Assembly (NCBI GenBank): GCA_002368155.1
Contig: AP018180.1
Coordinates: 7,744,561-7,808,560 of the forward strand
Length of the DNA: 64,000 nt
Origin: Nostoc carneum NIES-2107
GTDB taxonomy: Bacteria > Cyanobacteriota > Cyanobacteriia > Cyanobacteriales > Nostocaceae
Direction of reading: 5' to 3'
Every line of letters begins with the position of its first letter. Positions within the stretch are counted from its first letter, which is position 1. Made by a program: the position numbers and the translations under genes. The notes beneath the pieces were generated by a model that was given only the letters and a program-made list of their open reading frames with translations, was not told the DNA's origin and ran no database searches. Shown piece after piece: positions 1 to 64,000 of the stretch.

Positions 1-2
1 AT

Positions 3-470
3 GCTCACCAAGATATACCATTCCATAAGCTAGTAGAAGTTTTAAATCCTAAAAGGAATTTATCTCGCACGCCCTTATTTAACGTGAAACTAGTGTTAGA
101 AAATACCCAATCTCCCACATTAGAATTTTCTGGATTGGTAATCAACTCAATTCCAACTAACAAAAAAACTTCTCAATTTGACCTGCTGCTAGAATTAAGT
201 GAAACAGAGCAAGGATTATGTGGTTTATGGGTTTACAGTACAGATTTATTTGAAACCGCCACTATTGCTCGCATGTCAGCAAATTTTCAAGTACTGCTTA
301 CCAAAATATCTGCACACCCAGAAACTCATTTGAGTGAACTTAAAGATATTCTTTCAGAAGTAGATAAACAAAAAATTCAAGCTCAAACAGAAAATTATGA
401 AAGTTGTATTAAGGATAGTTTAAAAGCTATTAAGCGTAGAAACAACGATAAATTAACAAGCATTATATAA
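3..470 (+). CDS. NRPS, C-terminal end of a condensation domain (partial)
   Basis: The reading frame is open from the window edge, so the gene begins upstream. The visible 155 residues contain the condensation-domain motif RTPLFNV and the usual following strand (KLVLENT), then the domain end (HLSELKDIL). After that there is only a lysine-rich tail of about 35 residues, with no adenylation or carrier domain. The protein therefore ends in, or just after, a condensation-type domain. It would pass its chain to, or receive it from, a separate protein, possibly the NRPS at 1601. The stop is 3 bases before the TauD-type gene, so the genes are probably cotranscribed. Family is seen directly; the handover partner is inferred. 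Confidence 0.85.
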   Translation, partial: AHQDIPFHKLVEVLNPKRNLSRTPLFNVKLVLENTQSPTLEFSGLVINSIPTNKKTSQFDLLLELSETEQGLCGLWVYSTDLFETATIARMSANFQVLLTKISAHPETHLSELKDILSEVDKQKIQAQTENYESCIKDSLKAIKRRNNDKLTSII

Positions 471-473
471 AGT

Positions 474-1538
474 ATGAGAAAAACTATGAACAACTTTGAA
501 AATTCCCAAGCTAGTATTCTCAGTCTCAAAAATATCAAACGTAAATCTGTTGCTATCTCTCTAGATGAGATGATTTCAACAGAGTTTATTCAGCCGGAAA
601 AACAGTTTCCTCTCGTAATTAAACCAAATGTTAAAGGTATTAATTTACTGTCGTGGTCATTGAATAATCAAGAGTTCATCAAAAATGAATTATTAAAATA
701 TACAGTAATTCTCTTTCGTGGTTTTAATGTCACTTCAATAGAAGAATTTGAGCAAATTATTGCTGCTATCTGTGGAGAAGCATTAGAATATCGTTATCGA
801 GCCTCACCACGGACTCAAGTAGCTGGTAGAATTTACACATCCACTGATTATCCGGCTGACCAAAGTATATTCCCTCATAACGAACACGCTTATTCGCCTA
901 TCTTTCCTTTAAAAATATTCTTCTTTTGTTTAACTCCACCAGCACAAGGAGGAGAAACACCTATTGGTAATTGTCGTCAAGTTCTCGCCAATATTGACAC
1001 CAAAATACGAGAAAAATTTATTGAAAAAAAAGTTATGTATATGCGTAACTTTGGTGATGGATTTGGCTTACCTTGGCAGACTGTTTTTCAAAGCACAGAA
1101 AAAGCCAAAGTAGAAGAATATTGCCAGAAAAACGGAATTGATTTTGAATGGAAAGAAGGCGGTAAATTAAGAACCCGTCAAGTAGGGCCAGCTATTATCA
1201 AGCATCCCATAACTGGAGAAATAGTTTGGTTTAACCATGCAACTTTTTTCCATGTTTCTACACTAGAGAGAAAAATTCGTCATTCCCTATTATCTTCTTT
1301 CAAAGAAGAAGATTTACCCACAAATACATATTACGGTGATGGTTCTGTAATTGAATCTGAAGTCTTAGAGCATCTTCGCCAAGCATATCAGCAGCAAATG
1401 GTGAGCTTTACTTGGGAAAAGGGAGATGTCTTGATGCTCGATAATATGTTAGCCATACACGCTCGCAATCCTTTTGTCCCACCAAGGAAAATTTTAGTAG
1501 GAATGGCTGAACCCTATACTCCTTCAGTTGCAGTATAG
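474..1538 (+). CDS. TauD/TfdA-family Fe(II)/2-oxoglutarate hydroxylase (NRPS-associated)
   Basis: A 354-residue non-heme iron oxygenase. The iron site is visible as H135-N136-E137 and distal H329, with R331 (HARNPF) positioned to bind 2-oxoglutarate. The HxE rather than HxD carboxylate is the form known in AsnO and VioC, amino-acid beta-hydroxylases of peptide pathways, and the SyrP-like siderophore hydroxylases are in the same broad family. Lying between two NRPS genes, it most likely beta-hydroxylates an amino acid (aspartate is the common siderophore case) on a carrier protein. That substrate is inferred. Two starts are possible: ATG 474 or ATG 486; the second has GAG about 8 bases upstream. 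It lies 3 bases after the preceding stop, so it is probably in the same operon. Confidence 0.87.
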   Translation: MRKTMNNFENSQASILSLKNIKRKSVAISLDEMISTEFIQPEKQFPLVIKPNVKGINLLSWSLNNQEFIKNELLKYTVILFRGFNVTSIEEFEQIIAAICGEALEYRYRASPRTQVAGRIYTSTDYPADQSIFPHNEHAYSPIFPLKIFFFCLTPPAQGGETPIGNCRQVLANIDTKIREKFIEKKVMYMRNFGDGFGLPWQTVFQSTEKAKVEEYCQKNGIDFEWKEGGKLRTRQVGPAIIKHPITGEIVWFNHATFFHVSTLERKIRHSLLSSFKEEDLPTNTYYGDGSVIESEVLEHLRQAYQQQMVSFTWEKGDVLMLDNMLAIHARNPFVPPRKILVGMAEPYTPSVAV

Positions 1539-1600
1539 AGGCTCATATTAACAAGAATTTAATGCCACTAATAGACGCTATTACATATAAGTAAACAGCT

Positions 1601-4600
1601 ATGGATATGCAAGCAGAAATTATGGAAGGGTTTCGACTTTCGCCACAGCAAGAGCATTTATGGTTGCTACAACAACTTGATAGTAAATCGGTGTATCGCA
1701 GCGATTGTATAATTTCAATTACAGGCAATCTTGATGGAAAACGCTTGGAATTAGCTTTACAAGATGTTGTTAATCGACATGAAATACTCCGCACCTGTTT
1801 TCGTTGTCTTCCAGGGATGACTATCCCAGTTCAGGTAATTATAAATAGCAAAGTCACTTTAGCTCCAACATACAATTTGAGCGATTTGACTACTGAGGAA
1901 CAAGATACTAAAGTTCTGGCAATTGTTCAAGATTTGAGATGTTTACCTTTTGATTTAGCAAAAGGTTTAAATTTACAGATTACTTTGATTACTCTCTCGT
2001 TAGAGAAGCATCTTTTATATCTCAGTATACCTGCTATTTGTGGCGATACTGCCACTCTTCAGAATTTAATGCGAGCAATTGCTAGTGGTTATTCAGGTAA
2101 TCTGGACAATGAAGAAATGCTACAATATGCAGATTTTTCTGAATGGCAAAACCAAATATTAGAAGCAGAAGAAACAAAGATTGGCAGGAAATATTGGTTA
2201 CAGCAAAATTTATCTATTATTGATACTTTAAAACTCCCTAACGAAATTCCTAATTCTGATAAGCATCAGTTTGAACCAAAAACTATCAACTCATTAATTG
2301 ATGGTGATAAGTTCCAACAAATAGAAATTACAGCTAAAAAATATAATGCTTCTAGCTCTATATTTATCTTTTCTTGCTGGCAGGTTTTACTGTGGCGGTT
2401 GCTTGAGCAATCAGAAATTATTATTGGTGTAGGTATAGATGGTAGAAAATATGATGAATTAAAAAGTGCATTAGGTTTGTTTGTTAAATATCTCCCGCTA
2501 CATTCTCATTTAGACGGCGATTTAAGTTTTAGCCAAGTTTTAGAACAGGTCAATGAATCTATAGAAGAAATAAATCAATGGCAAGAATGCTTTAGTTGGG
2601 AGCAAATTAATGGTTATACATCAAAATTAACTAACTTACCTTTTGGGTTTGATTTTGAACATGAATCTACTGTTTATTATGCAGATAAGCTAAAATTTTC
2701 TATTGTACAGCAGTACTCTTGCGTTGAAAGGTTTAAAATAAAGCTTTCTTGTAAACAGCAATCGGATATTTTAAATTTAGAATTTCATTATGACTCTAAT
2801 TTATTTAATGTCCAAAATATTGAACTCATAGCAGAGAATTTTAATCAGTTAGTAACCAGTGTTATTAACAACCCAGAAGAGGTAATTAGTCAACTCAATA
2901 TTTTAAGCGATCGCACGTTACATCAACTTCTATTTGAGTTCAATCAAACTGAGGCTAATTACCCACAAAATAAGAGTATTCACCAGTTATTTACAGAACA
3001 AGTAGAACGTACACCAAATAATATTGCTGTTGCATTTAATAGTCAGCGGTTAACTTATGCTGAACTCAATGCGCGTGCTAATCAACTAGCTTACTACTTG
3101 CAACGTTTAGGGGTAGGTGCAGAAGTATTAGTGGGAATTTGTGTGGAACGTTCTCTAGAAATGGTTGTGGGTATATTGGGTATTCTCAAAGCTGGCGGTG
3201 CTTATGTTCCCCTCGATCCTCGCTATCCCCAAGAGCGTTTAGCTTTCATGCTAGGGGATACTCAAATATCTATATTATTAACTCAACAGTATCTACTGAA
3301 AGTTTTACCTAACCACAATGCACAAACAATTTGCTTAGATACAGATTGGGAAACAATAGCACAAGAGAGTCACCAAAACCCCCTTCCAACAGCATTTCCT
3401 GAAAATCTAGCTTATATAATCTACACTTCTGGTTCTACAGGAAAACCTAAAGGAGTGGAAATTACTCATCGTAACTTAGTTCATTCCACAACTGCACGTA
3501 TTAGTTATTATCAAGAACCTGTCAGCAGCTTTTTACTACTCTCATCCTTTGCTTTTGATAGTTCAATTGCTGGTATTTTCTGGACACTTTGTTGTGGCGG
3601 AACTCTACATTTACCACAAGAAGGCGTACAAAGAGAACTACCTAAACTCGTAGAGTTAATTTTCCAAAATCGTATTTCCCATTTATTAAGCCTTCCTTCT
3701 CTATATGCTTTAATTTTGCAACAAGCTAAACCAGAACAGTTAAATTCCCTACGTGCTGTGATAGTTGCAGGTGAAGCTTGTCCACCAGAATTGGTAGAAT
3801 ATCACTCTAATTTAGAGTGTAAAATATCTCTATTTAATGAGTACGGGCCGACAGAAGCAACTGTTTGGAGTAGTGTTGATCATTGCAAGTCTTTAGTAAC
3901 TGGAACGCAAATATCCATTGGTCATCCTATAGCCAATACACAAATATATATACTAGACTCTCATTTAAATCCGGTTCCTGTTGGCGTTTCTGGTGAAATT
4001 TATATTAGCGGTGAAGGATTAGCCAGAGGTTATTTAAATCACCCTGCAATTACATCTGAAAAATTTATTCCTCACCCCTTTAGCCAAAAACCAGGAATGC
4101 GTCTGTATAAAACTGGAGATTTAGGGCGATATCTCAGTAATGGTAATATTGAATTTTTAGGACGTATTGACAACCAAGTAAAAATTCGCGGCTTCCGTAT
4201 AGAATTAGGTGAGATTGAAGCATTATTAAATCAATATCCTGGTGTACAGGAAACAGTAGTTATTGCGCGTGAAGATGTACCAGGAAACAAACGCTTAGTT
4301 GCTTATGTAATTTCTCAATCAAAATCAGCCACTACAGTTAATGAAATCCGCAACTTTTTGAAGGATAAACTACCAGAATTTATGCTACCATCGGCTGTAG
4401 TGCTGCTCAAAGAATTACCTCTCAGCCCCAATGGCAAAGTTGATAGAAAAGCTCTACCTGCACCAGAAGAAATCAGATTAGAGTTGATAGGAGAATTTGT
4501 TTCTCCTCGCACCCCTGTAGAAGAAAAGCTGGCTCAAATCTGGGCTGAAATCTTAAAAGTTGAGAAAGTTAGTATTTACGACAACTTCTTTGAGTTGGGT

Positions 4601-5938
4601 GGACATTCTTTATTAACAACTCAGCTACTTTCCAAAGTTAAAGAAGCTTTTAACTTGGACATATCTTTACGCAGTTTGTTAGAAAAACCCACTGTAGCAG
4701 GTTTAGCAGAAAATATTGAGCGATTTTGTCAAACAGAAGTTGAATATCAAACATTGGATATTCAAGCAGAAACTGTTTTAGACGAGACAATTTACCCTCA
4801 AACTGTAGGTAAATTTATCCCTGAACCCCAGGCTATTTTATTGACTGGAGCCACAGGCTTTTTAGGAGCATTTTTACTAGCTGAACTTCTGCAACAAACT
4901 AAAGCAGATATTTATTGCTTAGTGCGTTCTCAAAATCTTGAAGATAGCTATAAAAATCTCCAAAATATTCTCATAAATTATGGTATTTTGCACGATTTTT
5001 GGAGTTCCAGAATCATTCCCATTGTCGGCGATTTAGCAAAACCACTGTTGGGCTTAGACACTGCAAAATTTCAACAACTAGCATCTACGATTGATGTCAT
5101 TTACCATAATGGTGCTTGGGTACATCATATTTATCCCTACTCCATCCTGAAACATGCAAATGTACTTGGTACACAAGAAATATTGAGATTAGCTAGTCAA
5201 AATAAAACCAAACTAGTACATTTTATTTCTAGCTCTGGTGTTGTATCCTCAAAAGGTGAATTGGGAGCGAAATTAGTTCGAGAACAAGATAGTCTCAATG
5301 AAAACGAATTTCCTAACAACGGATATTCTCAAACTAAATGGGTAGCTGAAAAATTAGTACAAACTGCGGCTGAAAGAGGAATTCCTATCACTATTTACAG
5401 ACCATCTCGCATATCTGGACATAGCCAAACTGGTGTTTTTAATAGCAATGACTTTCTGTACAAATTGATCATAGGTTGTATTCAACTTGGAAGTGCACCA
5501 GATATCGACATTAGAGAAAACATTGTTCCTGTAGATTATGTCAGCAAAGCAATAGTTTATTTATCCAAGCAGGAAGAATCTTTAGGGAAAACCTTTCACT
5601 TAGTTCATCCCCAAACTCTTCACTCTCATACACTGATTGACCATATTCGCTCATTAGGTTATGCAATTGAGCAAGTTTCTTATGATCAATGGCGAGAGAA
5701 ATTGCTCAATATTACTCAAGGTTCCCTAGAGCATCCTTTATATTCATTAGTGCCCTTTTTCCCAGCAAGACAAGCTCAAGAAGAAAATTCAACTTCAGGA
5801 CTTTTACAGCTTGACAACCAAAATGTTACTGATGGCTTAGGAAATACTTCTATTAATCCTCCTTTGAGATACAATCACTTACTCAACGTTTACTTTACTT
5901 ATCTCATGGAGCAAGGATTTATCAAAACAAAATTTTGA
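1601..5938 (+). CDS. NRPS: condensation-like, adenylation, carrier, thioester-reductase domains
   Basis: 1445 residues. A condensation-like domain spans about 10-430. Its expected HHxxxDG motif is degenerate (around PAICGDT), so it may not catalyse peptide bonds. The adenylation domain (about 450-960) has YTSGSTGKPKG and an intact core. Aligned by eye to GrsA, its pocket residues read D-S-A-S-I-A-E-V-W; I do not recognise the substrate. The carrier domain has its phosphopantetheine serine at S1003 in LGGHS. The C-terminal reductase domain (about 1075-1440) has TGATGFLG and releases the chain as an aldehyde or alcohol using NAD(P)H. With the aminotransferase at 6601, an aldehyde-to-amine ending (as in myxochelin MxcG/MxcL) is plausible. 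There is no thioesterase. Confidence 0.93.
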   Translation: MDMQAEIMEGFRLSPQQEHLWLLQQLDSKSVYRSDCIISITGNLDGKRLELALQDVVNRHEILRTCFRCLPGMTIPVQVIINSKVTLAPTYNLSDLTTEEQDTKVLAIVQDLRCLPFDLAKGLNLQITLITLSLEKHLLYLSIPAICGDTATLQNLMRAIASGYSGNLDNEEMLQYADFSEWQNQILEAEETKIGRKYWLQQNLSIIDTLKLPNEIPNSDKHQFEPKTINSLIDGDKFQQIEITAKKYNASSSIFIFSCWQVLLWRLLEQSEIIIGVGIDGRKYDELKSALGLFVKYLPLHSHLDGDLSFSQVLEQVNESIEEINQWQECFSWEQINGYTSKLTNLPFGFDFEHESTVYYADKLKFSIVQQYSCVERFKIKLSCKQQSDILNLEFHYDSNLFNVQNIELIAENFNQLVTSVINNPEEVISQLNILSDRTLHQLLFEFNQTEANYPQNKSIHQLFTEQVERTPNNIAVAFNSQRLTYAELNARANQLAYYLQRLGVGAEVLVGICVERSLEMVVGILGILKAGGAYVPLDPRYPQERLAFMLGDTQISILLTQQYLLKVLPNHNAQTICLDTDWETIAQESHQNPLPTAFPENLAYIIYTSGSTGKPKGVEITHRNLVHSTTARISYYQEPVSSFLLLSSFAFDSSIAGIFWTLCCGGTLHLPQEGVQRELPKLVELIFQNRISHLLSLPSLYALILQQAKPEQLNSLRAVIVAGEACPPELVEYHSNLECKISLFNEYGPTEATVWSSVDHCKSLVTGTQISIGHPIANTQIYILDSHLNPVPVGVSGEIYISGEGLARGYLNHPAITSEKFIPHPFSQKPGMRLYKTGDLGRYLSNGNIEFLGRIDNQVKIRGFRIELGEIEALLNQYPGVQETVVIAREDVPGNKRLVAYVISQSKSATTVNEIRNFLKDKLPEFMLPSAVVLLKELPLSPNGKVDRKALPAPEEIRLELIGEFVSPRTPVEEKLAQIWAEILKVEKVSIYDNFFELGGHSLLTTQLLSKVKEAFNLDISLRSLLEKPTVAGLAENIERFCQTEVEYQTLDIQAETVLDETIYPQTVGKFIPEPQAILLTGATGFLGAFLLAELLQQTKADIYCLVRSQNLEDSYKNLQNILINYGILHDFWSSRIIPIVGDLAKPLLGLDTAKFQQLASTIDVIYHNGAWVHHIYPYSILKHANVLGTQEILRLASQNKTKLVHFISSSGVVSSKGELGAKLVREQDSLNENEFPNNGYSQTKWVAEKLVQTAAERGIPITIYRPSRISGHSQTGVFNSNDFLYKLIIGCIQLGSAPDIDIRENIVPVDYVSKAIVYLSKQEESLGKTFHLVHPQTLHSHTLIDHIRSLGYAIEQVSYDQWREKLLNITQGSLEHPLYSLVPFFPARQAQEENSTSGLLQLDNQNVTDGLGNTSINPPLRYNHLLNVYFTYLMEQGFIKTKF

Positions 5939-6066
5939 AGAGAAAATTCAACTTCTCAAACTCTCACTCTCTGCGTCTCTGCGTGAAAAAAATCATCCCA
6001 TTAATCAGCAAAGCTAAAAATTCAAATCATTCACAAATTTTGTAACTAAATCAGGAGACATGTTGT

Positions 6067-6462
6067 ATGACTACCACAACTTTTTATGCTGGATATGATC
6101 CTTTAGCACGCGTATATAATGAAGACTGGGCTTTAGGAGTTCTCAAAGAGACATTACCAGCTTTAGAAAAATTAATTTTACCAAGTTTAATTAAGGATAC
6201 ACAAATTCTCGACCTTGGCTGTGGTACAGGACAATTGGCACAAAAACTCCTTGAAAAAGGCTACAAAGTAACAGGTATTGATGCTTCAAAAGGAATGTTA
6301 CGCTATGCACTTGAAAATGCATCTGAGGCAAAATTAATCCTTAATGATGCGCGTATTCTTGATTTTCCTCCTACATTTGATGCAGTGATTTCAATTGGAG
6401 CTTTTAACCATGTAATGAGTTTAGAAGAATTGACTGATGTCTTTAAAAATGTTTACCAATGA
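6067..6462 (+). pseudogene. Truncated SAM-dependent methyltransferase
   Basis: The 131-residue frame starts well (MTTTTFYAGYDPLARVYN) and carries the SAM motif LDLGCGTGQLA, acidic motif II (GIDAS) and a motif IV region (FDAVISIGAFNH). It stops after VFKNVYQ, where the family normally continues for another 100 or so residues with the rest of the Rossmann fold. No continuation is found in the other two frames before the aminotransferase. A good ribosome-binding site (AGGAGA) lies upstream of the ATG. Most likely a deletion remnant of a tailoring enzyme; an unusual short methyltransferase is less likely. Confidence 0.7.
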
Positions 6463-6600
6463 TTCACATGATGACTTAAAAATAGCTCAAATGCCTGGAA
6501 GTACATATTTTGTTTGCCACAAATAATTCAATACTATATTGAGATTATCAACTTCAAAGCTGAACCAAAAAGTCTTTTATCAATTTTCAAACGCAAATTC

Positions 6601-8043
6601 ATGAACCTACCACAAGTTATATTACCTCAATATTCAGACAATTTAACCCAGTTATTAGCTACAGCAGGATTTACTAACCAGCAACAAAAGTATTTGCGAG
6701 ATTTTATTAATCGCTACAGCGCACGAACCAAAACGTCAAAGCAGATTTCTCTAACTTCTCGCCCATTCTTAGCTGATGATAAAAATTTAGGAGAGTTTAA
6801 TTTACTCTTCAAAGAAATGTATTATCCCATAGTTGCTAATCATTCTTCCGGCTCCAAAATATGGGATGTAGATGGAAATGAATATGTAGATGTCATGATG
6901 GGTTTAGGAATAAATCTATTTGGTCATAACCCATCTTTTATTAAAGAAGCTTTAATCACTCAACTTGATCGAGGTATTCAAATTGGGCCACAATCAGAAC
7001 TTGTTGGTGAAGTAGCTGAGTTAATTTCTCAACTCACTGGAATGGAACGGGTTTGTTTTAGCAATACAGGTACAGAAGCCGTAATGTCTGCTATTCGCAT
7101 CGCTAGAGCAGTCACAGGACGCGACAAAATCGTTATCTTTTCCGGCTCTTATCATGGTCATTTTGATGGCACTTTAATTAAAGCAAATAAGGCTGAAAAT
7201 CATCAATCTCCAATTCCATTGGCACCCGGCGTATTACCAAACTTTGTTAATGAAGTTTTAGTATTAGATTATGGCAATCCTGAATCATTAGAAATCATCA
7301 AAAATCACCAGCAAGAATTAGCAGCAGTTTTAGTAGTTCCTGTACAAACTGGTAGACCAGCTTTACAGCCAAAGGAATTTCTGCACCAGTTAAGGGAATT
7401 AACACAAGCGGCTAATATTGCTTTAATTTTTGATGAAATGGTTACAGGCTTTCGCATTCATCCTGGTGGCGCACAAGCTTATTTTAGTGTGAAAGCTGAT
7501 ATTGCTACCTATGGGAAAATTGTCGGCGGTGGAATTCCAATTGGGGTAATTGCTGGTAAAAGTCAATATATGGATGCAATTGATGGGGGTATGTGGAATT
7601 ATGGCGATGATTCTTATCCTCAAGCTAAAAAAACATTTTTTGCTGGTACTTTTTGTAAACACCCTTTAGCGATGGCTGCTGCAAAAGCAGTTCTGAAATA
7701 TTTGCAAAGTGAAGGATTATCTTTACATCAGAAGTTGAATGAACGTACAACACAATTTGTTGCTGTGTTGAATAACTATTTTTCGAGAGAAGGGTTACCG
7801 CTACGGATGGCGAACTTCGGCTCACTCTTTGGTTCTGCATCTGTAGAACTTGCTGAGGAAAATTCTACTTCTTCTGTAGTTATGAGCTTATTAAAATACC
7901 ATCTTCTCAACAAAGGAGTTCATCTTTTAGGTGTTAGCGGTTATTTATCTACAGCACATAAAGATGAAGATATTAACTACATCATTCAAGCAGTAAAAGA
8001 TAGCGTAGAAGAACTACGTTATGGAAGTTTGATTCCTCATTAA
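6601..8043 (+). CDS. Class III aminotransferase (glutamate-1-semialdehyde aminomutase-like), NRPS-associated
   Basis: A PLP-dependent aminotransferase of 480 residues from ATG 6601. The frame is open back to TTG 6514, but the sequence before the ATG is not conserved-looking. K306 in GKIVGGGIPIG is the PLP lysine, and SGSYHGHFDG and FDEMVTGFR are family motifs. Its N-terminus (FINRYSARTKTSK) resembles the linker found before aminotransferase domains inside NRPS/PKS proteins, suggesting it descends from a fused domain. Following a reductase-ending NRPS, the likely role is to convert the released aldehyde to a primary amine, as MxcL does in myxochelin B formation. The substrate is inferred. Confidence 0.88.
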   Translation: MNLPQVILPQYSDNLTQLLATAGFTNQQQKYLRDFINRYSARTKTSKQISLTSRPFLADDKNLGEFNLLFKEMYYPIVANHSSGSKIWDVDGNEYVDVMMGLGINLFGHNPSFIKEALITQLDRGIQIGPQSELVGEVAELISQLTGMERVCFSNTGTEAVMSAIRIARAVTGRDKIVIFSGSYHGHFDGTLIKANKAENHQSPIPLAPGVLPNFVNEVLVLDYGNPESLEIIKNHQQELAAVLVVPVQTGRPALQPKEFLHQLRELTQAANIALIFDEMVTGFRIHPGGAQAYFSVKADIATYGKIVGGGIPIGVIAGKSQYMDAIDGGMWNYGDDSYPQAKKTFFAGTFCKHPLAMAAAKAVLKYLQSEGLSLHQKLNERTTQFVAVLNNYFSREGLPLRMANFGSLFGSASVELAEENSTSSVVMSLLKYHLLNKGVHLLGVSGYLSTAHKDEDINYIIQAVKDSVEELRYGSLIPH

Positions 8044-8197
8044 TAGGGTTAAATTTTACTTAACTAAGTTCATGTAGCTCTATATGCCTAAAAAACAGAT
8101 GATAGATAAATTATTCTAGGAGCTTTCTCATCAAAATCAAGGGATTTTATTACACAGCATTACTGAGTTAAATAATAGCGATTCATAGGAGTTCAAA

Positions 8198-8422
8198 ATG
8201 AGCCAAGCAAATTTACAAGATACAACTTTATATAAAGTTGTAGTAAATGATGAAGAACAGTACTCTATTTGGCCTGCTGACCAGGAGAATGCTCTTGGCT
8301 GGAGAGATGCAGGTAAAAGTGGACTTAAATCAGAGTGTTTGGAATACATTAAGGAAGTTTGGACTGATATGCGACCCCTAAGCTTAAGAAAGAAGATGGA
8401 GGAAACATCTAGCAAAAAGTAA
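8198..8422 (+). CDS. MbtH-like NRPS accessory protein
   Basis: A 74-residue protein with the family signature: QYSIWPA, GWRDAG and a C-terminal [15 protein letters not shown]. The three structural tryptophans W25, W35 and W55 are present. MbtH proteins bind adenylation domains and make them soluble and active. AGGAG lies 7 bases before the ATG. The partner is presumably the adenylation domain at 1601 or those upstream of the window. A terminator hairpin follows at 8449. Confidence 0.95.
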
Positions 8423-8448
8423 ACATAAATCAATTTTTGATTGCTATT

Positions 8449-8473
8449 TGTAGAGAGATTTTATTTCTCTACA
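8449..8473 (+). terminator. Intrinsic terminator after the NRPS block
   Basis: An 8-bp perfect stem (TGTAGAGA/TCTCTACA) with a short loop lies 27 bases after the MbtH stop. A T-rich run (TTTTATTTT) follows from about 8478. This marks the probable end of the + transcript. Confidence 0.7.
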
Positions 8474-8510
8474 ATTGTTTTATTTTAGAAACTAAAGAAT
8501 TAAAATTTTC

Positions 8511-8581
8511 GGCTCTTCATTACATAGTATGCTAAATCTCATTCGCAATAAATATGAAACCCTTGTTAAGCAATAAAAATA
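8511..8581 (+). repeat. 71-bp dispersed repeat, copy 1
   Basis: These 71 bases are identical, in reverse complement, to 48429-48499. Copy 1 starts GGCTCTTCATTACATAG and ends CAATAAAAATA. Both copies are intergenic: here between the MbtH and FecB-like genes, there between a binding-protein gene and a small secreted protein. No long reading frame crosses it. Perfect identity over 40 kb of separation suggests a recent duplication, a mobile non-coding element or a conserved RNA. Confidence 0.95.
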
Positions 8582-8758
8582 GGCATTATTTAATAATATT
8601 TTAATCATTTTAAGGTATTTTGGGTTTTTTACCTATATTTCTCAAGCAAGTTTTGATATTTAACTAATAATTTGGTATAACAGGTACGGAAGAACCAAAT
8701 TTTCATTAATACCAACATATAGGAATCCGATTTGATTTCTGAAAAAATCTAAGTATAT

Positions 8759-8836
8759 GTAGGGTGCGTTATCACGAAGTGTAACGCACCTTATTCTGGG
8801 CTTTGGTGCGTTGCGCTGCGCGACAACACACCCTAC
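8759..8836. repeat. Interspersed palindromic repeat (GTAGGGTG type)
   Basis: The ends are inverted (GTAGGGTG ... CACCCTAC), and inside it TGCGTTA and TAACGCACC recur. Related copies are at 52096, 53871, 55170 and 63926 in this window. This is a common class of cyanobacterial intergenic repeat and can fold as a hairpin. The rest of the 8423-8946 spacer holds the terminator and the 71-bp repeat; I see no gene in it. Confidence 0.75.
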
Positions 8837-8946
8837 GTATTTGTTCAAAAATCAAATATGAATCCTATATTAAATATCAACTCTTGGGTAATTCACCCTC
8901 AGCCAAATTCTTTAAAAGATATGCGTCTATTGGAATTTGCTTGATA

Positions 8947-9912
8947 TTAATATGTTTCAAGTAGATATTTCGTTAAATCATCCAGAATAGCATTAGCTGA
9001 TAGGACACTGCCAATTACCCAGGAACCAGAATCAACAGTGTAAACTTTCTGATTTTTAACTACATTCAGTGTTTGCCATAAAGGAGTCTCTTGATATTTT
9101 TGAAATAGTTCTGTTGCACCTGGGTCTACTGCTACAAATAAAATATCTGCATCAAGTAGATCTATGCGTTCTAAGCTCAGTATTATCAAAATATCTTCAG
9201 GCGTTTTAATCAACTGACTCTGTTTAATCGGCATAGAAATTCCGGCTGCTTTCACAATACTGCCAGGAAATGAAAATTGGGAATGAAACTCAGGTAGTTG
9301 CTCACCACCATGAAAACGACTCACAGAAACTTTTAGTGTGTCAAGTTTATTTCCTAACTCTGCTCTAATAGTTTTAAGTCGCTGTTCATATTGGGTGATT
9401 AATCCTTCAGCTTTTTCATTTTTATTAGTAAAATAACCTATTTGTCGTAAATGCATTTGCCAATTGGTATAAGAATAGTTGGCTTTAACTGTAGGCGCTA
9501 TTTGTGACAATACTTTATAACTACCTGAATCTATTCCATACACACCAACAATTAAATCAGGCTTTAATTGCAATATTTTCTCTAGATTAACCTGTGGTTC
9601 TTTTCCTATAGAATTTATCCTTGTAAGCTTATTTTTAAGAAGATTTGCTTTGCTACCAGCAAAAGCAGGATGTGGTATTCCTATTGGCTTTAAGTCTAAT
9701 GCAACTAAAGCTTCTAATGCTATTTGATCTACCGCAATAATGCGTTGTGGCTTTAAGGGAACACAAGTTTTTCCTAATTCATGCTGAATTAATCGACATT
9801 CTGAAGCTGATGATATTTGATTTGATAAATTTGGGTTTGAATAGTGATAACAAGCAGTCACTAGCAAAAAAGTTATTACAAGTAATAAACTACTAAATTT
9901 ATGTAATTTCAC
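8947..9912 (-). CDS. Iron-siderophore ABC transporter substrate-binding lipoprotein (FecB/FhuD type)
   Basis: A 321-residue periplasmic-binding protein. A lipoprotein signal ends in LVTAC with the lipidated cysteine at C21. The mature part has the class III (helical backbone) pattern: RIIAVDQIALEALVALDLKPIG, LKPDLIVG, and a C-terminal VYTVDSGSW. Such proteins deliver ferric siderophores or other metal chelates to an inner-membrane importer. No importer permease or ATPase is adjacent, so it must share one encoded elsewhere. It is the last gene of a - strand run with two exporters (50-base gaps), which links it to the siderophore-like NRPS genes. Confidence 0.88.
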   Translation of the reverse strand: MKLHKFSSLLLVITFLLVTACYHYSNPNLSNQISSASECRLIQHELGKTCVPLKPQRIIAVDQIALEALVALDLKPIGIPHPAFAGSKANLLKNKLTRINSIGKEPQVNLEKILQLKPDLIVGVYGIDSGSYKVLSQIAPTVKANYSYTNWQMHLRQIGYFTNKNEKAEGLITQYEQRLKTIRAELGNKLDTLKVSVSRFHGGEQLPEFHSQFSFPGSIVKAAGISMPIKQSQLIKTPEDILIILSLERIDLLDADILFVAVDPGATELFQKYQETPLWQTLNVVKNQKVYTVDSGSWVIGSVLSANAILDDLTKYLLETY

Positions 9913-9961
9913 GATTCTCTCTAATTATTAAATATTTTCAAATATTGGCAAATTTAAATCG

Positions 9962-11812
9962 CTATAAAATCCAATCAGCTTGCTCATTAGCTAAAATATC
10001 ATCAAACTTTCCTTGGGCGACAATTCTACCTGCTTTCATCATAATAATCTGGTCAGCACGACGTAAAACATAACGGCGATGAGACACTACAAGACAGGTT
10101 GGTGTCCAATTTTGTTTTTCACTGTTATTATTAAATATCTGCGACCATAAAGCTAATTCTGTCTCTACATCTAAAGCACTAGAAAGGTCATCAAAAACCA
10201 GCAATTCTGGTTGACGAACAAACATACGCGCGGCTGCTAAACGTTGCAATTGTCCACCAGACAATCTCACTCCTTTTGCTCCCACTAAAGTTTCCATTTT
10301 TTGATTCATGGTGGCTAAATCTTGTTCAAATACTGACATTTTTAGGGCTTGTTCAATTTCAAAATCATCTTTTTCTAAGCCAAGTAAAATATTTTCTCTG
10401 AGTGTATAACTAAACAGTTGGGGAATTTGAGGAGTATAAGCACTACGAGGTGGTACAAAGAAATTAGCAGGGTCTTCTACTAGTAAACCATTCCAATAAA
10501 TAGCACCCGATCGCAGGGGTAATAGTCCTAATAAAGTTCGTATTAGTGTTGTTTTACCAGAACCGATGCGACCAGTAATCACAGTCAAACTACCACGTTG
10601 TAGCTGAAAACTGATGTCTGTGATTCCTTGGTTAGTATCGGGATAGTGGTAAGTAAGGTTAGATATAGTTAATAATTGTAAGGAATGTTCATCTTGCTTT
10701 TGTGGTTGTTTTAAAGGTGGCAGTTTTTGTTGGTAATCGCCTATGGTGGGGCGTAGTCCATCGCGCAGGTTATTGAGATAAAGTGGATTTTTGGCTACTA
10801 AGATATCTGCTGTCGCACCAGAAAGCAACGTTGTCATCCGTTCAAAGGAGACTTCGGTTTGTTTGTACAAGGCTATGAATCTCCCTAAAGAGTTAAAAAA
10901 GCCAGTCACAAAGGCCAGATTATAAATAAATAGAGCAAAGTCACCTACAGTCAAGTTACTAGTTTTGCTTTGAATTAATACAGAAGCTAGCAGCAAAATT
11001 AAACCCGTTCCTAGGTTTACCATGTTTTGAAATACAGAATCTAACATGGCATTTAATAAACTATCTCTCACCATTACTTGGCGGCGTTGGTCATTGAGAG
11101 TGCGAAAATGATGCAGTACATCTTGTTCTGCACCAGCTACTTTAATTGCTTGGACTGAACTAAAGATTTCGCCTAAAATTCCTGTCACTTTCTCTGTTGC
11201 TTGGCGGCTAGCTTTGCGGTATCTTTTAATGTAAGTTTCTGCTTTTTGAATAATGGCGATCGCGCCGACCAAAGGCAGAAACACAAACAAGGTCATTTGG
11301 ACATTAACGCTTAATAAAATTCCGAGGCAAAGAATCGCAAATATTCCTTCTCCCAGCAGTTCTGATACCCATGCCACATTGTCTTCTATTTGTTGAGCAT
11401 CATCCCGAAAATAACTAATAATTTCACCTTGAGATACAACTTTTTCTACCTCGCTGTTAACAATCACAGGTTGAGCCGTAGGATTGTTTAATAAACGTTC
11501 TAATAGATTGCGCCGCACCAATGAACTCATGGTGAAACGGTGCTGTGTTTTGGTTAAACGTCCGGCAAATATTGTCCCAATATGTCCTAAATGTAGAGTC
11601 ACCAACAACACAATCCATGCTATAGGCGTTAACCCAAATTGTGCTTTATTGGTGAGGCTATTAAAGAATTCTCGGATAATTAATCCAGGGATTGCAGGCA
11701 AGCCCATAATTAAAATCCAGAAGCAGGTATCAATTGTGTATAGTTTTGGTTGATAGCAAATTAAGTTCCATAATAATTTCCAGCCTGGGGCTTTTTGAGT
11801 GGCGAATAACAT
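9962..11812 (-). CDS. ABC exporter half-transporter (transmembrane + ATPase), degenerate ATP site
   Basis: 616 residues: an N-terminal six-helix exporter membrane domain (about 1-330), then a nucleotide-binding domain from about 375. Walker A is GRIGSGKTT, the signature is LSGGQLQR, and the H-loop is VSHRR. Walker B reads LLVFDD, with aspartate replacing the usual catalytic glutamate, so this site is probably weak. The neighbouring gene at 11863 has a normal Walker B, the arrangement known in heterodimeric exporters. Likely role: export of the NRPS product. The 50-base gaps on both sides indicate an operon. Confidence 0.9.
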   Translation of the reverse strand: MLFATQKAPGWKLLWNLICYQPKLYTIDTCFWILIMGLPAIPGLIIREFFNSLTNKAQFGLTPIAWIVLLVTLHLGHIGTIFAGRLTKTQHRFTMSSLVRRNLLERLLNNPTAQPVIVNSEVEKVVSQGEIISYFRDDAQQIEDNVAWVSELLGEGIFAILCLGILLSVNVQMTLFVFLPLVGAIAIIQKAETYIKRYRKASRQATEKVTGILGEIFSSVQAIKVAGAEQDVLHHFRTLNDQRRQVMVRDSLLNAMLDSVFQNMVNLGTGLILLLASVLIQSKTSNLTVGDFALFIYNLAFVTGFFNSLGRFIALYKQTEVSFERMTTLLSGATADILVAKNPLYLNNLRDGLRPTIGDYQQKLPPLKQPQKQDEHSLQLLTISNLTYHYPDTNQGITDISFQLQRGSLTVITGRIGSGKTTLIRTLLGLLPLRSGAIYWNGLLVEDPANFFVPPRSAYTPQIPQLFSYTLRENILLGLEKDDFEIEQALKMSVFEQDLATMNQKMETLVGAKGVRLSGGQLQRLAAARMFVRQPELLVFDDLSSALDVETELALWSQIFNNNSEKQNWTPTCLVVSHRRYVLRRADQIIMMKAGRIVAQGKFDDILANEQADWIL

Positions 11813-11862
11813 AATATTTAGTCATTCCAAGAAGAGTGTGAGGTTAATTAGCGTCACCAAAA

Positions 11863-13659
11863 TTAAACTAATAAATCGCTTAAACCAGTCTTGAGTAATT
11901 GAGCAAAGCGGGAATGAGAATTTTGCATTAATTCGTCCCGTAATCCATATTCGCTGACCCGGCCTTGATCTAAAATGAGGATTTGATTTGCTCTTTGTAC
12001 GGTTGCTAATCGGTGGGCGATAATGATGCCTGTACGTCCAATTAATAGCCGATCTATAGCTTTTTCAATTAGTTTTTCTGTTATGGGATCGAGGCGTGAG
12101 GATGCTTCATCTAAGATGACAAGACCAGGGTCTTTCAGAAAAACACGGGCAAATGCTAACAATTGCGCTTGTCCTGCTGATAAGCCGCTACTATCAGGCC
12201 CTAATTCAGTGTCTAAATCTTTGGGTAATGAATGTAGCCATGCAGATAATCCCAACATCTCTAAGGTTTCATAGATGCGCTCGTCGCTAATATTTTGGTT
12301 AAAAAAGGTGAGATTGTTACGAACTGTGGTTTGGAATAACTGCACATTCTGAGTGACTAGTCCGACGTGCTGGGGTAAATCTGTTAAGGGAGTCTGTTTG
12401 ATAGGCACATTTCCCAAGCTAATTGTTCCTGATTGTGTGTCATATAACCTGAGTAATAAGCGTGCTAGTGTGGTTTTACCGCTACCTGTACGTCCTAATA
12501 GCCCCAACACATGGCCGGGTGGTAAATGAAAAGATATATCTTGCAGGATTAATTCTAGTTTTGGATTTTGCTTATTGATGCGTAGCCTCGTAGAGGCTTG
12601 TCCTTGGACATCGCTATAGCTGAATGAGACATTTGCAAATGTCACAGAAAGTGCGCCATGAGAAAGTCTCTCTTCACCTCCAGCACTCAGTGGCGATCGC
12701 ACTTGAAATAAATCCTGAATACGATAAATACTAGCTTCTGCCTGTTGCAGATCTTCTAACTGAGTGCGAATTTGTTCAATTGGTTCGCTTAAAACTGTAG
12801 TGTAATAAAACAATATATATGCAGTGCCGATGGAGATTGCTTTTTGATTCCACAGGTAAAGAGCTACAGCTAAAGCAATCACATTACCTAGAGTGAATAT
12901 ACCGTTAGTGGTCGTCCAGAGGATCGTATCTGCAAAGCGGGCTTTGTGATAGGTTGGTAGCCAGCGTTGCAAAATTTTATAGAAGCGGTGCATCACATAA
13001 CTTTTTGCACCGTTTGCCCTGATGTCTTCAATACCAGTTAATTGCTCACCTAAAAACCCAAAAAACTCTGCATTGACTTGGCGATAGCTTCCCCAATAGG
13101 GAACGGCGATGGAACGCAGACTAATTAGAGTAGATAATGCTGTAATGGCGAAAAATGAAATAGCCATCCCAGCTCGCCAATCTTCGGCGAACATCACCAC
13201 AATTACACCCAAAATCAGTAGCAAACTACCTAAGATGTAAACGCTAAATTTCGAGAAAAACTTAGAAAGATTTTGAATATCTCCATCTACTCGTTCTACT
13301 AATTCACCAGGTGTAGTCATCTTGTGAAAAGATAAATCGAGTTTCAAGCAATGCTCAACTAAATCGGCACGTAAGGCATTAGTGGCCGTCCAAGCAACGT
13401 TTTCGCCATAGTATGTAGCTGCAATTGACATTAATTGCGTTAATAAAGCTACACCAATAAACAGAAATGCGGCTACGAATAATTTCTGCACTGAACCGCC
13501 TGATACAGCTGTATCAATGAAATTACGTAGAATTTGCGGGTTGAGCAACTGCAAGCCAATACTAGCTAATAGCGCGATCGCAAACTTGACAACGCGCCCC
13601 TTTTGAGGCTTGAGATAGTCTATTAATAAATTCCCAAACTGTTTTAGACCAATTTTCAT
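11863..13659 (-). CDS. ABC exporter half-transporter (transmembrane + ATPase)
   Basis: 598 residues from ATG 13659 (MKIGLKQFGNL). The frame is open to 13710, but the extra 17 residues are not hydrophobic or family-like. The membrane domain covers about 1-310. The nucleotide-binding domain has GRTGSGKTT (Walker A), LSAGQAQLLA (a slightly divergent signature), LVILDEASSRLD (Walker B with the catalytic glutamate) and IIAHRL (H-loop). It is probably the first gene of the three-gene - strand operon and the heterodimer partner of the protein at 9962. Substrate inferred from neighbours. Confidence 0.9.
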   Translation of the reverse strand: MKIGLKQFGNLLIDYLKPQKGRVVKFAIALLASIGLQLLNPQILRNFIDTAVSGGSVQKLFVAAFLFIGVALLTQLMSIAATYYGENVAWTATNALRADLVEHCLKLDLSFHKMTTPGELVERVDGDIQNLSKFFSKFSVYILGSLLLILGVIVVMFAEDWRAGMAISFFAITALSTLISLRSIAVPYWGSYRQVNAEFFGFLGEQLTGIEDIRANGAKSYVMHRFYKILQRWLPTYHKARFADTILWTTTNGIFTLGNVIALAVALYLWNQKAISIGTAYILFYYTTVLSEPIEQIRTQLEDLQQAEASIYRIQDLFQVRSPLSAGGEERLSHGALSVTFANVSFSYSDVQGQASTRLRINKQNPKLELILQDISFHLPPGHVLGLLGRTGSGKTTLARLLLRLYDTQSGTISLGNVPIKQTPLTDLPQHVGLVTQNVQLFQTTVRNNLTFFNQNISDERIYETLEMLGLSAWLHSLPKDLDTELGPDSSGLSAGQAQLLAFARVFLKDPGLVILDEASSRLDPITEKLIEKAIDRLLIGRTGIIIAHRLATVQRANQILILDQGRVSEYGLRDELMQNSHSRFAQLLKTGLSDLLV

Positions 13660-13919
13660 AACGTCGCCAAATATCAGCCAGAAATGTTCTGAATGTTGTA
13701 TTCCAATCAAAATTAATTGAGAAAATTATGCAAAAACAGTATACTATACAAATGCTTAACAACCTAGTAAGAATTCTTTTGCCATAATTTAGTGCCAATT
13801 AATTTCAATAAAATTAGGATTTGCTGACTTTAGCAGTACAACAAGGCAAACTAGCAAAAATTCATCGATCAAAATCTGAGTGACTGACTATTGTTAATTT
13901 TTTGTGGTGTGTAGGTCAT

Positions 13920-14942
13920 ATGGTGAGCAATCAGACTCATAACAAGTGCCGTTTTTGTTCAGAGATTTCCCAAGCTAATGGTGAAGACCCTATCGGTTCT
14001 GCTAATGCAGTGGCACAATATTTAATTATTGAAGCTCAACAACCTTGGCCAGATCTGATGTGGATTGAACCAGAACCTGTGCCGCCAGAGGTTGTGGAAG
14101 CATTGAATTTTTTGAACTACGTGACGGAACCTGAGAATATTCGGCCCTTGGCGATCGCTCCTGATCGGGAATACTCTATACCTGGTTATAAACACGTATT
14201 CCACTACCGCCAACCAGCAGGGTTATTTGCTGAGTATGAGAAACAAGCATTTCTCGTACCTGATGCTGAAATTGGCGCTTTAGCACTGGCTTTAATCAAA
14301 GAACCAGAAAAACTGGTAGATTTTGAACAGTATCGGCAAGGTAGTAATCATATTAGAGAATTACTTGTTTGTATCCACGGCAACGTTGATGTTGCTTGTA
14401 GCAAATTTGGTTATCCTCTTTACAAAAAATTGCGTTCTGAGTATGGTGCTTTACCTAATAGCAACTTGCGCGTTTGGCGAAGTAGCCATTTTGGTGGTCA
14501 TCAGTTTGCGCCTACCTTAGTTGATTTACCTCAAGGACGCTACTACGGGCGTTTACAGCCAGAAATTTTAGATTTATTAGTATGGAATCATGGTTCCGTC
14601 CAAGAACTTTATCCTTACTATCGCGGATGGGGTGGTTTACCCTATTTCGCGCAAATTGTAGAAAGAGAAATATGGATGCAAGTAGGTTGGAATTGGCTGG
14701 AATATCAAAAATTAGGTCAAGTTCTTGCTGACGATCAAATTAATGAAGAATGGGCAGATGTTCGGATTGATTTCACAACACCACATGGAAGTCGTGGTGC
14801 TTATGAAGCCAAAGTAGAAGTCAGTGGTTATGTAATGACTGCTTTTGAATCAGGAGAAAATCAACCATTGGAAGAAATTAAGCAATATCGTGTTAGCAAT
14901 TTAGTGAAATTAGAGTTGGAATCTGTATCAGATTTTTCGTGA
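13920..14942 (+). CDS. Sucrase/ferredoxin-like (Suc_Fer-like) protein
   Basis: 340 residues from ATG 13920. The frame is open six codons further to a TTG, but the ATG is preferred. It has the N-terminal cysteine pair (CRFCSE) and a thioredoxin-like ferredoxin segment: LLVCIHGNVDVACSKFGYPL, then VWRSSHFGGHQFAPTLV and GRYYGRL. These match the Suc_Fer-like family, whose members bind a [2Fe-2S] cluster through cysteines and histidines. It is transcribed divergently from the exporter operon, sharing a 260-bp promoter region. A role in reductive iron release from the siderophore is an attractive but unproven inference. Confidence 0.8.
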   Translation: MVSNQTHNKCRFCSEISQANGEDPIGSANAVAQYLIIEAQQPWPDLMWIEPEPVPPEVVEALNFLNYVTEPENIRPLAIAPDREYSIPGYKHVFHYRQPAGLFAEYEKQAFLVPDAEIGALALALIKEPEKLVDFEQYRQGSNHIRELLVCIHGNVDVACSKFGYPLYKKLRSEYGALPNSNLRVWRSSHFGGHQFAPTLVDLPQGRYYGRLQPEILDLLVWNHGSVQELYPYYRGWGGLPYFAQIVEREIWMQVGWNWLEYQKLGQVLADDQINEEWADVRIDFTTPHGSRGAYEAKVEVSGYVMTAFESGENQPLEEIKQYRVSNLVKLELESVSDFS

Positions 14943-14980
14943 AATCCTATAACAATTTTTGGGCTGATGAGGAAGCCGAT

Positions 14981-15158
14981 CTACTCATTGTTAAGATTAC
15001 TGGTTTCGAGCAGTGTAATAGTTGCTTGTGAAGATAAGCCAACACAAGCTGCTAGTTCTTCTAATGCCAAGCGTTCGCGTGCGTTTGTATTCAGCATTTC
15101 GGTTGCAGCTGCAACATCAGCCCTCTCTCTTCACCCTCTTATTTTGGCTAAGGTATTG
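14981..15158 (-). pseudogene. Remnants of integrative-element genes (prim-pol tail plus 46-codon fragment)
   Basis: Read on -, bases 15158 to 15133 match the last codons of the prim-pol gene at 19954-21033 (26 bp, one mismatch), giving NTLAKIRG and a stop. The frame then continues (ADVAAATEMLN ... LALEELAACVGLSSQ ... LETSNLNNE) for about 46 codons to a stop at 14981. I do not recognise this second piece. The arrangement suggests the end of a second, decayed copy of a related element, cut by the transposase-bearing unit to its right. Confidence 0.4.
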
Positions 15159-16502
15159 GTGGTTCTGGAAGCATTTTTAACATTTCCCGAACATATCGAA
15201 AACCACGACAATAAGCCAGAAGATCAACAATGCCAGAGCCAGGATTATCTTGACGGAACTGAGCTAGAAGATAATGAGATAAATTGACCATAAAAAATGA
15301 AAGGTTGACAGCATTAGTCACAGCAGTTTGACCCCTGTTCATGAAATCTTCCAATCCCCAAAATTGTTTGGCATCACGAAAATTAAATTCGATTTGGAAG
15401 CGCAGTTTATAGTAGTCGATTATTTTCTCGTATGATAAACTTAGGTCACTAGAAAACAAAATTATGTGACTGCGATCATCTGTTTTCAGATTAGTTTTTA
15501 CCAAAATCACTACATTCAGAGGCTGGGCAAATTCTTTGTGAAGGAGAGTGCATTGATAAGTATCTGTTTGGATATCTTCTTCAATACTACTTTGATGCAA
15601 ATATTCCTGGGGAATATTACGCCAGTCCAGCTTATCACCGTATTTACGACGAGAACGATGATTGGGGTCAGAATGTTGGTAAGGTATATATAACGCAGAA
15701 TCGTGGCGCAACTTGGAAATTATGTGTAACTTTACCTGCCTAGCCATCTGCAAAGCATTATTGTTCCCAAAGTGACCATCTACGACTAAGTAAGTGAGAG
15801 GAAGAAAGTTAGCTATTAACTTAAATAGCTCATTAATCATCTTCTGAATTCTTAGTAATTCAGCTGTAAAAATCACCTCCTGTTTATTTTTGTTCTTACT
15901 TCCTTTTGGTCGTCCGCGCCCACGTTTTTCTTGTGGTTTTATTTCTGGGCTTGGTGAGACAATACTTTTTTCTACATCGCTCTTGATTACCTGTTCTATC
16001 TGAATCGGAAATGAGTGTCTTTTTTGAACACTGACTAATGATAATGTAAAAAAAGAAAGACCCGATATTGGTTTACTTATTAGACTGGAAAAGAACCTAT
16101 CTAATCCATAAGTTTTTTTCCCGGCTTTGCTTATTACTACTTCGTCTCCTGCCAACAAATAAACATCATTTGGGCAAAACAAATGCCGTCGAAAAAATAC
16201 CCACAACACCGTTGCCCACGGTATGACTGTACGAAAGAATCTGATTACCGACCGATAACTACCACCACTAAGCGTCCAACGCGAAATTCCCAACATCGTT
16301 ACTCGCCCACTCATGGCTAACATCGCCATAATGATCTGGCTCAATTGCCGCATCGTCGTCACTTTTATTTCTGGTAGCAGGCATTGCAACAGTGCTAGTA
16401 TGTCAAACATGGGCTGTGTGTGGCTTTCGAGTTGTTGTTTTGGAAGACTATAACTCTACTACATCAGCCCTCTTTTTATACTCTTTTTTTGGCTACAGTA
16501 TT
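15114..16502 (-). mobile_element. IS4-family-type insertion sequence, ends uncertain
   Basis: A single transposase gene flanked by short non-coding ends. Convincing terminal inverted repeats were not found by eye. Instead, an imperfect direct repeat of about 43 bp (ACATCAGCCCTCT ... TTGGCTA ... GTATTG) lies at 15114-15158 and 16461-16502, on either side of the transposase. The limits given are those of the direct repeats and may not be the true element ends. Confidence 0.5.
15148..16410 (-). CDS. IS4-family transposase (DDE)
   Basis: 420 residues. The first aspartate lies in LLAGDEVVISKAGKKTYG, the second in LVVDGHFGN, and the glutamate is in YKLRFQIEFNFRDAK, which fits the Y-2-R-3-E-6-K signature of the IS4 family. 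A basic proline/arginine/glycine-rich insert (EKRGRGRPKGSKNKNK) near residue 160-175 resembles an AT-hook. The frame is intact, so the protein may be active. Its last codons overlap a sequence related to the prim-pol 3' end, suggesting the gene end was captured at the insertion junction. Confidence 0.87.
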   Translation of the reverse strand: MFDILALLQCLLPEIKVTTMRQLSQIIMAMLAMSGRVTMLGISRWTLSGGSYRSVIRFFRTVIPWATVLWVFFRRHLFCPNDVYLLAGDEVVISKAGKKTYGLDRFFSSLISKPISGLSFFTLSLVSVQKRHSFPIQIEQVIKSDVEKSIVSPSPEIKPQEKRGRGRPKGSKNKNKQEVIFTAELLRIQKMINELFKLIANFLPLTYLVVDGHFGNNNALQMARQVKLHIISKLRHDSALYIPYQHSDPNHRSRRKYGDKLDWRNIPQEYLHQSSIEEDIQTDTYQCTLLHKEFAQPLNVVILVKTNLKTDDRSHIILFSSDLSLSYEKIIDYYKLRFQIEFNFRDAKQFWGLEDFMNRGQTAVTNAVNLSFFMVNLSHYLLAQFRQDNPGSGIVDLLAYCRGFRYVREMLKMLPEPPIP

Positions 16503-16636
16503 GCTTCAAAAACTATAAAGAACTCTATAAGCGATCGCTGATAAGTCTCAAGAACTTTTACTAAGGTAAACTGTTACTCATAATTGATAAGTTAAGCTTA
16601 TTGGCAATAGTTAAAGTTACATATTATGAGTCAATA

Positions 16637-16759
16637 AGCAAAATTACTTAAAATGTTTCTAAAATTGGATTCGGAAACACAATTTTTGAGCAGGCAGTGC
16701 CAAAGATGCTCTGACGCTGACATTTAACTCCAAAAAAATCTATTCTTTTAATGTATTGT
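16637..16759. repeat. About 120-bp direct repeat, copy 1
   Basis: About 90% identical by eye to 19616-19731, in the same orientation. Shared stretches include GGAAACACAATTTTTGAGCA and TCCAAAAAAATCTATTCTTT. The two copies enclose the CRISPR array, the PIN toxin pair and the HNH gene (about 3 kb). No reading frame runs through them. The rest of the 16411-17003 spacer contains a G/C-richer segment (16810-16880) that could be part of the CRISPR leader, and nothing else I recognise. Confidence 0.85.
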
Positions 16760-17003
16760 TGGTAATGATTTTATTGGCTGAGTTAAATCAGTGGGAAATA
16801 AATTGCACTTGTTTCGGGGCTGAAGTCGAAAGCCTCAAACCTCGATTCTTTCGTTCACAGCCCCGGCAACCTTATCAATTATGGGTTTCAGGCTTTTTTC
16901 ATCAAGGATAATTCTCAAATTCGAGTCTCATCTTAAGTAAATTTGACAAGCCCCGAAAATCTGCTGTAGGATTGCCGCTAGGTAAGGCTTTCAGAGCCTA
17001 GCC

Positions 17004-17250
17004 CTTTAAACTTCTTCGGAAGTTGAATTAATGGAAACCTTACTGTACTAAGTCCAACTCCCAAGTAATTACGGCTTTAAACTTCTTCGGAAGTTGAATT
17101 AATGGAAACCGTTTGAGGCGTGAGTCGTAAACTTGTGTAAATGTCTTTAAACTTCTTCGGAAGTTGAATTAATGGAAACTGACACCAAATATGGTAAAAG
17201 CTACCACAACTAATATCTTTAAACTTCTTCGGAAGTTGAATTAATGGAAA
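17004..17250 (+). CRISPR. Orphan CRISPR array, 4 repeats and 3 spacers
   Basis: 35-bp repeats at 17004-17038, 17075-17109, 17145-17179 and 17217-17250. The first three are identical; the last ends GGAAAT instead of GGAAAC. Spacers are 36, 35 and 37 bp. The repeat contains a perfect hairpin, AACTTC-TTCG-GAAGTT, and ends in ATGGAAAC, which fits the 8-base 5' handle of cyanobacterial type I-D/III crRNAs. That and the degenerate last repeat imply transcription to the right with the leader at the left. No cas gene lies in this window, so processing would need proteins encoded elsewhere. Confidence 0.93.
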
Positions 17251-17263
17251 TATTTTATATAAT

Positions 17264-17290
17264 AAAGTCGGAAATTATAACTCCGACTTT
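17264..17290 (+). terminator. Hairpin after the CRISPR array
   Basis: A 9-bp perfect stem (AAAGTCGGA/TCCGACTTT) with a 9-base loop, 13 bases beyond the last repeat. There is no clear T run, so its use as a terminator is uncertain. Confidence 0.5.
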
Positions 17291-17464
17291 CAGTTATTTG
17301 TATAGAGAAATTACCCTTTGACAATACATTTATGGCTTTCTAATATAAGATACATACGGTGAAACCGATGACTGCTAATGACATAGGCAGGTAAGAGCAT
17401 AGCAAGATTTTCATCTTACAAGATGAAATTAAGATAAACTAACCAATAAATCACATAAATAACT

Positions 17465-17707
17465 ATGAATGTACAACTTGTAAACTCTTTGGTAGAGGTG
17501 GTACTAAATCTCTCTCCTGAAGACCAGAAGCTTTTTCATTCTAGACTCCACACCAAACAGCTAGAGAAAGCAACTTACAAACAAATGACACCAACTGAAA
17601 AAGCCGAAAAATTTCGTCAATGGCTGGCTCAATTTCCTAAAAGTAGTGTAAGCCTACCTGCTGAAGCCAGTCTGCGCGAGAATATTTATGGCGATCGCGG
17701 TGTATGA
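17465..17707 (+). CDS. Antitoxin partner of the PIN toxin
   Basis: An 80-residue charged protein with no signal or membrane segment. Its middle (YKQMTPTEKAEKFRQWLAQF) is helical in character. I identify it as antitoxin from context: its stop overlaps the start of the PIN-domain gene (ATGA at 17704), the normal VapBC-type layout. The DNA-binding fold is not recognisable by eye. Confidence 0.7.
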   Translation: MNVQLVNSLVEVVLNLSPEDQKLFHSRLHTKQLEKATYKQMTPTEKAEKFRQWLAQFPKSSVSLPAEASLRENIYGDRGV

Positions 17708-18150
17708 CAAGCTATCTACTTGATACAAATATTATTCTTAGATTTGCTGATACCCGCTCCTCAGAGTACGAAATTATTAATAATGCTATTTTCCAAATTT
17801 TGTTACAGGGTGGTCGATGCTTTATTACACCTCAAGTTTTAATTGAATTCTGGGTTGTAGCCACCCGCCCCGTTGCTGTAAATGGATTGGGATGGACACC
17901 AGAAGAAACCGAGCGAGCAGTGCAAATGCTCATAAACCAGTTTGAGTTGCTGGAAGAAACATCGGATATATTTCCCATTTGGTTGGGTCTTGCTACAACT
18001 CATAGGATATCCGGAAAACATACCCATGATTTACGCATACAAGCAGTAGTGCTTGCCCATAATATCAGCCATATTTTGACTTTAAATCCAAAAGATTTTG
18101 TAGCCATCGAAGGAATTACTATTGTTCACCCCAATAGTATAAGTAGTTAG
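17704..18150 (+). CDS. PIN-domain ribonuclease toxin (VapC family)
   Basis: 148 residues with the PIN acidic residues D7 (LLDTNI), E48 (VLIEFW), D109 (HTHDL) and probably D131 (LNPKDF). The family cleaves RNA, usually tRNA or rRNA, and is neutralised by the cognate antitoxin. It is translationally coupled to the upstream gene by a 4-base overlap. The pair lies in the accessory region next to the CRISPR array, a usual place for such modules. Confidence 0.88.
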   Translation: MTSYLLDTNIILRFADTRSSEYEIINNAIFQILLQGGRCFITPQVLIEFWVVATRPVAVNGLGWTPEETERAVQMLINQFELLEETSDIFPIWLGLATTHRISGKHTHDLRIQAVVLAHNISHILTLNPKDFVAIEGITIVHPNSISS

Positions 18151-18842
18151 AGATTGAGATTTGAAGTGAAATGCTTTACTCGCTCAATACAATTTAACCG
18201 CAATAAAATAGCTGACAAGAATCAGTTTCGCTCCCAGCCAGCAGTGGTGATTTTGAAAGACTAACAATTAGTATGGGAATGATTGGCGATCGCCATCCTT
18301 GCAACAGTAGTAGCTGTACGTTGAAATTTGAGGAACGTAGACGCGCATTAGCTTACTCTTGTTGGTCGCTTTGTTACTCCTTTGAAGCCTAGCTGCGCCG
18401 AAGATGGGTTGGGATGATCCGTAACTGATGATCCAAGCTCTCTAAAATATCACCATCCTGAGATCACTAATTTCTGTTTCTCATGGATCTGCTATCTCAG
18501 CCCGTTTGCTATGCAAATTGTGCGATCGCTGTTGTATGAGGTTACTAGCATCTGCTCAAATCAGCGATCGCAAAAGTATTTTTATGCTATCTACTGATGC
18601 ATCTGGCAACATGATCGCTTTTAAACATTAGCTAGTACAACAAGGCAAAAGTAAAAAGTAAAAAGTAAAAAGTAAAAAGATAATCTCCATAAATTGCAGG
18701 CGCGGGGATTTAATCAGAACCTATGATTTCTTGTGCAATGCATCTCGATTGGGAATGTCTTTATTTCCTTCTATAGCTAAGTTGGGGGCTTGTAAGCATT
18801 TATTTTATTCTTTCTTTTGCCTTTTAACTTTTTACTTTTGCC
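18151..18842. other. Gene-poor decayed region
   Basis: No intact gene is visible. There is a short AAAAGTA-type tandem run at about 18650-18680, a partner segment (CTTTTTACTTTTGCC) near 18830, and many GCGATCGC octamers. Near 18320-18390 a short frame (KFEERRRALAY) looks like coding debris but is interrupted by a stop. Confidence 0.6.
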
Positions 18843-19007
18843 TCTGGATGGCACTGTTCATTTACTATTCTTTGGGATGCAGTTGTGGTGGATAGAAAAT
18901 CCTTAGAGACCGCTATTATCAATGCTGGCACTTTAGTTGGTATTGGTGATGGTCGGCAAAGCATTGGTTATGGGCGGTTTGAACTGACTAATTTTGCCAT
19001 TGTTTAA
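18843..19007 (+). pseudogene. C-terminal fragment of a phage- or plasmid-like protein
   Basis: The frame reads SGWHCSFTILWDAVVVDRK, then SLETAIINAGTLVGIGDGR and SIGYGRFELTNFAIV before a stop, with no start codon. The glycine-rich ending (VGIGDGR ... GYGRF) resembles the end of small phage structural or accessory proteins I have seen, but I cannot name the family. It is probably what remains of a gene lost when this region decayed. Confidence 0.45.
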
Positions 19008-19090
19008 TACATGTCAACTTCTGTTGTGTCCAGTCCAGTAGCGTCTAGTTACGTTGAGTTACGTCCTCTTTAGTCAGGTTGTGTCACGTC

Positions 19091-19477
19091 ATGTCATCAA
19101 TCACACTTTACCTGCAAATTAAGCAACGTCGTCAGCATCCCAAGCTTCCTGTTTATTGGTGGCGGCGACAACCGCTAGAGCAATGGGAACTGACAAGACA
19201 ACGTATTTACCAGCGCGATCGCGGTCTTTGTCAAAGTCCAACAGATGCACCTCCCAAAATTCAAGGCTTATGCATGGGTGAAGTCAATCTTAAGGTTGCT
19301 CACATTGATCACATTCGTCCTTTGTCGTCTGGTGGTAGCAACCATGCTTCTAATTTAAGAACCCTTTGCCCTGTATGCCATGCGCTACGTCTTGATCGAA
19401 AGCATGACGGTATGAGAAACAGCCTTGTTAAGAAAGGTTTAATCTCTGTTAATTGGAAACAGTTTGTTTGGGATTAA
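19091..19477 (+). CDS. HNH endonuclease
   Basis: 128 residues from ATG 19091; a TTG at 19079 would add four. The HNH core is visible: CQSP and LCMG as the first half of a zinc site, then VAHIDHIRPLSSGGSNHASN, then LRTLCPVCHALR. Basic residues at both ends suit DNA binding. HNH nucleases of this size occur in phages, introns and defence islands. Here it may be part of the integrative element, perhaps a packaging-associated or homing nuclease. Confidence 0.83.
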   Translation: MSSITLYLQIKQRRQHPKLPVYWWRRQPLEQWELTRQRIYQRDRGLCQSPTDAPPKIQGLCMGEVNLKVAHIDHIRPLSSGGSNHASNLRTLCPVCHALRLDRKHDGMRNSLVKKGLISVNWKQFVWD

Positions 19478-19615
19478 AATTATTCTCAGATATATGGAAT
19501 TTAATACAAATTTGCCTTATTTTTGACCGAAAAAAGGCAAAAGAAAGAATAATGGTCATAAGTCCTCAACAATTTTGTTTGCTTGATTTGCGATCGCACG
19601 CACAAGGTAACAATT

Positions 19616-19731
19616 AGCAAATTACTTAAAATATTTCTAAAATTAGATTCGGAAACACAATTTTTGAGCAGGTAATGCCAAAGATGATCTGACGCTTACA
19701 TTTAACTCCAAAAAAATCTATTCTTTTAATC
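19616..19731. repeat. About 120-bp direct repeat, copy 2
   Basis: Second copy of the repeat at 16637-16759, in the same orientation, with scattered substitutions and one or two single-base gaps. The remaining spacer between 19478 and 19953 holds no gene I can support. Confidence 0.85.
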
Positions 19732-19953
19732 AATACCGTTGCCAATTTACGAGGGTGGGTTGATGATGCTTTCACCATTAACTCGCTGTTATCTAATGTT
19801 TGGCAAAAACAATAAGTCCTAAAAATTCCCTCCAGGTTTCCCACAAGGATTTTTTTGGCCTATTGTCGCAGTATAAAGGGTTTGATCTGACAACCTCCCT
19901 TGTAAGCTGAACGCTTATATATGGGTCAAGTAGGCATTTTTGCCAAAATTTGT

Positions 19954-21033
19954 TTACCCTCTTATTTTGGCAAAGGTATTGTCTAATCTACGAATTTTCT
20001 GCCAGCAGCTTTCTTCACCACCCAGGTATTGTGCAGATGGTTGGCAAGATGAGGGATCTATAGTCTTGATAATTCGTTGAATGCGATCGCTATCAATCCC
20101 TAACTGATTACCCGCTAACTCAACCAGATTTTCAGCATCACTAATTGATATCCCATTCTCAAAGCAGAAGTTCTGCCAACCAAAGGCTTCTTTAGCTAGT
20201 GTAGTTAGTGCCTCACTGCGATCGCCAGTAGGATTATTACCATTTAAAATCTCTCTTGCATTTTCTGAGAGTAATTTTTCTAGAGGTATTACATTCAGAG
20301 CTAAGTCTAAGTCAAGTAATGATGATGGGAGCTTTGCGCTGGCTTGTTTTTTGGTAGGATAAAGACTGATGGATTCTAAATTTTCCACTTCAACTAATTT
20401 ACCTTTATTTATTGACTGGTATGGATTTCCAGATGGGCTAATCGTCGGACTCAGAACTGTAAACCGACCCTTACCCAAGCATTCCCCCACGTGCTTACCT
20501 CCTGGGGATAGTGTAAAGTTGGTGAACTCAGACATCTTTCTGACTCGAATACCGATTCGCCAACCCCCAGAATGAGTGCGTTCGATCAATGTCTGCGTTA
20601 AAGCTGGGTAGTTATCTAGCCACTCTGAAACTAGGCGATCGCATTGTTGGGGTGAATCAAAATTTTTGACATCAAAATCAATCCAGACAGTGTTATTCCA
20701 ACCACCGAGAGTTCCTACTCCGTTAAGAGGATTGGCAAACCATGTATCAAGCTCACTCCGCGTAGGTAATCTTTTTTGGTATTGAGTATGAAGGATTAGA
20801 TGAGGTTTATTGTTTTTATCTAAGTAACTAGGATTTTTGCCCGTAAACTTAGGTTTAGGAGTCTTTCCATCCTCCTCATACTCAATATTTCCCTTTTTAT
20901 CCTTCTTAGGATACTTAAATGGATCTTGTAGAGGCGCAACTGGTAGCGCTGGATATTCATTTTCAGTAAGCCACTGAATAGTTGCGTTGCGTAAATGTAG
21001 ATACTGGTTTTCACCAACGGTGTTAGCAATCAT
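19954..21033 (-). CDS. Primase-polymerase (prim-pol) domain protein of an integrative element
   Basis: 359 residues. The prim-pol catalytic motifs are D119-F-D121 (WIDFDV) and HSGGWR (H154-R159). The first 75 residues are lysine-rich with low-complexity character (YPKKDKKGN). The C-terminal third is helical and lacks Walker motifs, so there is no fused helicase. Such proteins start DNA synthesis for plasmids, phages and phage satellites. The start overlaps the upstream excisionase-like gene by 11 bp, implying coupling. Its last 26 bases recur with one mismatch at 15133-15158. Confidence 0.87.
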   Translation of the reverse strand: MIANTVGENQYLHLRNATIQWLTENEYPALPVAPLQDPFKYPKKDKKGNIEYEEDGKTPKPKFTGKNPSYLDKNNKPHLILHTQYQKRLPTRSELDTWFANPLNGVGTLGGWNNTVWIDFDVKNFDSPQQCDRLVSEWLDNYPALTQTLIERTHSGGWRIGIRVRKMSEFTNFTLSPGGKHVGECLGKGRFTVLSPTISPSGNPYQSINKGKLVEVENLESISLYPTKKQASAKLPSSLLDLDLALNVIPLEKLLSENAREILNGNNPTGDRSEALTTLAKEAFGWQNFCFENGISISDAENLVELAGNQLGIDSDRIQRIIKTIDPSSCQPSAQYLGGEESCWQKIRRLDNTFAKIRG

Positions 21034-21370
21034 TGCTTACCCCCTTGGTAGCAATGTCCGATACAATCTTCTTTTGATCTGAATTGCCTCTAACAAATCT
21101 TTTCTGATTAGAAGGTAGCGATCGCAAGTAATTTTCTATTGCTTTTTGGTGTACTGCTGGAGCATTATGATTAGCTACCCAGTCCAGTATCAACGGTAAA
21201 TTATAGAGAATAGCGCGAGAATTTAACCTTTGCCAATGAATTCCCTCGAGCCAAACACCGGATAGTCTATATTTCTTAAAGGTGGAGTTTGAAAGCCCTG
21301 TGGTTTGGCTCAGAGTTCTTTTTGAGCAGAATTGTGCATCCATAAGTATTTTTTCAACTTTTATGGACAC
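21023..21370 (-). CDS. Excisionase-like DNA-binding protein
   Basis: 115 residues from GTG 21370; ATG 21343 (MDAQFCSKRTL) is an alternative start. A helix-turn-helix-like segment (TGLSNSTFKKYRLSG) is followed by WLEGIHWQRLNSRAILYNLPLILDW. The EGIHW...NSR...YN pattern is typical of small phage excisionases of the winged-helix type. It would direct excision or regulate the element, and it lies just upstream of prim-pol with an 11-bp overlap. Confidence 0.72.
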   Translation of the reverse strand: MSIKVEKILMDAQFCSKRTLSQTTGLSNSTFKKYRLSGVWLEGIHWQRLNSRAILYNLPLILDWVANHNAPAVHQKAIENYLRSLPSNQKRFVRGNSDQKKIVSDIATKGVSNDC

Positions 21371-21824
21371 TATTGTTTGACAGCAACCTCTTCAACGTAA
21401 AGAATGTCAAAACTGTTAAGTTTTGGTTACATTAAGGAATATCAAAACTGTTAAGTTTTGCGATGCTTCCATTTTTCCCGGAGAGTACCCTCAGTAATTA
21501 TGGCATCAACACAATAGTGAGATGTTCGATGATGGCTTTTGAGTAATGGATCACGAGCACTTCTAATCCTTAAGCGAGCCATAGCATCAATAATATTTGA
21601 ATTAATCTCTAAGTAGGTTTTGATGCTATCTACTCCACAATCCGCAAGTTTATGAGCTATTGAGATCACGCGGTCATACCAGATAGCCTTAGCTGTATGT
21701 TTATCAACCAATTTCCAAAAATTTGTTGGTTTTATCTGTTCATCAGATAGCTGTTGTTTATGAATTATCCGTTTGAGCTTATCAATTTGATCAATTTCCC
21801 AGAATTTGTATTCATAAAGGTTTA

Positions 21825-23273
21825 TCCCTCTTCTGTCACTTTCCGGAATAACCAATTAGTAAAGAAGCTAAATCATCCAGAAGCATAACAGGGTTTAAAT
21901 TGATTCATTGCAGCAATTAAATGATTGAATCCCAGTAACAAATGTGAATTAGGGAAAATACTTAACCAGGGATAAATTAACCAAAATAATAAAAGTGGTT
22001 GGATAATGAGACGCAGATTATTTAAAGTATTCTTCCATCCAGATTCATGGTTCCATTGCGGATGCTTGGAAAAATCCACCTCACTATTTTCTTGTACCTC
22101 AGTCTCAAGTTTACGAGATTGATTTAAGCTTAAGAAGACTGGAGAATTTAAACTAATCAATGTGTAAACACAAAAAATAATCTCCCACCACCTCTCAATA
22201 TGTTGGAAATTAGTAAAACGGTAATCTGTCCAACCTAGTTCCTGTTTACACTGTCGAAACCCATATTCAACCCAGGTTCTTAATCCATATAAGTCACCTA
22301 AGATTTTCTTGAGATTACCTTGCAGATTCGTCATCACAAAGGAGGTAGAATTTTCGGGCATGGTTTCTGGGTCAGTAGTTATTTCCCAGTAAGTTATGGC
22401 TCTTTTTTTCCCATAAATTATTTCCCTAATATATCTTGTTTCTGATTTTTGATTACTAAATGTTCTCTCAAATTTACACCACTTATTTGCCCTAACGCTT
22501 TGTCCTGCTGGCAACCAGACTCCATGATTACTTCTAATTGATACTACATAACCTAATTTATATTCAGCTACTTTTCTAATAAATTCACTACTTTCACCAT
22601 ACAAACTATCAGCTAGTACTAATTCAATATTGAACCCTGCCTCCATTAATTCTGTAATTATCTCTGATGCTAACTCTATTTTAGTTTTATATTTATCTGA
22701 CTCTTTTAATGTTCCTTTTGGTTTAAATATTTTGACGATTAATGGAAAAGTTATATTAGCATAAACTCCATAAGCATTGACTGAAACTATTCCATTATCT
22801 ACTTTACCCACGCTTCCTAAATATTGTCTAGCTACATAATCAGTCTTTTTACCTTTTTTCCTATCTCCTGTTTCATCTATTACTAATGTAATTGCCCGAC
22901 CATCTAATTGTTTCTTTAACTTATTTAATCTTCGTTCTTTTAATTTCTTGACTGACCAATTTGAATTGGCTAAGAAATGGTGTAATGATTGGGCCGAATT
23001 TATGCTCACTACCTTTGCTATCTCTGGTAACGATTTTCGTTTTATAGTTGATGTTATCCCCATGTGTAAATATTTGAAGCACTCATAATTCCTGACTTCT
23101 TTAAATACGTCTTTATACTCTGCACAATATTCATCTATGAGCGTAACTGTTGGGTGAGCATCTCGACGTAAATGTTTGAGGATTTGTAATTCTACATCCA
23201 TTGCCCTACTTACCTTTCAGGGTTTTTTCTGTTCATCCTTTTATTTAGAATACCGGAAAGTGACAGAAGAGGG
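21825..23273 (-). mobile_element. IS701-family insertion sequence
   Basis: 1449 bp, with perfect 21-bp inverted repeats at 21826-21846 and 23253-23273 (CCCTCTTCTGTCACTTTCCGG). It is flanked by TTA on both sides (21822-21824 and 23274-23276), a short target duplication. It carries one intact transposase gene. It interrupts the 302-residue hypothetical gene. Confidence 0.92.
21873..23201 (-). CDS. IS701-family transposase
   Basis: 442 residues with the DDE residues in LVIDETGDRKKGKKT, ELVLADSLYGES and TWVEYGFRQCKQELGWTDYRFT. The length and the last motif are typical of IS701. Start and stop both lie within the inverted repeats and the frame is intact, so it may be active. Confidence 0.92.
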   Translation of the reverse strand: MDVELQILKHLRRDAHPTVTLIDEYCAEYKDVFKEVRNYECFKYLHMGITSTIKRKSLPEIAKVVSINSAQSLHHFLANSNWSVKKLKERRLNKLKKQLDGRAITLVIDETGDRKKGKKTDYVARQYLGSVGKVDNGIVSVNAYGVYANITFPLIVKIFKPKGTLKESDKYKTKIELASEIITELMEAGFNIELVLADSLYGESSEFIRKVAEYKLGYVVSIRSNHGVWLPAGQSVRANKWCKFERTFSNQKSETRYIREIIYGKKRAITYWEITTDPETMPENSTSFVMTNLQGNLKKILGDLYGLRTWVEYGFRQCKQELGWTDYRFTNFQHIERWWEIIFCVYTLISLNSPVFLSLNQSRKLETEVQENSEVDFSKHPQWNHESGWKNTLNNLRLIIQPLLLFWLIYPWLSIFPNSHLLLGFNHLIAAMNQFKPCYASG

Positions 23274-23276
23274 TTA

Positions 23277-24319
23277 TAGCGTTTCTCAGTCTGGTGAAGT
23301 ACAGTAGCAACAATGGGTAAACCAATTATAAATATCATTCAATGAAACTTGATTAAAAGCAGTTTCAATCGCTTTTGCTAAATCTGGATAACTTCTAGCT
23401 CCAATAGAACGGAGTAGATTTTTAACTTTTGACCAACAATTTTCTATTGGCGAAAAATCAGGAGAATATGGTGGTAAATAAATCAATTTTGCTCCGGCGG
23501 ACTCGATTAGTTTTTCAACCTCTTTGCCTTTATGAATTGAGCAATTGTCCATGACTACGTAGGCACCCTCCCACAGTTTTGGAACTAATTTTTGAGAAAT
23601 ATAAGCTTCAAATGTCAGCCCGTCAGTTGCACCTAAAATGCTATATTGACTAATCAAACCACAAAGACCAATTGCACCAATTATAGAGACATTTTTACTA
23701 CGCTTCTGAGGTCGTGAGCCATGCGCTCTTTTACCCTTTTTGGCACGGGCTGAATGTCTTATTAAAGATAGATTAGCTCCTGCTTCGTCAAGAAATATAA
23801 GGTTTTCAGTGGGTATACCATTAATTTTAAGCCAAAATTCTACTCTTAATGATTGAACTCTTTCAGTCTCTTTTTCGTCAGCGTGCAATGTTTTTTTTTG
23901 ACGCTGATTTCCATTTTTTTGAGCATTCGGTCTACTGTAGCGATACTAATCGTTATCCCTATTTTATCAAAGAGGCTCTCACGAATTTCTTCCAAAGTGG
24001 CATCGTTCTTGGCTTCTACTATTTCAAAAAGAACATCCAATTGTTCCTCATTTAACTTTGGTGGAGTTTGCTTAGTTCTGGTTTTTGGAGCAATATTGTT
24101 TGTTTCTCTATATTGTTTTAGTAGTTTCTCAATAAAACTTAAACTGACACAAAATCTTTTGGCTAAATCACGTTGTGATATTTCACCTATCTTATAGGTA
24201 TCAAATATTTTTTGGCGAAAGTCTAGGGAATATGGTTTCATTTTTATACTTGAGGAGATGCTCAGATTTAATCTTACAGTCTAAGTTATAAGCGTACTCC
24301 ACTAGCCTGAGAAACGCTA
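23277..24319 (-). mobile_element. IS630-family insertion sequence
   Basis: 1043 bp flanked by TA on both sides (23275-23276, 24320-24321). The inverted ends are about 26 bp with three mismatches (TAGCGTTTCTCAG ... GAGTAC). The TA it used belongs to the TTA duplication made by the IS701-type element, so it arrived later. Confidence 0.92.
23286..24241 (-). CDS. IS630-family transposase, two frames joined by frameshift at A9
   Basis: The first frame (24241-23846, 131 residues) is a helix-turn-helix module: SLDFRQKIFDTYKIGEISQRD and LRDAxx-like repeats. The second (to 23286, about 200 residues) is the DDE domain: LIFLDEAGANLS, YVVMDNCSIHKGKEV and YSPDFSPIENCWSKVK. They overlap at a run of nine A (on -, near 23891-23899). 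Slipping -1 there gives KKKTLHADEKETERVQ, the sequence expected of an intact transposase. Translation of the full enzyme by programmed slippage is therefore likely, as known for many IS630 elements. Confidence 0.85.
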
Positions 24320-24871
24320 TAACAGATAACGGCTAAATTCTCCTTCTATGACTTCTCTCACAATTTCGCACAGTAAATCTACATTAGATGTAAAAGGATA
24401 ACCCCAATTTTTCTCTAAATTTAGTGTGATTAATCTACTGTTATTGAGGATTAGATACCAAATATTTTTGTATACATCAGCTCCCAACCAATTATATTCA
24501 TATTTCCACTTATCAATTTCACCTTTCTCAAATAATGGTAAAAGAGGATCATCAACCTCTCCTTTAGTTGACAAAAAGCATTTAGCAATATTGACACACG
24601 CATCCTTATATCCCACCCAGGTTTGTAGAAGAGCGTAACTAACTTTTGCTCCATCTAGTAAGTTTGCATCTGGTAGTGCAGATATGAAAAATGCTATTTT
24701 TTCTTCTTCCGTTCCATGAGGTAAGCCAACCGACTGATAGCCATACTCTACGTCAGAAAGTAGGTAATTTCCTCTTTCTCTCGTAGATAAGTATTTTATA
24801 TAACAGTGTCTTCCGCGAATCTCATCTTTTTCTCCTTCACTGGATTTATCTATCATTACTTAATTTCTCCA

Positions 24872-26035
24872 TTAAGAAAGCTCAGGTGGTCTAAGGTTCG
24901 TAAAGTTAGTAGCGCCATAGTGGTTGTCAATCATTTTTGCTGATGTTCCAGTCCATCTACCGATCGCGGTGCTGTTAATATGTGCTTCTACACATAAACT
25001 GATAAAGGTATGCCGTGTCTGGTAGCTCTTACGATAAGGGACGTTACACTTAGTTAAGATAGACTTCCATGCACGATTAGCGAAATTGTGATGGTCGATA
25101 AATTTTCCTTTTGGACTTTTAAACACTAGAGATTCAGGATTAACTTCCTCAGGCCTAATCTCATCTAAAATTGCTTGCACTTCTGAATTAATCGGAAAAT
25201 CCCGTTTTCTTTGAGTTTTTAGTCCATCTTTGAGGACTAAGCCATCTTCGGAGACAACTACAGATTCCCGAAACTGAATCACACTATTAGTAATGTGCTT
25301 CCATTTCAACCCAACTGCTTCTGATGGTCTACACCCAGTAAAGAAGAGGAAACGCACATAGTGAGTGTAATGCCTATAGTAGCGATCGCTAGCGAAAGTA
25401 CGAATAATTAAATCTCTTTCTTCTTTACTGAAAGGATGAATATCCTGCTCTTCAATAGCACCCTTGGGTACTTTAATTTTCATAGCAGCAAATGGGTTAG
25501 TTTCAATTAATCCCTCTTCCATTGCCCAATTACAGCAAGCTTTGAGTTGAGTTAAGCAGCGTTTTGCAGCGTCTGGACTTAGATTCGATAAAAGATAATC
25601 TCTAATAGCAGATGCCTCATCAAGCGATCGTGTTGGCAACTTAGCAATATGATTTCGATGCTTAGTAAAGTCTTTAGCGAAAGTACTAGGGCTAACTTGA
25701 GGCTTTTTGAACTCGCTATATTTGTCCCACAACTCATCTAACTGTGGTTTTGGTTTCTGAATTGGTGTAACTGTTGTAACTGGTGTAACTGTACTTAGAG
25801 ATGACGCAGGTTTGTACTTCGCTAAAGTCTCGTCCAACCGTTCATATAAGATATCTTTCTCAATCTCCGCTGCTTTTAGTTCTGCCAGTTTCCGACTAGC
25901 AGGAGTATCTAGCCACCCTGTGGACAAGTAATGGCGCTTACCCGCATAGTGAAATCTCAACTGTAACCGATCATTAGAGTTAATGATTGATACAGATCCT
26001 TTATATCCTCTTCCCCTAGAAGTATTTTGATACAT
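24872..26035 (-). CDS. Tyrosine recombinase / integrase
   Basis: 387 residues: an N-terminal DNA-binding part with the AP2-like pattern (YKGSVSIINSNDRLQLRF), a core-binding SAM-like region (about 100-185) and a catalytic domain. R236 (TGCRPSEA), R341 (YQTRHTF) and Y373 (DNHYG) are the catalytic arginines and tyrosine. The box II histidine is replaced by Y338 and the later His/Trp is probably W361. The start codon lies in the first of two 80-bp tandem repeats. The tRNA-Phe 3' half 290 bp upstream is the likely attachment site. Confidence 0.92.
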   Translation of the reverse strand: MYQNTSRGRGYKGSVSIINSNDRLQLRFHYAGKRHYLSTGWLDTPASRKLAELKAAEIEKDILYERLDETLAKYKPASSLSTVTPVTTVTPIQKPKPQLDELWDKYSEFKKPQVSPSTFAKDFTKHRNHIAKLPTRSLDEASAIRDYLLSNLSPDAAKRCLTQLKACCNWAMEEGLIETNPFAAMKIKVPKGAIEEQDIHPFSKEERDLIIRTFASDRYYRHYTHYVRFLFFTGCRPSEAVGLKWKHITNSVIQFRESVVVSEDGLVLKDGLKTQRKRDFPINSEVQAILDEIRPEEVNPESLVFKSPKGKFIDHHNFANRAWKSILTKCNVPYRKSYQTRHTFISLCVEAHINSTAIGRWTGTSAKMIDNHYGATNFTNLRPPELS

Positions 26036-26210
26036 ATGTATTAATGGTGTAATTATCCTCTGCTCTACACTATTTACACCATTTTTTACACCACTTTTCT
26101 ATCTAAAGGTATCTAAAAACGTTCAAATCAGTACATATGTATTAATGGTGTAATTATCCTCTACTCTACACCATTTACACCACTTTTACACCACTTTTCT
26201 ATCTAAAGGT
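26031..26210. repeat. Two 80-bp tandem repeats upstream of the integrase
   Basis: Copies at 26031-26110 and 26132-26210 begin with the palindrome TACATATGTA and end ATCTAAAGGT. Each contains two or three TTTACACCA-type iterations, and TTTACACCC recurs at 26937-26956. Directly repeated short sites near an attachment site are typical of integrase arm sites or of an autoregulated promoter. Confidence 0.85.
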
Positions 26211-26322
26211 GCCCAAAAATGTCCAATGTTCACTCAAAAATAGAACATTTGTTCTTAATCAGCCAAGTAGTCAGAAACTAGAAAACCCTTGAAATCCAGC
26301 GATTTCAAGAGTTTTTTAAGTA

Positions 26323-26369
26323 TGCCAGGAACCAGACTTGAACTGGTGACACGAGGATTTTCAGTCCTC
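26323..26369 (-). tRNA. tRNA-Phe(GAA) 3' half, attachment-site remnant
   Basis: 47 bases that read, on -, a 5-bp anticodon stem with loop CTGAAAA (anticodon GAA), variable loop, T arm (CCAGTTCAAGTCTGG) and acceptor strand ending TGGCA. The match to a bacterial tRNA-Phe starts exactly at the first base of the anticodon stem. The D arm and 5' acceptor strand are absent. It is not a functional tRNA. It marks a recombination junction at the anticodon arm, near the integrase. Confidence 0.85.
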
Positions 26370-26845
26370 CAACAATCCTCATTTTTCAGTATTTTTACGC
26401 TATACTCAAACTTCTTACCCCAATTTTACCCCCATAATCAACTCGAGCATTAACTACTCCTCTATCACTCCTCTGCTCGACTGTGAAAAATGCTGTCCGC
26501 CACAACTACTGAAGAAATCATCAGCCTCTCCCAAGAAGAAAGCGCTGCCAAGACCTATGACTTACAAGAGCGATATTGATATAAGGAAATAATTTCTTGT
26601 AATTTCAGCATAAAAGGTGCTTCTTAACTAATTGTCTGAGAAGCATCTTAGTTGTGTTGGAAATACAAAAAAAACTTACATTTTCAGATGAAGTTTGTGT
26701 GACCAATTATTCGGGATAAATTTCACACCTGACTTGACAATTGCTTGGTGTACAGATTGAATATAGCGCGAATACATGGAAGAATGTATAAATTGCTGTA
26801 CTATGAGAACAAGCCCAAATCTATTGAATGAAGCTAAATAAGAGA
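26370..26845. other. Spacer between the two tRNA halves
   Basis: No convincing gene. A 29-codon frame at 26490-26579 (MLSATTTEEIISLSQEES...) looks like the start of a truncated gene. A frame on - that enters the tRNA-Gly half is an accident of the tRNA sequence. Confidence 0.5.
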
Positions 26846-26892
26846 AGTAACTGATGGGACTCGAACCCACGACGTTCACCTTGGGAAGGTGA
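26846..26892 (-). tRNA. tRNA-Gly(CCC) 3' half, attachment-site remnant
   Basis: On -, the stem TCACC/GGTGA with loop TTCCCAA gives anticodon CCC. It is followed by a 5-base variable loop, T arm (GTGGGTTCGAGTCCCAT) and a 7-base acceptor strand (CAGTTAC). A matching 5' strand (GTAACTG) and D arm are missing upstream. Like the Phe fragment, it begins exactly at the anticodon stem, so it too looks like an integration scar. Confidence 0.75.
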
Positions 26893-27135
26893 CATTAACC
26901 TCGATTTTCCAAGACTTTCGGGCTTGCTCACAATCTTTACACCCATTTTACACCCAATCAACTTTGGCGATTTAGTTTTTGAGAATTGCCATCGCTTCAA
27001 TAATGTGACATCTAGTGTGATTAATTTGGGAGCATTAATACAAAACCCAACATTGTTTGCTCTTAGCTCAGTTGAATACCATCGAAAAAGTAGCTAAAGC
27101 AGTCTACAAAAATTTATAATTGCTAAATAAAGCTT
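26893..27135. other. Spacer right of the tRNA-Gly half
   Basis: Contains a pair of TTTACACCC sites at 26937-26956, similar to those in the tandem repeats left of the tRNA-Phe half. No gene seen. Confidence 0.5.
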
Positions 27136-27348
27136 TCAAAATAGACGTAGTTTCAAAGCTGAAATACGTTTTTTAAATTGGAGTTTACTTATCTTATAGC
27201 ATTGAGATTGTGGGTAAGGTAACTCCCAAATATCTCGCTGTATATGTTCTTGTTCTACTAATAACTGAATATCAGTTGGTAACTGGGAATATTGACCAAA
27301 TGACCAAGGTTGACCATTTGATAATTCCTTTTCTATGCCATGAAACAT
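27136..27348 (-). CDS. Small hypothetical protein
   Basis: 70 residues (MFHGIEKELSNGQPWSF ...), soluble and charged, with a basic C-terminus (LQFKKRISALKLRLF). An AGG is about 9 bases before the ATG. I do not recognise it. It stands alone in a 1-kb spacer between the integrative element and the aldolase gene. The remaining spacer to 27639 holds no gene. Confidence 0.45.
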   Translation of the reverse strand: MFHGIEKELSNGQPWSFGQYSQLPTDIQLLVEQEHIQRDIWELPYPQSQCYKISKLQFKKRISALKLRLF

Positions 27349-27639
27349 AATGTTGACCTGGGTGATGAATAAGTTATGATTGCAGATGTTTATGTCAATG
27401 TATCAGCAACTTTTTGCTAAGATGCTCTCGTCTCTTTAGACACAGATAGTAATTTTTGCGATCGCTCTCATTCTGCCTGAGCATTTTTGTTAATAATGCT
27501 TTCATCAAAATTGATCGTAGTTGCATAAGTTTTACATCAATGAGAGGCTGCGCCAATGCTTAGAGAAAGTCCACGAGCGTCTTTTGGATTTCAATTTAAA
27601 ATCTAAAATCCAAAATTGTTTACAATGCTCCATAGCTAT

Positions 27640-28401
27640 TTACTCCAATAAATCTGGTTCTTCGCGGACAATTCTGTCATAGAGTGGTTGGAAACTAAAC
27701 CAGCCACCTGCATGAGTTCCAACTTGACTATGGGTTAAAGTAGCAATTTCATGGTCAATAGAAATTGGTTTACCTGCTGCTTCAGCTAAAAGTTGTGCTT
27801 GAGCCGAGCGCTCAAATGTGATATACCACCAAGCAGCTTCATCTACTGTTCTTCCTACTGTCAAAAAGCCGTGATTGCGAAGAATGACAGCTTTTTTTTC
27901 TCCTAATGCTTCAGCAATTCTTTTACCCTCTGAAGTATCAAGAACTACACCCTTATAATCATCAAAAATTGTGTGGTCTTGATAAAAAGCACAAGCATCT
28001 TGAGTTAAAGGGTCAAGTAGACGACCTAAACTTGACCAAGATTTCCCATGCAGAGAATGAGCGTGTGCGGCTGCAATGACATCAGGTCGAGCTTCATGTA
28101 CTTGGGAGTGAATGGCAAAAGCGGCGCGATTAACAGCCGCATCGCCTTTAACTACTTCCCCTTCTCTATCAACCAAAATTAAATCAGAAACACGGATATG
28201 ACCGAAGTAAGTTCCTAGAGGATTTACCCAAAAATGGTCAGTAAATTCTGGGTCACGGGCAGTAATATGACCTGCAATTCCTTCACTGAAACCAAAACGC
28301 CCAAATAGGCGAAATGCCGCCGCTAGACGTTGTTTGCGGTAAAGGCGTTCATCTTCAACTTTTGCAAAAACTGGTGGTTGGGGTCTATCAAATCTCGGCA
28401 T
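27640..28401 (-). CDS. Class II aldolase/adducin-family protein
   Basis: 253 residues. The metal-binding histidines are H113 and H115 (AHAHSLHG) and H177 (RNHGFLTVG), as in the zinc-dependent class II aldolases and the related decarboxylases. An early GIAGHITARDP motif is the phosphate-binding-like region. The substrate cannot be read from sequence. It follows the cysteine-dioxygenase-like gene by 17 bases and an SsuA-like gene beyond, so it may process the carbon skeleton left after organosulfur oxidation. That role is inferred. Confidence 0.85.
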   Translation of the reverse strand: MPRFDRPQPPVFAKVEDERLYRKQRLAAAFRLFGRFGFSEGIAGHITARDPEFTDHFWVNPLGTYFGHIRVSDLILVDREGEVVKGDAAVNRAAFAIHSQVHEARPDVIAAAHAHSLHGKSWSSLGRLLDPLTQDACAFYQDHTIFDDYKGVVLDTSEGKRIAEALGEKKAVILRNHGFLTVGRTVDEAAWWYITFERSAQAQLLAEAAGKPISIDHEIATLTHSQVGTHAGGWFSFQPLYDRIVREEPDLLE

Positions 28402-28418
28402 AGTCTTCCGGTTGTTCT

Positions 28419-29072
28419 TTATAAATTTTCTTTGTCAGGTGCATTGGAATATCCAGAACGAAAAGACTTAACGCTTTTTGCTTCTGGGTTATAGTGATGT
28501 CGCAAAATGTTACCAGTATCATTTCCCATCACATGAATGGAGATAGAGGGAGTAAATACTGTTGTCGCTTTGACTGAATGAATATCTCCATCTGGCGGTA
28601 AGAGACGATAAATATCACCAGCCTTTACTTTATAAGTACCGAGGTTTTGTAACTGTGCTTGTCCTTCAACATCACCGTTATCTAGGCGACGGTAAACAGT
28701 TTCTTCTTGTCTGCCTTTATACAAACCCACTAGCCCCCAAGACAAATGATCGTGTACAGGTGTAATGGAATTAGGCGGAATTACTAAACTAAAGATGGTC
28801 AGCGAACGATCCTGAGAACGATATAGCAACCATTGTCCAATGCCACCGCCTAAACCGCTATGGTGATTTGGCTGGGCGAATTGTTCTGGTAACCAATCTT
28901 GTTTTTTTAGAAGCGTTGCAAAATGGGGTTCTAGGGTATTGAGAGTTTCTTGGCGATCGCGAGTTGTATGAGAGACAATTTGTTTTGCGATCGCTACAAA
29001 CTCACGTAAGTCAGGACTATCAATAAACCATTCGTCTGTTGCTAAGGATTCGAGAATAGTTGTATTAGTCAT
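28419..29072 (-). CDS. Cysteine-dioxygenase-like cupin
   Basis: 217 residues. The cupin iron ligands H107 and H109 (PVHDHLSWGLVG) and H165 (GDIHSVKA) match the three-histidine site of cysteine dioxygenases and 3-mercaptopropionate dioxygenases. These enzymes oxidise thiols to sulfinates with O2. It lies 17 bases before the aldolase gene and 143 bases after an SsuA-like gene, which points to thiol or sulfonate metabolism. Which thiol is not decidable by eye. Confidence 0.83.
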   Translation of the reverse strand: MTNTTILESLATDEWFIDSPDLREFVAIAKQIVSHTTRDRQETLNTLEPHFATLLKKQDWLPEQFAQPNHHSGLGGGIGQWLLYRSQDRSLTIFSLVIPPNSITPVHDHLSWGLVGLYKGRQEETVYRRLDNGDVEGQAQLQNLGTYKVKAGDIYRLLPPDGDIHSVKATTVFTPSISIHVMGNDTGNILRHHYNPEAKSVKSFRSGYSNAPDKENL

Positions 29073-29215
29073 AAAATTCCAGATTTGAGATTTAACTTTT
29101 GGGATTAAGACTTACGCATTTTTGTCATTTGTCATTTGTCATTTGGTAATGGGTAATGGGTAATTGGTAATTGGTGTTTGTTATTTCCCCTTGTCCCCTT
29201 GTCCTCCTTCATTCC

Positions 29216-30289
29216 CTACCTCGTTGCAGTAGTTCCTAAAGGACATACCGAAGCAGCAATATCTACTCGTTTAGGAAGAATTTTTTGCTCTAGTAGCCAG
29301 TCAGCTGTTTTCTGAAGCTTGCTAATATCATCAGCATTGGGAAAGAGGTAAGACTCTGGGCCGCGATTCTTAGTTGCTTGCTTGGCTACAGCTTGCGAAA
29401 CTTTGAGTTCCTTCACCATAAAATCTGCGGCTGCATCAGAATGCTGATTCAACCATTCACCATCTTGGCTCAAAGCTGTTAGCGCAGATTTAATTGCTAC
29501 AGGATTATCCTTCGCTGCATCACCACGCACAACCATAATGTTGTAAGTAGGTGCAGGATGTATAGTCGTGATTCGTCGCGCTTTATGTTCTAATTCAGCA
29601 ATGGAAATATAAGGTTCCCAAACAGCCCAACCATCAACCGAACTTTGGTATAACGCTGGTGCAGCATCATTTGGCGATAGGTAAACTCGCTGGACTTTAT
29701 CTTTGGGGATATTTTCTTTTTCTAAAACTTTTAATAACAGGTATTCACCTGCACCGCCTTGGTTCACTGCTACTTTTTTACCAATTAAATCAGCAGGTTT
29801 ACGGATAGAAGAATCGCCGCGCACTAAAATGGCACTACCCAAGGAATCTGGTTTAGGACGCTGTACAGAACCTATACATAGTGGTTGTCCAGAAGCAATT
29901 CCTGAGATGGTAGGAATATCACCGCAACCACCTATGTCTGCACGATTACCATTAAGGGCAGCTAGTAGCGTTGCACAACGATCAAATGGCCCAGTCCATT
30001 CAACTTTAATATTTTGCGTTGTGAGCTGCTTTTCTAGGTCGCCGCGCTGACGCGAAATGGGAATAATCCCGCCTTTTTGGTATCCTAAGCGAACTACGTT
30101 GCTTTTTTGGGGATTTTGATTGCTACTAACAACCTGTGAGGCAGAATTGGAGTTAGCTGGCGGATTCACAGCCGTTTTTTGACTGCAACCAGTAACCATC
30201 AAACTCAGATATGCAACAGCAAGTAAAAAACCACGGTTAGAAGACGCTTGTAATGAGCGAAAGTTATGCTCTTGTAAATAATTCACCAC
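29216..30289 (-). CDS. Sulfonate-type ABC transporter substrate-binding lipoprotein (SsuA-like 1)
   Basis: 357 residues from GTG 30289, with AAGGA 8-11 bases upstream. The lipobox LMVTGC places the lipidated cysteine at C35. The mature part has the SsuA/nitrate-binding pattern: VRLGYQKGGIIPI, GRSDIG-like GNRADIGGCGDIP, IRKPADLIGKKVAVNQGG and a conserved VDGWAVWEPYI. One of four SsuA-like proteins here. No permease is adjacent. A 34-bp dyad operator at 30365 lies 76 bases upstream. Confidence 0.88.
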   Translation of the reverse strand: MVNYLQEHNFRSLQASSNRGFLLAVAYLSLMVTGCSQKTAVNPPANSNSASQVVSSNQNPQKSNVVRLGYQKGGIIPISRQRGDLEKQLTTQNIKVEWTGPFDRCATLLAALNGNRADIGGCGDIPTISGIASGQPLCIGSVQRPKPDSLGSAILVRGDSSIRKPADLIGKKVAVNQGGAGEYLLLKVLEKENIPKDKVQRVYLSPNDAAPALYQSSVDGWAVWEPYISIAELEHKARRITTIHPAPTYNIMVVRGDAAKDNPVAIKSALTALSQDGEWLNQHSDAAADFMVKELKVSQAVAKQATKNRGPESYLFPNADDISKLQKTADWLLEQKILPKRVDIAASVCPLGTTATR

Positions 30290-30364
30290 AATTTATTCCT
30301 TCATCTCAATTGTTGAGAGTTGAAGCAGCAGCCGTATTTGTTTAATTTGAGAGGCGAAACCATT

Positions 30365-30398
30365 AATCTACATAAAATCGATATATATATCGTAGATT
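30365..30398. promoter_or_regulatory. 34-bp dyad AATCTAC-N20-GTAGATT, copy 1
   Basis: Perfect 7-bp inverted half-sites separated by exactly 20 bases, with an inner palindrome CGATATATATATCG. The same half-sites and spacing occur at 56205-56238, upstream of another SsuA-like gene, and both begin CATTAATCTAC. The most likely reading is an operator for a dimeric or tetrameric regulator such as a LysR-type protein. Confidence 0.75.
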
Positions 30399-31259
30399 AA
30401 AATCAAGCATACCATCTTTTTGCTTGACTATATAATCTCAAGCCGAGATTTTTTTGATTTCAGGCATTGCCATGAGCAGAAATCTTATATATAAAGGTTT
30501 TTGTGAGTTGGTATTGCCTGGGTATGCACTATTATGGTTAGTGGGTGAATCAAACTAACGTTGCTGGTGAATCAATATTGGCGCACAAACTTTACCTCTA
30601 TTTCACCTACCTTTTTTTGCAGAATCAGGGTTGGCGAAATAAGTATATTTTACAAATATTAAAAAAATATGTAGTTTTTTGAATATCTATTTTTTTTTGA
30701 TTCCTGCTTCAATGTGCTTGAACGAAAAATTTTATACTCTTTTAAGATGATGAGAGAAAAAACATAAATTTTCCTCTCACACCATCTTTATATATAGGAA
30801 AATTTTGACTGGTAAGGGGCAGATGTAAATAATGTTTTTACCAGTCAATATCTCAAGATTAGGTATCCCAATCGATCCCAGGTTAATACTCAGTACGCAT
30901 CACCGTAAAAGGGGGTCGGAAATATTGAGGTTTGACGTTGGCTATAACGAAATTAAACCCAACCAACTAATGATTGAATTCTCTAATGTTGACTGTTGAC
31001 TGTTGACTGTTAACAGCCCTGATAATTAGTTATGCAATTTAGACGGGCGTTAGCTAATCTCTGGTTATACCTATACCTGAGTTGTTATCAATTAATAATT
31101 CTCCCAATAATCAAATTAGAGAAAACGCGCATTTTCTCTAATTTTCTCTGCAATATAAAAAGTCAAAGATTGTTTAAGTTACATCAGACTCAATCTTGAG
31201 CTATCGCCTCTCAGTTTTTCAACTATTAACAAATCTCCTCCTATGGTGAGGTAGTAATT
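30399..31259. other. Long intergenic spacer
   Basis: About 860 bases between two divergent genes. Contains a short ACTGTTG tandem run near 30990-31010 and AT-rich stretches. I see no gene, RNA or clear promoter other than the dyad at 30365. Confidence 0.5.
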
Positions 31260-32609
31260 ATGACAACCTTGTCAGTTTCACAAAAGTCAGGAAGCATTCA
31301 ATTAGCTGAACTGGCTAAAGACACTATTGTGGCTTTAATCATTCAAGTGACTGGTTTAGTTTTGATATATCTCCTACAAATATTTCTGGCACAGTGGATG
31401 GGAAAAACTGAATATGGCATTTATGAATATGTCATGTCTTGGTCGTTATTGTTAGCAGTTCCCGCAGAATTAGGTTTACCTACGACGGTTTTGCGTTTGC
31501 TTCCAGAATACCGAGTTAAGCAGGAATGGGGACGTTTACAAGGTTTAGTTCGTGGTTGTTGGTTACTCGTATTTTCCAACAGTTTACTGTTGATTATCTG
31601 CGCTACAGGGACAATTTTAGTTATTAATTATTACCACAGTTTTGTCTATGCAACTCCGCTATTGTTGGGGATGGGATTAGTATTACTACAGAGTTTGGCT
31701 AGGTTTCAACAAGAAACAGGAAGAGCGATGGAGGATATTCTTGTAGCCTTTATTCCATCACAAATTATCTGGCCTGTTTTGGTGCTGGCTGGTGGCTTTG
31801 TATTTATGCAAACCCAGGATGATTTGACTAGCGTACCAATGATTGCGATCGCCTCTGGTATGTTTATCGCGATTGTTGTCGTGCAACTATACTTATTGTG
31901 GAAGAAATTACACAGTGATTTTGTAGCAGCAACGCCAGTTTATGCTTACCGTGAGTGGTTAAATATTGCGGTAATTTTGTTAATTCAACAAGCATCTTTT
32001 GGGATTTTAAGCCAAACAGATACAGTGATGATTGGTTCATTTATCGGCCCGGAAGCAGCAGGTATTTACAACGCAGCAGTAAAAACAGCTGCTTGGACAA
32101 GTTTTGTTTTACAAATTGTGAATATGGTAGCTGCACCTGTATTTACAACTTTGTACACTAAAGGCGATATCCCAGAGTTACAAAAGGTGGTTTCTTGCGT
32201 AACTAATTGGATTTTCTGGCCGACTGTCGCCATGACATTGTTACTCATGAGCTTTACGCAACCGATTCTCAATCTGTTTGGTGCAGGTTTTGTTGAAGCG
32301 AGTTTGTCCTTAAAAATTCTGATTATGGGACAGATGGTAAATGCTTTATGTGGTTCCGTAGGGATTTTGATGATTATGACTGGTCATCAAAATAAATCTT
32401 TGCCTGTAATTGTTGCTAGTGCCTTACTCAATATAGTCTTGAATGCGATATTAATTCCCATATTTAATATTACTGGGGCAGCGATCGCAACAAGTTTCAC
32501 CATGATTGTCTGGAATATTTGGTTAGGTGCTTTGGTTGTTAAATATGTTGGTGTGCGTCCTTCAGTTTTTTACACTCTATTTGATAGGGGAAATGAATCA
32601 ATCAGCTAA
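31260..32609 (+). CDS. Polysaccharide flippase / oligosaccharide translocase (MATE-like)
   Basis: 449 residues with 12-14 hydrophobic segments across the length and no ATPase domain. Motifs such as LAQWMGKTEYGIYEYVMSW and SQTDTVMIGSFIGPEAAGIYNAA are typical of Wzx-type polysaccharide flippases. It moves lipid-linked sugars across the inner membrane. It is flanked by unrelated genes, and no glycosyltransferase is adjacent, so the substrate is unknown. A terminator follows at 32646. Confidence 0.85.
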   Translation: MTTLSVSQKSGSIQLAELAKDTIVALIIQVTGLVLIYLLQIFLAQWMGKTEYGIYEYVMSWSLLLAVPAELGLPTTVLRLLPEYRVKQEWGRLQGLVRGCWLLVFSNSLLLIICATGTILVINYYHSFVYATPLLLGMGLVLLQSLARFQQETGRAMEDILVAFIPSQIIWPVLVLAGGFVFMQTQDDLTSVPMIAIASGMFIAIVVVQLYLLWKKLHSDFVAATPVYAYREWLNIAVILLIQQASFGILSQTDTVMIGSFIGPEAAGIYNAAVKTAAWTSFVLQIVNMVAAPVFTTLYTKGDIPELQKVVSCVTNWIFWPTVAMTLLLMSFTQPILNLFGAGFVEASLSLKILIMGQMVNALCGSVGILMIMTGHQNKSLPVIVASALLNIVLNAILIPIFNITGAAIATSFTMIVWNIWLGALVVKYVGVRPSVFYTLFDRGNESIS

Positions 32610-32645
32610 ATGTGATGAAACAATAACTATGTAAAGTTTTGTTAG

Positions 32646-32673
32646 GGAAAAGGGAAAAAACCTTTTCCTTTTT
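32646..32673 (+). terminator. Intrinsic terminator after the flippase gene
   Basis: A stem GGAAAAGG/CCTTTTCC with a 7-base loop, followed by five T. About 37 bases after the flippase stop. Confidence 0.75.
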
Positions 32674-32771
32674 GCTTGCACCTATGGCAGAGACTGATAA
32701 AATACTAAAAGCCGATAGACTTACAGTTAATTGTTGGCACTAGTACTAAAAAAATATATTTGATGCAGTAA

Positions 32772-34079
<1,308 letters not shown>

Positions 34080-34127
34080 GGATAAAAGTCAAGAGTCAGA
34101 GTCAAGAGTCAAACGTTATCTTCGTCG

Positions 34128-34196
34128 TCCCCAGTACCTAGTACCCATTACCTAGTACCCAGTACCCAGTACCCAGTCCCCAGTCCCCAGTCCCCA
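34128..34196. repeat. Short tandem repeat tract (AGTACCC and CCCCAGT units)
   Basis: Heptamer-based tandem repeats that fill the metY-metX spacer: about four AGTACCC-like, then three CCCCAGT units. Similar tracts occur at 45152-45187 and 57435-57492. These are the heptamer repeats common in Nostocales. Confidence 0.85.
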
Positions 34197-34199
34197 TAA

Positions 34200-35255
34200 A
34201 TGAAATACCAGCATTTAATTTCACCACAAACACATTATTATCAACTCTCGCAGCCGTTTAAGTTAGAGGGAGGTGAAGTTTTAACTGGGGTGCAAATTGC
34301 TTATCGAACTTGGGGAAAGTTAAATTCACAAGGCGATAATGGAGTGCTAATTTGTCATGCTTTGACTGGTTCGGCTGATGCGGATGTTTGGTGGGAAGAT
34401 TTATTTGATTCAGGAAAAGCATTTGATGGCGATCGCGATTTTATCGTATGCAGTAACATTTTAGGAAGTTGTTACGGCACTACAGGCGCGACTAGCATTA
34501 ATCCCCAAACCGGAATTCCTTACGGCGCATCATTTCCCGCCATTACCATTCGGGATATGGTGCGCTTACAAGCCGAACTGATTCAATATCTGGGAATTAA
34601 ATCTTTGCAACTCGTAATTGGTGGTTCCCTGGGGGGAATGCAAGTACTAGAGTGGGCTTTATTATATCCAGAAATAGTGAGAGCGATCGCACCCATTGCC
34701 ACATCTGGGAGACATTCGGCTTGGTGTATTGGACTGAGTGAAGCCCAAAGACAAGCTATCTATAACGATCCTAACTGGAAAGGGGGTAACTATACAGATG
34801 AGGAACCACCCAACCAAGGATTAGCCGTCGCACGGATGATGGCGATGAGTATGTATCGTTATTGGGAAAGCTTTACAGAACGCTTTGGACGACAGTATGA
34901 TGACTCTGCGAATCAATATGCGATCGCTAGCTACTTACAACATCATGGACAAAAGCTAGTAGAAAGATTTGATGCCAATACTTACATTACTCTTACCAAA
35001 GCGATGGATAGTCATGATATCGCCCAAGGTAAAGACTATGAATCTGTTTTGCAAACTATTAAACAACCTACTTTAGTTGTCGCTATTGATTCTGACATTC
35101 TTTATCCCCCAATAGAACAACAAGAATTAGCAGATTTCATTCCGAATGCTCAACTAGTTTGGCTGAAATCAACCTACGGACACGATGCATTTTTAGTTAA
35201 TACACAAACACTCAATAAATTTATAATTAACTTTCGACAATCTATATATAAATAG
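34200..35255 (+). CDS. metX: Homoserine O-acetyltransferase
   Basis: 351 residues, alpha/beta hydrolase. The nucleophile is S143 in VIGGSLGGMQVLEW, with the acid in AIDSDILYPP and the histidine in YGHDAFLV. It acylates homoserine for the direct sulfhydrylation route. The gene follows metY. Acetyl rather than succinyl donor is assumed from family. Confidence 0.92.
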   Translation: MKYQHLISPQTHYYQLSQPFKLEGGEVLTGVQIAYRTWGKLNSQGDNGVLICHALTGSADADVWWEDLFDSGKAFDGDRDFIVCSNILGSCYGTTGATSINPQTGIPYGASFPAITIRDMVRLQAELIQYLGIKSLQLVIGGSLGGMQVLEWALLYPEIVRAIAPIATSGRHSAWCIGLSEAQRQAIYNDPNWKGGNYTDEEPPNQGLAVARMMAMSMYRYWESFTERFGRQYDDSANQYAIASYLQHHGQKLVERFDANTYITLTKAMDSHDIAQGKDYESVLQTIKQPTLVVAIDSDILYPPIEQQELADFIPNAQLVWLKSTYGHDAFLVNTQTLNKFIINFRQSIYK

Positions 35256-35438
35256 TATTGGACTTACGCGATAAATCTCCCAAAACCTCTTTACTTCTTG
35301 TTCTTTGCGTACTTCGTGGTTCGTTTTTTCATGATTTTGCGTAAGTCTATAGTAATTAAAGTTTTCTCTCTACGTTCTCTGCGCCTCTGCGGTAGAAAAT
35401 AAAGTACTCCAGACGCAGAGTACACAGAAAAAGGAGGA

Positions 35439-36296
35439 TTAAAAAACGGGTATTAATCTACCTTTATATTCTTTAGTTATGAAATCTCTTACTTGGGGAT
35501 TAACAAGGAGATTATTTAACTTTTGAATTTTTTCTTCATTTTCTCGCCCCTGCAATGTGACTAAAGCAAGAGCATATTTTTTGTCCTTAACTGTTTCTGC
35601 TCCCATAGAATTAGGTTCTATCCCCGCTAAAGCCACAGTTTGAGCCGAAGAAACGATGAAATCTACATCATTAATCGCTCGGACAACTTGGACACCTTCT
35701 ACTTCTTTAATTTTCAAACTTTTAGGATTAGCTGCAATATCTCTTTGCGTCACAAATTCGCCAATATTATCTTTTAACTTAATGAGACCATTAGCTGCTA
35801 ATAATCTTAACCCTCTATCATTATTAATTACATCGTTAGCAATAGTCACAGTGGCATTCTGGGGAATTTCATTCACTGATTTGATATTTTTAGAAAAAAG
35901 GCCCAGAGTATTGAGATAAATTGTATTCAACGGTACTAAATTAATTTTAAGTTCCTTGGCAGCATTATTCATAAAAGGTTTATGCTGAAAGAAATTAGCA
36001 TCAATTACCTTATCTCGTAATGCTGTATTAGGCTGTATCCAATCATTAAATTTCACCACCTCAATTTTTAACTTTTCTTGAGGCGCGAGACTCTTGTTAA
36101 TAAATTTCAAAATATCTTCCGAAACTATCCCAGTCACCCCAACTTTAATTGTCTCCTCTTCTTCAGCCTTAGCGACAGTTCCAGAAATTCGGCTACAACC
36201 TGCAAACAAAAGTGAAGCGGTAAATGCACTTCCTGCTGTGAGGAAGAAACGGCGATTAGTTTTTGTCAAGGGAAGTAAATGCTGCTGTTTCTTCAT
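35439..36296 (-). CDS. metQ: Methionine ABC transporter substrate-binding lipoprotein (MetQ 1)
   Basis: 285 residues from ATG 36296. The frame is open to TTG 36317, but the ATG gives the better signal: TNRRFFLTAGSAF, then LLFAGC with the lipidated C34. The NlpA/MetQ pattern follows: IKVGVTGIVSEDILKF, DANFFQHKPFM and KGRLIPVF at the end. Second of two MetQ genes in the same - strand run. It is separated from metI by 171 bases. Confidence 0.9.
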   Translation of the reverse strand: MKKQQHLLPLTKTNRRFFLTAGSAFTASLLFAGCSRISGTVAKAEEEETIKVGVTGIVSEDILKFINKSLAPQEKLKIEVVKFNDWIQPNTALRDKVIDANFFQHKPFMNNAAKELKINLVPLNTIYLNTLGLFSKNIKSVNEIPQNATVTIANDVINNDRGLRLLAANGLIKLKDNIGEFVTQRDIAANPKSLKIKEVEGVQVVRAINDVDFIVSSAQTVALAGIEPNSMGAETVKDKKYALALVTLQGRENEEKIQKLNNLLVNPQVRDFITKEYKGRLIPVF

Positions 36297-36467
36297 AAAC
36301 AAATTTAAAATTGACAATTAACTAAACCTCACCCAGAAACGCAAAGAAACCAGCAAAGTATCTCTAAAAAAACTCCGCGTACCTCCGCGTGAACTTCGCG
36401 CGACGGCAGTCGCTACAACGGGGGGGGAACCCCCGCAACGCGCTGCCTCCCCTCTGCGTTAAAAAAA

Positions 36468-37124
36468 TTACTTCTTCCGCAACTGTCGTGCCAACAAATC
36501 ACCCAAAAACTGAATAATCTGCACCAACAAAATCAGCACAATAATTGTGGCAAACATAACTCCCACATCAAACCGTTGATAGCCGTATTGAATTGCTAAA
36601 TTACCCAAACCACCGCCACCAACAGCCCCAGCCATTGCAGAAGAATTCAAGAGACTCACAATTAAAATTGTGACACCCAAAACAATCGAAGGTAACGCTT
36701 CGGGAATCAAAACTTTTAAAACAATTTGCCAATAGTCACAGCCCATTGCTTCTGCTGCTTCTATTAACCCTTTATCAACTTCAAGAATGCTAGTTTCCGC
36801 AATTCTTCCAAAGAAGGGAATCGCGGCGAGAGTCAAAGGAACAAGTGCGGCGGTACTACCGATAGAAGTACCAACAATTAATCGCGTTAAAGGCGTAAGA
36901 ACTACAAGTAAAATAATAAATGGAAAAGAACGCCCAGTATTAACTATTGCACTTAATATTTTGTTGAGTTTGGGAGCATAGAGAACATTACCAGGACTAG
37001 TCATTACTAACAATAAACCCACAGGTAAACCCAAAAGTATCGCGACAACGGCGGAGACTCCCACCATGTAAAAAGTCTCCTGACTTGCAAGCAATAAACT
37101 GTTAATTAATTCCCATCCTTGCAT
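36468..37124 (-). CDS. metI: Methionine ABC transporter permease
   Basis: 218 residues with five predicted membrane segments and the EAA-like loop (AAEAMGCDYWQIVLKVLIPEA). The start codon overlaps the metN stop by one base (TAATG), so the two are translationally coupled. Imports methionine with MetN and MetQ. Confidence 0.94.
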   Translation of the reverse strand: MQGWELINSLLLASQETFYMVGVSAVVAILLGLPVGLLLVMTSPGNVLYAPKLNKILSAIVNTGRSFPFIILLVVLTPLTRLIVGTSIGSTAALVPLTLAAIPFFGRIAETSILEVDKGLIEAAEAMGCDYWQIVLKVLIPEALPSIVLGVTILIVSLLNSSAMAGAVGGGGLGNLAIQYGYQRFDVGVMFATIIVLILLVQIIQFLGDLLARQLRKK

Positions 37125-38101
37125 TAATGCACCTCAACTGCATATTCTGAGTTATGTAAGTATTCCAAAGCTTGCGTTACCTTAATTCCTGCAAGTTCAA
37201 CTTGAAACTGACCGACACGGCGATCGCCTACCGTTTCCACGCTACCATTGAGGATATTCACATCGACATCAAAGCGACGCGCCAAGGTAGTAAATATAGA
37301 ATTTCTTGCACTTTCGTCAGCAAATGCGACTGTTGCTAAAACTGCCCCAGGACGAGGTATATAGTTATGAGAGCGGGGAAAGAACTCTCTAGCTAATAAA
37401 GAATCAGGTTGAGATGCTAAATCAGTGACGCTACCTTGTTCTACAACCTTACCAGCATGGAGTATGGCCACGCTATCGCAGATTTGTTTAACTACACCCA
37501 TTTCATGAGTAATTAGCAAAATCGTCAATCCCATACGTTGATTCAAGTCACGTAATAGTTCTAAAATTGAACGTGTAGTTTGGGGATCGAGGGCTGATGT
37601 TGCTTCATCGGAAAGTAATACATTTGGTTCCCCTGCTAAGGCGCGCGCAATTCCCACCCGTTGCTTTTGTCCCCCAGAAAGTTGTGCGGGGTAAGCATTG
37701 GCTTTACCTTCCAAACCTACCAATGAAAGCAATTCTTCGACTTTGGCTTTGCGTCGTAATTTGCTATAACCAATAACTTCCAAAGGGAAAGCGATATTTT
37801 CAGCCACAGTTCTGCAACTGAGTAAATTAAAGTGTTGAAAAATCATTCCTATACGCTGGCGTGCTTGACGCAAAGCAATACCCGAAAGGCCTGTCATTTC
37901 TTGTCCATTAACTCTTACATAACCAGAAGTAGGTTTTTCCAATTGATTAACACAGCGAATTAGGGTACTTTTACCTGCGCCACTTTGACCTAATACGCCG
38001 AAGATTTCACCTGCTTTAACGTGTAGATTTACACCATCTAAAGCGACTATTTTATGTTCGCCTTGGTGGTAGATTTTGCGGATATCAATAAACTCTATCA
38101 T
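37124..38101 (-). CDS. metN: Methionine ABC transporter ATPase
   Basis: 325 residues. Walker A is GQSGAGKST, the signature is LSGGQKQR, and Walker B is VLLSDEATSALD. A C-terminal NIL domain (about 255-325: RFDVDVNILNGSVETV) is the methionine-sensing regulatory domain of MetN proteins. It overlaps metI by one base. Full-length. Confidence 0.95.
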   Translation of the reverse strand: MIEFIDIRKIYHQGEHKIVALDGVNLHVKAGEIFGVLGQSGAGKSTLIRCVNQLEKPTSGYVRVNGQEMTGLSGIALRQARQRIGMIFQHFNLLSCRTVAENIAFPLEVIGYSKLRRKAKVEELLSLVGLEGKANAYPAQLSGGQKQRVGIARALAGEPNVLLSDEATSALDPQTTRSILELLRDLNQRMGLTILLITHEMGVVKQICDSVAILHAGKVVEQGSVTDLASQPDSLLAREFFPRSHNYIPRPGAVLATVAFADESARNSIFTTLARRFDVDVNILNGSVETVGDRRVGQFQVELAGIKVTQALEYLHNSEYAVEVH

Positions 38102-38234
38102 TTACAAACTTCTCCATAGATATAAGTTAAATTTTCATCCTCTCTGCGTTTCTGCGCCTCTGCGTGATACGAACCGCGTACTGCAAAGCAGAACCCGCAG
38201 ATGAGGCGCGAAGGGCACAAAGAGAAGAGAGTTT

Positions 38235-39110
38235 TTAAGGAATAGGAAGTACAGCACCTTGATATTTTTCTCTAATAAATTGCTTTACTTTGTCATCGCG
38301 TAACAATTTATGCAGTTTTTGAATTCTCGGATCATTTTCTTTTCCTGCTAATGTCGTTACAGTCACCGCATAAAGTGGATTTTGTGCCGACTCTATTGCT
38401 AAAGCATCTTTATCTGTTTTCATTCCAGATTGCACAACCCAATTACCTGTAATTCCCGCTAAATCTACATCAGGGAGAGTGGGAATTGCTTGCGCTCCAG
38501 GTATCTCTTTGATTTGCAAATTTTTCGGATTTTCAATAATATCTTTGGGACTGGCTGGTTGAGCGTTGGGTTTGAGTTTAATTAGCTTCGCTTCTTCTAA
38601 TACCTTTAAGGCACGATGAGCGTTACTAACATCATCAGGAATTGTCACTAAAGCTTTATTAGGAACTTCTGCCAAAGATTTATGCTTTGTAGAAAATATC
38701 CCTACAGGATTTAAATGAATTTGAGGAGTAAAAGCATACATTTTGAGATTTTTGCGCTTGTCATAATCTTCCATATAGGGAATATGTTGGAAATAATTGG
38801 CATCAATTTGCCCATCTTTTAATGCAGTATTATTTTGCACAGGGTCATTAAAAGTGACAATTTCAATATCTAACCCTGCTTCTGGCGCAAGATTTTTTTT
38901 CACAAATTCTAAAATCTCTCCAGCCGGAACAGGTGAAACTCCGACCTTGATTTTTTCTTTGACTCCTGTGTCCACAGTATTTGCAGCAGTTGTAGCCGTG
39001 GGATTAGTTGCTGTGGTTGTTGTACCGTTATTTTGGGGTGAACTACAACTAGTAACCGTAGCTATAAAAGATGCAGTTGCTATAACAAAGAATCGACGTT
39101 TAATATTCAT
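38235..39110 (-). CDS. metQ: Methionine ABC transporter substrate-binding lipoprotein (MetQ 2)
   Basis: 291 residues from ATG 39110, with AGAGG 7-11 bases upstream. A longer frame to 39137 has no signal. Lipobox TVTSC gives C22. The MetQ pattern is clear: IKVGVSPVPAGEILEF, DANYFQHIPYM, EKYQGAVLPIP. It differs clearly from MetQ 1, which suggests a second ligand or affinity range (for example D-methionine or a sulfoxide); that is inferred. Confidence 0.9.
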   Translation of the reverse strand: MNIKRRFFVIATASFIATVTSCSSPQNNGTTTTATNPTATTAANTVDTGVKEKIKVGVSPVPAGEILEFVKKNLAPEAGLDIEIVTFNDPVQNNTALKDGQIDANYFQHIPYMEDYDKRKNLKMYAFTPQIHLNPVGIFSTKHKSLAEVPNKALVTIPDDVSNAHRALKVLEEAKLIKLKPNAQPASPKDIIENPKNLQIKEIPGAQAIPTLPDVDLAGITGNWVVQSGMKTDKDALAIESAQNPLYAVTVTTLAGKENDPRIQKLHKLLRDDKVKQFIREKYQGAVLPIP

Positions 39111-39211
39111 GCAATCGCCTCTCTTAAATATTGACAAAATCCCACTTTAATGAACAGATAAATTCGGAAGAAACGAATGACAAATGACAAATAACAAATG
39201 ACTAACTCCAT

Positions 39212-40312
39212 TTACCATTTCTGCTCGGGAACCCAGTTATAATTTTTGTCCTTGACATCTATCTTCTTAGGAATAATCTTTAGCTCATAGAAGGTATCTG
39301 CCATGCGCTGTAAGCCCGAAAGCACTTCATCAGTTACAGGTAACACGCTGCGATCGCCTCCTCGCTTTTCCACAATTTCCATTGTTGGTTCGTCAATTTT
39401 GTAGACTTTAGAAAGCAATTTGGCAGAATCTTTGTAATTATTTTTTGACCAAGAACCAGCTTTTTCTAATTCTTGTAAAATTATCTTGACAATATCAGGA
39501 TGGTCGCGAACAAAATCGGGAGCCGCATAATAGAATGAAGGGCTTTCTAAGGCAGCTTTATCGCCAAATACTGCAGAATTATCTGCTAACAAACGAGTAC
39601 GCAGCTTTTGTTCAGCTTGTGCGGTATAAGGGTCCCAAATCAACCATGCATCAATATCACCACGCTCAAATGCTGGTAAAGCTTCTGCTGGAGTTAAATA
39701 CAAAGGTTGGATATCAGTAAATTTTAATCCCACCTTTTCTAAGGCACGAACTATAATATAGTGCTGTCCCGAACCTTTAGCAAAAGCAACTTTTTTACCT
39801 TTCAAATCCGAGAGCGTTTTAATAGGTGAATCTTCTTTCACTAAGATAGCTGAACCTCTGGTACTACCTATTCCAGCAGCTACTCTCACAAATGGTTTAT
39901 CGCTAGCCTGTGCAAATACGCTTCCTGTTCCACCACCACCACCAAAAACAATACTACCGACACCCATTCCTTCTAAAAGTGGTGCAGTAGAAGAAAATTC
40001 GCTCCATGTCACAGATATACCTTGAGGTTGTAAGCGCTTCTCTAAACTTCCCTGTGCTTTTAGTATATTTAAAAGTGCCATCCCTTTTTGATGACCCATT
40101 TTGAGTACTGTTAACTGGCTTTTTTGTGGTTCTTGTTTTGCAGCATTGGCAGAGTTGGTAGAGTTATGTGGGGTGCAAGCTGCGAGATTTAAACTCAATC
40201 CCAAGCCAATAATAAATAACAGAATAAAATTATTTATTTTAGGTTTATATATTCTGCGTAAGATTCTCTGGTTAATCCAAGAAAAGAATTGATTTGTGAG
40301 TTTACTGAACAT
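39212..40312 (-). CDS. Sulfonate-type substrate-binding lipoprotein (SsuA-like 2)
   Basis: 366 residues. A long basic N-terminus precedes the membrane segment, with lipobox LNLAAC and C46. The mature part has LKMGHQKGMALLNILKAQG, SIVFGGGGGTG, DLKGKKVAFAKGSGQHY and GDIDAWLIWDPYTA, typical of the SsuA/TauA group. It lies 100 bases upstream of metQ 2 on the same strand and 230 bases after the ferritin-like gene, so it may be part of one long - strand sulfur operon starting at 42432. Confidence 0.88.
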   Translation of the reverse strand: MFSKLTNQFFSWINQRILRRIYKPKINNFILLFIIGLGLSLNLAACTPHNSTNSANAAKQEPQKSQLTVLKMGHQKGMALLNILKAQGSLEKRLQPQGISVTWSEFSSTAPLLEGMGVGSIVFGGGGGTGSVFAQASDKPFVRVAAGIGSTRGSAILVKEDSPIKTLSDLKGKKVAFAKGSGQHYIIVRALEKVGLKFTDIQPLYLTPAEALPAFERGDIDAWLIWDPYTAQAEQKLRTRLLADNSAVFGDKAALESPSFYYAAPDFVRDHPDIVKIILQELEKAGSWSKNNYKDSAKLLSKVYKIDEPTMEIVEKRGGDRSVLPVTDEVLSGLQRMADTFYELKIIPKKIDVKDKNYNWVPEQKW

Positions 40313-40489
40313 AGGTATTCCTTAGCCTGATATTTTTTCAAAAAATATTTTGGGTAAAATTTAATATCAAATACAATATTTATAAAATGTATTTTTTAAA
40401 CTGAGGACAATCTCAGACAGTGTGTTGCGCTACGTGATAACACACTCTGCAAAATGTATTATTTTTATTAATTACAGATTTTGAGAAAT

Positions 40490-40507
40490 CCCCCTAAAAT
40501 TAGGGGG
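40490..40507 (-). terminator. Hairpin after the ferritin-like gene
   Basis: A perfect stem CCCCCTAA/TTAGGGGG with a two-base loop, 35 bases beyond the - strand stop. No clear T run on the - strand, so it may instead limit or modulate read-through into the next gene. Confidence 0.5.
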
Positions 40508-40542
40508 AACAACAAAGAGAACACGTTTTAAAACAGTACGCG

Positions 40543-41358
40543 TCACTCGCTCACACTCACAAGTTGAGGAAGTTCGGCAATGGGAATATTAAGAAAGTAA
40601 GACAACACTTCCCGTCGCCAAGCATCATAAATTACTCCGATTCCTGCAATTTCTGCACCAGTTGCATCGTGGACAATCTGCCAATGCTTTTGCAAATAAG
40701 GATTGCGTCGCCGTTGTCCCTCTTCGTCTAGTTCTAATAACTGGGCTGCAATTTCTGCTTTCTCTGTTGGTGTAGCTTTATCATATTTACTTTGCCACCA
40801 AGCTAAAACTCCAAAACGGTGGACAGCTTCATCAGGTAAAATTGTCTGACTGGCAAATTTAGAAGTGACTGGATCAACAATTTTTGTGGTACGGCTGTTT
40901 AAAATTAACTGGGCGACTATATGCAGTTCATAGTGCAATTCAAAGGCTATAAAACCCAACCAATTACGAATTGGTAAATCGCCCATGAATTCCCAGTGAT
41001 TTTGCACTTCTTGAACAATCTTTTCCGTGGGATCTTGTCCAGATAATTCCCAAACTCGCTGACGCGTAAATTGGGCGTGTGCGCCATCATCACCAATTTG
41101 ACGACTTAAAAATAGTTGCAAGTCTGGGTCGGGTATTTGGTCAATAATCTTGCTACAAACTTGAACAATATACAAGTCGTGGGCTGCACCACCAATGCGG
41201 AAGCGATAGAACTTCTCAAACTCTTCTGCTGTGGTTAGTTGTCGCGGTTCTTGAACGCGAGTAGTGGGAAAGTTTGGGGCGTGTTTGGCAATGATTTTAT
41301 CGATGGTTTCAATTTCAAAATCAGTTGTCCAAGCTGGGCGAGTTAAAGTTGCGCTCAT
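40543..41358 (-). CDS. Ferritin-like di-iron protein (sulfur operon)
   Basis: 271 residues, almost all helical. Metal-site-like motifs recur: DDGAH (D91, H94), FELHYELH (E140, E144, H146) and LPDEAVH (E177, H180), the four-helix di-iron pattern. It begins 24 bases after the flavin monooxygenase gene. I cannot name the family; likely an oxygenase or oxygen-handling partner for desulfonation. No signal peptide. Confidence 0.7.
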   Translation of the reverse strand: MSATLTRPAWTTDFEIETIDKIIAKHAPNFPTTRVQEPRQLTTAEEFEKFYRFRIGGAAHDLYIVQVCSKIIDQIPDPDLQLFLSRQIGDDGAHAQFTRQRVWELSGQDPTEKIVQEVQNHWEFMGDLPIRNWLGFIAFELHYELHIVAQLILNSRTTKIVDPVTSKFASQTILPDEAVHRFGVLAWWQSKYDKATPTEKAEIAAQLLELDEEGQRRRNPYLQKHWQIVHDATGAEIAGIGVIYDAWRREVLSYFLNIPIAELPQLVSVSE

Positions 41359-41382
41359 AAAGCCTTCCTTGATTATTGCAGG

Positions 41383-42432
41383 TTAAGCTACTAGTTCTCG
41401 CGATCGCACTCGTGGCATCACTTCTTCAGCAAAACGTTTCATTTCTGGGGGAAAAGGTTGGAATTGCAGCATGAAAGTATCTACACCAACTTCCACAAAG
41501 TCTGTAATTCTCGCGGCTACGGTGTCATAACTACCAACTAACCCCGCCGCAGTCCCGCCATTACTTCCTACCCCTGGATATTTCGCCATATTCTTGAACA
41601 TGACTACATCTGGTTCTACACCTTTCATCAGTTCAGTTCTATCGTCTTGTTGGGCGAGTTCTCGCAGGTATTCATATTCGGCTTGGGCTTCTGCATCAGT
41701 AGGCCGTGCAATGACAAAAGCTGACATAGCAAACCGCAGAGGATGAGGTTTTTTCCGTTCCCGCTTTCTTACATCAGCAATAGTTTCCCTAATGACATCT
41801 AAGGGGCGACCATTAAGAAAGAATACATCTGCTGTTTCCATTGCCAGATTCTTCGCTGCATCCGATTCTCCGCCTAGATATACGAGGGGATGAGGTTGCG
41901 CTATAGGACGGGGACGTAAGCATAAATCGGTAATTTGAAAGTATTCGCTTTGATAATTAACTTTTTCGCCACTCCACAGGGCTTTTACCACTTCCATCCA
42001 CTGCTGGGAATAGCGATAGCGTTCATCATGAGGTAGGAAAGGTATGCCGGATTTTTGCAATTCCGGCATAAACCAGGCGCTGATTAAATTAATAGCAAAC
42101 CTACCACCACTAATGGCATCAATATTTAATGCCATCTTCGCCAAAACTACTGGATGAAATAGCAAAGGTTTAATGGCGGCGATAATTTCTATAGATTTAG
42201 TTGCTTCTGCTAGGGCGGCTGCGGTTGTCCAAGTCTCTAGCTGGTCTAATTCTTGATTTCTCGGATTGATAATGTGTTCGGCGATGAGAGTGGTGGTAAA
42301 CCCATAGGCTTCTGCTAGTTGGATGAGTTGCTTGGCTCTGTTGTAGCTAGCATCACGGGGTTCATACGGGTGGTTCATCGCGCCACAATTGCCGTAAACG
42401 GGAATCCAAATCCCGTATCGTGGCTGAGGCAT
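41383..42432 (-). CDS. FMNH2-dependent alkanesulfonate/dimethylsulfone-type monooxygenase (LLM class)
   Basis: 349 residues of the luciferase-like monooxygenase family (MPQPRYGIWIPVYGNCG, SGGRFAINLISAW, YLGGESDAAKNLA). The length and motifs fit the SsuD/SfnG group, which cleaves C-S bonds of sulfonates or sulfones with reduced flavin and oxygen, giving sulfite or sulfinate. No flavin reductase is adjacent. First gene of the - strand run that continues to the ferritin-like gene. Confidence 0.88.
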   Translation of the reverse strand: MPQPRYGIWIPVYGNCGAMNHPYEPRDASYNRAKQLIQLAEAYGFTTTLIAEHIINPRNQELDQLETWTTAAALAEATKSIEIIAAIKPLLFHPVVLAKMALNIDAISGGRFAINLISAWFMPELQKSGIPFLPHDERYRYSQQWMEVVKALWSGEKVNYQSEYFQITDLCLRPRPIAQPHPLVYLGGESDAAKNLAMETADVFFLNGRPLDVIRETIADVRKRERKKPHPLRFAMSAFVIARPTDAEAQAEYEYLRELAQQDDRTELMKGVEPDVVMFKNMAKYPGVGSNGGTAAGLVGSYDTVAARITDFVEVGVDTFMLQFQPFPPEMKRFAEEVMPRVRSRELVA

Positions 42433-43061
42433 ATTTCTACACCCTCTTATACTAGAGGCTAATTCTGCTGAAATTTAAGCGGGACAGTAATTTGAACGTT
42501 TGATTTGATTAACTTAAACAAACTCCGGTTTTTTGACCAATTTACCGTAGTATTGGTATATAATAATTTCACAAATAGCTGACAAAAGCAATGGGTGAAG
42601 TAAAGAAAATTTGTAATTGTCAGTAGGTGGGGGTTGGGGAATGGGTAATGGGTGAAGGGGAAAGAATCAATGGCTTTTGACTCTTGACTAAAAACCCTTG
42701 CCTTTTGTTGTTCAATATGTGAAACTTTCTTTAATAAAATACTTAAAATCTACCAAGTTACTGTACTTTAATTGCATTGCGTAAATTTGCATAAAATCTC
42801 ATGGCAAAAATGCCAAAGATTAATGTTCCTTAGCTAAGGATGGTAGGTCAAAAGCTTATTTTTATAACTCAGGGTGACAATGCCGATTGTGATTGCTTGA
42901 GACCGCGTAGTTTATATAGTTATCTCTATTCAGAGATATATCTGAGAAAGCAAAAAATGCAACATTGATGGCTAATGAGTAGAGATTTCAAGATAGCCGT
43001 AAGCAAAATTTCTACATTTATATTCACAGACAATCACTCATAGATTAGGAGGTTTTATCGC
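42433..43061. other. Divergent promoter region of the sulfur genes
   Basis: 629 bases between the monooxygenase gene (-) and ssuB-like gene (+). It contains the element at 42544-42588, an unusual AT-rich centre and, at 43048, AGGAGG just before the ssuB start. No gene or known riboswitch seen. Confidence 0.6.
42544..42588. promoter_or_regulatory. Shared element ACCGTAGTATT ... GCTGACAAAAG, copy 1
   Basis: Two exact 11-base blocks, 23 bases apart. The same two blocks occur at 56091-56131 with a 19-base gap, upstream of SsuA-like 4. The core TACCGTA also occurs reversed at 47082-47088, upstream of SsuA-like 3. May hold a promoter and regulator site common to the sulfur genes. Confidence 0.65.
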
Positions 43062-43856
43062 ATGGCATTGGCAACACGCGGAATGCACTTGATGTTGAAA
43101 GAACTAAGCAAGTCTTTTGGGACAAAAACAGTTCTACAAAATATTGATTTAGAAATTAAGCCAGGCGAATTTGTGGCTATTGTTGGTCGTAGTGGATGCG
43201 GCAAAAGTACAATGCTGCGGCTAATTGCCGGCTTAGATGCACCAAGTGCAGGTGGTGTGTTTTTAAATGACCAACAATCCCACCAGCAGATTAATCCCAC
43301 CATCCGTATGATGTTTCAAGATCCGCGACTTTTGCCTTGGCAACGAGTCATAGCAAATGTGGAACTAGGCTTACTGGGTTCTAACTCTAAAGCTTATGTG
43401 AGGCAGACAGCTTTACAAGTGCTGCGGGCGGTGGGATTAGAAGACCGCGCTAATGAGTGGCCATCCGTCCTCTCTGGGGGACAGCGCCAACGGGTGGCGT
43501 TAGCGAGAGCCTTAACTAGCAAACCTTCGCTATTGCTGCTAGATGAGCCTCTAGGGGCGTTGGATGCCTTAACGCGCATTGAAATGCAGCAATTATTAGA
43601 AAATCTATGGCAGGAGCAGCAATTTACAGCCCTGTTAATTACTCATGATGTAGAAGAAGCTGTAGTGTTAGCAGACCGAGTAGTTTTGATTGAAGATGGT
43701 CAAATTGGTCTAGATGTGAAGATTGATTTTCCACGTCCTCGTTCTCGGGGGGATGCAGAGTTTGCAAAGACGGTTGAGAAGATTTTACAACGGGTAATGA
43801 CCAGACAAGAAAGCGATCGCGCGTCTGATTATGCCCTAGATTCAGAAGCTGCTTAG
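43062..43856 (+). CDS. ssuB: Sulfonate/nitrate-type ABC transporter ATPase
   Basis: 264 residues, full-length. Walker [10 protein letters not shown], signature LSGGQRQR, Walker [13 protein letters not shown] and H-loop [16 protein letters not shown] is 8 bases before the ATG. This is the only ATPase of this type in the window, and no matching permease (SsuC) is seen, so transport needs one from elsewhere. The symbol is by family; ligand not established. Confidence 0.87.
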
Positions 43857-43894
43857 AACAATTTGTAATTCCTAATTCGTAATTGAGAGGGGCG

Positions 43895-45082
43895 ATGGTG
43901 CAACTATTAGCTAAAGAAGAATCTCAAGATTGGATTTCTATAGCATCTTCCCTGGCTGCGGAATTGAGAGCTACCGCAGTGGAAAGAGATCAAAAAGCCG
44001 GACTTCCAGATATAGAAATTCAACGGCTGCGGGAAAGTGGCTTATTACCTTTAGTCGTACCTCAAGAATATGGTGGTACTGGCGCAACTTGGGCAGAAGC
44101 TTTTAAAGTGATTCAACAACTTTCAACAGCAGATGGTTCTATTGGACAGTTGTATGGTAATCACCTGAATTTGACAGCTTTAGCTCATGTTTCTGGTACA
44201 GTAGAGCAAAAAGAAAGATATTACCGCGAAACAGCCGAAAAAAATCTCTTTTGGGCAAATGCCATTAATACACGCGATACCAGGCTAAAAATTACTCCTG
44301 AAGGCGAAAATTTTCGGGTTGATGGAGTAAAAAGCTTTGGTACTGGTGTGGCAATTGCAGATTTGCGTGTCTTCTCTGCCCTCCAAGATGGTGTAGAAGT
44401 CCCCTGGTTGTTTGTCATTCCTAAAGACAGACCTGGGGTGGTTTCTAACCAAGATTGGGATAACATCGGACAACGTCGCACAGATAGCGACACATTCACC
44501 TTTCATGATGTATTGGTAAAACAAGATGAAATCCTGGGATATCCTCATCCTACTGATAGTGCTTTTGGTACATTTTTGGGAATCATCGCTCAATTAACCA
44601 AAACCTACATATATTTAGGGATTGCCGAAGGCGCATTAGCTGCGGCGAAAGAATACACCAAAACTCAAACTAGAGCTTGGATTACCTCTGGGGTAGACAG
44701 CGCCAGCAAAGACCCGTATATTTTGCGGCATTATGGCGAATTTTGGGCGGAACTGCAAGCCGCCATTGCGTTGAGCGATCGCACAGCCGCCCAAGTGCAA
44801 CAAGCTTGGGATAAAGGTGCAGATTTGACTTTTGAAGAACGGGGGGAAGTGGCAATTGCTGTTTTCTCCGCTAAAGCTTTGGTTACCCGTGTAGGATTAA
44901 ATATTACCAACGGTATCTTTGAAGTCACCGGAACTAGATCCACAGCTACTAAATACGGCTTTGACCGCTACTGGCGTGACCTGCGTACCTTTACCCTCCA
45001 CGATCCAGTTGATTACAAACTCAATCACATTGGTAATTGGATACTCAATCAAGAGTTACCAATTATTACTCAGTATTCTTGA
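43895..45082 (+). CDS. SfnB/DszC-type acyl-CoA-dehydrogenase-like flavin monooxygenase
   Basis: 395 residues from ATG 43895 with GAGAGG upstream; TTG 43883 would add four residues. The acyl-CoA dehydrogenase fold is evident (PQEYGGTGATWAEAFKVIQQL, TNGIFEVTGTRSTATKYGFD), but it lacks an obvious catalytic glutamate for dehydrogenation and resembles the SfnB/DszC group, which uses reduced flavin to oxidise sulfur compounds. It lies 38 bases after ssuB. Substrate not known. Confidence 0.85.
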   Translation: MVQLLAKEESQDWISIASSLAAELRATAVERDQKAGLPDIEIQRLRESGLLPLVVPQEYGGTGATWAEAFKVIQQLSTADGSIGQLYGNHLNLTALAHVSGTVEQKERYYRETAEKNLFWANAINTRDTRLKITPEGENFRVDGVKSFGTGVAIADLRVFSALQDGVEVPWLFVIPKDRPGVVSNQDWDNIGQRRTDSDTFTFHDVLVKQDEILGYPHPTDSAFGTFLGIIAQLTKTYIYLGIAEGALAAAKEYTKTQTRAWITSGVDSASKDPYILRHYGEFWAELQAAIALSDRTAAQVQQAWDKGADLTFEERGEVAIAVFSAKALVTRVGLNITNGIFEVTGTRSTATKYGFDRYWRDLRTFTLHDPVDYKLNHIGNWILNQELPIITQYS

Positions 45083-45151
45083 TAGCCTATGAGGCAATTC
45101 AATTTTAGATTTTAGATTTGCCATTTTGGATTGGATTTCAATCTAAAATCT

Positions 45152-45187
45152 CCAATCCCCAGTCCCCAGTCCCTAATCCCCAATCCC
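45152..45187. repeat. Heptamer tandem repeat (CCCCAGT/CCCCAAT)
   Basis: About five CCCCAGT- and CCCTAAT-type units just before the O-methyltransferase start. Same family as 34128 and 57435. Confidence 0.85.
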
Positions 45188-45188
45188 T

Positions 45189-45854
45189 ATGCCCCCCATT
45201 AAAACCCTGCATCTACCAAACGAACTTTACCAATATCTGTTGTCTATCTCTTTGCGAGAGCCAGAATTACTCTTCAAACTGCGGGAAGAGACGACACGTC
45301 ATCCTAGAGCAAATATGCAGGTAGCGCCAGAACAAGGACAGTTTCTCGGTTTTTTAGTCAAACTCATTGGAGCCAAGAAAACTTTAGAGTTAGGCGTTTT
45401 TACAGGTTATAGTTCTCTCAGCGTGGCTTTAGCCTTACCACCAGGGGGTAAAATCATCGCTTGTGATGTTAGTGAAGAATTCACAAGCATCGCGCGTCGT
45501 TATTGGCAAGCAGCAGGAGTAGCAGACAAAATTGACTTGAATCTTGCTCCAGCTATCGAGACTTTAGATAAATTATTGGTAGAAAATCAGGCAGAAACCT
45601 TTGATTTTGCTTTTATTGATGCCGATAAGGAAAACTATTATGCATACTACGAGCGAGTGCTAAAGTTAATTCGCCCAGGTGGGTTAATTGCTGTTGATAA
45701 CGTGCTGTGGTCTGGACGCGCAGCACAATTAGATATTCAAGACCCAGCTACTAATGCTATCCGAGAATTTAATAGCAAACTGCATCAAGACGAGCGGATA
45801 GATCTAAGCTTGATTTCAATAGCAGATGGACTCACATTAGCAATCAAACGTTAA
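45189..45854 (+). CDS. Class I O-methyltransferase (caffeoyl-CoA type)
   Basis: 221 residues. SAM motif LELGVFTGYSSL and the metal/substrate motif DFAFIDADKENY followed by GGLIAVDNVLWSG are typical of cation-dependent O-methyltransferases. Substrate unknown; a thiol or phenol is possible. It follows the SfnB-like gene by 106 bases, most of it heptamer repeats, and precedes the SDR gene by 6 bases. Confidence 0.86.
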   Translation: MPPIKTLHLPNELYQYLLSISLREPELLFKLREETTRHPRANMQVAPEQGQFLGFLVKLIGAKKTLELGVFTGYSSLSVALALPPGGKIIACDVSEEFTSIARRYWQAAGVADKIDLNLAPAIETLDKLLVENQAETFDFAFIDADKENYYAYYERVLKLIRPGGLIAVDNVLWSGRAAQLDIQDPATNAIREFNSKLHQDERIDLSLISIADGLTLAIKR

Positions 45855-45860
45855 CCAATC

Positions 45861-46610
45861 ATGACAGGTAAATTAGACGGCAAAGTGGCAATTGTTACCG
45901 GAGCATCTTCTGGTATTGGTGAAGCCACCGCCTTAGCACTAGCAGCAGAAGGTGCAGTAGTGGTTCTGGCTGCTCGCAGAGGCGATCGCTTAAATGCCCT
46001 GGCAGAAAAAATTGCTACTAGTGGAGGCAAGGCTTTACCCATTATTACTGATGTGACAGATGAGGCTCAAGTACAGAATTTAGTTGACAAAACAAAAACT
46101 GAATTTGGTCGCATAGATATCCTCGTCAATAATGCAGGTATTGCGGTTATTGGTGCTATTGATGGTGGTAATACCTCAGAATGGAAAGAGATGATTAATC
46201 TCAATCTCTTGGGGTTGTTGTATGTCACCCATGCAGTATTACCCATTTTGAAAGCTCAAGGTGCAGGACATATCGTCAATATTTCATCCGTTGCGGGGCG
46301 CACTGCAAGGGTTGGAATTGGTGTATATAATGCAACTAAATGGGGTGTAAACGGGTTTTCAGAATCCTTGCGGCAGGAAGTTTGTAAGCAAAATATCCGT
46401 GTCACAGTTATTGAGCCTGGGTTAGTAAATACGGAGATAAATGATCATATTACCGACCCGGTTTTTAAACAACAAAGCGAAGCGCGCCGTCGTTCTGTGA
46501 CACCTTTAGAAAGTGAAGATATTGCAGCTGCGATCGCGTATGCAGTTACCCAGCCATCCCGTGTGAATGTGAATGAAATCCTCATTCGACCAACATTGCA
46601 AGAATGGTAA
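45861..46610 (+). CDS. Short-chain dehydrogenase/reductase
   Basis: 249 residues. NAD(P) motif TGASSGIG (13-20), NNAG (90-93), catalytic S142/S143, Y156 and K160 (YNATK). Classical SDR. R39-R40 after the second strand suggests NADP preference. It lies 6 bases after the methyltransferase and is probably cotranscribed. Substrate unknown. Confidence 0.92.
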   Translation: MTGKLDGKVAIVTGASSGIGEATALALAAEGAVVVLAARRGDRLNALAEKIATSGGKALPIITDVTDEAQVQNLVDKTKTEFGRIDILVNNAGIAVIGAIDGGNTSEWKEMINLNLLGLLYVTHAVLPILKAQGAGHIVNISSVAGRTARVGIGVYNATKWGVNGFSESLRQEVCKQNIRVTVIEPGLVNTEINDHITDPVFKQQSEARRRSVTPLESEDIAAAIAYAVTQPSRVNVNEILIRPTLQEW

Positions 46611-46631
46611 ATGCTTAGGAAATAGGGTAAC

Positions 46632-46819
46632 AAGGTTTCAAGATTTAATACAGCAGATACGATGTTTATGAGGTACAGCAACTAATTGAAAAAAGTAATG
46701 AGTAATAAGTAGTGAGTAATAAGTAAATTTCAAATTTCCTACTCATTACTCATTACTCATTACTCATGATGTACCTCACTTACTTCAAAAGTGCTATAAC
46801 TATTAAATCTTGAAACCTT
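46632..46819. repeat. 188-bp palindromic element (MITE-like)
   Basis: Perfect 19-bp inverted ends (AAGGTTTCAAGATTTAATA at 46632-46650, complement at 46801-46819). Further inverted pieces lie inside: GAGGTACA/TGTACCTC and tandem ATTACTC/GAGTAAT blocks. It can fold as one long hairpin. No coding frame. The rest of the 46611-47228 spacer is AT-rich with no gene seen. Confidence 0.85.
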
Positions 46820-47081
46820 CATACTTTTGTGGCTAGCCCTAGCTCCAAAATAGTAATTGTGGGTTAATCTAGAAACCCTTATGGTATAAGAGGCGTTTCT
46901 AACTCATATTATAAGTAATTTATATTTTTTAATTGCTTTAAGTGCGAATTTATTATAAAAAATTAAGTCGATAATTATAAATTACCTATTATATTTAAAA
47001 AAAAATATTAGCTAATAAAAATCTTTAATTTACCAGTTGCATTTTTTTGGAAACTGTGGAAAAATTTCCTGTATAGCAAAA

Positions 47082-47088
47082 TACGGTA
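47082..47088 (-). promoter_or_regulatory. TACCGTA core, reversed, upstream of SsuA-like 3
   Basis: The 10-base ATTTACCGTA, read on -, matches the sequence at the ssuB block (42540-42549). It lies 141 bases before the binding-protein start. A single short match; weak on its own. Confidence 0.4.
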
Positions 47089-47228
47089 AATCAATCAAGT
47101 TTTAGTAGTTTGCTAATTACAAATTTCCATCTGCTATCAATATTGCAGGGATAGGCACAGATTTTATAGCTATTTAAGCTACTAAAACTGAGGGCGAATC
47201 AACAAACTTTTCAAGAAGCTTAGAGTTC

Positions 47229-48293
47229 GTGTCAAAAGTTATGAAAATACCATTTCTTCCACAACGTCGCACTGTCTTAAAGCGGATGGTGCAATATACA
47301 TTAGCAGGAGTTTTTGCACTATCAGCACCTTTAACAGGTAGTCTCCTTCAAAGTAGTGAAGCACAAACAAAACCCGCAGGTTTTAAGTCAAAAGTCATCA
47401 ATTTGGCTTATCAAACTTCAGGGGATATAGTTAAAGCCAGAAAATCTGTAGAGCCACGTTTTAAAGCATTGGGTGTAACAGTAAATTGGGTAGGGCCATT
47501 TCCTGCAGGCCCACAACTGATAGAAGCAATGAATGCAGGTAAGGTTGATATCGGTACTGTAGGAGAAACACCTCCAATATTTGCCCAAGCAGCAGGTATT
47601 ACAGAGGTTGTTTATATTGCTGGTCGTAGGCCTAGTAAAGGGCTAAATCAAGGTATTGTAGTGAGAGCCAATTCTCCAATTAAAAAGCTTGCAGATATCA
47701 AAGGTAAGAAAGTTGCCTTTCAAAGAGGGTCGAATGCTCATTATTTATTAGCAAAAGCTTTGAAAGAAGTAGGTTTAAAAATTAGCGATGTGCAAGTTGT
47801 TGGCTTAACTCCATCAGAAGCCCGCGATGCTTTTATTCAAAATAAAGTGGAAGTGTGGGTAGCTGGCGATCCTTTTTTAGCTCTTGTCGAAAAAAGCATT
47901 CCTATTCGTAATTTGAGAAATGCAGGTGGTATTAACACCTTGGGAGGATTTTATATTGCCAGACGGCAATTTGTTTCTGAAAATCAAGAATTAGTACGAG
48001 TATTTTTAGATGAAGCAGACAAAGTTGGAGAATGGGCTGATAAAAATCCATCTGAAGCAGCCAAAGCACTTGCAGGTGAGGTAAAACTTGACCCATCAAT
48101 TTTAGAAGTAGTGTCACGCCGAACAGTTCGGCGGTTAAGATCATTGACACCTTCTATTATTGCCGAACAACAACAGGTTGCTGATTTCTATTTCCAAGAA
48201 AAAATCATTCCCCGCAAAGTCAACATTCGGGATGCTATACCTCCCTCTGACACATTACGAGCTATCATTCCTCAGAGGCTAGCTAGAAACTAA
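47229..48293 (+). CDS. Sulfonate-type substrate-binding protein (SsuA-like 3)
   Basis: 354 residues from GTG 47229, or 350 from ATG 47241. The signal peptide (RRTVLKRMVQYTLAGVFAL) has a twin arginine and lacks a lipobox, so it is probably soluble, unlike the other three. Motifs: VINLAYQTSGDIVKARK, MNAGKVDIGTVGETPPIFAQ, ADIKGKKVAFQRGSNAHY. It stands alone between two long spacers. The ligand is not known. Confidence 0.88.
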   Translation: MSKVMKIPFLPQRRTVLKRMVQYTLAGVFALSAPLTGSLLQSSEAQTKPAGFKSKVINLAYQTSGDIVKARKSVEPRFKALGVTVNWVGPFPAGPQLIEAMNAGKVDIGTVGETPPIFAQAAGITEVVYIAGRRPSKGLNQGIVVRANSPIKKLADIKGKKVAFQRGSNAHYLLAKALKEVGLKISDVQVVGLTPSEARDAFIQNKVEVWVAGDPFLALVEKSIPIRNLRNAGGINTLGGFYIARRQFVSENQELVRVFLDEADKVGEWADKNPSEAAKALAGEVKLDPSILEVVSRRTVRRLRSLTPSIIAEQQQVADFYFQEKIIPRKVNIRDAIPPSDTLRAIIPQRLARN

Positions 48294-48428
48294 AGTAATT
48301 CGTATGACATTTGTTGATTCTTGACTATTAACTATAAACCTTCAACAGTAAAAACAAAATTCCTGTAAGGTGGAATGTCACTTACGCTAGCGAGATTTAG
48401 ATACCCAACTTTTTCAAAAAGTTGGGTA

Positions 48429-48499
48429 TATTTTTATTGCTTAACAAGGGTTTCATATTTATTGCGAATGAGATTTAGCATACTATGTAATGAAGAGCC
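48429..48499 (-). repeat. 71-bp dispersed repeat, copy 2
   Basis: Exact reverse complement of 8511-8581. It lies in the spacer between SsuA-like 3 and the small secreted protein. No reading frame runs through it. Confidence 0.95.
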
Positions 48500-48684
48500 A
48501 TAAAAACTTTGTTTACATATTTCTATGGAGGTATACTTGGTTTAAAACTATGTCGATTGAATGATCTAGAAATAGCTTACTAAAGAAAGACGTTTATTCA
48601 TCAGCGCGATGACAACAATAGTAGTAAGTACAGTAAAGCGTGCTTTGACTGGACTTCTCCTACTTATCAAGACGGAATTATTAT

Positions 48685-49050
48685 ATGATGAAGCGTTTAA
48701 TTGGTAGTAGCTTATCTCTAGTACTCATCTCTACAGCCACCGTACCTGTTTTCGCATCTGAGAAAATCGTGGTTAATACCCAGAATATAGCTAGTAACTC
48801 AGTTTCTAAAACTCGGATAGAACCTTTTGATCTTGTTGGGTTAGCTTATCAAGGTTACTTTGAAGAGCAAGGTATTCCTGGCTATAGTGAACTAATTCTA
48901 GCTTATCAAGCAAAACAAATTACTCCACAAGATATTGTTCAGAGTGCAGTTAACACTAATAGGTTATCTTCGGAGACTCTAAACGATCGGGGATATATTA
49001 ATGCTGTCAAGAATACACTAGATGGATTTGGCAGAAACGTCATCCCTTAG
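48685..49050 (+). CDS. Small secreted hypothetical protein
   Basis: 121 residues with a clear signal peptide (KRLIGSSLSLVLISTATVPVFAS). The mature part has no cysteine or recognised motif, but includes DLVGLAYQGYFEEQGIPGYSE. It has the look of conserved cyanobacterial periplasmic proteins. A strong terminator follows 8 bases after the stop. Confidence 0.8.
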   Translation: MMKRLIGSSLSLVLISTATVPVFASEKIVVNTQNIASNSVSKTRIEPFDLVGLAYQGYFEEQGIPGYSELILAYQAKQITPQDIVQSAVNTNRLSSETLNDRGYINAVKNTLDGFGRNVIP

Positions 49051-49058
49051 ATAGTTAA

Positions 49059-49088
49059 ACTACGGTAAACTAATTAGTTTATCGTAGT
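49059..49088. terminator. Strong hairpin terminator
   Basis: A 13-bp stem with one G-T pair (ACTACGGTAAACT/AGTTTATCGTAGT) and loop AATT, directly after the secreted-protein stop. Symmetric, so it could also serve the facing gene. Confidence 0.75.
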
Positions 49089-49138
49089 ACAGCTATATAA
49101 AAATATCATATCAGAAATTTTGTGCGATCGCATAGCAT

Positions 49139-49546
49139 TTATTTGGCACTTAAATATTGTTGCAATCGCTGATTTAAAGTACCTGTGTGTAATTCAAATA
49201 AGTGATTATCATAGTCATAAAAATATAGAGAATGTCCTTCACCTTCAACACGCTTTCTATCTTCTTTGACATCAACTCCTAAATTCTTCACTTTTGCAGC
49301 ATATAATTCATAATCTTCTGCAGCTATTTTAAAAGCTACATGGTTATAGGTTTTTTCTGCTAAAGATTCACCCTCCATAATCGCAATCCACAAGCCATTG
49401 ATCAGGAAAAATTTTTCTTTGGCGATAGAGAAAGTTGTCTCTCCACTTGCATAGACTTCTTGAGCATCAAATATACTTGTCAGAAACTTGCTCATCTTGT
49501 CTAAATCTCTGACTATAAATGTAATGTGGCTGATACCTTGAATCAT
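49139..49546 (-). CDS. fosX: FosX-type fosfomycin hydrolase (glyoxalase family)
   Basis: 135 residues from ATG 49546 (AGGAACGG upstream); a longer frame to 49588 is not needed. Metal ligands H7 (SHITFIV), H69 (YNHVAF) and E118 (LFELHTG) are present, and E44 (IAKEKFF) is at the position of the catalytic base that defines FosX against the glutathione-using FosA. It would open the fosfomycin epoxide with water. Chromosomal copies may have another native substrate. No mobile element adjacent. Confidence 0.85.
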   Translation of the reverse strand: MIQGISHITFIVRDLDKMSKFLTSIFDAQEVYASGETTFSIAKEKFFLINGLWIAIMEGESLAEKTYNHVAFKIAAEDYELYAAKVKNLGVDVKEDRKRVEGEGHSLYFYDYDNHLFELHTGTLNQRLQQYLSAK

Positions 49547-49917
49547 TTTTCCGTTCCTCAGAGATTGAGTTAGTATTTTTGTCAGCAAATGTTGACAATT
49601 ACATTTAAAAATTTTTACGTCAAATTCAGTTAATAGCTGCTTAGCTAAAAATCCCCCTATGTCTATCGTCTTTGATGAGAAAGTATCGCCAAAAAACCGC
49701 TAATTACTGATTTAATAGAATTTTCAGAGTTAGCAATTGATCAATATAGAATATCTCAACTGAAAAATTATAGTTTTATATAAAATGACACCTTTTACCC
49801 CAGTATAAGTGGTGTTTATATTTCCTTAATATACTTACTCTAAAAAACAGATATACAAGGGAATTTAACTATCCTAAATTGATAAATATGTAGCAACAAG
49901 TCTATCTCATAGATATT
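49547..49917. other. Spacer between FosX and the FAD-oxidoreductase/persulfide-dioxygenase fusion
   Basis: 371 bases, AT-rich. No gene, hairpin or known regulatory site is clear. Confidence 0.5.
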
Positions 49918-52086
49918 ATGTACAACTATATTTTGAACCTTACTGTTTCTCCTGCCACAATTGCAATTATTGGGGGTGGGTTTAGTGGTTCTCTTGTTGC
50001 AGCGCATATTTTGCGAAATGCAACCATACCAATTTCCATTAAGTTAATTGAACGGAGAACAGAAATTGGTAAAGGAGTCGCATATAGTACGCCAGTTGCG
50101 GGACATTTGCTGAACGTACCAGCCGGAAAGATGAGTGCTTTTGCAGATAAACCCAAACACTTCTTAACCTGGCTGCATAGAAATGGATATACCGACGCTA
50201 CTGCATCGACATTTGCACCGCGTCAGGTGTATGGAGAGTATATACAGGCGATTTTAAACGAAGCTGAAGCCAATGCGCCGACTCATGTAAGCTTAGAGCG
50301 AATTTACGATGAAGCGATCGCTATTGAAACCACCACCTATAACACCGAGATCCAACTAAGTAGCGGTAAATCTCTACACGTGCAAAAAGTTGTACTCGCT
50401 TTGGGGAATTTTCCCGCTTCATTACCACAACCTATTGCAGCGCTAGGAAATAATCATCCCAATATTAAAGATGCTTGGTCAACTGATGCAATTAGCAATC
50501 TGCACCCAGATGATTCTATTCTGTTAGTAGGAACTGGGTTAACAATGGTTGATGCAGTTGTGGCTTTAAATCAGCAAGGATTCCGGGGAAAAATTCATGC
50601 TGTTTCTCGTCATGGACTAACCCCTCAAAGCCATCAAGCTACAATTTATTATCCTGAATATCTGGACTTGCAAACTGCACCAAAAACTGCGCGGGGATTA
50701 CTGCGCTTAGTACGTCGAGAAATTAAAACAGCAGCTATTTACGGTTATGATTGGCGCACGGTAATTGATGCTATCCGCCCACTTACTCAACAACTTTGGC
50801 AAACACTACCACTTGCAGAACAGCGGCGCTTTCTCCGCCATGTCAAAGCTTACTGGGAAGTTTATCGCCACCGAATTGCAGAAGAAATTGCTGAACTATT
50901 AGATAGCACTCGCCAATCTGGTCAACTAAATTATTATGGTGGGCGGATTCAGAGTTGTCAGGAAGTGGACAATGCAATTGAAGTGAAAATTTGTGAACGG
51001 CGAACCCAAGCAGAGATTGTTTTACAGGTGAACCGAATTGTTAATTGCACGGGTTCAAATTGCAACTATAAGAGGTTAGAAAATCCACTGATTACCAGTT
51101 TACAAGCCCAAGGATTGATTCGCCCTCATGCTTTGTCAATGGGGATTGATACAGCCGCCAACGGTGCGGTAATTAATGCTCAAGGAAAAGTTTCCGACAG
51201 ACTTTATACTCTAGGAACACCACGCAAAGGCGACCTTTGGGAAACTACAGCAGTTCCAGAAATTCGCTCTCAAGCAGCAGCTTTGGCTCAAGAGTTACTG
51301 AAATCTCTCAATCCCAGATCCTACGCTATGGAAAGAGATTGGTTCGCTCTCCATCCATTGAGCGATTTCCCCAAACCTGCCATGCTATTTCGTCAACTGT
51401 TTGATCGAGAATCGAGTACCTATACATACCTAATTGCTGATCCCCAAACCAAAGCTGCAATCTTGGTAGATCCGGTACTAGAACAGGTAGAACGCGACTT
51501 GCAAGTCTTGCAAAAACTGGATTTGACTTTACTTTACTGCTTAGAGACCCATATTCATGCTGACCATATTACCGGAACGGCTCAGCTAAGGCAATTTACA
51601 GGTTGTTGGAGTGTTTTACCAGATAAGACTGTGCCGAGCGATCGCTATATTGCTGATGGTGAGATTTTACAATTAGGTTCTGTACAAATTCAAGCGATCG
51701 CCACTCCCGGACATACCGACTCTCACATGGCTTACCTTGTTAACGGTACTCACTTGTTAACCGGAGATGCTTTATTTATCGGGGGTTGTGGTCGTACCGA
51801 CTTCCAAAACGGTAATCCTGGATTATTATATGATGTCGTCACCCAAAAGCTATTTACCCTCCCAGATGACACATGGGTATTTCCCGGACACGACTATCAA
51901 GGGAGAACAGTATCGACCATTGGTGAAGAAAAACGCTGGAATCCCCGGTTTTTGGGACGCACCCGCAGCCAATTTATTGAACTGATGAACAATTTAAACC
52001 TTCCTTATCCCCAAAAGATGTCAGAAGCCATACCCGCCAACCAACGTGGAGGCAAAGTTTTAGTGAGGTTAGATTATCAAATTTAA
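49918..52086 (+). CDS. FAD/NAD(P)-binding oxidoreductase fused to persulfide dioxygenase (ETHE1-like)
   Basis: 722 residues in two parts. Residues about 14-470 are a flavoprotein of the FAD/NAD(P)-binding YdhS-like type: AIIGGGFSGSLVAAHIL (dinucleotide motif), GKGVAYSTP and VGTGLTMVDAVVAL. Residues about 488-722 are a metallo-beta-lactamase fold: HIHADH (H545, H547, D549, H550), ATPGHTDSH (H599) and GGCGRTDFQNG, the signature of ETHE1-type sulfur dioxygenases that oxidise glutathione persulfide to sulfite. Fusion of the two is not a form I know, and fits a sulfur-oxidising role. Both active sites look intact. Confidence 0.87.
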   Translation: MYNYILNLTVSPATIAIIGGGFSGSLVAAHILRNATIPISIKLIERRTEIGKGVAYSTPVAGHLLNVPAGKMSAFADKPKHFLTWLHRNGYTDATASTFAPRQVYGEYIQAILNEAEANAPTHVSLERIYDEAIAIETTTYNTEIQLSSGKSLHVQKVVLALGNFPASLPQPIAALGNNHPNIKDAWSTDAISNLHPDDSILLVGTGLTMVDAVVALNQQGFRGKIHAVSRHGLTPQSHQATIYYPEYLDLQTAPKTARGLLRLVRREIKTAAIYGYDWRTVIDAIRPLTQQLWQTLPLAEQRRFLRHVKAYWEVYRHRIAEEIAELLDSTRQSGQLNYYGGRIQSCQEVDNAIEVKICERRTQAEIVLQVNRIVNCTGSNCNYKRLENPLITSLQAQGLIRPHALSMGIDTAANGAVINAQGKVSDRLYTLGTPRKGDLWETTAVPEIRSQAAALAQELLKSLNPRSYAMERDWFALHPLSDFPKPAMLFRQLFDRESSTYTYLIADPQTKAAILVDPVLEQVERDLQVLQKLDLTLLYCLETHIHADHITGTAQLRQFTGCWSVLPDKTVPSDRYIADGEILQLGSVQIQAIATPGHTDSHMAYLVNGTHLLTGDALFIGGCGRTDFQNGNPGLLYDVVTQKLFTLPDDTWVFPGHDYQGRTVSTIGEEKRWNPRFLGRTRSQFIELMNNLNLPYPQKMSEAIPANQRGGKVLVRLDYQI

Positions 52087-52095
52087 ACCATCGTA

Positions 52096-52115
52096 GGATG
52101 CGTTATAACGCATCC
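52096..52115. repeat. Palindromic GGATGCGTTATAACGCATCC
   Basis: A perfect 20-bp palindrome after the fusion gene, followed by ACGAATT tandem units (about 52131-52163). Same family as the sites at 8759, 53871, 55170 and 63926. Confidence 0.85.
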
Positions 52116-52158
52116 CACCCGCTTATTTAATTACGAATTACGAATTACGAATTACGAA

Positions 52159-52767
52159 TTAGTAATTATTACCCATCATTCCTGGGGGTATAGCTGCACC
52201 TTCTAAATCAGCACCTAGCAAGTTTGCACCTTGAATATTCGCAGTTAGAAGATTGGTTTTTTGTAAATCAGCCTTTTGTAAATTTGCGCCTTGTAAGTTT
52301 ACTCCTTGGAGATTTGCACCCTCTAAATCCGCGTCAAATAGATTTGCACCTTGCAGATTCGCGCCTGTGATATTTGCTTTACTTAAATCTACTCCTTGCA
52401 AATTAGCTGTTTGTAAATTAGTTCCTTGCAAATTCGCCTTTTCTAATTCTGCATCTTGGAGATTTGCACCTTCCAAATTAGCTGCTTGTAAATTTGCTCT
52501 TTCTAATTGTGCGCCAATCAAATTGCATCCCGCACATTCATTAGTTGTTAATAACCGTCTGACATTAGCGGCTACAGAATCTACAGGCCAAATTGTGGGA
52601 GATGTCACAGGCGCTGGTACTGATTGCGTAGGAATAGTAGGTATAGCTGGTGTTTCTGTTTGTGCTAGAGCGTTAGGTTGATCGAATAATGAAAAGACAG
52701 CCACAAATGCTATAAAGACAACTGTTAAAATCCAGGAAGTCATATTTTGAGAATTTGGTTTCTTCAT
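52159..52767 (-). CDS. Secreted pentapeptide-repeat protein
   Basis: 202 residues. A signal peptide or anchor (WILTVVFIAFVAVFSLF) is followed by a proline-rich linker and about 20 A(D/N)LxX pentapeptide repeats (LERANLQAANLEGANLQ...). A short CAGCNL motif precedes the repeats. These fold as a right-handed quadrilateral helix. Function unknown. The repeats produce a long shadow frame on +, which is not a gene. Confidence 0.92.
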   Translation of the reverse strand: MKKPNSQNMTSWILTVVFIAFVAVFSLFDQPNALAQTETPAIPTIPTQSVPAPVTSPTIWPVDSVAANVRRLLTTNECAGCNLIGAQLERANLQAANLEGANLQDAELEKANLQGTNLQTANLQGVDLSKANITGANLQGANLFDADLEGANLQGVNLQGANLQKADLQKTNLLTANIQGANLLGADLEGAAIPPGMMGNNY

Positions 52768-52920
52768 CTTTTTCCCCTCATGATAATTTGAGTTATTTGC
52801 ATCAAAATTAATACTTGCTAGTTTTACAGGTTCACATCGTAATAATTTGCTAATTTAATAATTGATATTTTTTAGATTACTGAAAGTGACGGGAAGACGC
52901 TCTACATGAGCGTCAAAATT

Positions 52921-53595
52921 TTAGTGAAAAAGCGTAGCGAGACTAGGTATTAATTGAAACGTCCCACTCTTCGACATAATAGAGATACCTAGCCAAATCA
53001 ATATAAAAGGAAAGATTTTCCGACCATAGCGGTTAAGAATAGGAGCCATCCAAGGATTACGAGTTAGGTTATAAGAAAGCAAACACCACAGCCCAACTGT
53101 TAAATAACAAACACACAAAATCACTCCTAAACTAGGAAGATTAGTGCTAGCAAATAAGGGCACATATATACCAATATTGTTTCCACCATTGGCAATCGTC
53201 ACAGCAGATACACGGTATGTTTGGGGGTCACGTAGAGTTGCTAGGAATGATTTTTTCTGCCTTCTAGATTTGACTGTATGACGAAAGTCTAATGAGACAT
53301 CTTGTACAGTTTCTCCGTCATCTTCACTGCTCATGAGATTACTAATCCCAATAGTAATCGGGAGAATACCGAGCAATCCTACCCAAGCTTCTGGCAGAAC
53401 TAAACCACCAAAGAATCCCGGAAGACTGGCAATAACTAATACTGTAAAGCCAACAAATTCACCCAGAATAATATGCTTAGGACGGAAGGTATGATTAACT
53501 TTGCCAAAAAAAGCTGTTAAGTATATATTGTCGTCAAATGTAGTGGCAATAGCCGCAGATATACCGATAAGTGATGTCCCAATCAGCCAACTCAT
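52921..53595 (-). CDS. Cadmium-resistance-type transporter (CadD-like, LysE superfamily)
   Basis: 224 residues, six or so membrane segments. The N-terminal IGISAAIATTFDDNIYLTAFF motif and a central charged loop fit the CadD/LysE-type exporters of small cations. Metal specificity is not certain. No regulator is adjacent. Confidence 0.78.
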   Translation of the reverse strand: MSWLIGTSLIGISAAIATTFDDNIYLTAFFGKVNHTFRPKHIILGEFVGFTVLVIASLPGFFGGLVLPEAWVGLLGILPITIGISNLMSSEDDGETVQDVSLDFRHTVKSRRQKKSFLATLRDPQTYRVSAVTIANGGNNIGIYVPLFASTNLPSLGVILCVCYLTVGLWCLLSYNLTRNPWMAPILNRYGRKIFPFILIWLGISIMSKSGTFQLIPSLATLFH

Positions 53596-53966
53596 AAATC
53601 TTTACCTGCAATAGTTTAATGATGTGCAACTATTTCTGCTCTGCTGAGAAAAGAAGTCAAAATAGTTCAGCAGATTGTGAAATCAAATCTTGAATTTATT
53701 GACGGCGATGTCTACGACGGTCAATCACATCTAGATGTTTTGTGAGTACAGCCAGCTAGCTCGGCTATCTATGAATTTAATCTTATGGTTTACTAGCTAA
53801 AGCAAGCAAATACTATTTTTTTTCTAAACGATAAATAGAATTTATTAACTTTTTAATTGTTCATATACTAGGATGCGTTATTAACGCATCCTACTAGTTA
53901 TTTGGTAAAATATCCTGTAAGCCCATAGGTTTAAAGTACTTTACTCAATTATCTAGAGGAATAGAC
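53596..53966. other. Spacer with a palindromic repeat
   Basis: 371 bases. GGATGCGTTATTAACGCATCC at 53871-53891 is another member of the GTAGGGTG/GGATGCG repeat family. A GAGGAA ribosome-binding site precedes the aminotransferase. No gene seen. Confidence 0.6.
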
Positions 53967-55160
53967 GTGACTCAGGTAGGAAAGCAAAGAATTTCAGATA
54001 AGGCAAGCCAGTTCACAGAGTCAGTCATTCGCGAAATGACGAGAGTTGCATTACAGTATGGTGCGGTGAATTTGGCGCAAGGATTTCCTGATTTTCCTTG
54101 TCCACCTGAGTTAAAACGAGCAGCAATTGAGGCGATTGAGGAAGACATTAACCAATATGCGATTACTTGGGGGGATAAAGCTTTTCGTCATGCGATCGCA
54201 GATAAAGTTAAATGGTATTTAGATTTAAATATCGATCCAGAACGACAAATCACTGTTACTTGCGGTTCCACAGAAGCAATGGCTGCAGTGATGTTAGCAA
54301 CCTTGAACCCTGGTGATGAAGTCATTGTCTTTGAACCCTATTATGAAAACTATGGCCCCGATGCGATTTTAGCTAGTGCAACGCCTCGTTATGTATCTCT
54401 ACATCCCCCTGAGTGGACATTTGATGAACAAGAACTACGTCAGGCATTTAATGAACGCACAAAAGCCATTATTATTAATACGCCGCATAACCCTACAGGA
54501 AAAGTATTTACTCGTGAAGAACTAACTTTAATTGCAGAACTTTGTCATCAGTGGGATGTGTTGGTATTCACAGATGAAATTTACGAACATATTCTTTATG
54601 ATGGTACACAGCATATTGCAATGGCAACTCTGCCGGGAATGGCAGAAAGAACAGTTACTATTAATGGACTTTCTAAAACCTATAGTGTTACTGGTTGGCG
54701 AGTTGGCTATATTTTAGCCAATCCAGAATTAACAGGTGCAATTCGTAAAGTCCATGATTTTCTGACAGTTGGCGCACCTGCACCTTTGCAGAGGGCTGGT
54801 GTGGCAGCAATGCAACTTCCTGTTAGCTACTATCAAGAATTAGCCAAATTATATCAACAAAAACGCAATCAGATTCTACAAATTTTAGATACAGTGGAAA
54901 TTCCTTACTTTGTGCCGCAAGGAGCCTACTATGTATTTGCAGATATTGCCAAATTTGGCTATCAAAATGGTGTAGAATTTGCCACATATCTAATTAAAGA
55001 AATTGGTGTGGCGGTAGTTCCTGGTTCTAGCTTTTTTGCTCAATCACAGACGGGTAATAATTTTATTCGATTTTGTTTTAGTAAGCAGCCAGAAACATTA
55101 GCCAAAGCAGGAGAGCGATTACTAAAATTACAATCAACTCCATCCATAACTGCAAAATAA
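53967..55160 (+). CDS. Class I aminotransferase (methionine/aromatic type)
   Basis: 397 residues from GTG 53967, with GAGGAA 8 bases upstream. Full-length fold type I: NTPHNPTGKVFT, FTDEIYEHILYDG and the PLP lysine in NGLSKTYSVTGWRVGY. The sequence is in the group of methionine and kynurenine transaminases. In the sulfur region, 2-oxo-4-methylthiobutanoate or methionine is a reasonable substrate, but this is inference. Confidence 0.88.
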   Translation: MTQVGKQRISDKASQFTESVIREMTRVALQYGAVNLAQGFPDFPCPPELKRAAIEAIEEDINQYAITWGDKAFRHAIADKVKWYLDLNIDPERQITVTCGSTEAMAAVMLATLNPGDEVIVFEPYYENYGPDAILASATPRYVSLHPPEWTFDEQELRQAFNERTKAIIINTPHNPTGKVFTREELTLIAELCHQWDVLVFTDEIYEHILYDGTQHIAMATLPGMAERTVTINGLSKTYSVTGWRVGYILANPELTGAIRKVHDFLTVGAPAPLQRAGVAAMQLPVSYYQELAKLYQQKRNQILQILDTVEIPYFVPQGAYYVFADIAKFGYQNGVEFATYLIKEIGVAVVPGSSFFAQSQTGNNFIRFCFSKQPETLAKAGERLLKLQSTPSITAK

Positions 55161-55169
55161 AAAATTTCA

Positions 55170-55317
55170 GTAGGGTGTGTTACAGCTATGAAAGGATTTG
55201 GGACACAGAGGCAATGGAATTTAGCCGTAACGCACCGCCGCATGGATGATGCGTTAGGAACTAGGATAGTTCTTTAGTGACAAATCATATTGAAAACCAG
55301 CGCCTAACGCATCCTAC
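55170..55317. repeat. Palindromic interspersed repeat with GTAGGGTGTGTTA and CTAACGCATCCTAC ends
   Basis: A pair of inverted ends about 150 bp apart, with an inner GCGCC/CGCACC segment. Between two convergent genes. Confidence 0.7.
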
Positions 55318-55330
55318 AATAATTTTATTT

Positions 55331-56032
55331 TTACTGGATAAATACTCTCTTAGTAGCATGGGCATAGATAAAATAATTCTCAGTCATATTAACATCAGTG
55401 ATAAAACCAACTTTTTCCAAATGCTTTTGTAGCTCATTTGGCTGATAAAATATTTTCACTATATCAAATTCCTGCCCATCATTTAACTTCCGCCTTTTGT
55501 ATATACTGCCGTCATCATTAAGGATATGGTTATTAGCTGTAGATGTCGGTTCAAAACGAGAGTCAATAATAAATAATTTCCCACCTACACGCACAGATTT
55601 AGAGACTTTTGCTAAAAAAGACTCCAGTAATTCTGGTGGCACATGAGATAACCAAAAAGAGAAAAATACTAAATCATATTCAGCATTAGGTTCCCATGTA
55701 AATAAATCTATTTGTTGATATTCTACATTCTGTGCATTTAACTTACTACGATTAATCGCAATTACTTCTTCTGAAGTATCAATTGCGGTAATTTTATTGC
55801 TAATTTTTAACAGTTCTTGCGTCCAAATTCCCGTTCCACAGGCTAGTTCTAAACATTTCTCGAATTGTCCAATTTGATGTAAAGCCTGTTTGACAATATC
55901 AATCTCTTGAAACCAACACTGGTTGATTTCCTCACCACGATTATAACGCCCAAGGCGATAGAACCATTCATCATATTCGTTGGCTCTAGCGCTATAGTAG
56001 GCAATTTGTTGTTCTAAAATTTGCTTGGTCAT
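55331..56032 (-). CDS. Class I SAM-dependent methyltransferase
   Basis: 233 residues. SAM motif LELACGTGIWTQ, acidic ITAIDTS, and LVFFSFWLSHVPPE. Divergent from SsuA-like 4 with a 222-bp shared region containing the two shared elements. Substrate unknown. Confidence 0.86.
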   Translation of the reverse strand: MTKQILEQQIAYYSARANEYDEWFYRLGRYNRGEEINQCWFQEIDIVKQALHQIGQFEKCLELACGTGIWTQELLKISNKITAIDTSEEVIAINRSKLNAQNVEYQQIDLFTWEPNAEYDLVFFSFWLSHVPPELLESFLAKVSKSVRVGGKLFIIDSRFEPTSTANNHILNDDGSIYKRRKLNDGQEFDIVKIFYQPNELQKHLEKVGFITDVNMTENYFIYAHATKRVFIQ

Positions 56033-56090
56033 TGCCAGCTTTACATCTCCTGATAAATTTTACTGCAAATTACTGTATTTTGGTAAAACT

Positions 56091-56131
56091 ACCGTAGTAT
56101 TATTCTGAAATAATTATATTGCTGACAAAAG
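56091..56131. promoter_or_regulatory. Shared element ACCGTAGTATT ... GCTGACAAAAG, copy 2
   Basis: The two 11-base blocks match those at 42544-42588; gap 19 bases instead of 23. It is 124 bases upstream of SsuA-like 4 and 59 bases upstream of the methyltransferase on -. Confidence 0.65.
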
Positions 56132-56204
56132 TAAGCAATATTTCTCCAGTTTCTCGGCTATGCCTGAGAGATAAATTTTTGTTGGGTGATATTTTTATCA
56201 CATT

Positions 56205-56238
56205 AATCTACGGTTATTAAATCCGTTTACTGTAGATT
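56205..56238. promoter_or_regulatory. 34-bp dyad AATCTAC-N20-GTAGATT, copy 2
   Basis: Half-sites 56205-56211 and 56232-56238, with an inner CGG ... CCG pair. Same half-sites and spacing as at 30365-30398. It ends 16 bases before the GTG of SsuA-like 4, so a bound protein could block the ribosome-binding region or promoter, or the real start may be ATG 56282. Confidence 0.75.
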
Positions 56239-56254
56239 TGCTGTTATGGCATAG

Positions 56255-57364
56255 GTGTTTACCATTAGAAGCAAAGTATTTATGTTGTCTGAGCGCTTTC
56301 CATCTCGAATATTAAACATTTTTCTCCGTTTTTTCCAGAACTTTCAGCACAGAAGAATTCGGATTTTTTCTTTACTGTTTGCAATTGGGCTTGGTTTAGT
56401 TTTATTTGTGTCTGCTTGTTCTTCCAGCACAACGCAGCAAGCCACAACAACACCCACAGAACAGGCAACATCAACACCTAATCAGAGTCCAGCAGTTAGC
56501 AGTAATACCGTTAGAATCGGATTTCAGAAAGCGGGAACTATTTTAAGCGCATTGAAAACCAGAGGCGATTTAGAAAAAGCTTTGGCGGCTTCTGGCGCTT
56601 CTGTTACCTGGAGTGAATTTCCATCAGGCCCACCAATGTTAGAAGCTATCAACTCCGGTAGTATAGACTTCGGCTATACAGGAGAATCACCACCAATATT
56701 TGCCCAAGCCGCAGGTACACCTTTAGTTTATGTAGCTTACGATCCTTGGAGTACAAAGGCTGAAGCTATCCTTGTCCACAAAGATTCCCCAATTAAAACA
56801 GTGGCGGATCTCAAAGGTAAAAAAGTGGCTTTCGCCAAAGGTTCCAACACGAACTACCTAGTAGTAAAAGCCCTAGAAAAAGCAGGACTCCAATATACTG
56901 ACATCCAAGCAGTTACCCTCCAACCTGCTGATGGACGTGCGGCATTTGAAGGTAAAAACGTTGATGCTTGGGCAATTTGGGACCCTTACTTAGCTTTAGC
57001 AGAAAAAGCTACAGGCGCACGCACTTTAACCGACGCAACCGGATTAGCGCCGAATCGTGGTTATTATTTGGCTGCTAAATCTTTTGTAGATGCTCATGCT
57101 GATACTTTGAAAATAGTTTTAGATGAAGTGAAAAAGACTAGCGACTGGGCCAAGAATAATCCTAGTGAAGTGGCTAAATTTCTCTCGCCTACATTGGGTA
57201 TTGATGCAGATGTTTTAGAGGTAGCAGAAAAGCGGCGTGATTATGGTGTGCTGACAATTACCGATGAAGTAATTGCAAAACAGCAAGAGATTGCTGATGC
57301 ATTCTACAAAATCAAACTTATACCGAAGCAAATTAATGTTAAAGACATAGTTTGGCGTAATTAG
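56255..57364 (+). CDS. Sulfonate-type substrate-binding lipoprotein (SsuA-like 4)
   Basis: 369 residues from GTG 56255, or 360 from ATG 56282. A basic N-terminus precedes the membrane segment and the lipobox FVSAC (C55). Pattern: VRIGFQKAGTILSALK, NSGSIDFGYTGESPPIFAQ, DLKGKKVAFAKGSNTNY. Closely like SsuA-like 2 and 3. The dyad operator is just upstream. A 150-bp heptamer-rich spacer separates it from the flavoprotein, with which it may be cotranscribed. Confidence 0.88.
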   Translation: MFTIRSKVFMLSERFPSRILNIFLRFFQNFQHRRIRIFSLLFAIGLGLVLFVSACSSSTTQQATTTPTEQATSTPNQSPAVSSNTVRIGFQKAGTILSALKTRGDLEKALAASGASVTWSEFPSGPPMLEAINSGSIDFGYTGESPPIFAQAAGTPLVYVAYDPWSTKAEAILVHKDSPIKTVADLKGKKVAFAKGSNTNYLVVKALEKAGLQYTDIQAVTLQPADGRAAFEGKNVDAWAIWDPYLALAEKATGARTLTDATGLAPNRGYYLAAKSFVDAHADTLKIVLDEVKKTSDWAKNNPSEVAKFLSPTLGIDADVLEVAEKRRDYGVLTITDEVIAKQQEIADAFYKIKLIPKQINVKDIVWRN

Positions 57365-57434
57365 GCAATGGGGGGATGGGTAATTGGTAATTGGTAATGG
57401 GTAATTGGTAATGGAAATTTATCTCATTGTTCCT

Positions 57435-57492
57435 CAATCCCCCAGTCCCTAATCCCTAATCCCCAGTCCCCAATCCCCAGTCCCCAATCCCC
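57435..57492. repeat. Heptamer tandem repeat (CCCCAGT/CCCCAAT)
   Basis: Eight or so heptamers in the spacer before the flavoprotein gene, preceded by a GGTAATT repeat run (57378-57410). Same type as 34128 and 45152. Confidence 0.9.
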
Positions 57493-57513
57493 ATTCTCAA
57501 CTCAGGTGCTTAT

Positions 57514-59226
57514 ATGGAAATAACTAACCAATTAATAAAAACCGATGTACTAGTGATTGGCGGTGGTACGGCGGGGACGATGGCGGGAATTAAGGCGAAA
57601 CAGGCTAATCCGGCAGCAGATGTGCTGATTTTGGAGAAGGCTAATATTCGCCGGAGTGGTGCGATCGCAATGGGAATGGATGGCGTAAATACAGCCGTTA
57701 TTCCTGGATACTCAACACCAGAACAGTATGTCCGCGAAGTCACCATTGCTAATGATGGGATTCTCCATCAAAAAGCTGTTTATCAAACCGCCTTGCTAGG
57801 CTATGAAACTATTCAAGAACTAGAAAGTTGGGGCGTGAAGTTCCAAAAAGACCCCCAAGGCAATTACGATGTTAAGCAAGTGCATCGGGTAGGCAAATAT
57901 GTATTGCCAATGCCAGAAGGTAAAGATTTAAAAACGATTCTGACGCGACAGGTTAAGCGCCATAAAGTCAATGTTACCAACCGCGTCATGGCGACGAGGG
58001 TTTTGGTAAGAGAAGGAAGGGCGATCGGTGCGGTTGGGTTTGATGTACGTGGTGGGGATTTTGTTGTCATCCAAGCCAAAGCCGTCATTCTTTGCACTGG
58101 TGCTTGCGGAAGGTTGGGATTACCTGCATCAGGCTATCTCTACGGAACTTACGAAAACCCCACGAATGCAGGTGATGGTTACTCAATGGCTTACCATGCA
58201 GGTGCAGAGTTGAGTAATATTGAATGTTTCCAAATTAACCCGTTAATTAAAGACTACAACGGCCCGGCTTGCGCTTATGTTGCTGGGCCTTTTGGTGCAT
58301 ATACCGCCAACGCCGAAGGAAACCGCTTCATTAATTGTGATTATTGGAGCGGGCAAATGATGTTAGAAATTTGGAAAGAATTGAACTCTGGTAAAGGGCC
58401 AATTCAATTGAAAATGACGCATTTAGATGAAGACACAATTTCTGAAATTGAGTCTATTTTATGGTCAAATGAAAGACCAAGCCGAGAAAGATTTCATGAA
58501 GGTAGAGGCGAAAATTATCGCACTCATGGAATTGAGATGAATATCTCAGAAATCGGGTTGTGTAGCGGGCATAGTGCTTCTGGTGTGTGGGTGAATGAAA
58601 AAGCAGAAACCACAGTACCTGGATTGTATGCAGCCGGAGATATGGCGAGTGTTCCTCATAACTATATGATTGGAGCTTTTGTATTTGGTCGTTTGGCAGG
58701 AACTCATGCAATTGATTACATCAAAGATTTGGAACATTTAGAACCTGATGCTGAATTTTTAGATGCAGAAAAAGCGAGAATTTATGCACCATTAAATCAA
58801 CCAAATGGCATTCCCCATACTCAGGTTGAATATAAGCTACGGCGACTAGTAAATGATTATTTACAACCACCAAAATCAAATTACAAAATGGAAATTGGGC
58901 TGAATAGTTTTGTCCGTTATCATGATGCTCTAGCTCAAATGGGAGCGCGCGATCCACATGAATTGATGCGCTGTATGGAAGTGCATTTTATTAGAGATTG
59001 TGCAGAGATGGCTGCAAGAGCATCAATATATCGTCGCGAAAGCCGTTGGGGGCTTTATCACTATCACTTAGATTTCCCTGAGAAGAATAATCAAGAGTGG
59101 TTTTGCCATGTGAATTTGAATAAGAATAAAGCTAGGGAAATGGTGTTATTTAAGCGTGCTGTTGAACCTTATGTTGTGGATGTGGATTTAGGCAGAGAAG
59201 TTTATGATGTGGCGGTGAAATCATGA
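57514..59226 (+). CDS. Fumarate-reductase/AprA-like FAD flavoprotein
   Basis: 570 residues. FAD motif DVLVIGGGTAGTMAG (12-26), then the flavoprotein pattern of the SdhA/AprA family (RSGAIAMGMDGVN, TGACGRLGLPASGY, GLYAAGDMA). The separate 4Fe-4S ferredoxin at 60760, 1.5 kb away, is AprB-like, so the pair resembles adenylylsulfate reductase or a related sulfur-oxidising flavoenzyme. A true APS reductase is not claimed; AprA's catalytic site cannot be verified by eye. Confidence 0.82.
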   Translation: MEITNQLIKTDVLVIGGGTAGTMAGIKAKQANPAADVLILEKANIRRSGAIAMGMDGVNTAVIPGYSTPEQYVREVTIANDGILHQKAVYQTALLGYETIQELESWGVKFQKDPQGNYDVKQVHRVGKYVLPMPEGKDLKTILTRQVKRHKVNVTNRVMATRVLVREGRAIGAVGFDVRGGDFVVIQAKAVILCTGACGRLGLPASGYLYGTYENPTNAGDGYSMAYHAGAELSNIECFQINPLIKDYNGPACAYVAGPFGAYTANAEGNRFINCDYWSGQMMLEIWKELNSGKGPIQLKMTHLDEDTISEIESILWSNERPSRERFHEGRGENYRTHGIEMNISEIGLCSGHSASGVWVNEKAETTVPGLYAAGDMASVPHNYMIGAFVFGRLAGTHAIDYIKDLEHLEPDAEFLDAEKARIYAPLNQPNGIPHTQVEYKLRRLVNDYLQPPKSNYKMEIGLNSFVRYHDALAQMGARDPHELMRCMEVHFIRDCAEMAARASIYRRESRWGLYHYHLDFPEKNNQEWFCHVNLNKNKAREMVLFKRAVEPYVVDVDLGREVYDVAVKS

Positions 59227-59278
59227 ATAATTTACAGAAAATAAATGCTGAGTTACACCGATACAAAATTTACTACTA

Positions 59279-59733
59279 ATGACTGAAGATAAAATCCAAA
59301 TTAGATTGGCTAAAGATAAAGATGCAGAGCGAATTGCAATTCTTTGTGAGCAGTTGGAATATTCTACTACGCTGCAGCAAATCGAGCAACGCCTTGTGAA
59401 AATTCAAGATAATAAAAGTCACGTTGTTTATGTTGCTCTACTTTAGCAAATGATTATGTGGTAGGTTGGGCACACGCTCATACTTCTGATTTGCTAATTA
59501 TTCCCACTCAAGCCTTACTTTTTGGTTTAGTTGTGGATGCAGATTATCGTTATGCCGGAATTGGTCGTACATTAATGCAATATATTGAGGAGTGGGCTGG
59601 TCTATTTGGATGCGAGGGAATTATTGTACGTTCTAATATTAAACGCACAGAGGCTCATATTTTTTATCAAAAAATTGGTTACATAAATACAAAACAGCAG
59701 ATGACATTTTATAAGAAAATTGCTTCAGAGTAG
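59279..59733 (+). pseudogene. GNAT acetyltransferase with a -1 frameshift
   Basis: The first frame (MTEDKIQIRLAKDKDAERIA ... HVVYVALL) stops at 59444. The second starts near 59443 and continues (LANDYVVGWAHAHTSDLL ... DYRYAGIGRTLMQYIE) to 59733. Joining them across a missing base at 59441-59443 yields a complete GNAT of about 150 residues with the acetyl-CoA loop (RYAGIGRTL). Either a real pseudogene or a sequencing error; the short TTT run makes an error possible. Confidence 0.8.
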
Positions 59734-59882
59734 TTTAGGCTGAATATAATAAAAATATGCCGCAATTTTTATGTATATAAAATATAAGCTTTGAAACCTA
59801 AATTATCGTAATGGCGCAACAATTTTATTGCCAATTTTCCTGATTACCTAAGTTAATTAACCTCAAAAAATCCGGTGTGCAA

Positions 59883-60665
59883 ATGCCTCTTTATGATTCT
59901 ATTGGCAAACAATATACAACAACTCGCATCCCTGACTATCGAATTGTCCAAAAGATAATCGACTTACTCAATTTACCACCAGGTAGCCTGATTGCTGATA
60001 TTGGCGCAGGGACTGGTGGCTACTCAAAAGCGCTAGCTAATCGAGGATTTTCTGTTTATGCAGTTGAACCATCATCGGTAATGCGTAAACAAGCATCAGA
60101 ACATCCACAAGTGCAATGGTTTAATGGCTATGCAGAAGCTTTACCTTTAGCCGATAAATCTGTTAATGCAGCCATCAGTATTTTGACAATTCATCATTTT
60201 TCGGATTTGGCGAAGTCTTTTCAAGAAATGCACCGTATTATTAAAGATGGGGAAATCTTATTGTTCACTTTTGATAATAGATTTCCTCAAAAAATCTGGT
60301 TGTATGATTATTTTCCTTCGTTGTGGGAAGAGTCACTAAAATTTATCCCAATTAATGAAATTACAAGTTTAATTGAGAAAAATACTCACAGGAGTGTAGA
60401 AGTAATACCTTTTATTTTACCCTACGATTTATCGGATTTATTTGCAGCAGCAGCTTGGAGGCGGCCTGAGTTGTATCTTCAGCCAGAAGTGCGTGCAGGA
60501 ATATCTGCTTTTGCTTTTTCTAATCCCACTTTGATTGCATCTGGTGTTACATCTCTAGCAGAAGATTTAAGTAGTGGTAAATGGGATGCAAAATATGGAG
60601 ATATTCGCCAGGTAACAGAAATTGATGCTGGTTATCGATTTTTAAAAGCAACGATTGTCAACTAA
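59883..60665 (+). CDS. Class I SAM-dependent methyltransferase
   Basis: 260 residues from ATG 59883 (GTG 59877 adds two). SAM motif IADIGAGTGGYSKAL, EPSSVM and a motif IV region (VNAAISILTIHHF). Ubiquinone-biosynthesis-like UbiE fold, but substrate unknown. It lies between the GNAT remnant and the AprB-like ferredoxin, so may act on a sulfur or arsenic-type compound; that is speculative. Confidence 0.86.
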   Translation: MPLYDSIGKQYTTTRIPDYRIVQKIIDLLNLPPGSLIADIGAGTGGYSKALANRGFSVYAVEPSSVMRKQASEHPQVQWFNGYAEALPLADKSVNAAISILTIHHFSDLAKSFQEMHRIIKDGEILLFTFDNRFPQKIWLYDYFPSLWEESLKFIPINEITSLIEKNTHRSVEVIPFILPYDLSDLFAAAAWRRPELYLQPEVRAGISAFAFSNPTLIASGVTSLAEDLSSGKWDAKYGDIRQVTEIDAGYRFLKATIVN

Positions 60666-60759
60666 AAATATCATACTAAAATCTTCTGGAAATATTAATC
60701 GTTCTGTAGGGTGGGCATTGCTGATATGACTAAGATACTAACAATTACAGAGGTACCAG

Positions 60760-60987
60760 ATGGCTTTAATTAATCAAAGAGTAGATGTTCCCGTGATTGT
60801 GGATGAGTCTAAATGTTTAGAAAAATGTCGGGTTTGTATTGAAGTTTGTCCGTTGGATGTACTAGCCAAAAATCCGGAGACTGGCAAAGCATATATGAAA
60901 TATGACGAATGCTGGTTTTGCCTTCCTTGCGAAAGGGAATGTCCAACAAATGCCATTAAGGTGCAAATTCCTTTCTTATTAAGGTAA
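60760..60987 (+). CDS. AprB-like 2[4Fe-4S] ferredoxin
   Basis: 75 residues with two 4Fe-4S motifs: C19, C23, C26, C30 (CLEKCRVCIEVCP) and C51, C54, C57, C61 (CWFCLPCERECP). The second cluster motif and the end (ATxAIKVQ) resemble AprB. GAGG is upstream of the ATG. It is probably the electron partner of the flavoprotein at 57514. Confidence 0.87.
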   Translation: MALINQRVDVPVIVDESKCLEKCRVCIEVCPLDVLAKNPETGKAYMKYDECWFCLPCERECPTNAIKVQIPFLLR

Positions 60988-61119
60988 AAAGATAGTTTCA
61001 AAATAATTGGGACATCATGCCCAATTGTTAATAGTAATGCCTACCCTTCAGTATGATTAGTGCTTCACTTAACTTCAACTATAATCAAATTATGCAATTA
61101 TAGGAGTTTTATATTAAAA

Positions 61120-62283
61120 ATGTCCTTAACCCCATCTTTAACTCCGCAAGGATTTAAGACTTTTATTACTAACTTAGGTATCAAAGACTCCACCGATGAT
61201 TTTGTATTGATTAAATCTGATGTTCCCTGTGTTGCTGATGGAGTATTTACACAAAGTCTTTTTGCTGGGCCAAGTGTAACTATTAGCCGCTGCAACTTGA
61301 AAGATTTTCAAGCACAGGGAATTGTTGTGATCTCTAAAAATGCCAATGTAGCTAATGGTGCTATTGGTACGGCTGATGCACAAGAAGTTCTTCAAATTGT
61401 TGCCACTGAAACTGGCATTTCTCCAGATAATCTTGTCATAGCTTCTACAGGCGTAATTGGTAGACGTTACCCTATAGAAAAAATTCGCTCTGGATTGTTA
61501 GGAATTGGCAAGAAATTAACTACGGCTGATTTTAATTTGGCAGCACGCGGTATTATGACAACCGATACTGTAGCAAAGCTAGCAGCGCGACAAGTTGGAA
61601 ATGGCAAACTTGTAGGAATTGCCAAAGGCGTAGGAATGATTGAGCCGAATATGGCAACAATGCTAGCTTTCTTTTTTACAGATGTAGCGCTTTCTGCTGA
61701 TGTGTTGCGTGCAATTTTTTGTTCTACAGTAGACAAAACATTTAACTGTTTAAGTATTGATACAGATACTTCTACTAGTGACACTGCTATCATTTTAGCT
61801 AATGGTTTAGCAGGTGCAGTTTCTGAGTCAGAATTTGCTATTGCACTACAAGAAATAGCCCATGAATTAGTTTTGAAAATAGCGCGAGATGGCGAAGGCG
61901 CTACTAAGGTAATTGAGGTAACTGTAGATTCAGCTTTGAATTATGCACAAGCTAAAAAAGTTGCGAAAGCAATCGTCAATTCTCCTTTGGTGAAGACTGC
62001 TGTTTATGGTGCAGATCCGAATTGGGGAAGAGTAGCAATGGCTATAGGTAAATGTGAAGATGAACTGACAATAAATCCAGAAAATGTTGTGATTAGGTTT
62101 GATAATATTCAAGTCTATCCGAATGTTTTAAATGAGGATAATTTGGAAGCATTGCGACAAGTTATGTCCCAAGATAAAGTAAATATCCATGTGAGCTTGA
62201 ATATTGGCGAAGCTATTGCAACTGTTTGGGGTTGTGATTTGTCAGAAGGTTATGTAGAAATTAATGGTAAATACTCAACTTAA
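61120..62283 (+). CDS. ArgJ-family glutamate/ornithine N-acetyltransferase paralogue
   Basis: 387 residues from ATG 61120 (AGGAG about 15 bases upstream). The frame is open further to 61060, but the first 20 residues are not family-like. Self-cleavage site NMATML with nucleophile T180; SIDTDTSTSDTA and VKTAVYGADPNWGRVAMAIG are invariant family motifs. The N-terminus (VFTQSLFAGPSV) and end (GCDLSEGYVEIN) recall, from memory, the Streptomyces clavulanate-cluster OAT2 rather than the housekeeping cyanobacterial ArgJ. It could be a second ArgJ, or a paralogue with another acyl acceptor. Housekeeping ArgJ would be elsewhere. Confidence 0.87.
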   Translation: MSLTPSLTPQGFKTFITNLGIKDSTDDFVLIKSDVPCVADGVFTQSLFAGPSVTISRCNLKDFQAQGIVVISKNANVANGAIGTADAQEVLQIVATETGISPDNLVIASTGVIGRRYPIEKIRSGLLGIGKKLTTADFNLAARGIMTTDTVAKLAARQVGNGKLVGIAKGVGMIEPNMATMLAFFFTDVALSADVLRAIFCSTVDKTFNCLSIDTDTSTSDTAIILANGLAGAVSESEFAIALQEIAHELVLKIARDGEGATKVIEVTVDSALNYAQAKKVAKAIVNSPLVKTAVYGADPNWGRVAMAIGKCEDELTINPENVVIRFDNIQVYPNVLNEDNLEALRQVMSQDKVNIHVSLNIGEAIATVWGCDLSEGYVEINGKYST

Positions 62284-62297
62284 TTATTATTTTTGTA

Positions 62298-63260
62298 ATG
62301 TCAACAAATATAGATTCTGAATTAAATGAATGGTTGGAAATGTTGCGATCGCCTGATGTCAGCGATCGCTTAGTTGCGGTGAAAACCCTGCAACACTTGG
62401 GGGATGAGGCGGCTATTGATGCGCTAATTGTAGCACTGCAAGACGAAAGCACCGCCGTACAAAAAATCGCTGTCACCGCACTATGGGAAATTGCCAATCC
62501 TGTGGCTGTCCCCGCCTTATTACCATGTTTAGCTTCACCAGATGCAGAGGTTCGCAGTGAGGCGCTTTCAGCTTTAGGTGAGTTGGTATCTTCAGAAGAT
62601 TTGCTGCTGTTGCTAGATGCGTTACAGCAACCAGATATTAACCTGCAACTAAATGTGTTAATTCTGTTGCGAAAGATACATGATGCTCAGTCACTCCCGG
62701 CGGTGCTATCCTTTTTTAATTCAGAACATCCCCAGCTAAGAGAAGCGGCTGTGACTACTCTTAGCTATCTCAATCAAGTGCAGATATGCCCCCCAGCCTT
62801 ATCTTTAATCCGCGATCGCGATGAAAATGTGCGTCGTGCAGCGGCGCTGACGTTGGGGCATTTGGCAGATGCAGAGATAGTAGATTTACTTGGTAATGCA
62901 TTAACTAATGATACCGATTGGCAAGTACGGCGCAATGCTGCCAAATCTCTAGCCCTTCATGGGGATGCCAAAGTTATTCCTAATGTATTAATTGCCTTAA
63001 AAGATGCACATTGGCAGGTGAGAAAATTTGCTATCCAAGTATTACAGAAAATACCTGATGTACAGTCTTTACCTGCACTAATTGAAGCGCTAACAGATGA
63101 ATATTCAGATGTGAGAAAAGAAGCTGCGATCGCTCTGGGTAATTTGGGTAAAACTGAAGCTATCAACGCCCTACAACAAGCACTAGATGATCCTGATCGG
63201 GAAGTTAGTATTTACGCACAAAAGGCAATTCATAAAATTGGAGAGGGCACGAGAACATAA
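62298..63260 (+). CDS. HEAT-repeat (PBS-lyase-like) protein
   Basis: 320 residues built from about nine 31-residue HEAT repeats (e.g. DVRKEAAIALGNLGKTEAIN). No catalytic residues are evident. In cyanobacteria such proteins are phycobilin lyases or protein scaffolds. It lies 14 bases after the ArgJ-like gene, so may be cotranscribed. Confidence 0.85.
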   Translation: MSTNIDSELNEWLEMLRSPDVSDRLVAVKTLQHLGDEAAIDALIVALQDESTAVQKIAVTALWEIANPVAVPALLPCLASPDAEVRSEALSALGELVSSEDLLLLLDALQQPDINLQLNVLILLRKIHDAQSLPAVLSFFNSEHPQLREAAVTTLSYLNQVQICPPALSLIRDRDENVRRAAALTLGHLADAEIVDLLGNALTNDTDWQVRRNAAKSLALHGDAKVIPNVLIALKDAHWQVRKFAIQVLQKIPDVQSLPALIEALTDEYSDVRKEAAIALGNLGKTEAINALQQALDDPDREVSIYAQKAIHKIGEGTRT

Positions 63261-63273
63261 TGCGAATACAGCC

Positions 63274-63798
63274 TTATAATTCCTCTGAAGGTAAAGCAAT
63301 AAATCCAGTTTTTACACCGCGCTTGAATCCTGTTTGCTCATAAAAATGCAAAGTTTCCTCGCGTTTTGAACTGGTTAAAAGCATAACCTTATAACACTTT
63401 TGCTGCCAAGCAATATTTAAAGCATAACGTAGCACCTGTGTACCTAATCCCTGTTTTCGATAATCGGCATGAGTAACAACATTTTCAATAATGCCGTATG
63501 GTCGTGCGCCGCGTGTTAGGTTGGGAACGATCGCTAAATTACACGTCGATACCAACTTACCAGCAATGTCAGCAACAATATAAAAAATACGTGGAGCACT
63601 TAGAATCTCATCCCACATCGACTGCAACACATTATCAGCAGGTAAAGGCGCATCGTCTGGGTTCAAATGTTGATATAAACTCAGAAGTTTTGGAAGTTCA
63701 TCGCGTGCAATTAAACGAATAGTGATGGTTGTATCCGGCAAATCAGCAATATTAATTACCTGCGGTTTTGCTATAGACATGAATTGATAATTCGTCAT
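63274..63798 (-). CDS. GNAT-family N-acetyltransferase
   Basis: 174 residues from ATG 63798; ATG 63780 (MSIAKPQVINIADL) is also possible. The acetyl-CoA motif is DYRKQGLGTQVL, and IIENVVTHADY and EETLHFYEQTGFKRG are typical. Converges with the HEAT gene, with 13 bases between. Substrate not known. Confidence 0.9.
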   Translation of the reverse strand: MTNYQFMSIAKPQVINIADLPDTTITIRLIARDELPKLLSLYQHLNPDDAPLPADNVLQSMWDEILSAPRIFYIVADIAGKLVSTCNLAIVPNLTRGARPYGIIENVVTHADYRKQGLGTQVLRYALNIAWQQKCYKVMLLTSSKREETLHFYEQTGFKRGVKTGFIALPSEEL

Positions 63799-63925
63799 TA
63801 AATTAAGGTAGTGGCGTGGCAAGGCTAAAATATTGCGTTAGATTAGAAAAAATTAACCGCCGATAAACACAGATAAATGCGGATAAAATTAATCTCTAAT
63901 GCAACATTTAGGGCTTGCCACGCTA

Positions 63926-63957
63926 GTAGGGTGTGTTATGCCGTAGGCTAACGCACC
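63926..63957. repeat. Palindromic interspersed repeat (GTAGGGTG type), copy at window end
   Basis: GTAGGGTGTGTTA and TAACGCACC inverted around a short loop. Same family as 8759 and 55170. The rest of 63799-64000 holds no gene I can support. Confidence 0.8.
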
Positions 63958-64000
63958 TTGAATTTTTGGACGTGCGGTGCTTCTCTCCAGAGTTTTTGAC

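Follow-up and report, generated by a model that had tools for sequence, protein, structure and literature searches.

The inverted repeat AATCTAC-N20-GTAGATT, which an initial annotation had noticed upstream of two sulfonate-binding-protein genes of Nostoc carneum NIES-2107, is real and belongs to something larger than was first described, namely a class-wide sulfur-regulon operator. Sequence comparison makes it almost certain that the dyad acts as the operator of a widespread cyanobacterial sulfur regulon: it recurs at sulfur genes and upstream of the sulfate-permease gene cysA across the cyanobacteria, and thus looks like a sulfur-regulon operator. Sulfur sensing in cyanobacteria is poorly understood in comparison with that of nitrogen (NtcA) or iron (Fur), and no earlier description of this motif was found among the literature titles and abstract openings searched. 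The analysis yields the 34-bp operator itself, a list of targets that covers sulfate, sulfonate, sulfone and methionine genes, two candidate regulators, and a testable idea of tail competition for CysK.

Within the window, the whole 64,000-nt stretch of DNA that was analysed, the dyad lies at 30365-30398 and 56205-56238, in both cases exactly as annotated and directly preceded by CATT, and the exact pattern scan of the window gave no third copy. The annotated placement also holds, in that the SsuA genes 29216-30289 (-) and 56255-57364 (+) lie on opposite strands, each downstream of its dyad. A search of the whole genome, 9,359,223 bases in four contigs, returned the window pair as the only 2 exact copies and none of the reversed pattern, against an expectation of 0.08 exact dyads per genome (i.i.d. 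estimate, 42% GC). Two exact dyads in 26 kb, both beside SsuA genes, are therefore not the product of chance, which the annotation had judged very unlikely.

The two 7-mers with a blank N20 between them are a poor description of the element, because the pattern with up to two mismatches gives 76 genome matches as compared to 74 for its reversed control; for the same reason a profile was used in place of the loose pattern. The motif signal needs the conserved inner positions and not the outer 7-mers alone. As described by matrix P2, built from 49 places in the Nostoc carneum genome, the element is a 34-bp palindrome, approximately WAAMTACKGTAAATCGATCGATTTACMGTAKTTW, with 26.9 bits in total, and it can be divided into a pair of 15-bp inverted repeats (AAAMTAC-N-GTAAATC) with a centre-to-centre distance of 19 bp. 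The strongest bases are those at a distance of 11-13 bp from the centre of the dyad, and the inner bases common to many intergenic copies follow the form AATCTAC.GTAAATC.AT.GATTTAC.GTAGATT. The AATCTAC and GTAGATT half-sites of the annotation are present exactly, but they are only one variant of the outer arm, accounting for 6 of the 94 arms tallied, with AAAATAC in 17 and AAACTAC in 16.

The first matrix (PWM in what follows) is symmetric and was drawn from 24 of the 45 places at which the exact pattern occurs in 38 of 217 genomes of the family; the reversed control occurs at 19 places in 18 genomes. Both window copies were included, part of the places were picked for their intergenic context and six by resemblance alone, and matches inside genes, near-duplicates and places of the L032-L034 and G180 type were dropped. 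These last (L032, L033, L034 and G180) carry an exact AATCTAC-N20-GTAGATT with a different inner palindrome, the L032 copy adjoining a zinc-alcohol-dehydrogenase gene, and are probably unrelated hairpins. Profile R1 is sequence-only, being made of 22 first-matrix places and seven other window copies in both orientations. Matrix P2 leaves out two in-ORF places and the promoters of the CRP and Rrf2 genes discussed below; its top score in 1 Mb of random sequence is 12.5, and all 49 places score above 18, but these are its training set. The -10/-35 steps around 32 oriented sites showed no clear promoter geometry, so activation and repression are not readable from position.

For the scan of the window with the first matrix the bar was the highest of 20 Markov shuffles, 4.8, and six further places exceeded it with 10.1-20.6 bits (32699, 42520, 42736, 47078, 49057 and 53909). 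The operator copies, given without strand, and the genes beside them are as follows.

30365..30398: operator copy 1, 75 bp upstream of the SsuA-family gene 29216-30289 (-)
32699..32732: weaker operator copy (PWM 15.9), 46 bp upstream of the O-acetylhomoserine/O-acetylserine sulfhydrylase gene 32778-34079 (+)
42520..42553: weaker operator copy (PWM 12.5), 87 bp upstream of the luciferase-type monooxygenase gene 41383-42432 (-)
42736..42769: weaker operator copy (PWM 10.1), 293 bp upstream of the SsuB-like ATPase gene 43062-43856 (+)
47078..47111: operator copy (PWM 20.6), 118 bp upstream of the SsuA-family gene 47229-48293 (+)
49057..49090: operator copy (PWM 11.8; P2 29.4, strong), between two convergent ORFs, upstream of no called gene
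53909..53942: operator copy (PWM 13.5), 25 bp upstream of the aminotransferase gene 53967-55160 (+)
56067..56100: weak operator copy (PWM 3.8), 34 bp upstream of the methyltransferase gene 55331-56032 (-)
56205..56238: operator copy 2, 17 bp upstream of the SsuA-family gene 56255-57364 (+)
29216..30289 (-): SsuA-family sulfonate-binding protein (TIGR01728 182 bits, cut-off 163.5)
32778..34079 (+): O-acetylhomoserine/O-acetylserine sulfhydrylase (TIGR01326 707.7 bits, cut-off 495.1)
34200-35255, after the sulfhydrylase gene: MetX (NF001209 401.8, cut-off 331)
41383..42432 (-): luciferase-like FMN monooxygenase (PF00296; nearest SfnG/SsuD, below their cut-offs)
43062-43856 (+): SsuB-like ATPase (below equivalog cut-off)
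43883-45082 (+): DszC/SfnB-like flavoprotein (below equivalog cut-off)
47229..48293 (+): SsuA-family sulfonate-binding protein (TIGR01728 195 bits, cut-off 163.5)
56255..57364 (+): SsuA-family sulfonate-binding protein (TIGR01728 250.2 bits, cut-off 163.5)

The copies at 42520 and 42736 occupy one divergent spacer, and that at 49057-49090 may serve an unannotated small gene or RNA. The 56067 copy falls below the highest shuffle (3.8 as against 4.8) and scores 17.8 bits with R1, but is in the R1 training set, and a 4.6-bit match at 52386 lies inside an ORF. The window holds a further SsuA-family gene at 39212 (TIGR01728 209.5 bits, above the cut-off of 163.5). The coding repeats of gene 52159-52767 (-), pentapeptide-repeat-like by reading, mimic AATCTAC-N20-GTAGATT with 1-3 mismatches, and matches also lie inside homologues of this gene in other genomes (L024, L027, L035 and L036). 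Hairpin-like steps are present near both SsuA genes, at 30290-30320 and 56150-56180 (CTCAATTGTTGAGAG; CTCGGCTATGCCTGAG), and match no Rfam family at gathering level.

Across the whole Nostoc carneum genome, R1 at E<=10 gives 113 strand matches at 60 places, of which 53 have their centre outside ORFs of at least 120 residues, such ORFs covering 76% of the stretches read; five of the seven places centred inside one are weak (E about 0.9-5). Thirty places reach E<=0.02, and 22 of them are outside the window and absent from the training set. Among these untrained places, 15 have sulfur-type genes around them (7.81-7.94 Mb and 2.16-2.18 Mb), and a further two coincide with the promoters of a CRP/FNR-family gene (hereafter CRP) and an Rrf2-family gene. 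The region 7.774-7.943 Mb, an island of about 170 kb that starts in the window, holds 28 of the 60 places. Reading of protein starts indicates that the island encodes several SsuA-type binding proteins, luciferase-type monooxygenases, TauD-like dioxygenases, DszC/SfnB-like flavoproteins, NlpA/MetQ, and rhodanese-like and sulfatase-like proteins; gene names in the window are backed by Pfam and NCBIfam, and those elsewhere are mostly read from protein starts in this way, except for one rhodanese. The sites mark the 170-kb island as one regulated unit, and suggest organic sulfur as a major source for some Nostoc-type strains. A phage-integrase family gene with an arm DNA-binding domain, 24872-26035 (-), lies about 4 kb from the first SsuA gene in the window and may bear on the arrival of the organosulfur island.

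Beyond the island, sites are found at a gene for a sulfate-binding protein with cysT- and cysW-like genes behind it (3474127, E 1.7), at the sulfate-permease ATPase gene cysA (C2:162079, E 0.39), at cysE facing the Rrf2 gene and cysK (4590616), and at the CRP gene (3154530). Pfam and NCBI profiles confirm the families of the sulfate-binding protein, CysA, CysE, CysK, Rrf2 and CRP. The copies at cysA and the sulfate-binding-protein gene are weak in this genome, and so carry weight only through their conservation elsewhere, and a few places, such as 3059339, have no obvious sulfur gene nearby. As predicted from these places, the regulon is one of about 50 sites that includes the sulfate-uptake genes, cysE, the cysK operon and two regulator genes. 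The dedicated sulfur regulation suggested by the initial annotation is thus borne out as sulfur control, since the element recurs beside sulfur genes here and class-wide, but not as a signal of two SsuA genes.

Comparison with other genomes extends this picture. Copy 1 is identical in 27 of 34 columns across five genomes, as compared to 155 of 258 in its flanks, and copy 2 in 30 of 34 columns across three genomes, as compared to 176 of 244. Profile matches at E<=0.02 under strict filters make 83 of 194 class genomes motif-positive, a lower bound, since four genomes outside the list (G240, G246, G255 and G274) have sites at cysA. At cysA itself, the 30 best loci drawn from 59 class genomes were examined, and in 27 of them a place with a score over 12 stands no more than 500 bp upstream (directly upstream, for three loci that were read separately); Nostoc carneum's own locus is among the 30 and is included in the matrix. 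In the random control, 1 of 459 coding windows (344 bp, from other loci) scores above 12. Induction of the Sbp-cysTWA genes upon sulfur starvation has been reported in Synechocystis (PMC2491639). In 11 site-bearing genomes without a CRP match (E<=1e-30), seven sites are, by reading, at a sulfate-binding protein, cysT, cysA or TauE-like gene, two are at a gamma-glutamylcyclotransferase-like gene and one is beside a luciferase-type monooxygenase; in the eleventh genome, G229, the neighbouring genes yielded no name by reading. The gamma-glutamylcyclotransferase-like gene (by reading) that the operator precedes in L154 (G276) and L157 (G375) would fit glutathione recycling under sulfur shortage.

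Several explanations compete with that of a sulfur operator read by an Rrf2 protein, and one of them, that the dyads reflect chance, a mobile repeat or an RNA hairpin, has a negligible probability. The palindromes are transcribable as hairpins, and the loose AATCTAC-N20-GTAGATT pattern is not enriched, but intergenic placement, association with sulfur genes and class-wide conservation speak against this explanation and refute chance; moreover, the copies are too different for recent copying, and the window has no Rfam family at gathering level. As to the binder, the initial annotation had put forward a LysR-type protein of the CysB/CmpR kind. A LysR gene is indeed divergent to the Rrf2 gene, with a site between the two, in L130, L132 and L136, but a close homologue (at least 59% identity) is found in only 6 of 27 genomes and is missing from 18 of the 24 with sites (among them G056, G055, G260, G246, G240 and G255). 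LysR as a universal binder is rejected on this absence, and a LysR-type binder of any kind is very improbable.

Among the remaining candidates an Rrf2-family, CymR-like protein is ranked first and CRP second, and sequence evidence makes the Rrf2 protein, the best of several candidates, the probable reader of the operator. An Rrf2 homologue (E<=1e-15) is present in 166 of 194 genomes, comprising all 83 motif-positive genomes and 83 of the 111 others (p = 3e-8, ignoring relatedness). The Rrf2-negative genomes G291, G366 and G373 have no site in 9.5-10 kb around their sulfate-permease genes, where the best score is 4.3 and far off, and three Rrf2-positive genomes of G291's family have sites there with scores of 14.6-18.7. 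Two groups of Rrf2 proteins, with very similar DNA-binding stretches, can be distinguished: the widespread group is encoded directly upstream of cysK in 12 of 13 loci, and the second, a paralogue beside cysE, cysK and CRP, has sites near its gene in 17 of 17 loci (L122-L138). Counting against Rrf2, the widespread gene has its own site in only 1 of 13 loci (L139-L151; score 16.4), and G324 and G331 possess Rrf2 (weaker matches, E 2e-29 and 2e-25) and cysA, yet 8.5 and 13.6 kb of their sequence, respectively, contain nothing that scores above 12; G315, another weaker Rrf2 match, has a site of 18.5 at its sulfate operon. The competing view, that a CysR-type CRP/FNR protein binds the operator of the same regulon directly as an activator and that Rrf2 is simply another target, is rather unlikely. 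In its favour, of the 73 named CRP loci for which upstream sequence exists, 69 have a site above 12 immediately before the CRP gene, and a site above 18 lies within 3.5 kb of it in 26 of 30 class-wide loci. Among the matches listed, a CRP match that extends to the last residue is found in 48 of the 83 motif-positive genomes, as against 12 of the 111 motif-negative ones, or, put the other way, 48 of the 60 genomes with full-length CRP are motif-positive as compared to 35 of 134 others (p = 2e-12, ignoring relatedness). The only published genetics found, on CysR of Synechococcus elongatus, also concern a regulator of sulfate-transporter genes (PMC12016511). Against this, a CRP match at E<=1e-30, found in 108 of 194 genomes and 61 of 83 motif-positive ones, is absent from the other 22 motif-positive genomes, and strong sites are kept in G055, where CRP is found only as a C-terminal fragment (L178, G055:C1:5287252-5287392), and in G056, where the only match is 77 residues at 36% and NtcA-like; the sites of these two genomes are at sulfate-binding-protein, TauE-like and methionine-type genes, by reading of protein starts. 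CRP as sole binder is disfavoured by such genomes without an intact protein. A single CRP dimer normally reads closer to the dyad centre than 11-13 bp, so the strongest bases of the element lie beyond its usual reach. A composite switch with two inputs, whereby Rrf2 and CRP both bind the same 34 bp, competing or together, where both exist, is less probable again and can be called unlikely. It is favoured by linkage, with the Rrf2 gene at 50 and cysE at 49 of 80 named CRP loci (some loci stop at contig ends), by the CysK-type tails common to both proteins and by the sites upstream of both genes, but the full palindrome is kept in genomes without CRP, and thus nothing in it demands a second protein.

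Domain assignments define both candidates more closely. The Rrf2 protein scores 117.4 bits with PF02082 (cut-off 30) and 110.6 with TIGR00738 (cut-off 73.3), and its nearest NCBI family below superfamily level is CymR; because the paralogue beside cysE and CRP, which was the protein scored, reaches only 92.1 of the 195 bits set as the equivalog cut-off of NF047409, it is named CymR-like and not filed as CymR. The CRP protein has a Crp-type helix-turn-helix (PF13545 54.7 bits, cut-off 27; PF00325 45.8, cut-off 21) and an N-terminus that scores 22.1 bits with PF00027, as against a cut-off of 27.5, with several solved CRP/FNR chains matching across residues 26-188. Its best solved relatives by sequence are NtcA chains, the NCBI equivalog cut-offs for PtrA and NtcA are missed and these identities rejected, and its nearest named loci are those of Calothrix membranacea FACHB-236 (99%) and Nostoc linckia FACHB-104 (98%), in keeping with a heterocystous host of the Nostoc/Calothrix type.

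A further feature of these proteins is their C-terminal isoleucine. Rrf2 ends in MYYI (29) or MYHI (1) in 30 of 30 loci, and the ends of the solved Rrf2 proteins 4cic (MYYI) and 3lwf (MFYI) align with the cyanobacterial tail. CRP ends in W(H/Y/S)Y(E/Q/D)I in all 30 class loci examined and in WxYxI in 76 of 76 readable among 80 named loci, with W192, Y194 and I196 invariant in a 17-row alignment. CysE ends in DGAGI or NGAGI in 8 of 8 readable genes, and CysA in YSI in 30 of 30 loci (FPLYYSI and variants; L084:3041-4057 (-), L190-L219), whereas eight of nine other CysA-type genes lack a terminal isoleucine and one ends in TYAI. As background, isoleucine ends 18 of 344 ORFs in stretches of the Nostoc carneum genome and 119 of 866 over all loci, a set enriched in tail genes. 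The last residues of the Rrf2 and CRP models have low pLDDT, and the tails are therefore probably free. A C-terminal isoleucine that enters the CysK active site is reported as typical of partners of CysK, among which CysE, CdiA-CT and CymR are named (PMC4961446, PMC12895370). The YSI end of CysA resembles such docking tails. It can be proposed, tentatively, that CysK is the central sulfur sensor of cyanobacteria, for whose single active site the tails of at least four proteins, Rrf2 (MYYI), CRP (WHYEI/WYYEI), CysE (DGAGI/NGAGI) and CysA (YYSI and variants), contend. If this is true, O-acetylserine would exert simultaneous control over transcription, serine acetylation and sulfate import; CysK docking that controls a CRP/FNR regulator or an ABC transporter would, to our knowledge, be new in both cases.

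Taken as a whole, a model in which a sulfur-limitation operator is read by a CymR-like Rrf2 repressor coupled to CysK is reasonably likely. The binder would be one of two proteins, the widespread copy whose gene directly precedes cysK or the paralogue beside cysE, cysK and CRP. With ample sulfur, the MYYI tail of Rrf2 would sit in the CysK active site, and the CysK-regulator complex would occupy the operator and keep the scavenging genes off. When sulfide and cysteine run short, O-acetylserine would accumulate in CysK and displace the tail, whereupon the uptake genes and the sulfonate, sulfone and methionine genes would be switched on. The CysR-type CRP/FNR protein, itself in the regulon and with its own CysK-type tail, is probably a second, lineage-specific regulator. 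The CysK step of this model is drawn from the tails, and repression is proposed by analogy.

Several known systems invite comparison. CysR of Synechococcus elongatus belongs to the CRP/FNR family. In strain PCC 7942 it has been described as a transcription factor of the sulfate-transporter genes, and that text makes no mention of a motif, a binding site or EMSA (PMC12016511). Like CysR, a cyanobacterial regulator of sulfate transporters, the Nostoc homologue is of the CRP/FNR class and is flanked by sites, the likeness being one of class; unlike CysR, it is reported here with a conserved WxYxI tail. The operator of NtcA is GTA-N8-TAC. Its GTA and TAC steps recur in the present element, and NtcA chains are the closest solved relatives of the CRP protein, but the spacing here is GTA-N12-TAC inside TAC-N20-GTA, and the targets are sulfur genes. 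The motif TAAWATGATT predicted upstream of the plastid sulfate-transport genes cysT and cysA is a single short box of unrelated sequence, and the covered part of its description gives no cyanobacterial motif (PMC3773388). A fourth system is CymR-CysK of Bacillus and Staphylococcus. In B. subtilis this complex is reported to repress cysK, the ssu (sulfonate) genes and genes of methionine conversion, and to dissociate as O-acetylserine rises (PMC3828012). Both systems share an Rrf2 protein with a MYYI or MFYI tail, a gene beside cysK (in 12 of 13 loci of the widespread group) and a regulon that contains sulfonate and cysteine genes (PMC3828012). They differ in phylum, in the NF047409 score below its cut-off and in the 34-bp operator, which is defined here from cyanobacterial sequence alone, and the cyanobacterial regulon includes an ABC sulfate permease, a CRP/FNR regulator and a 170-kb organosulfur island.
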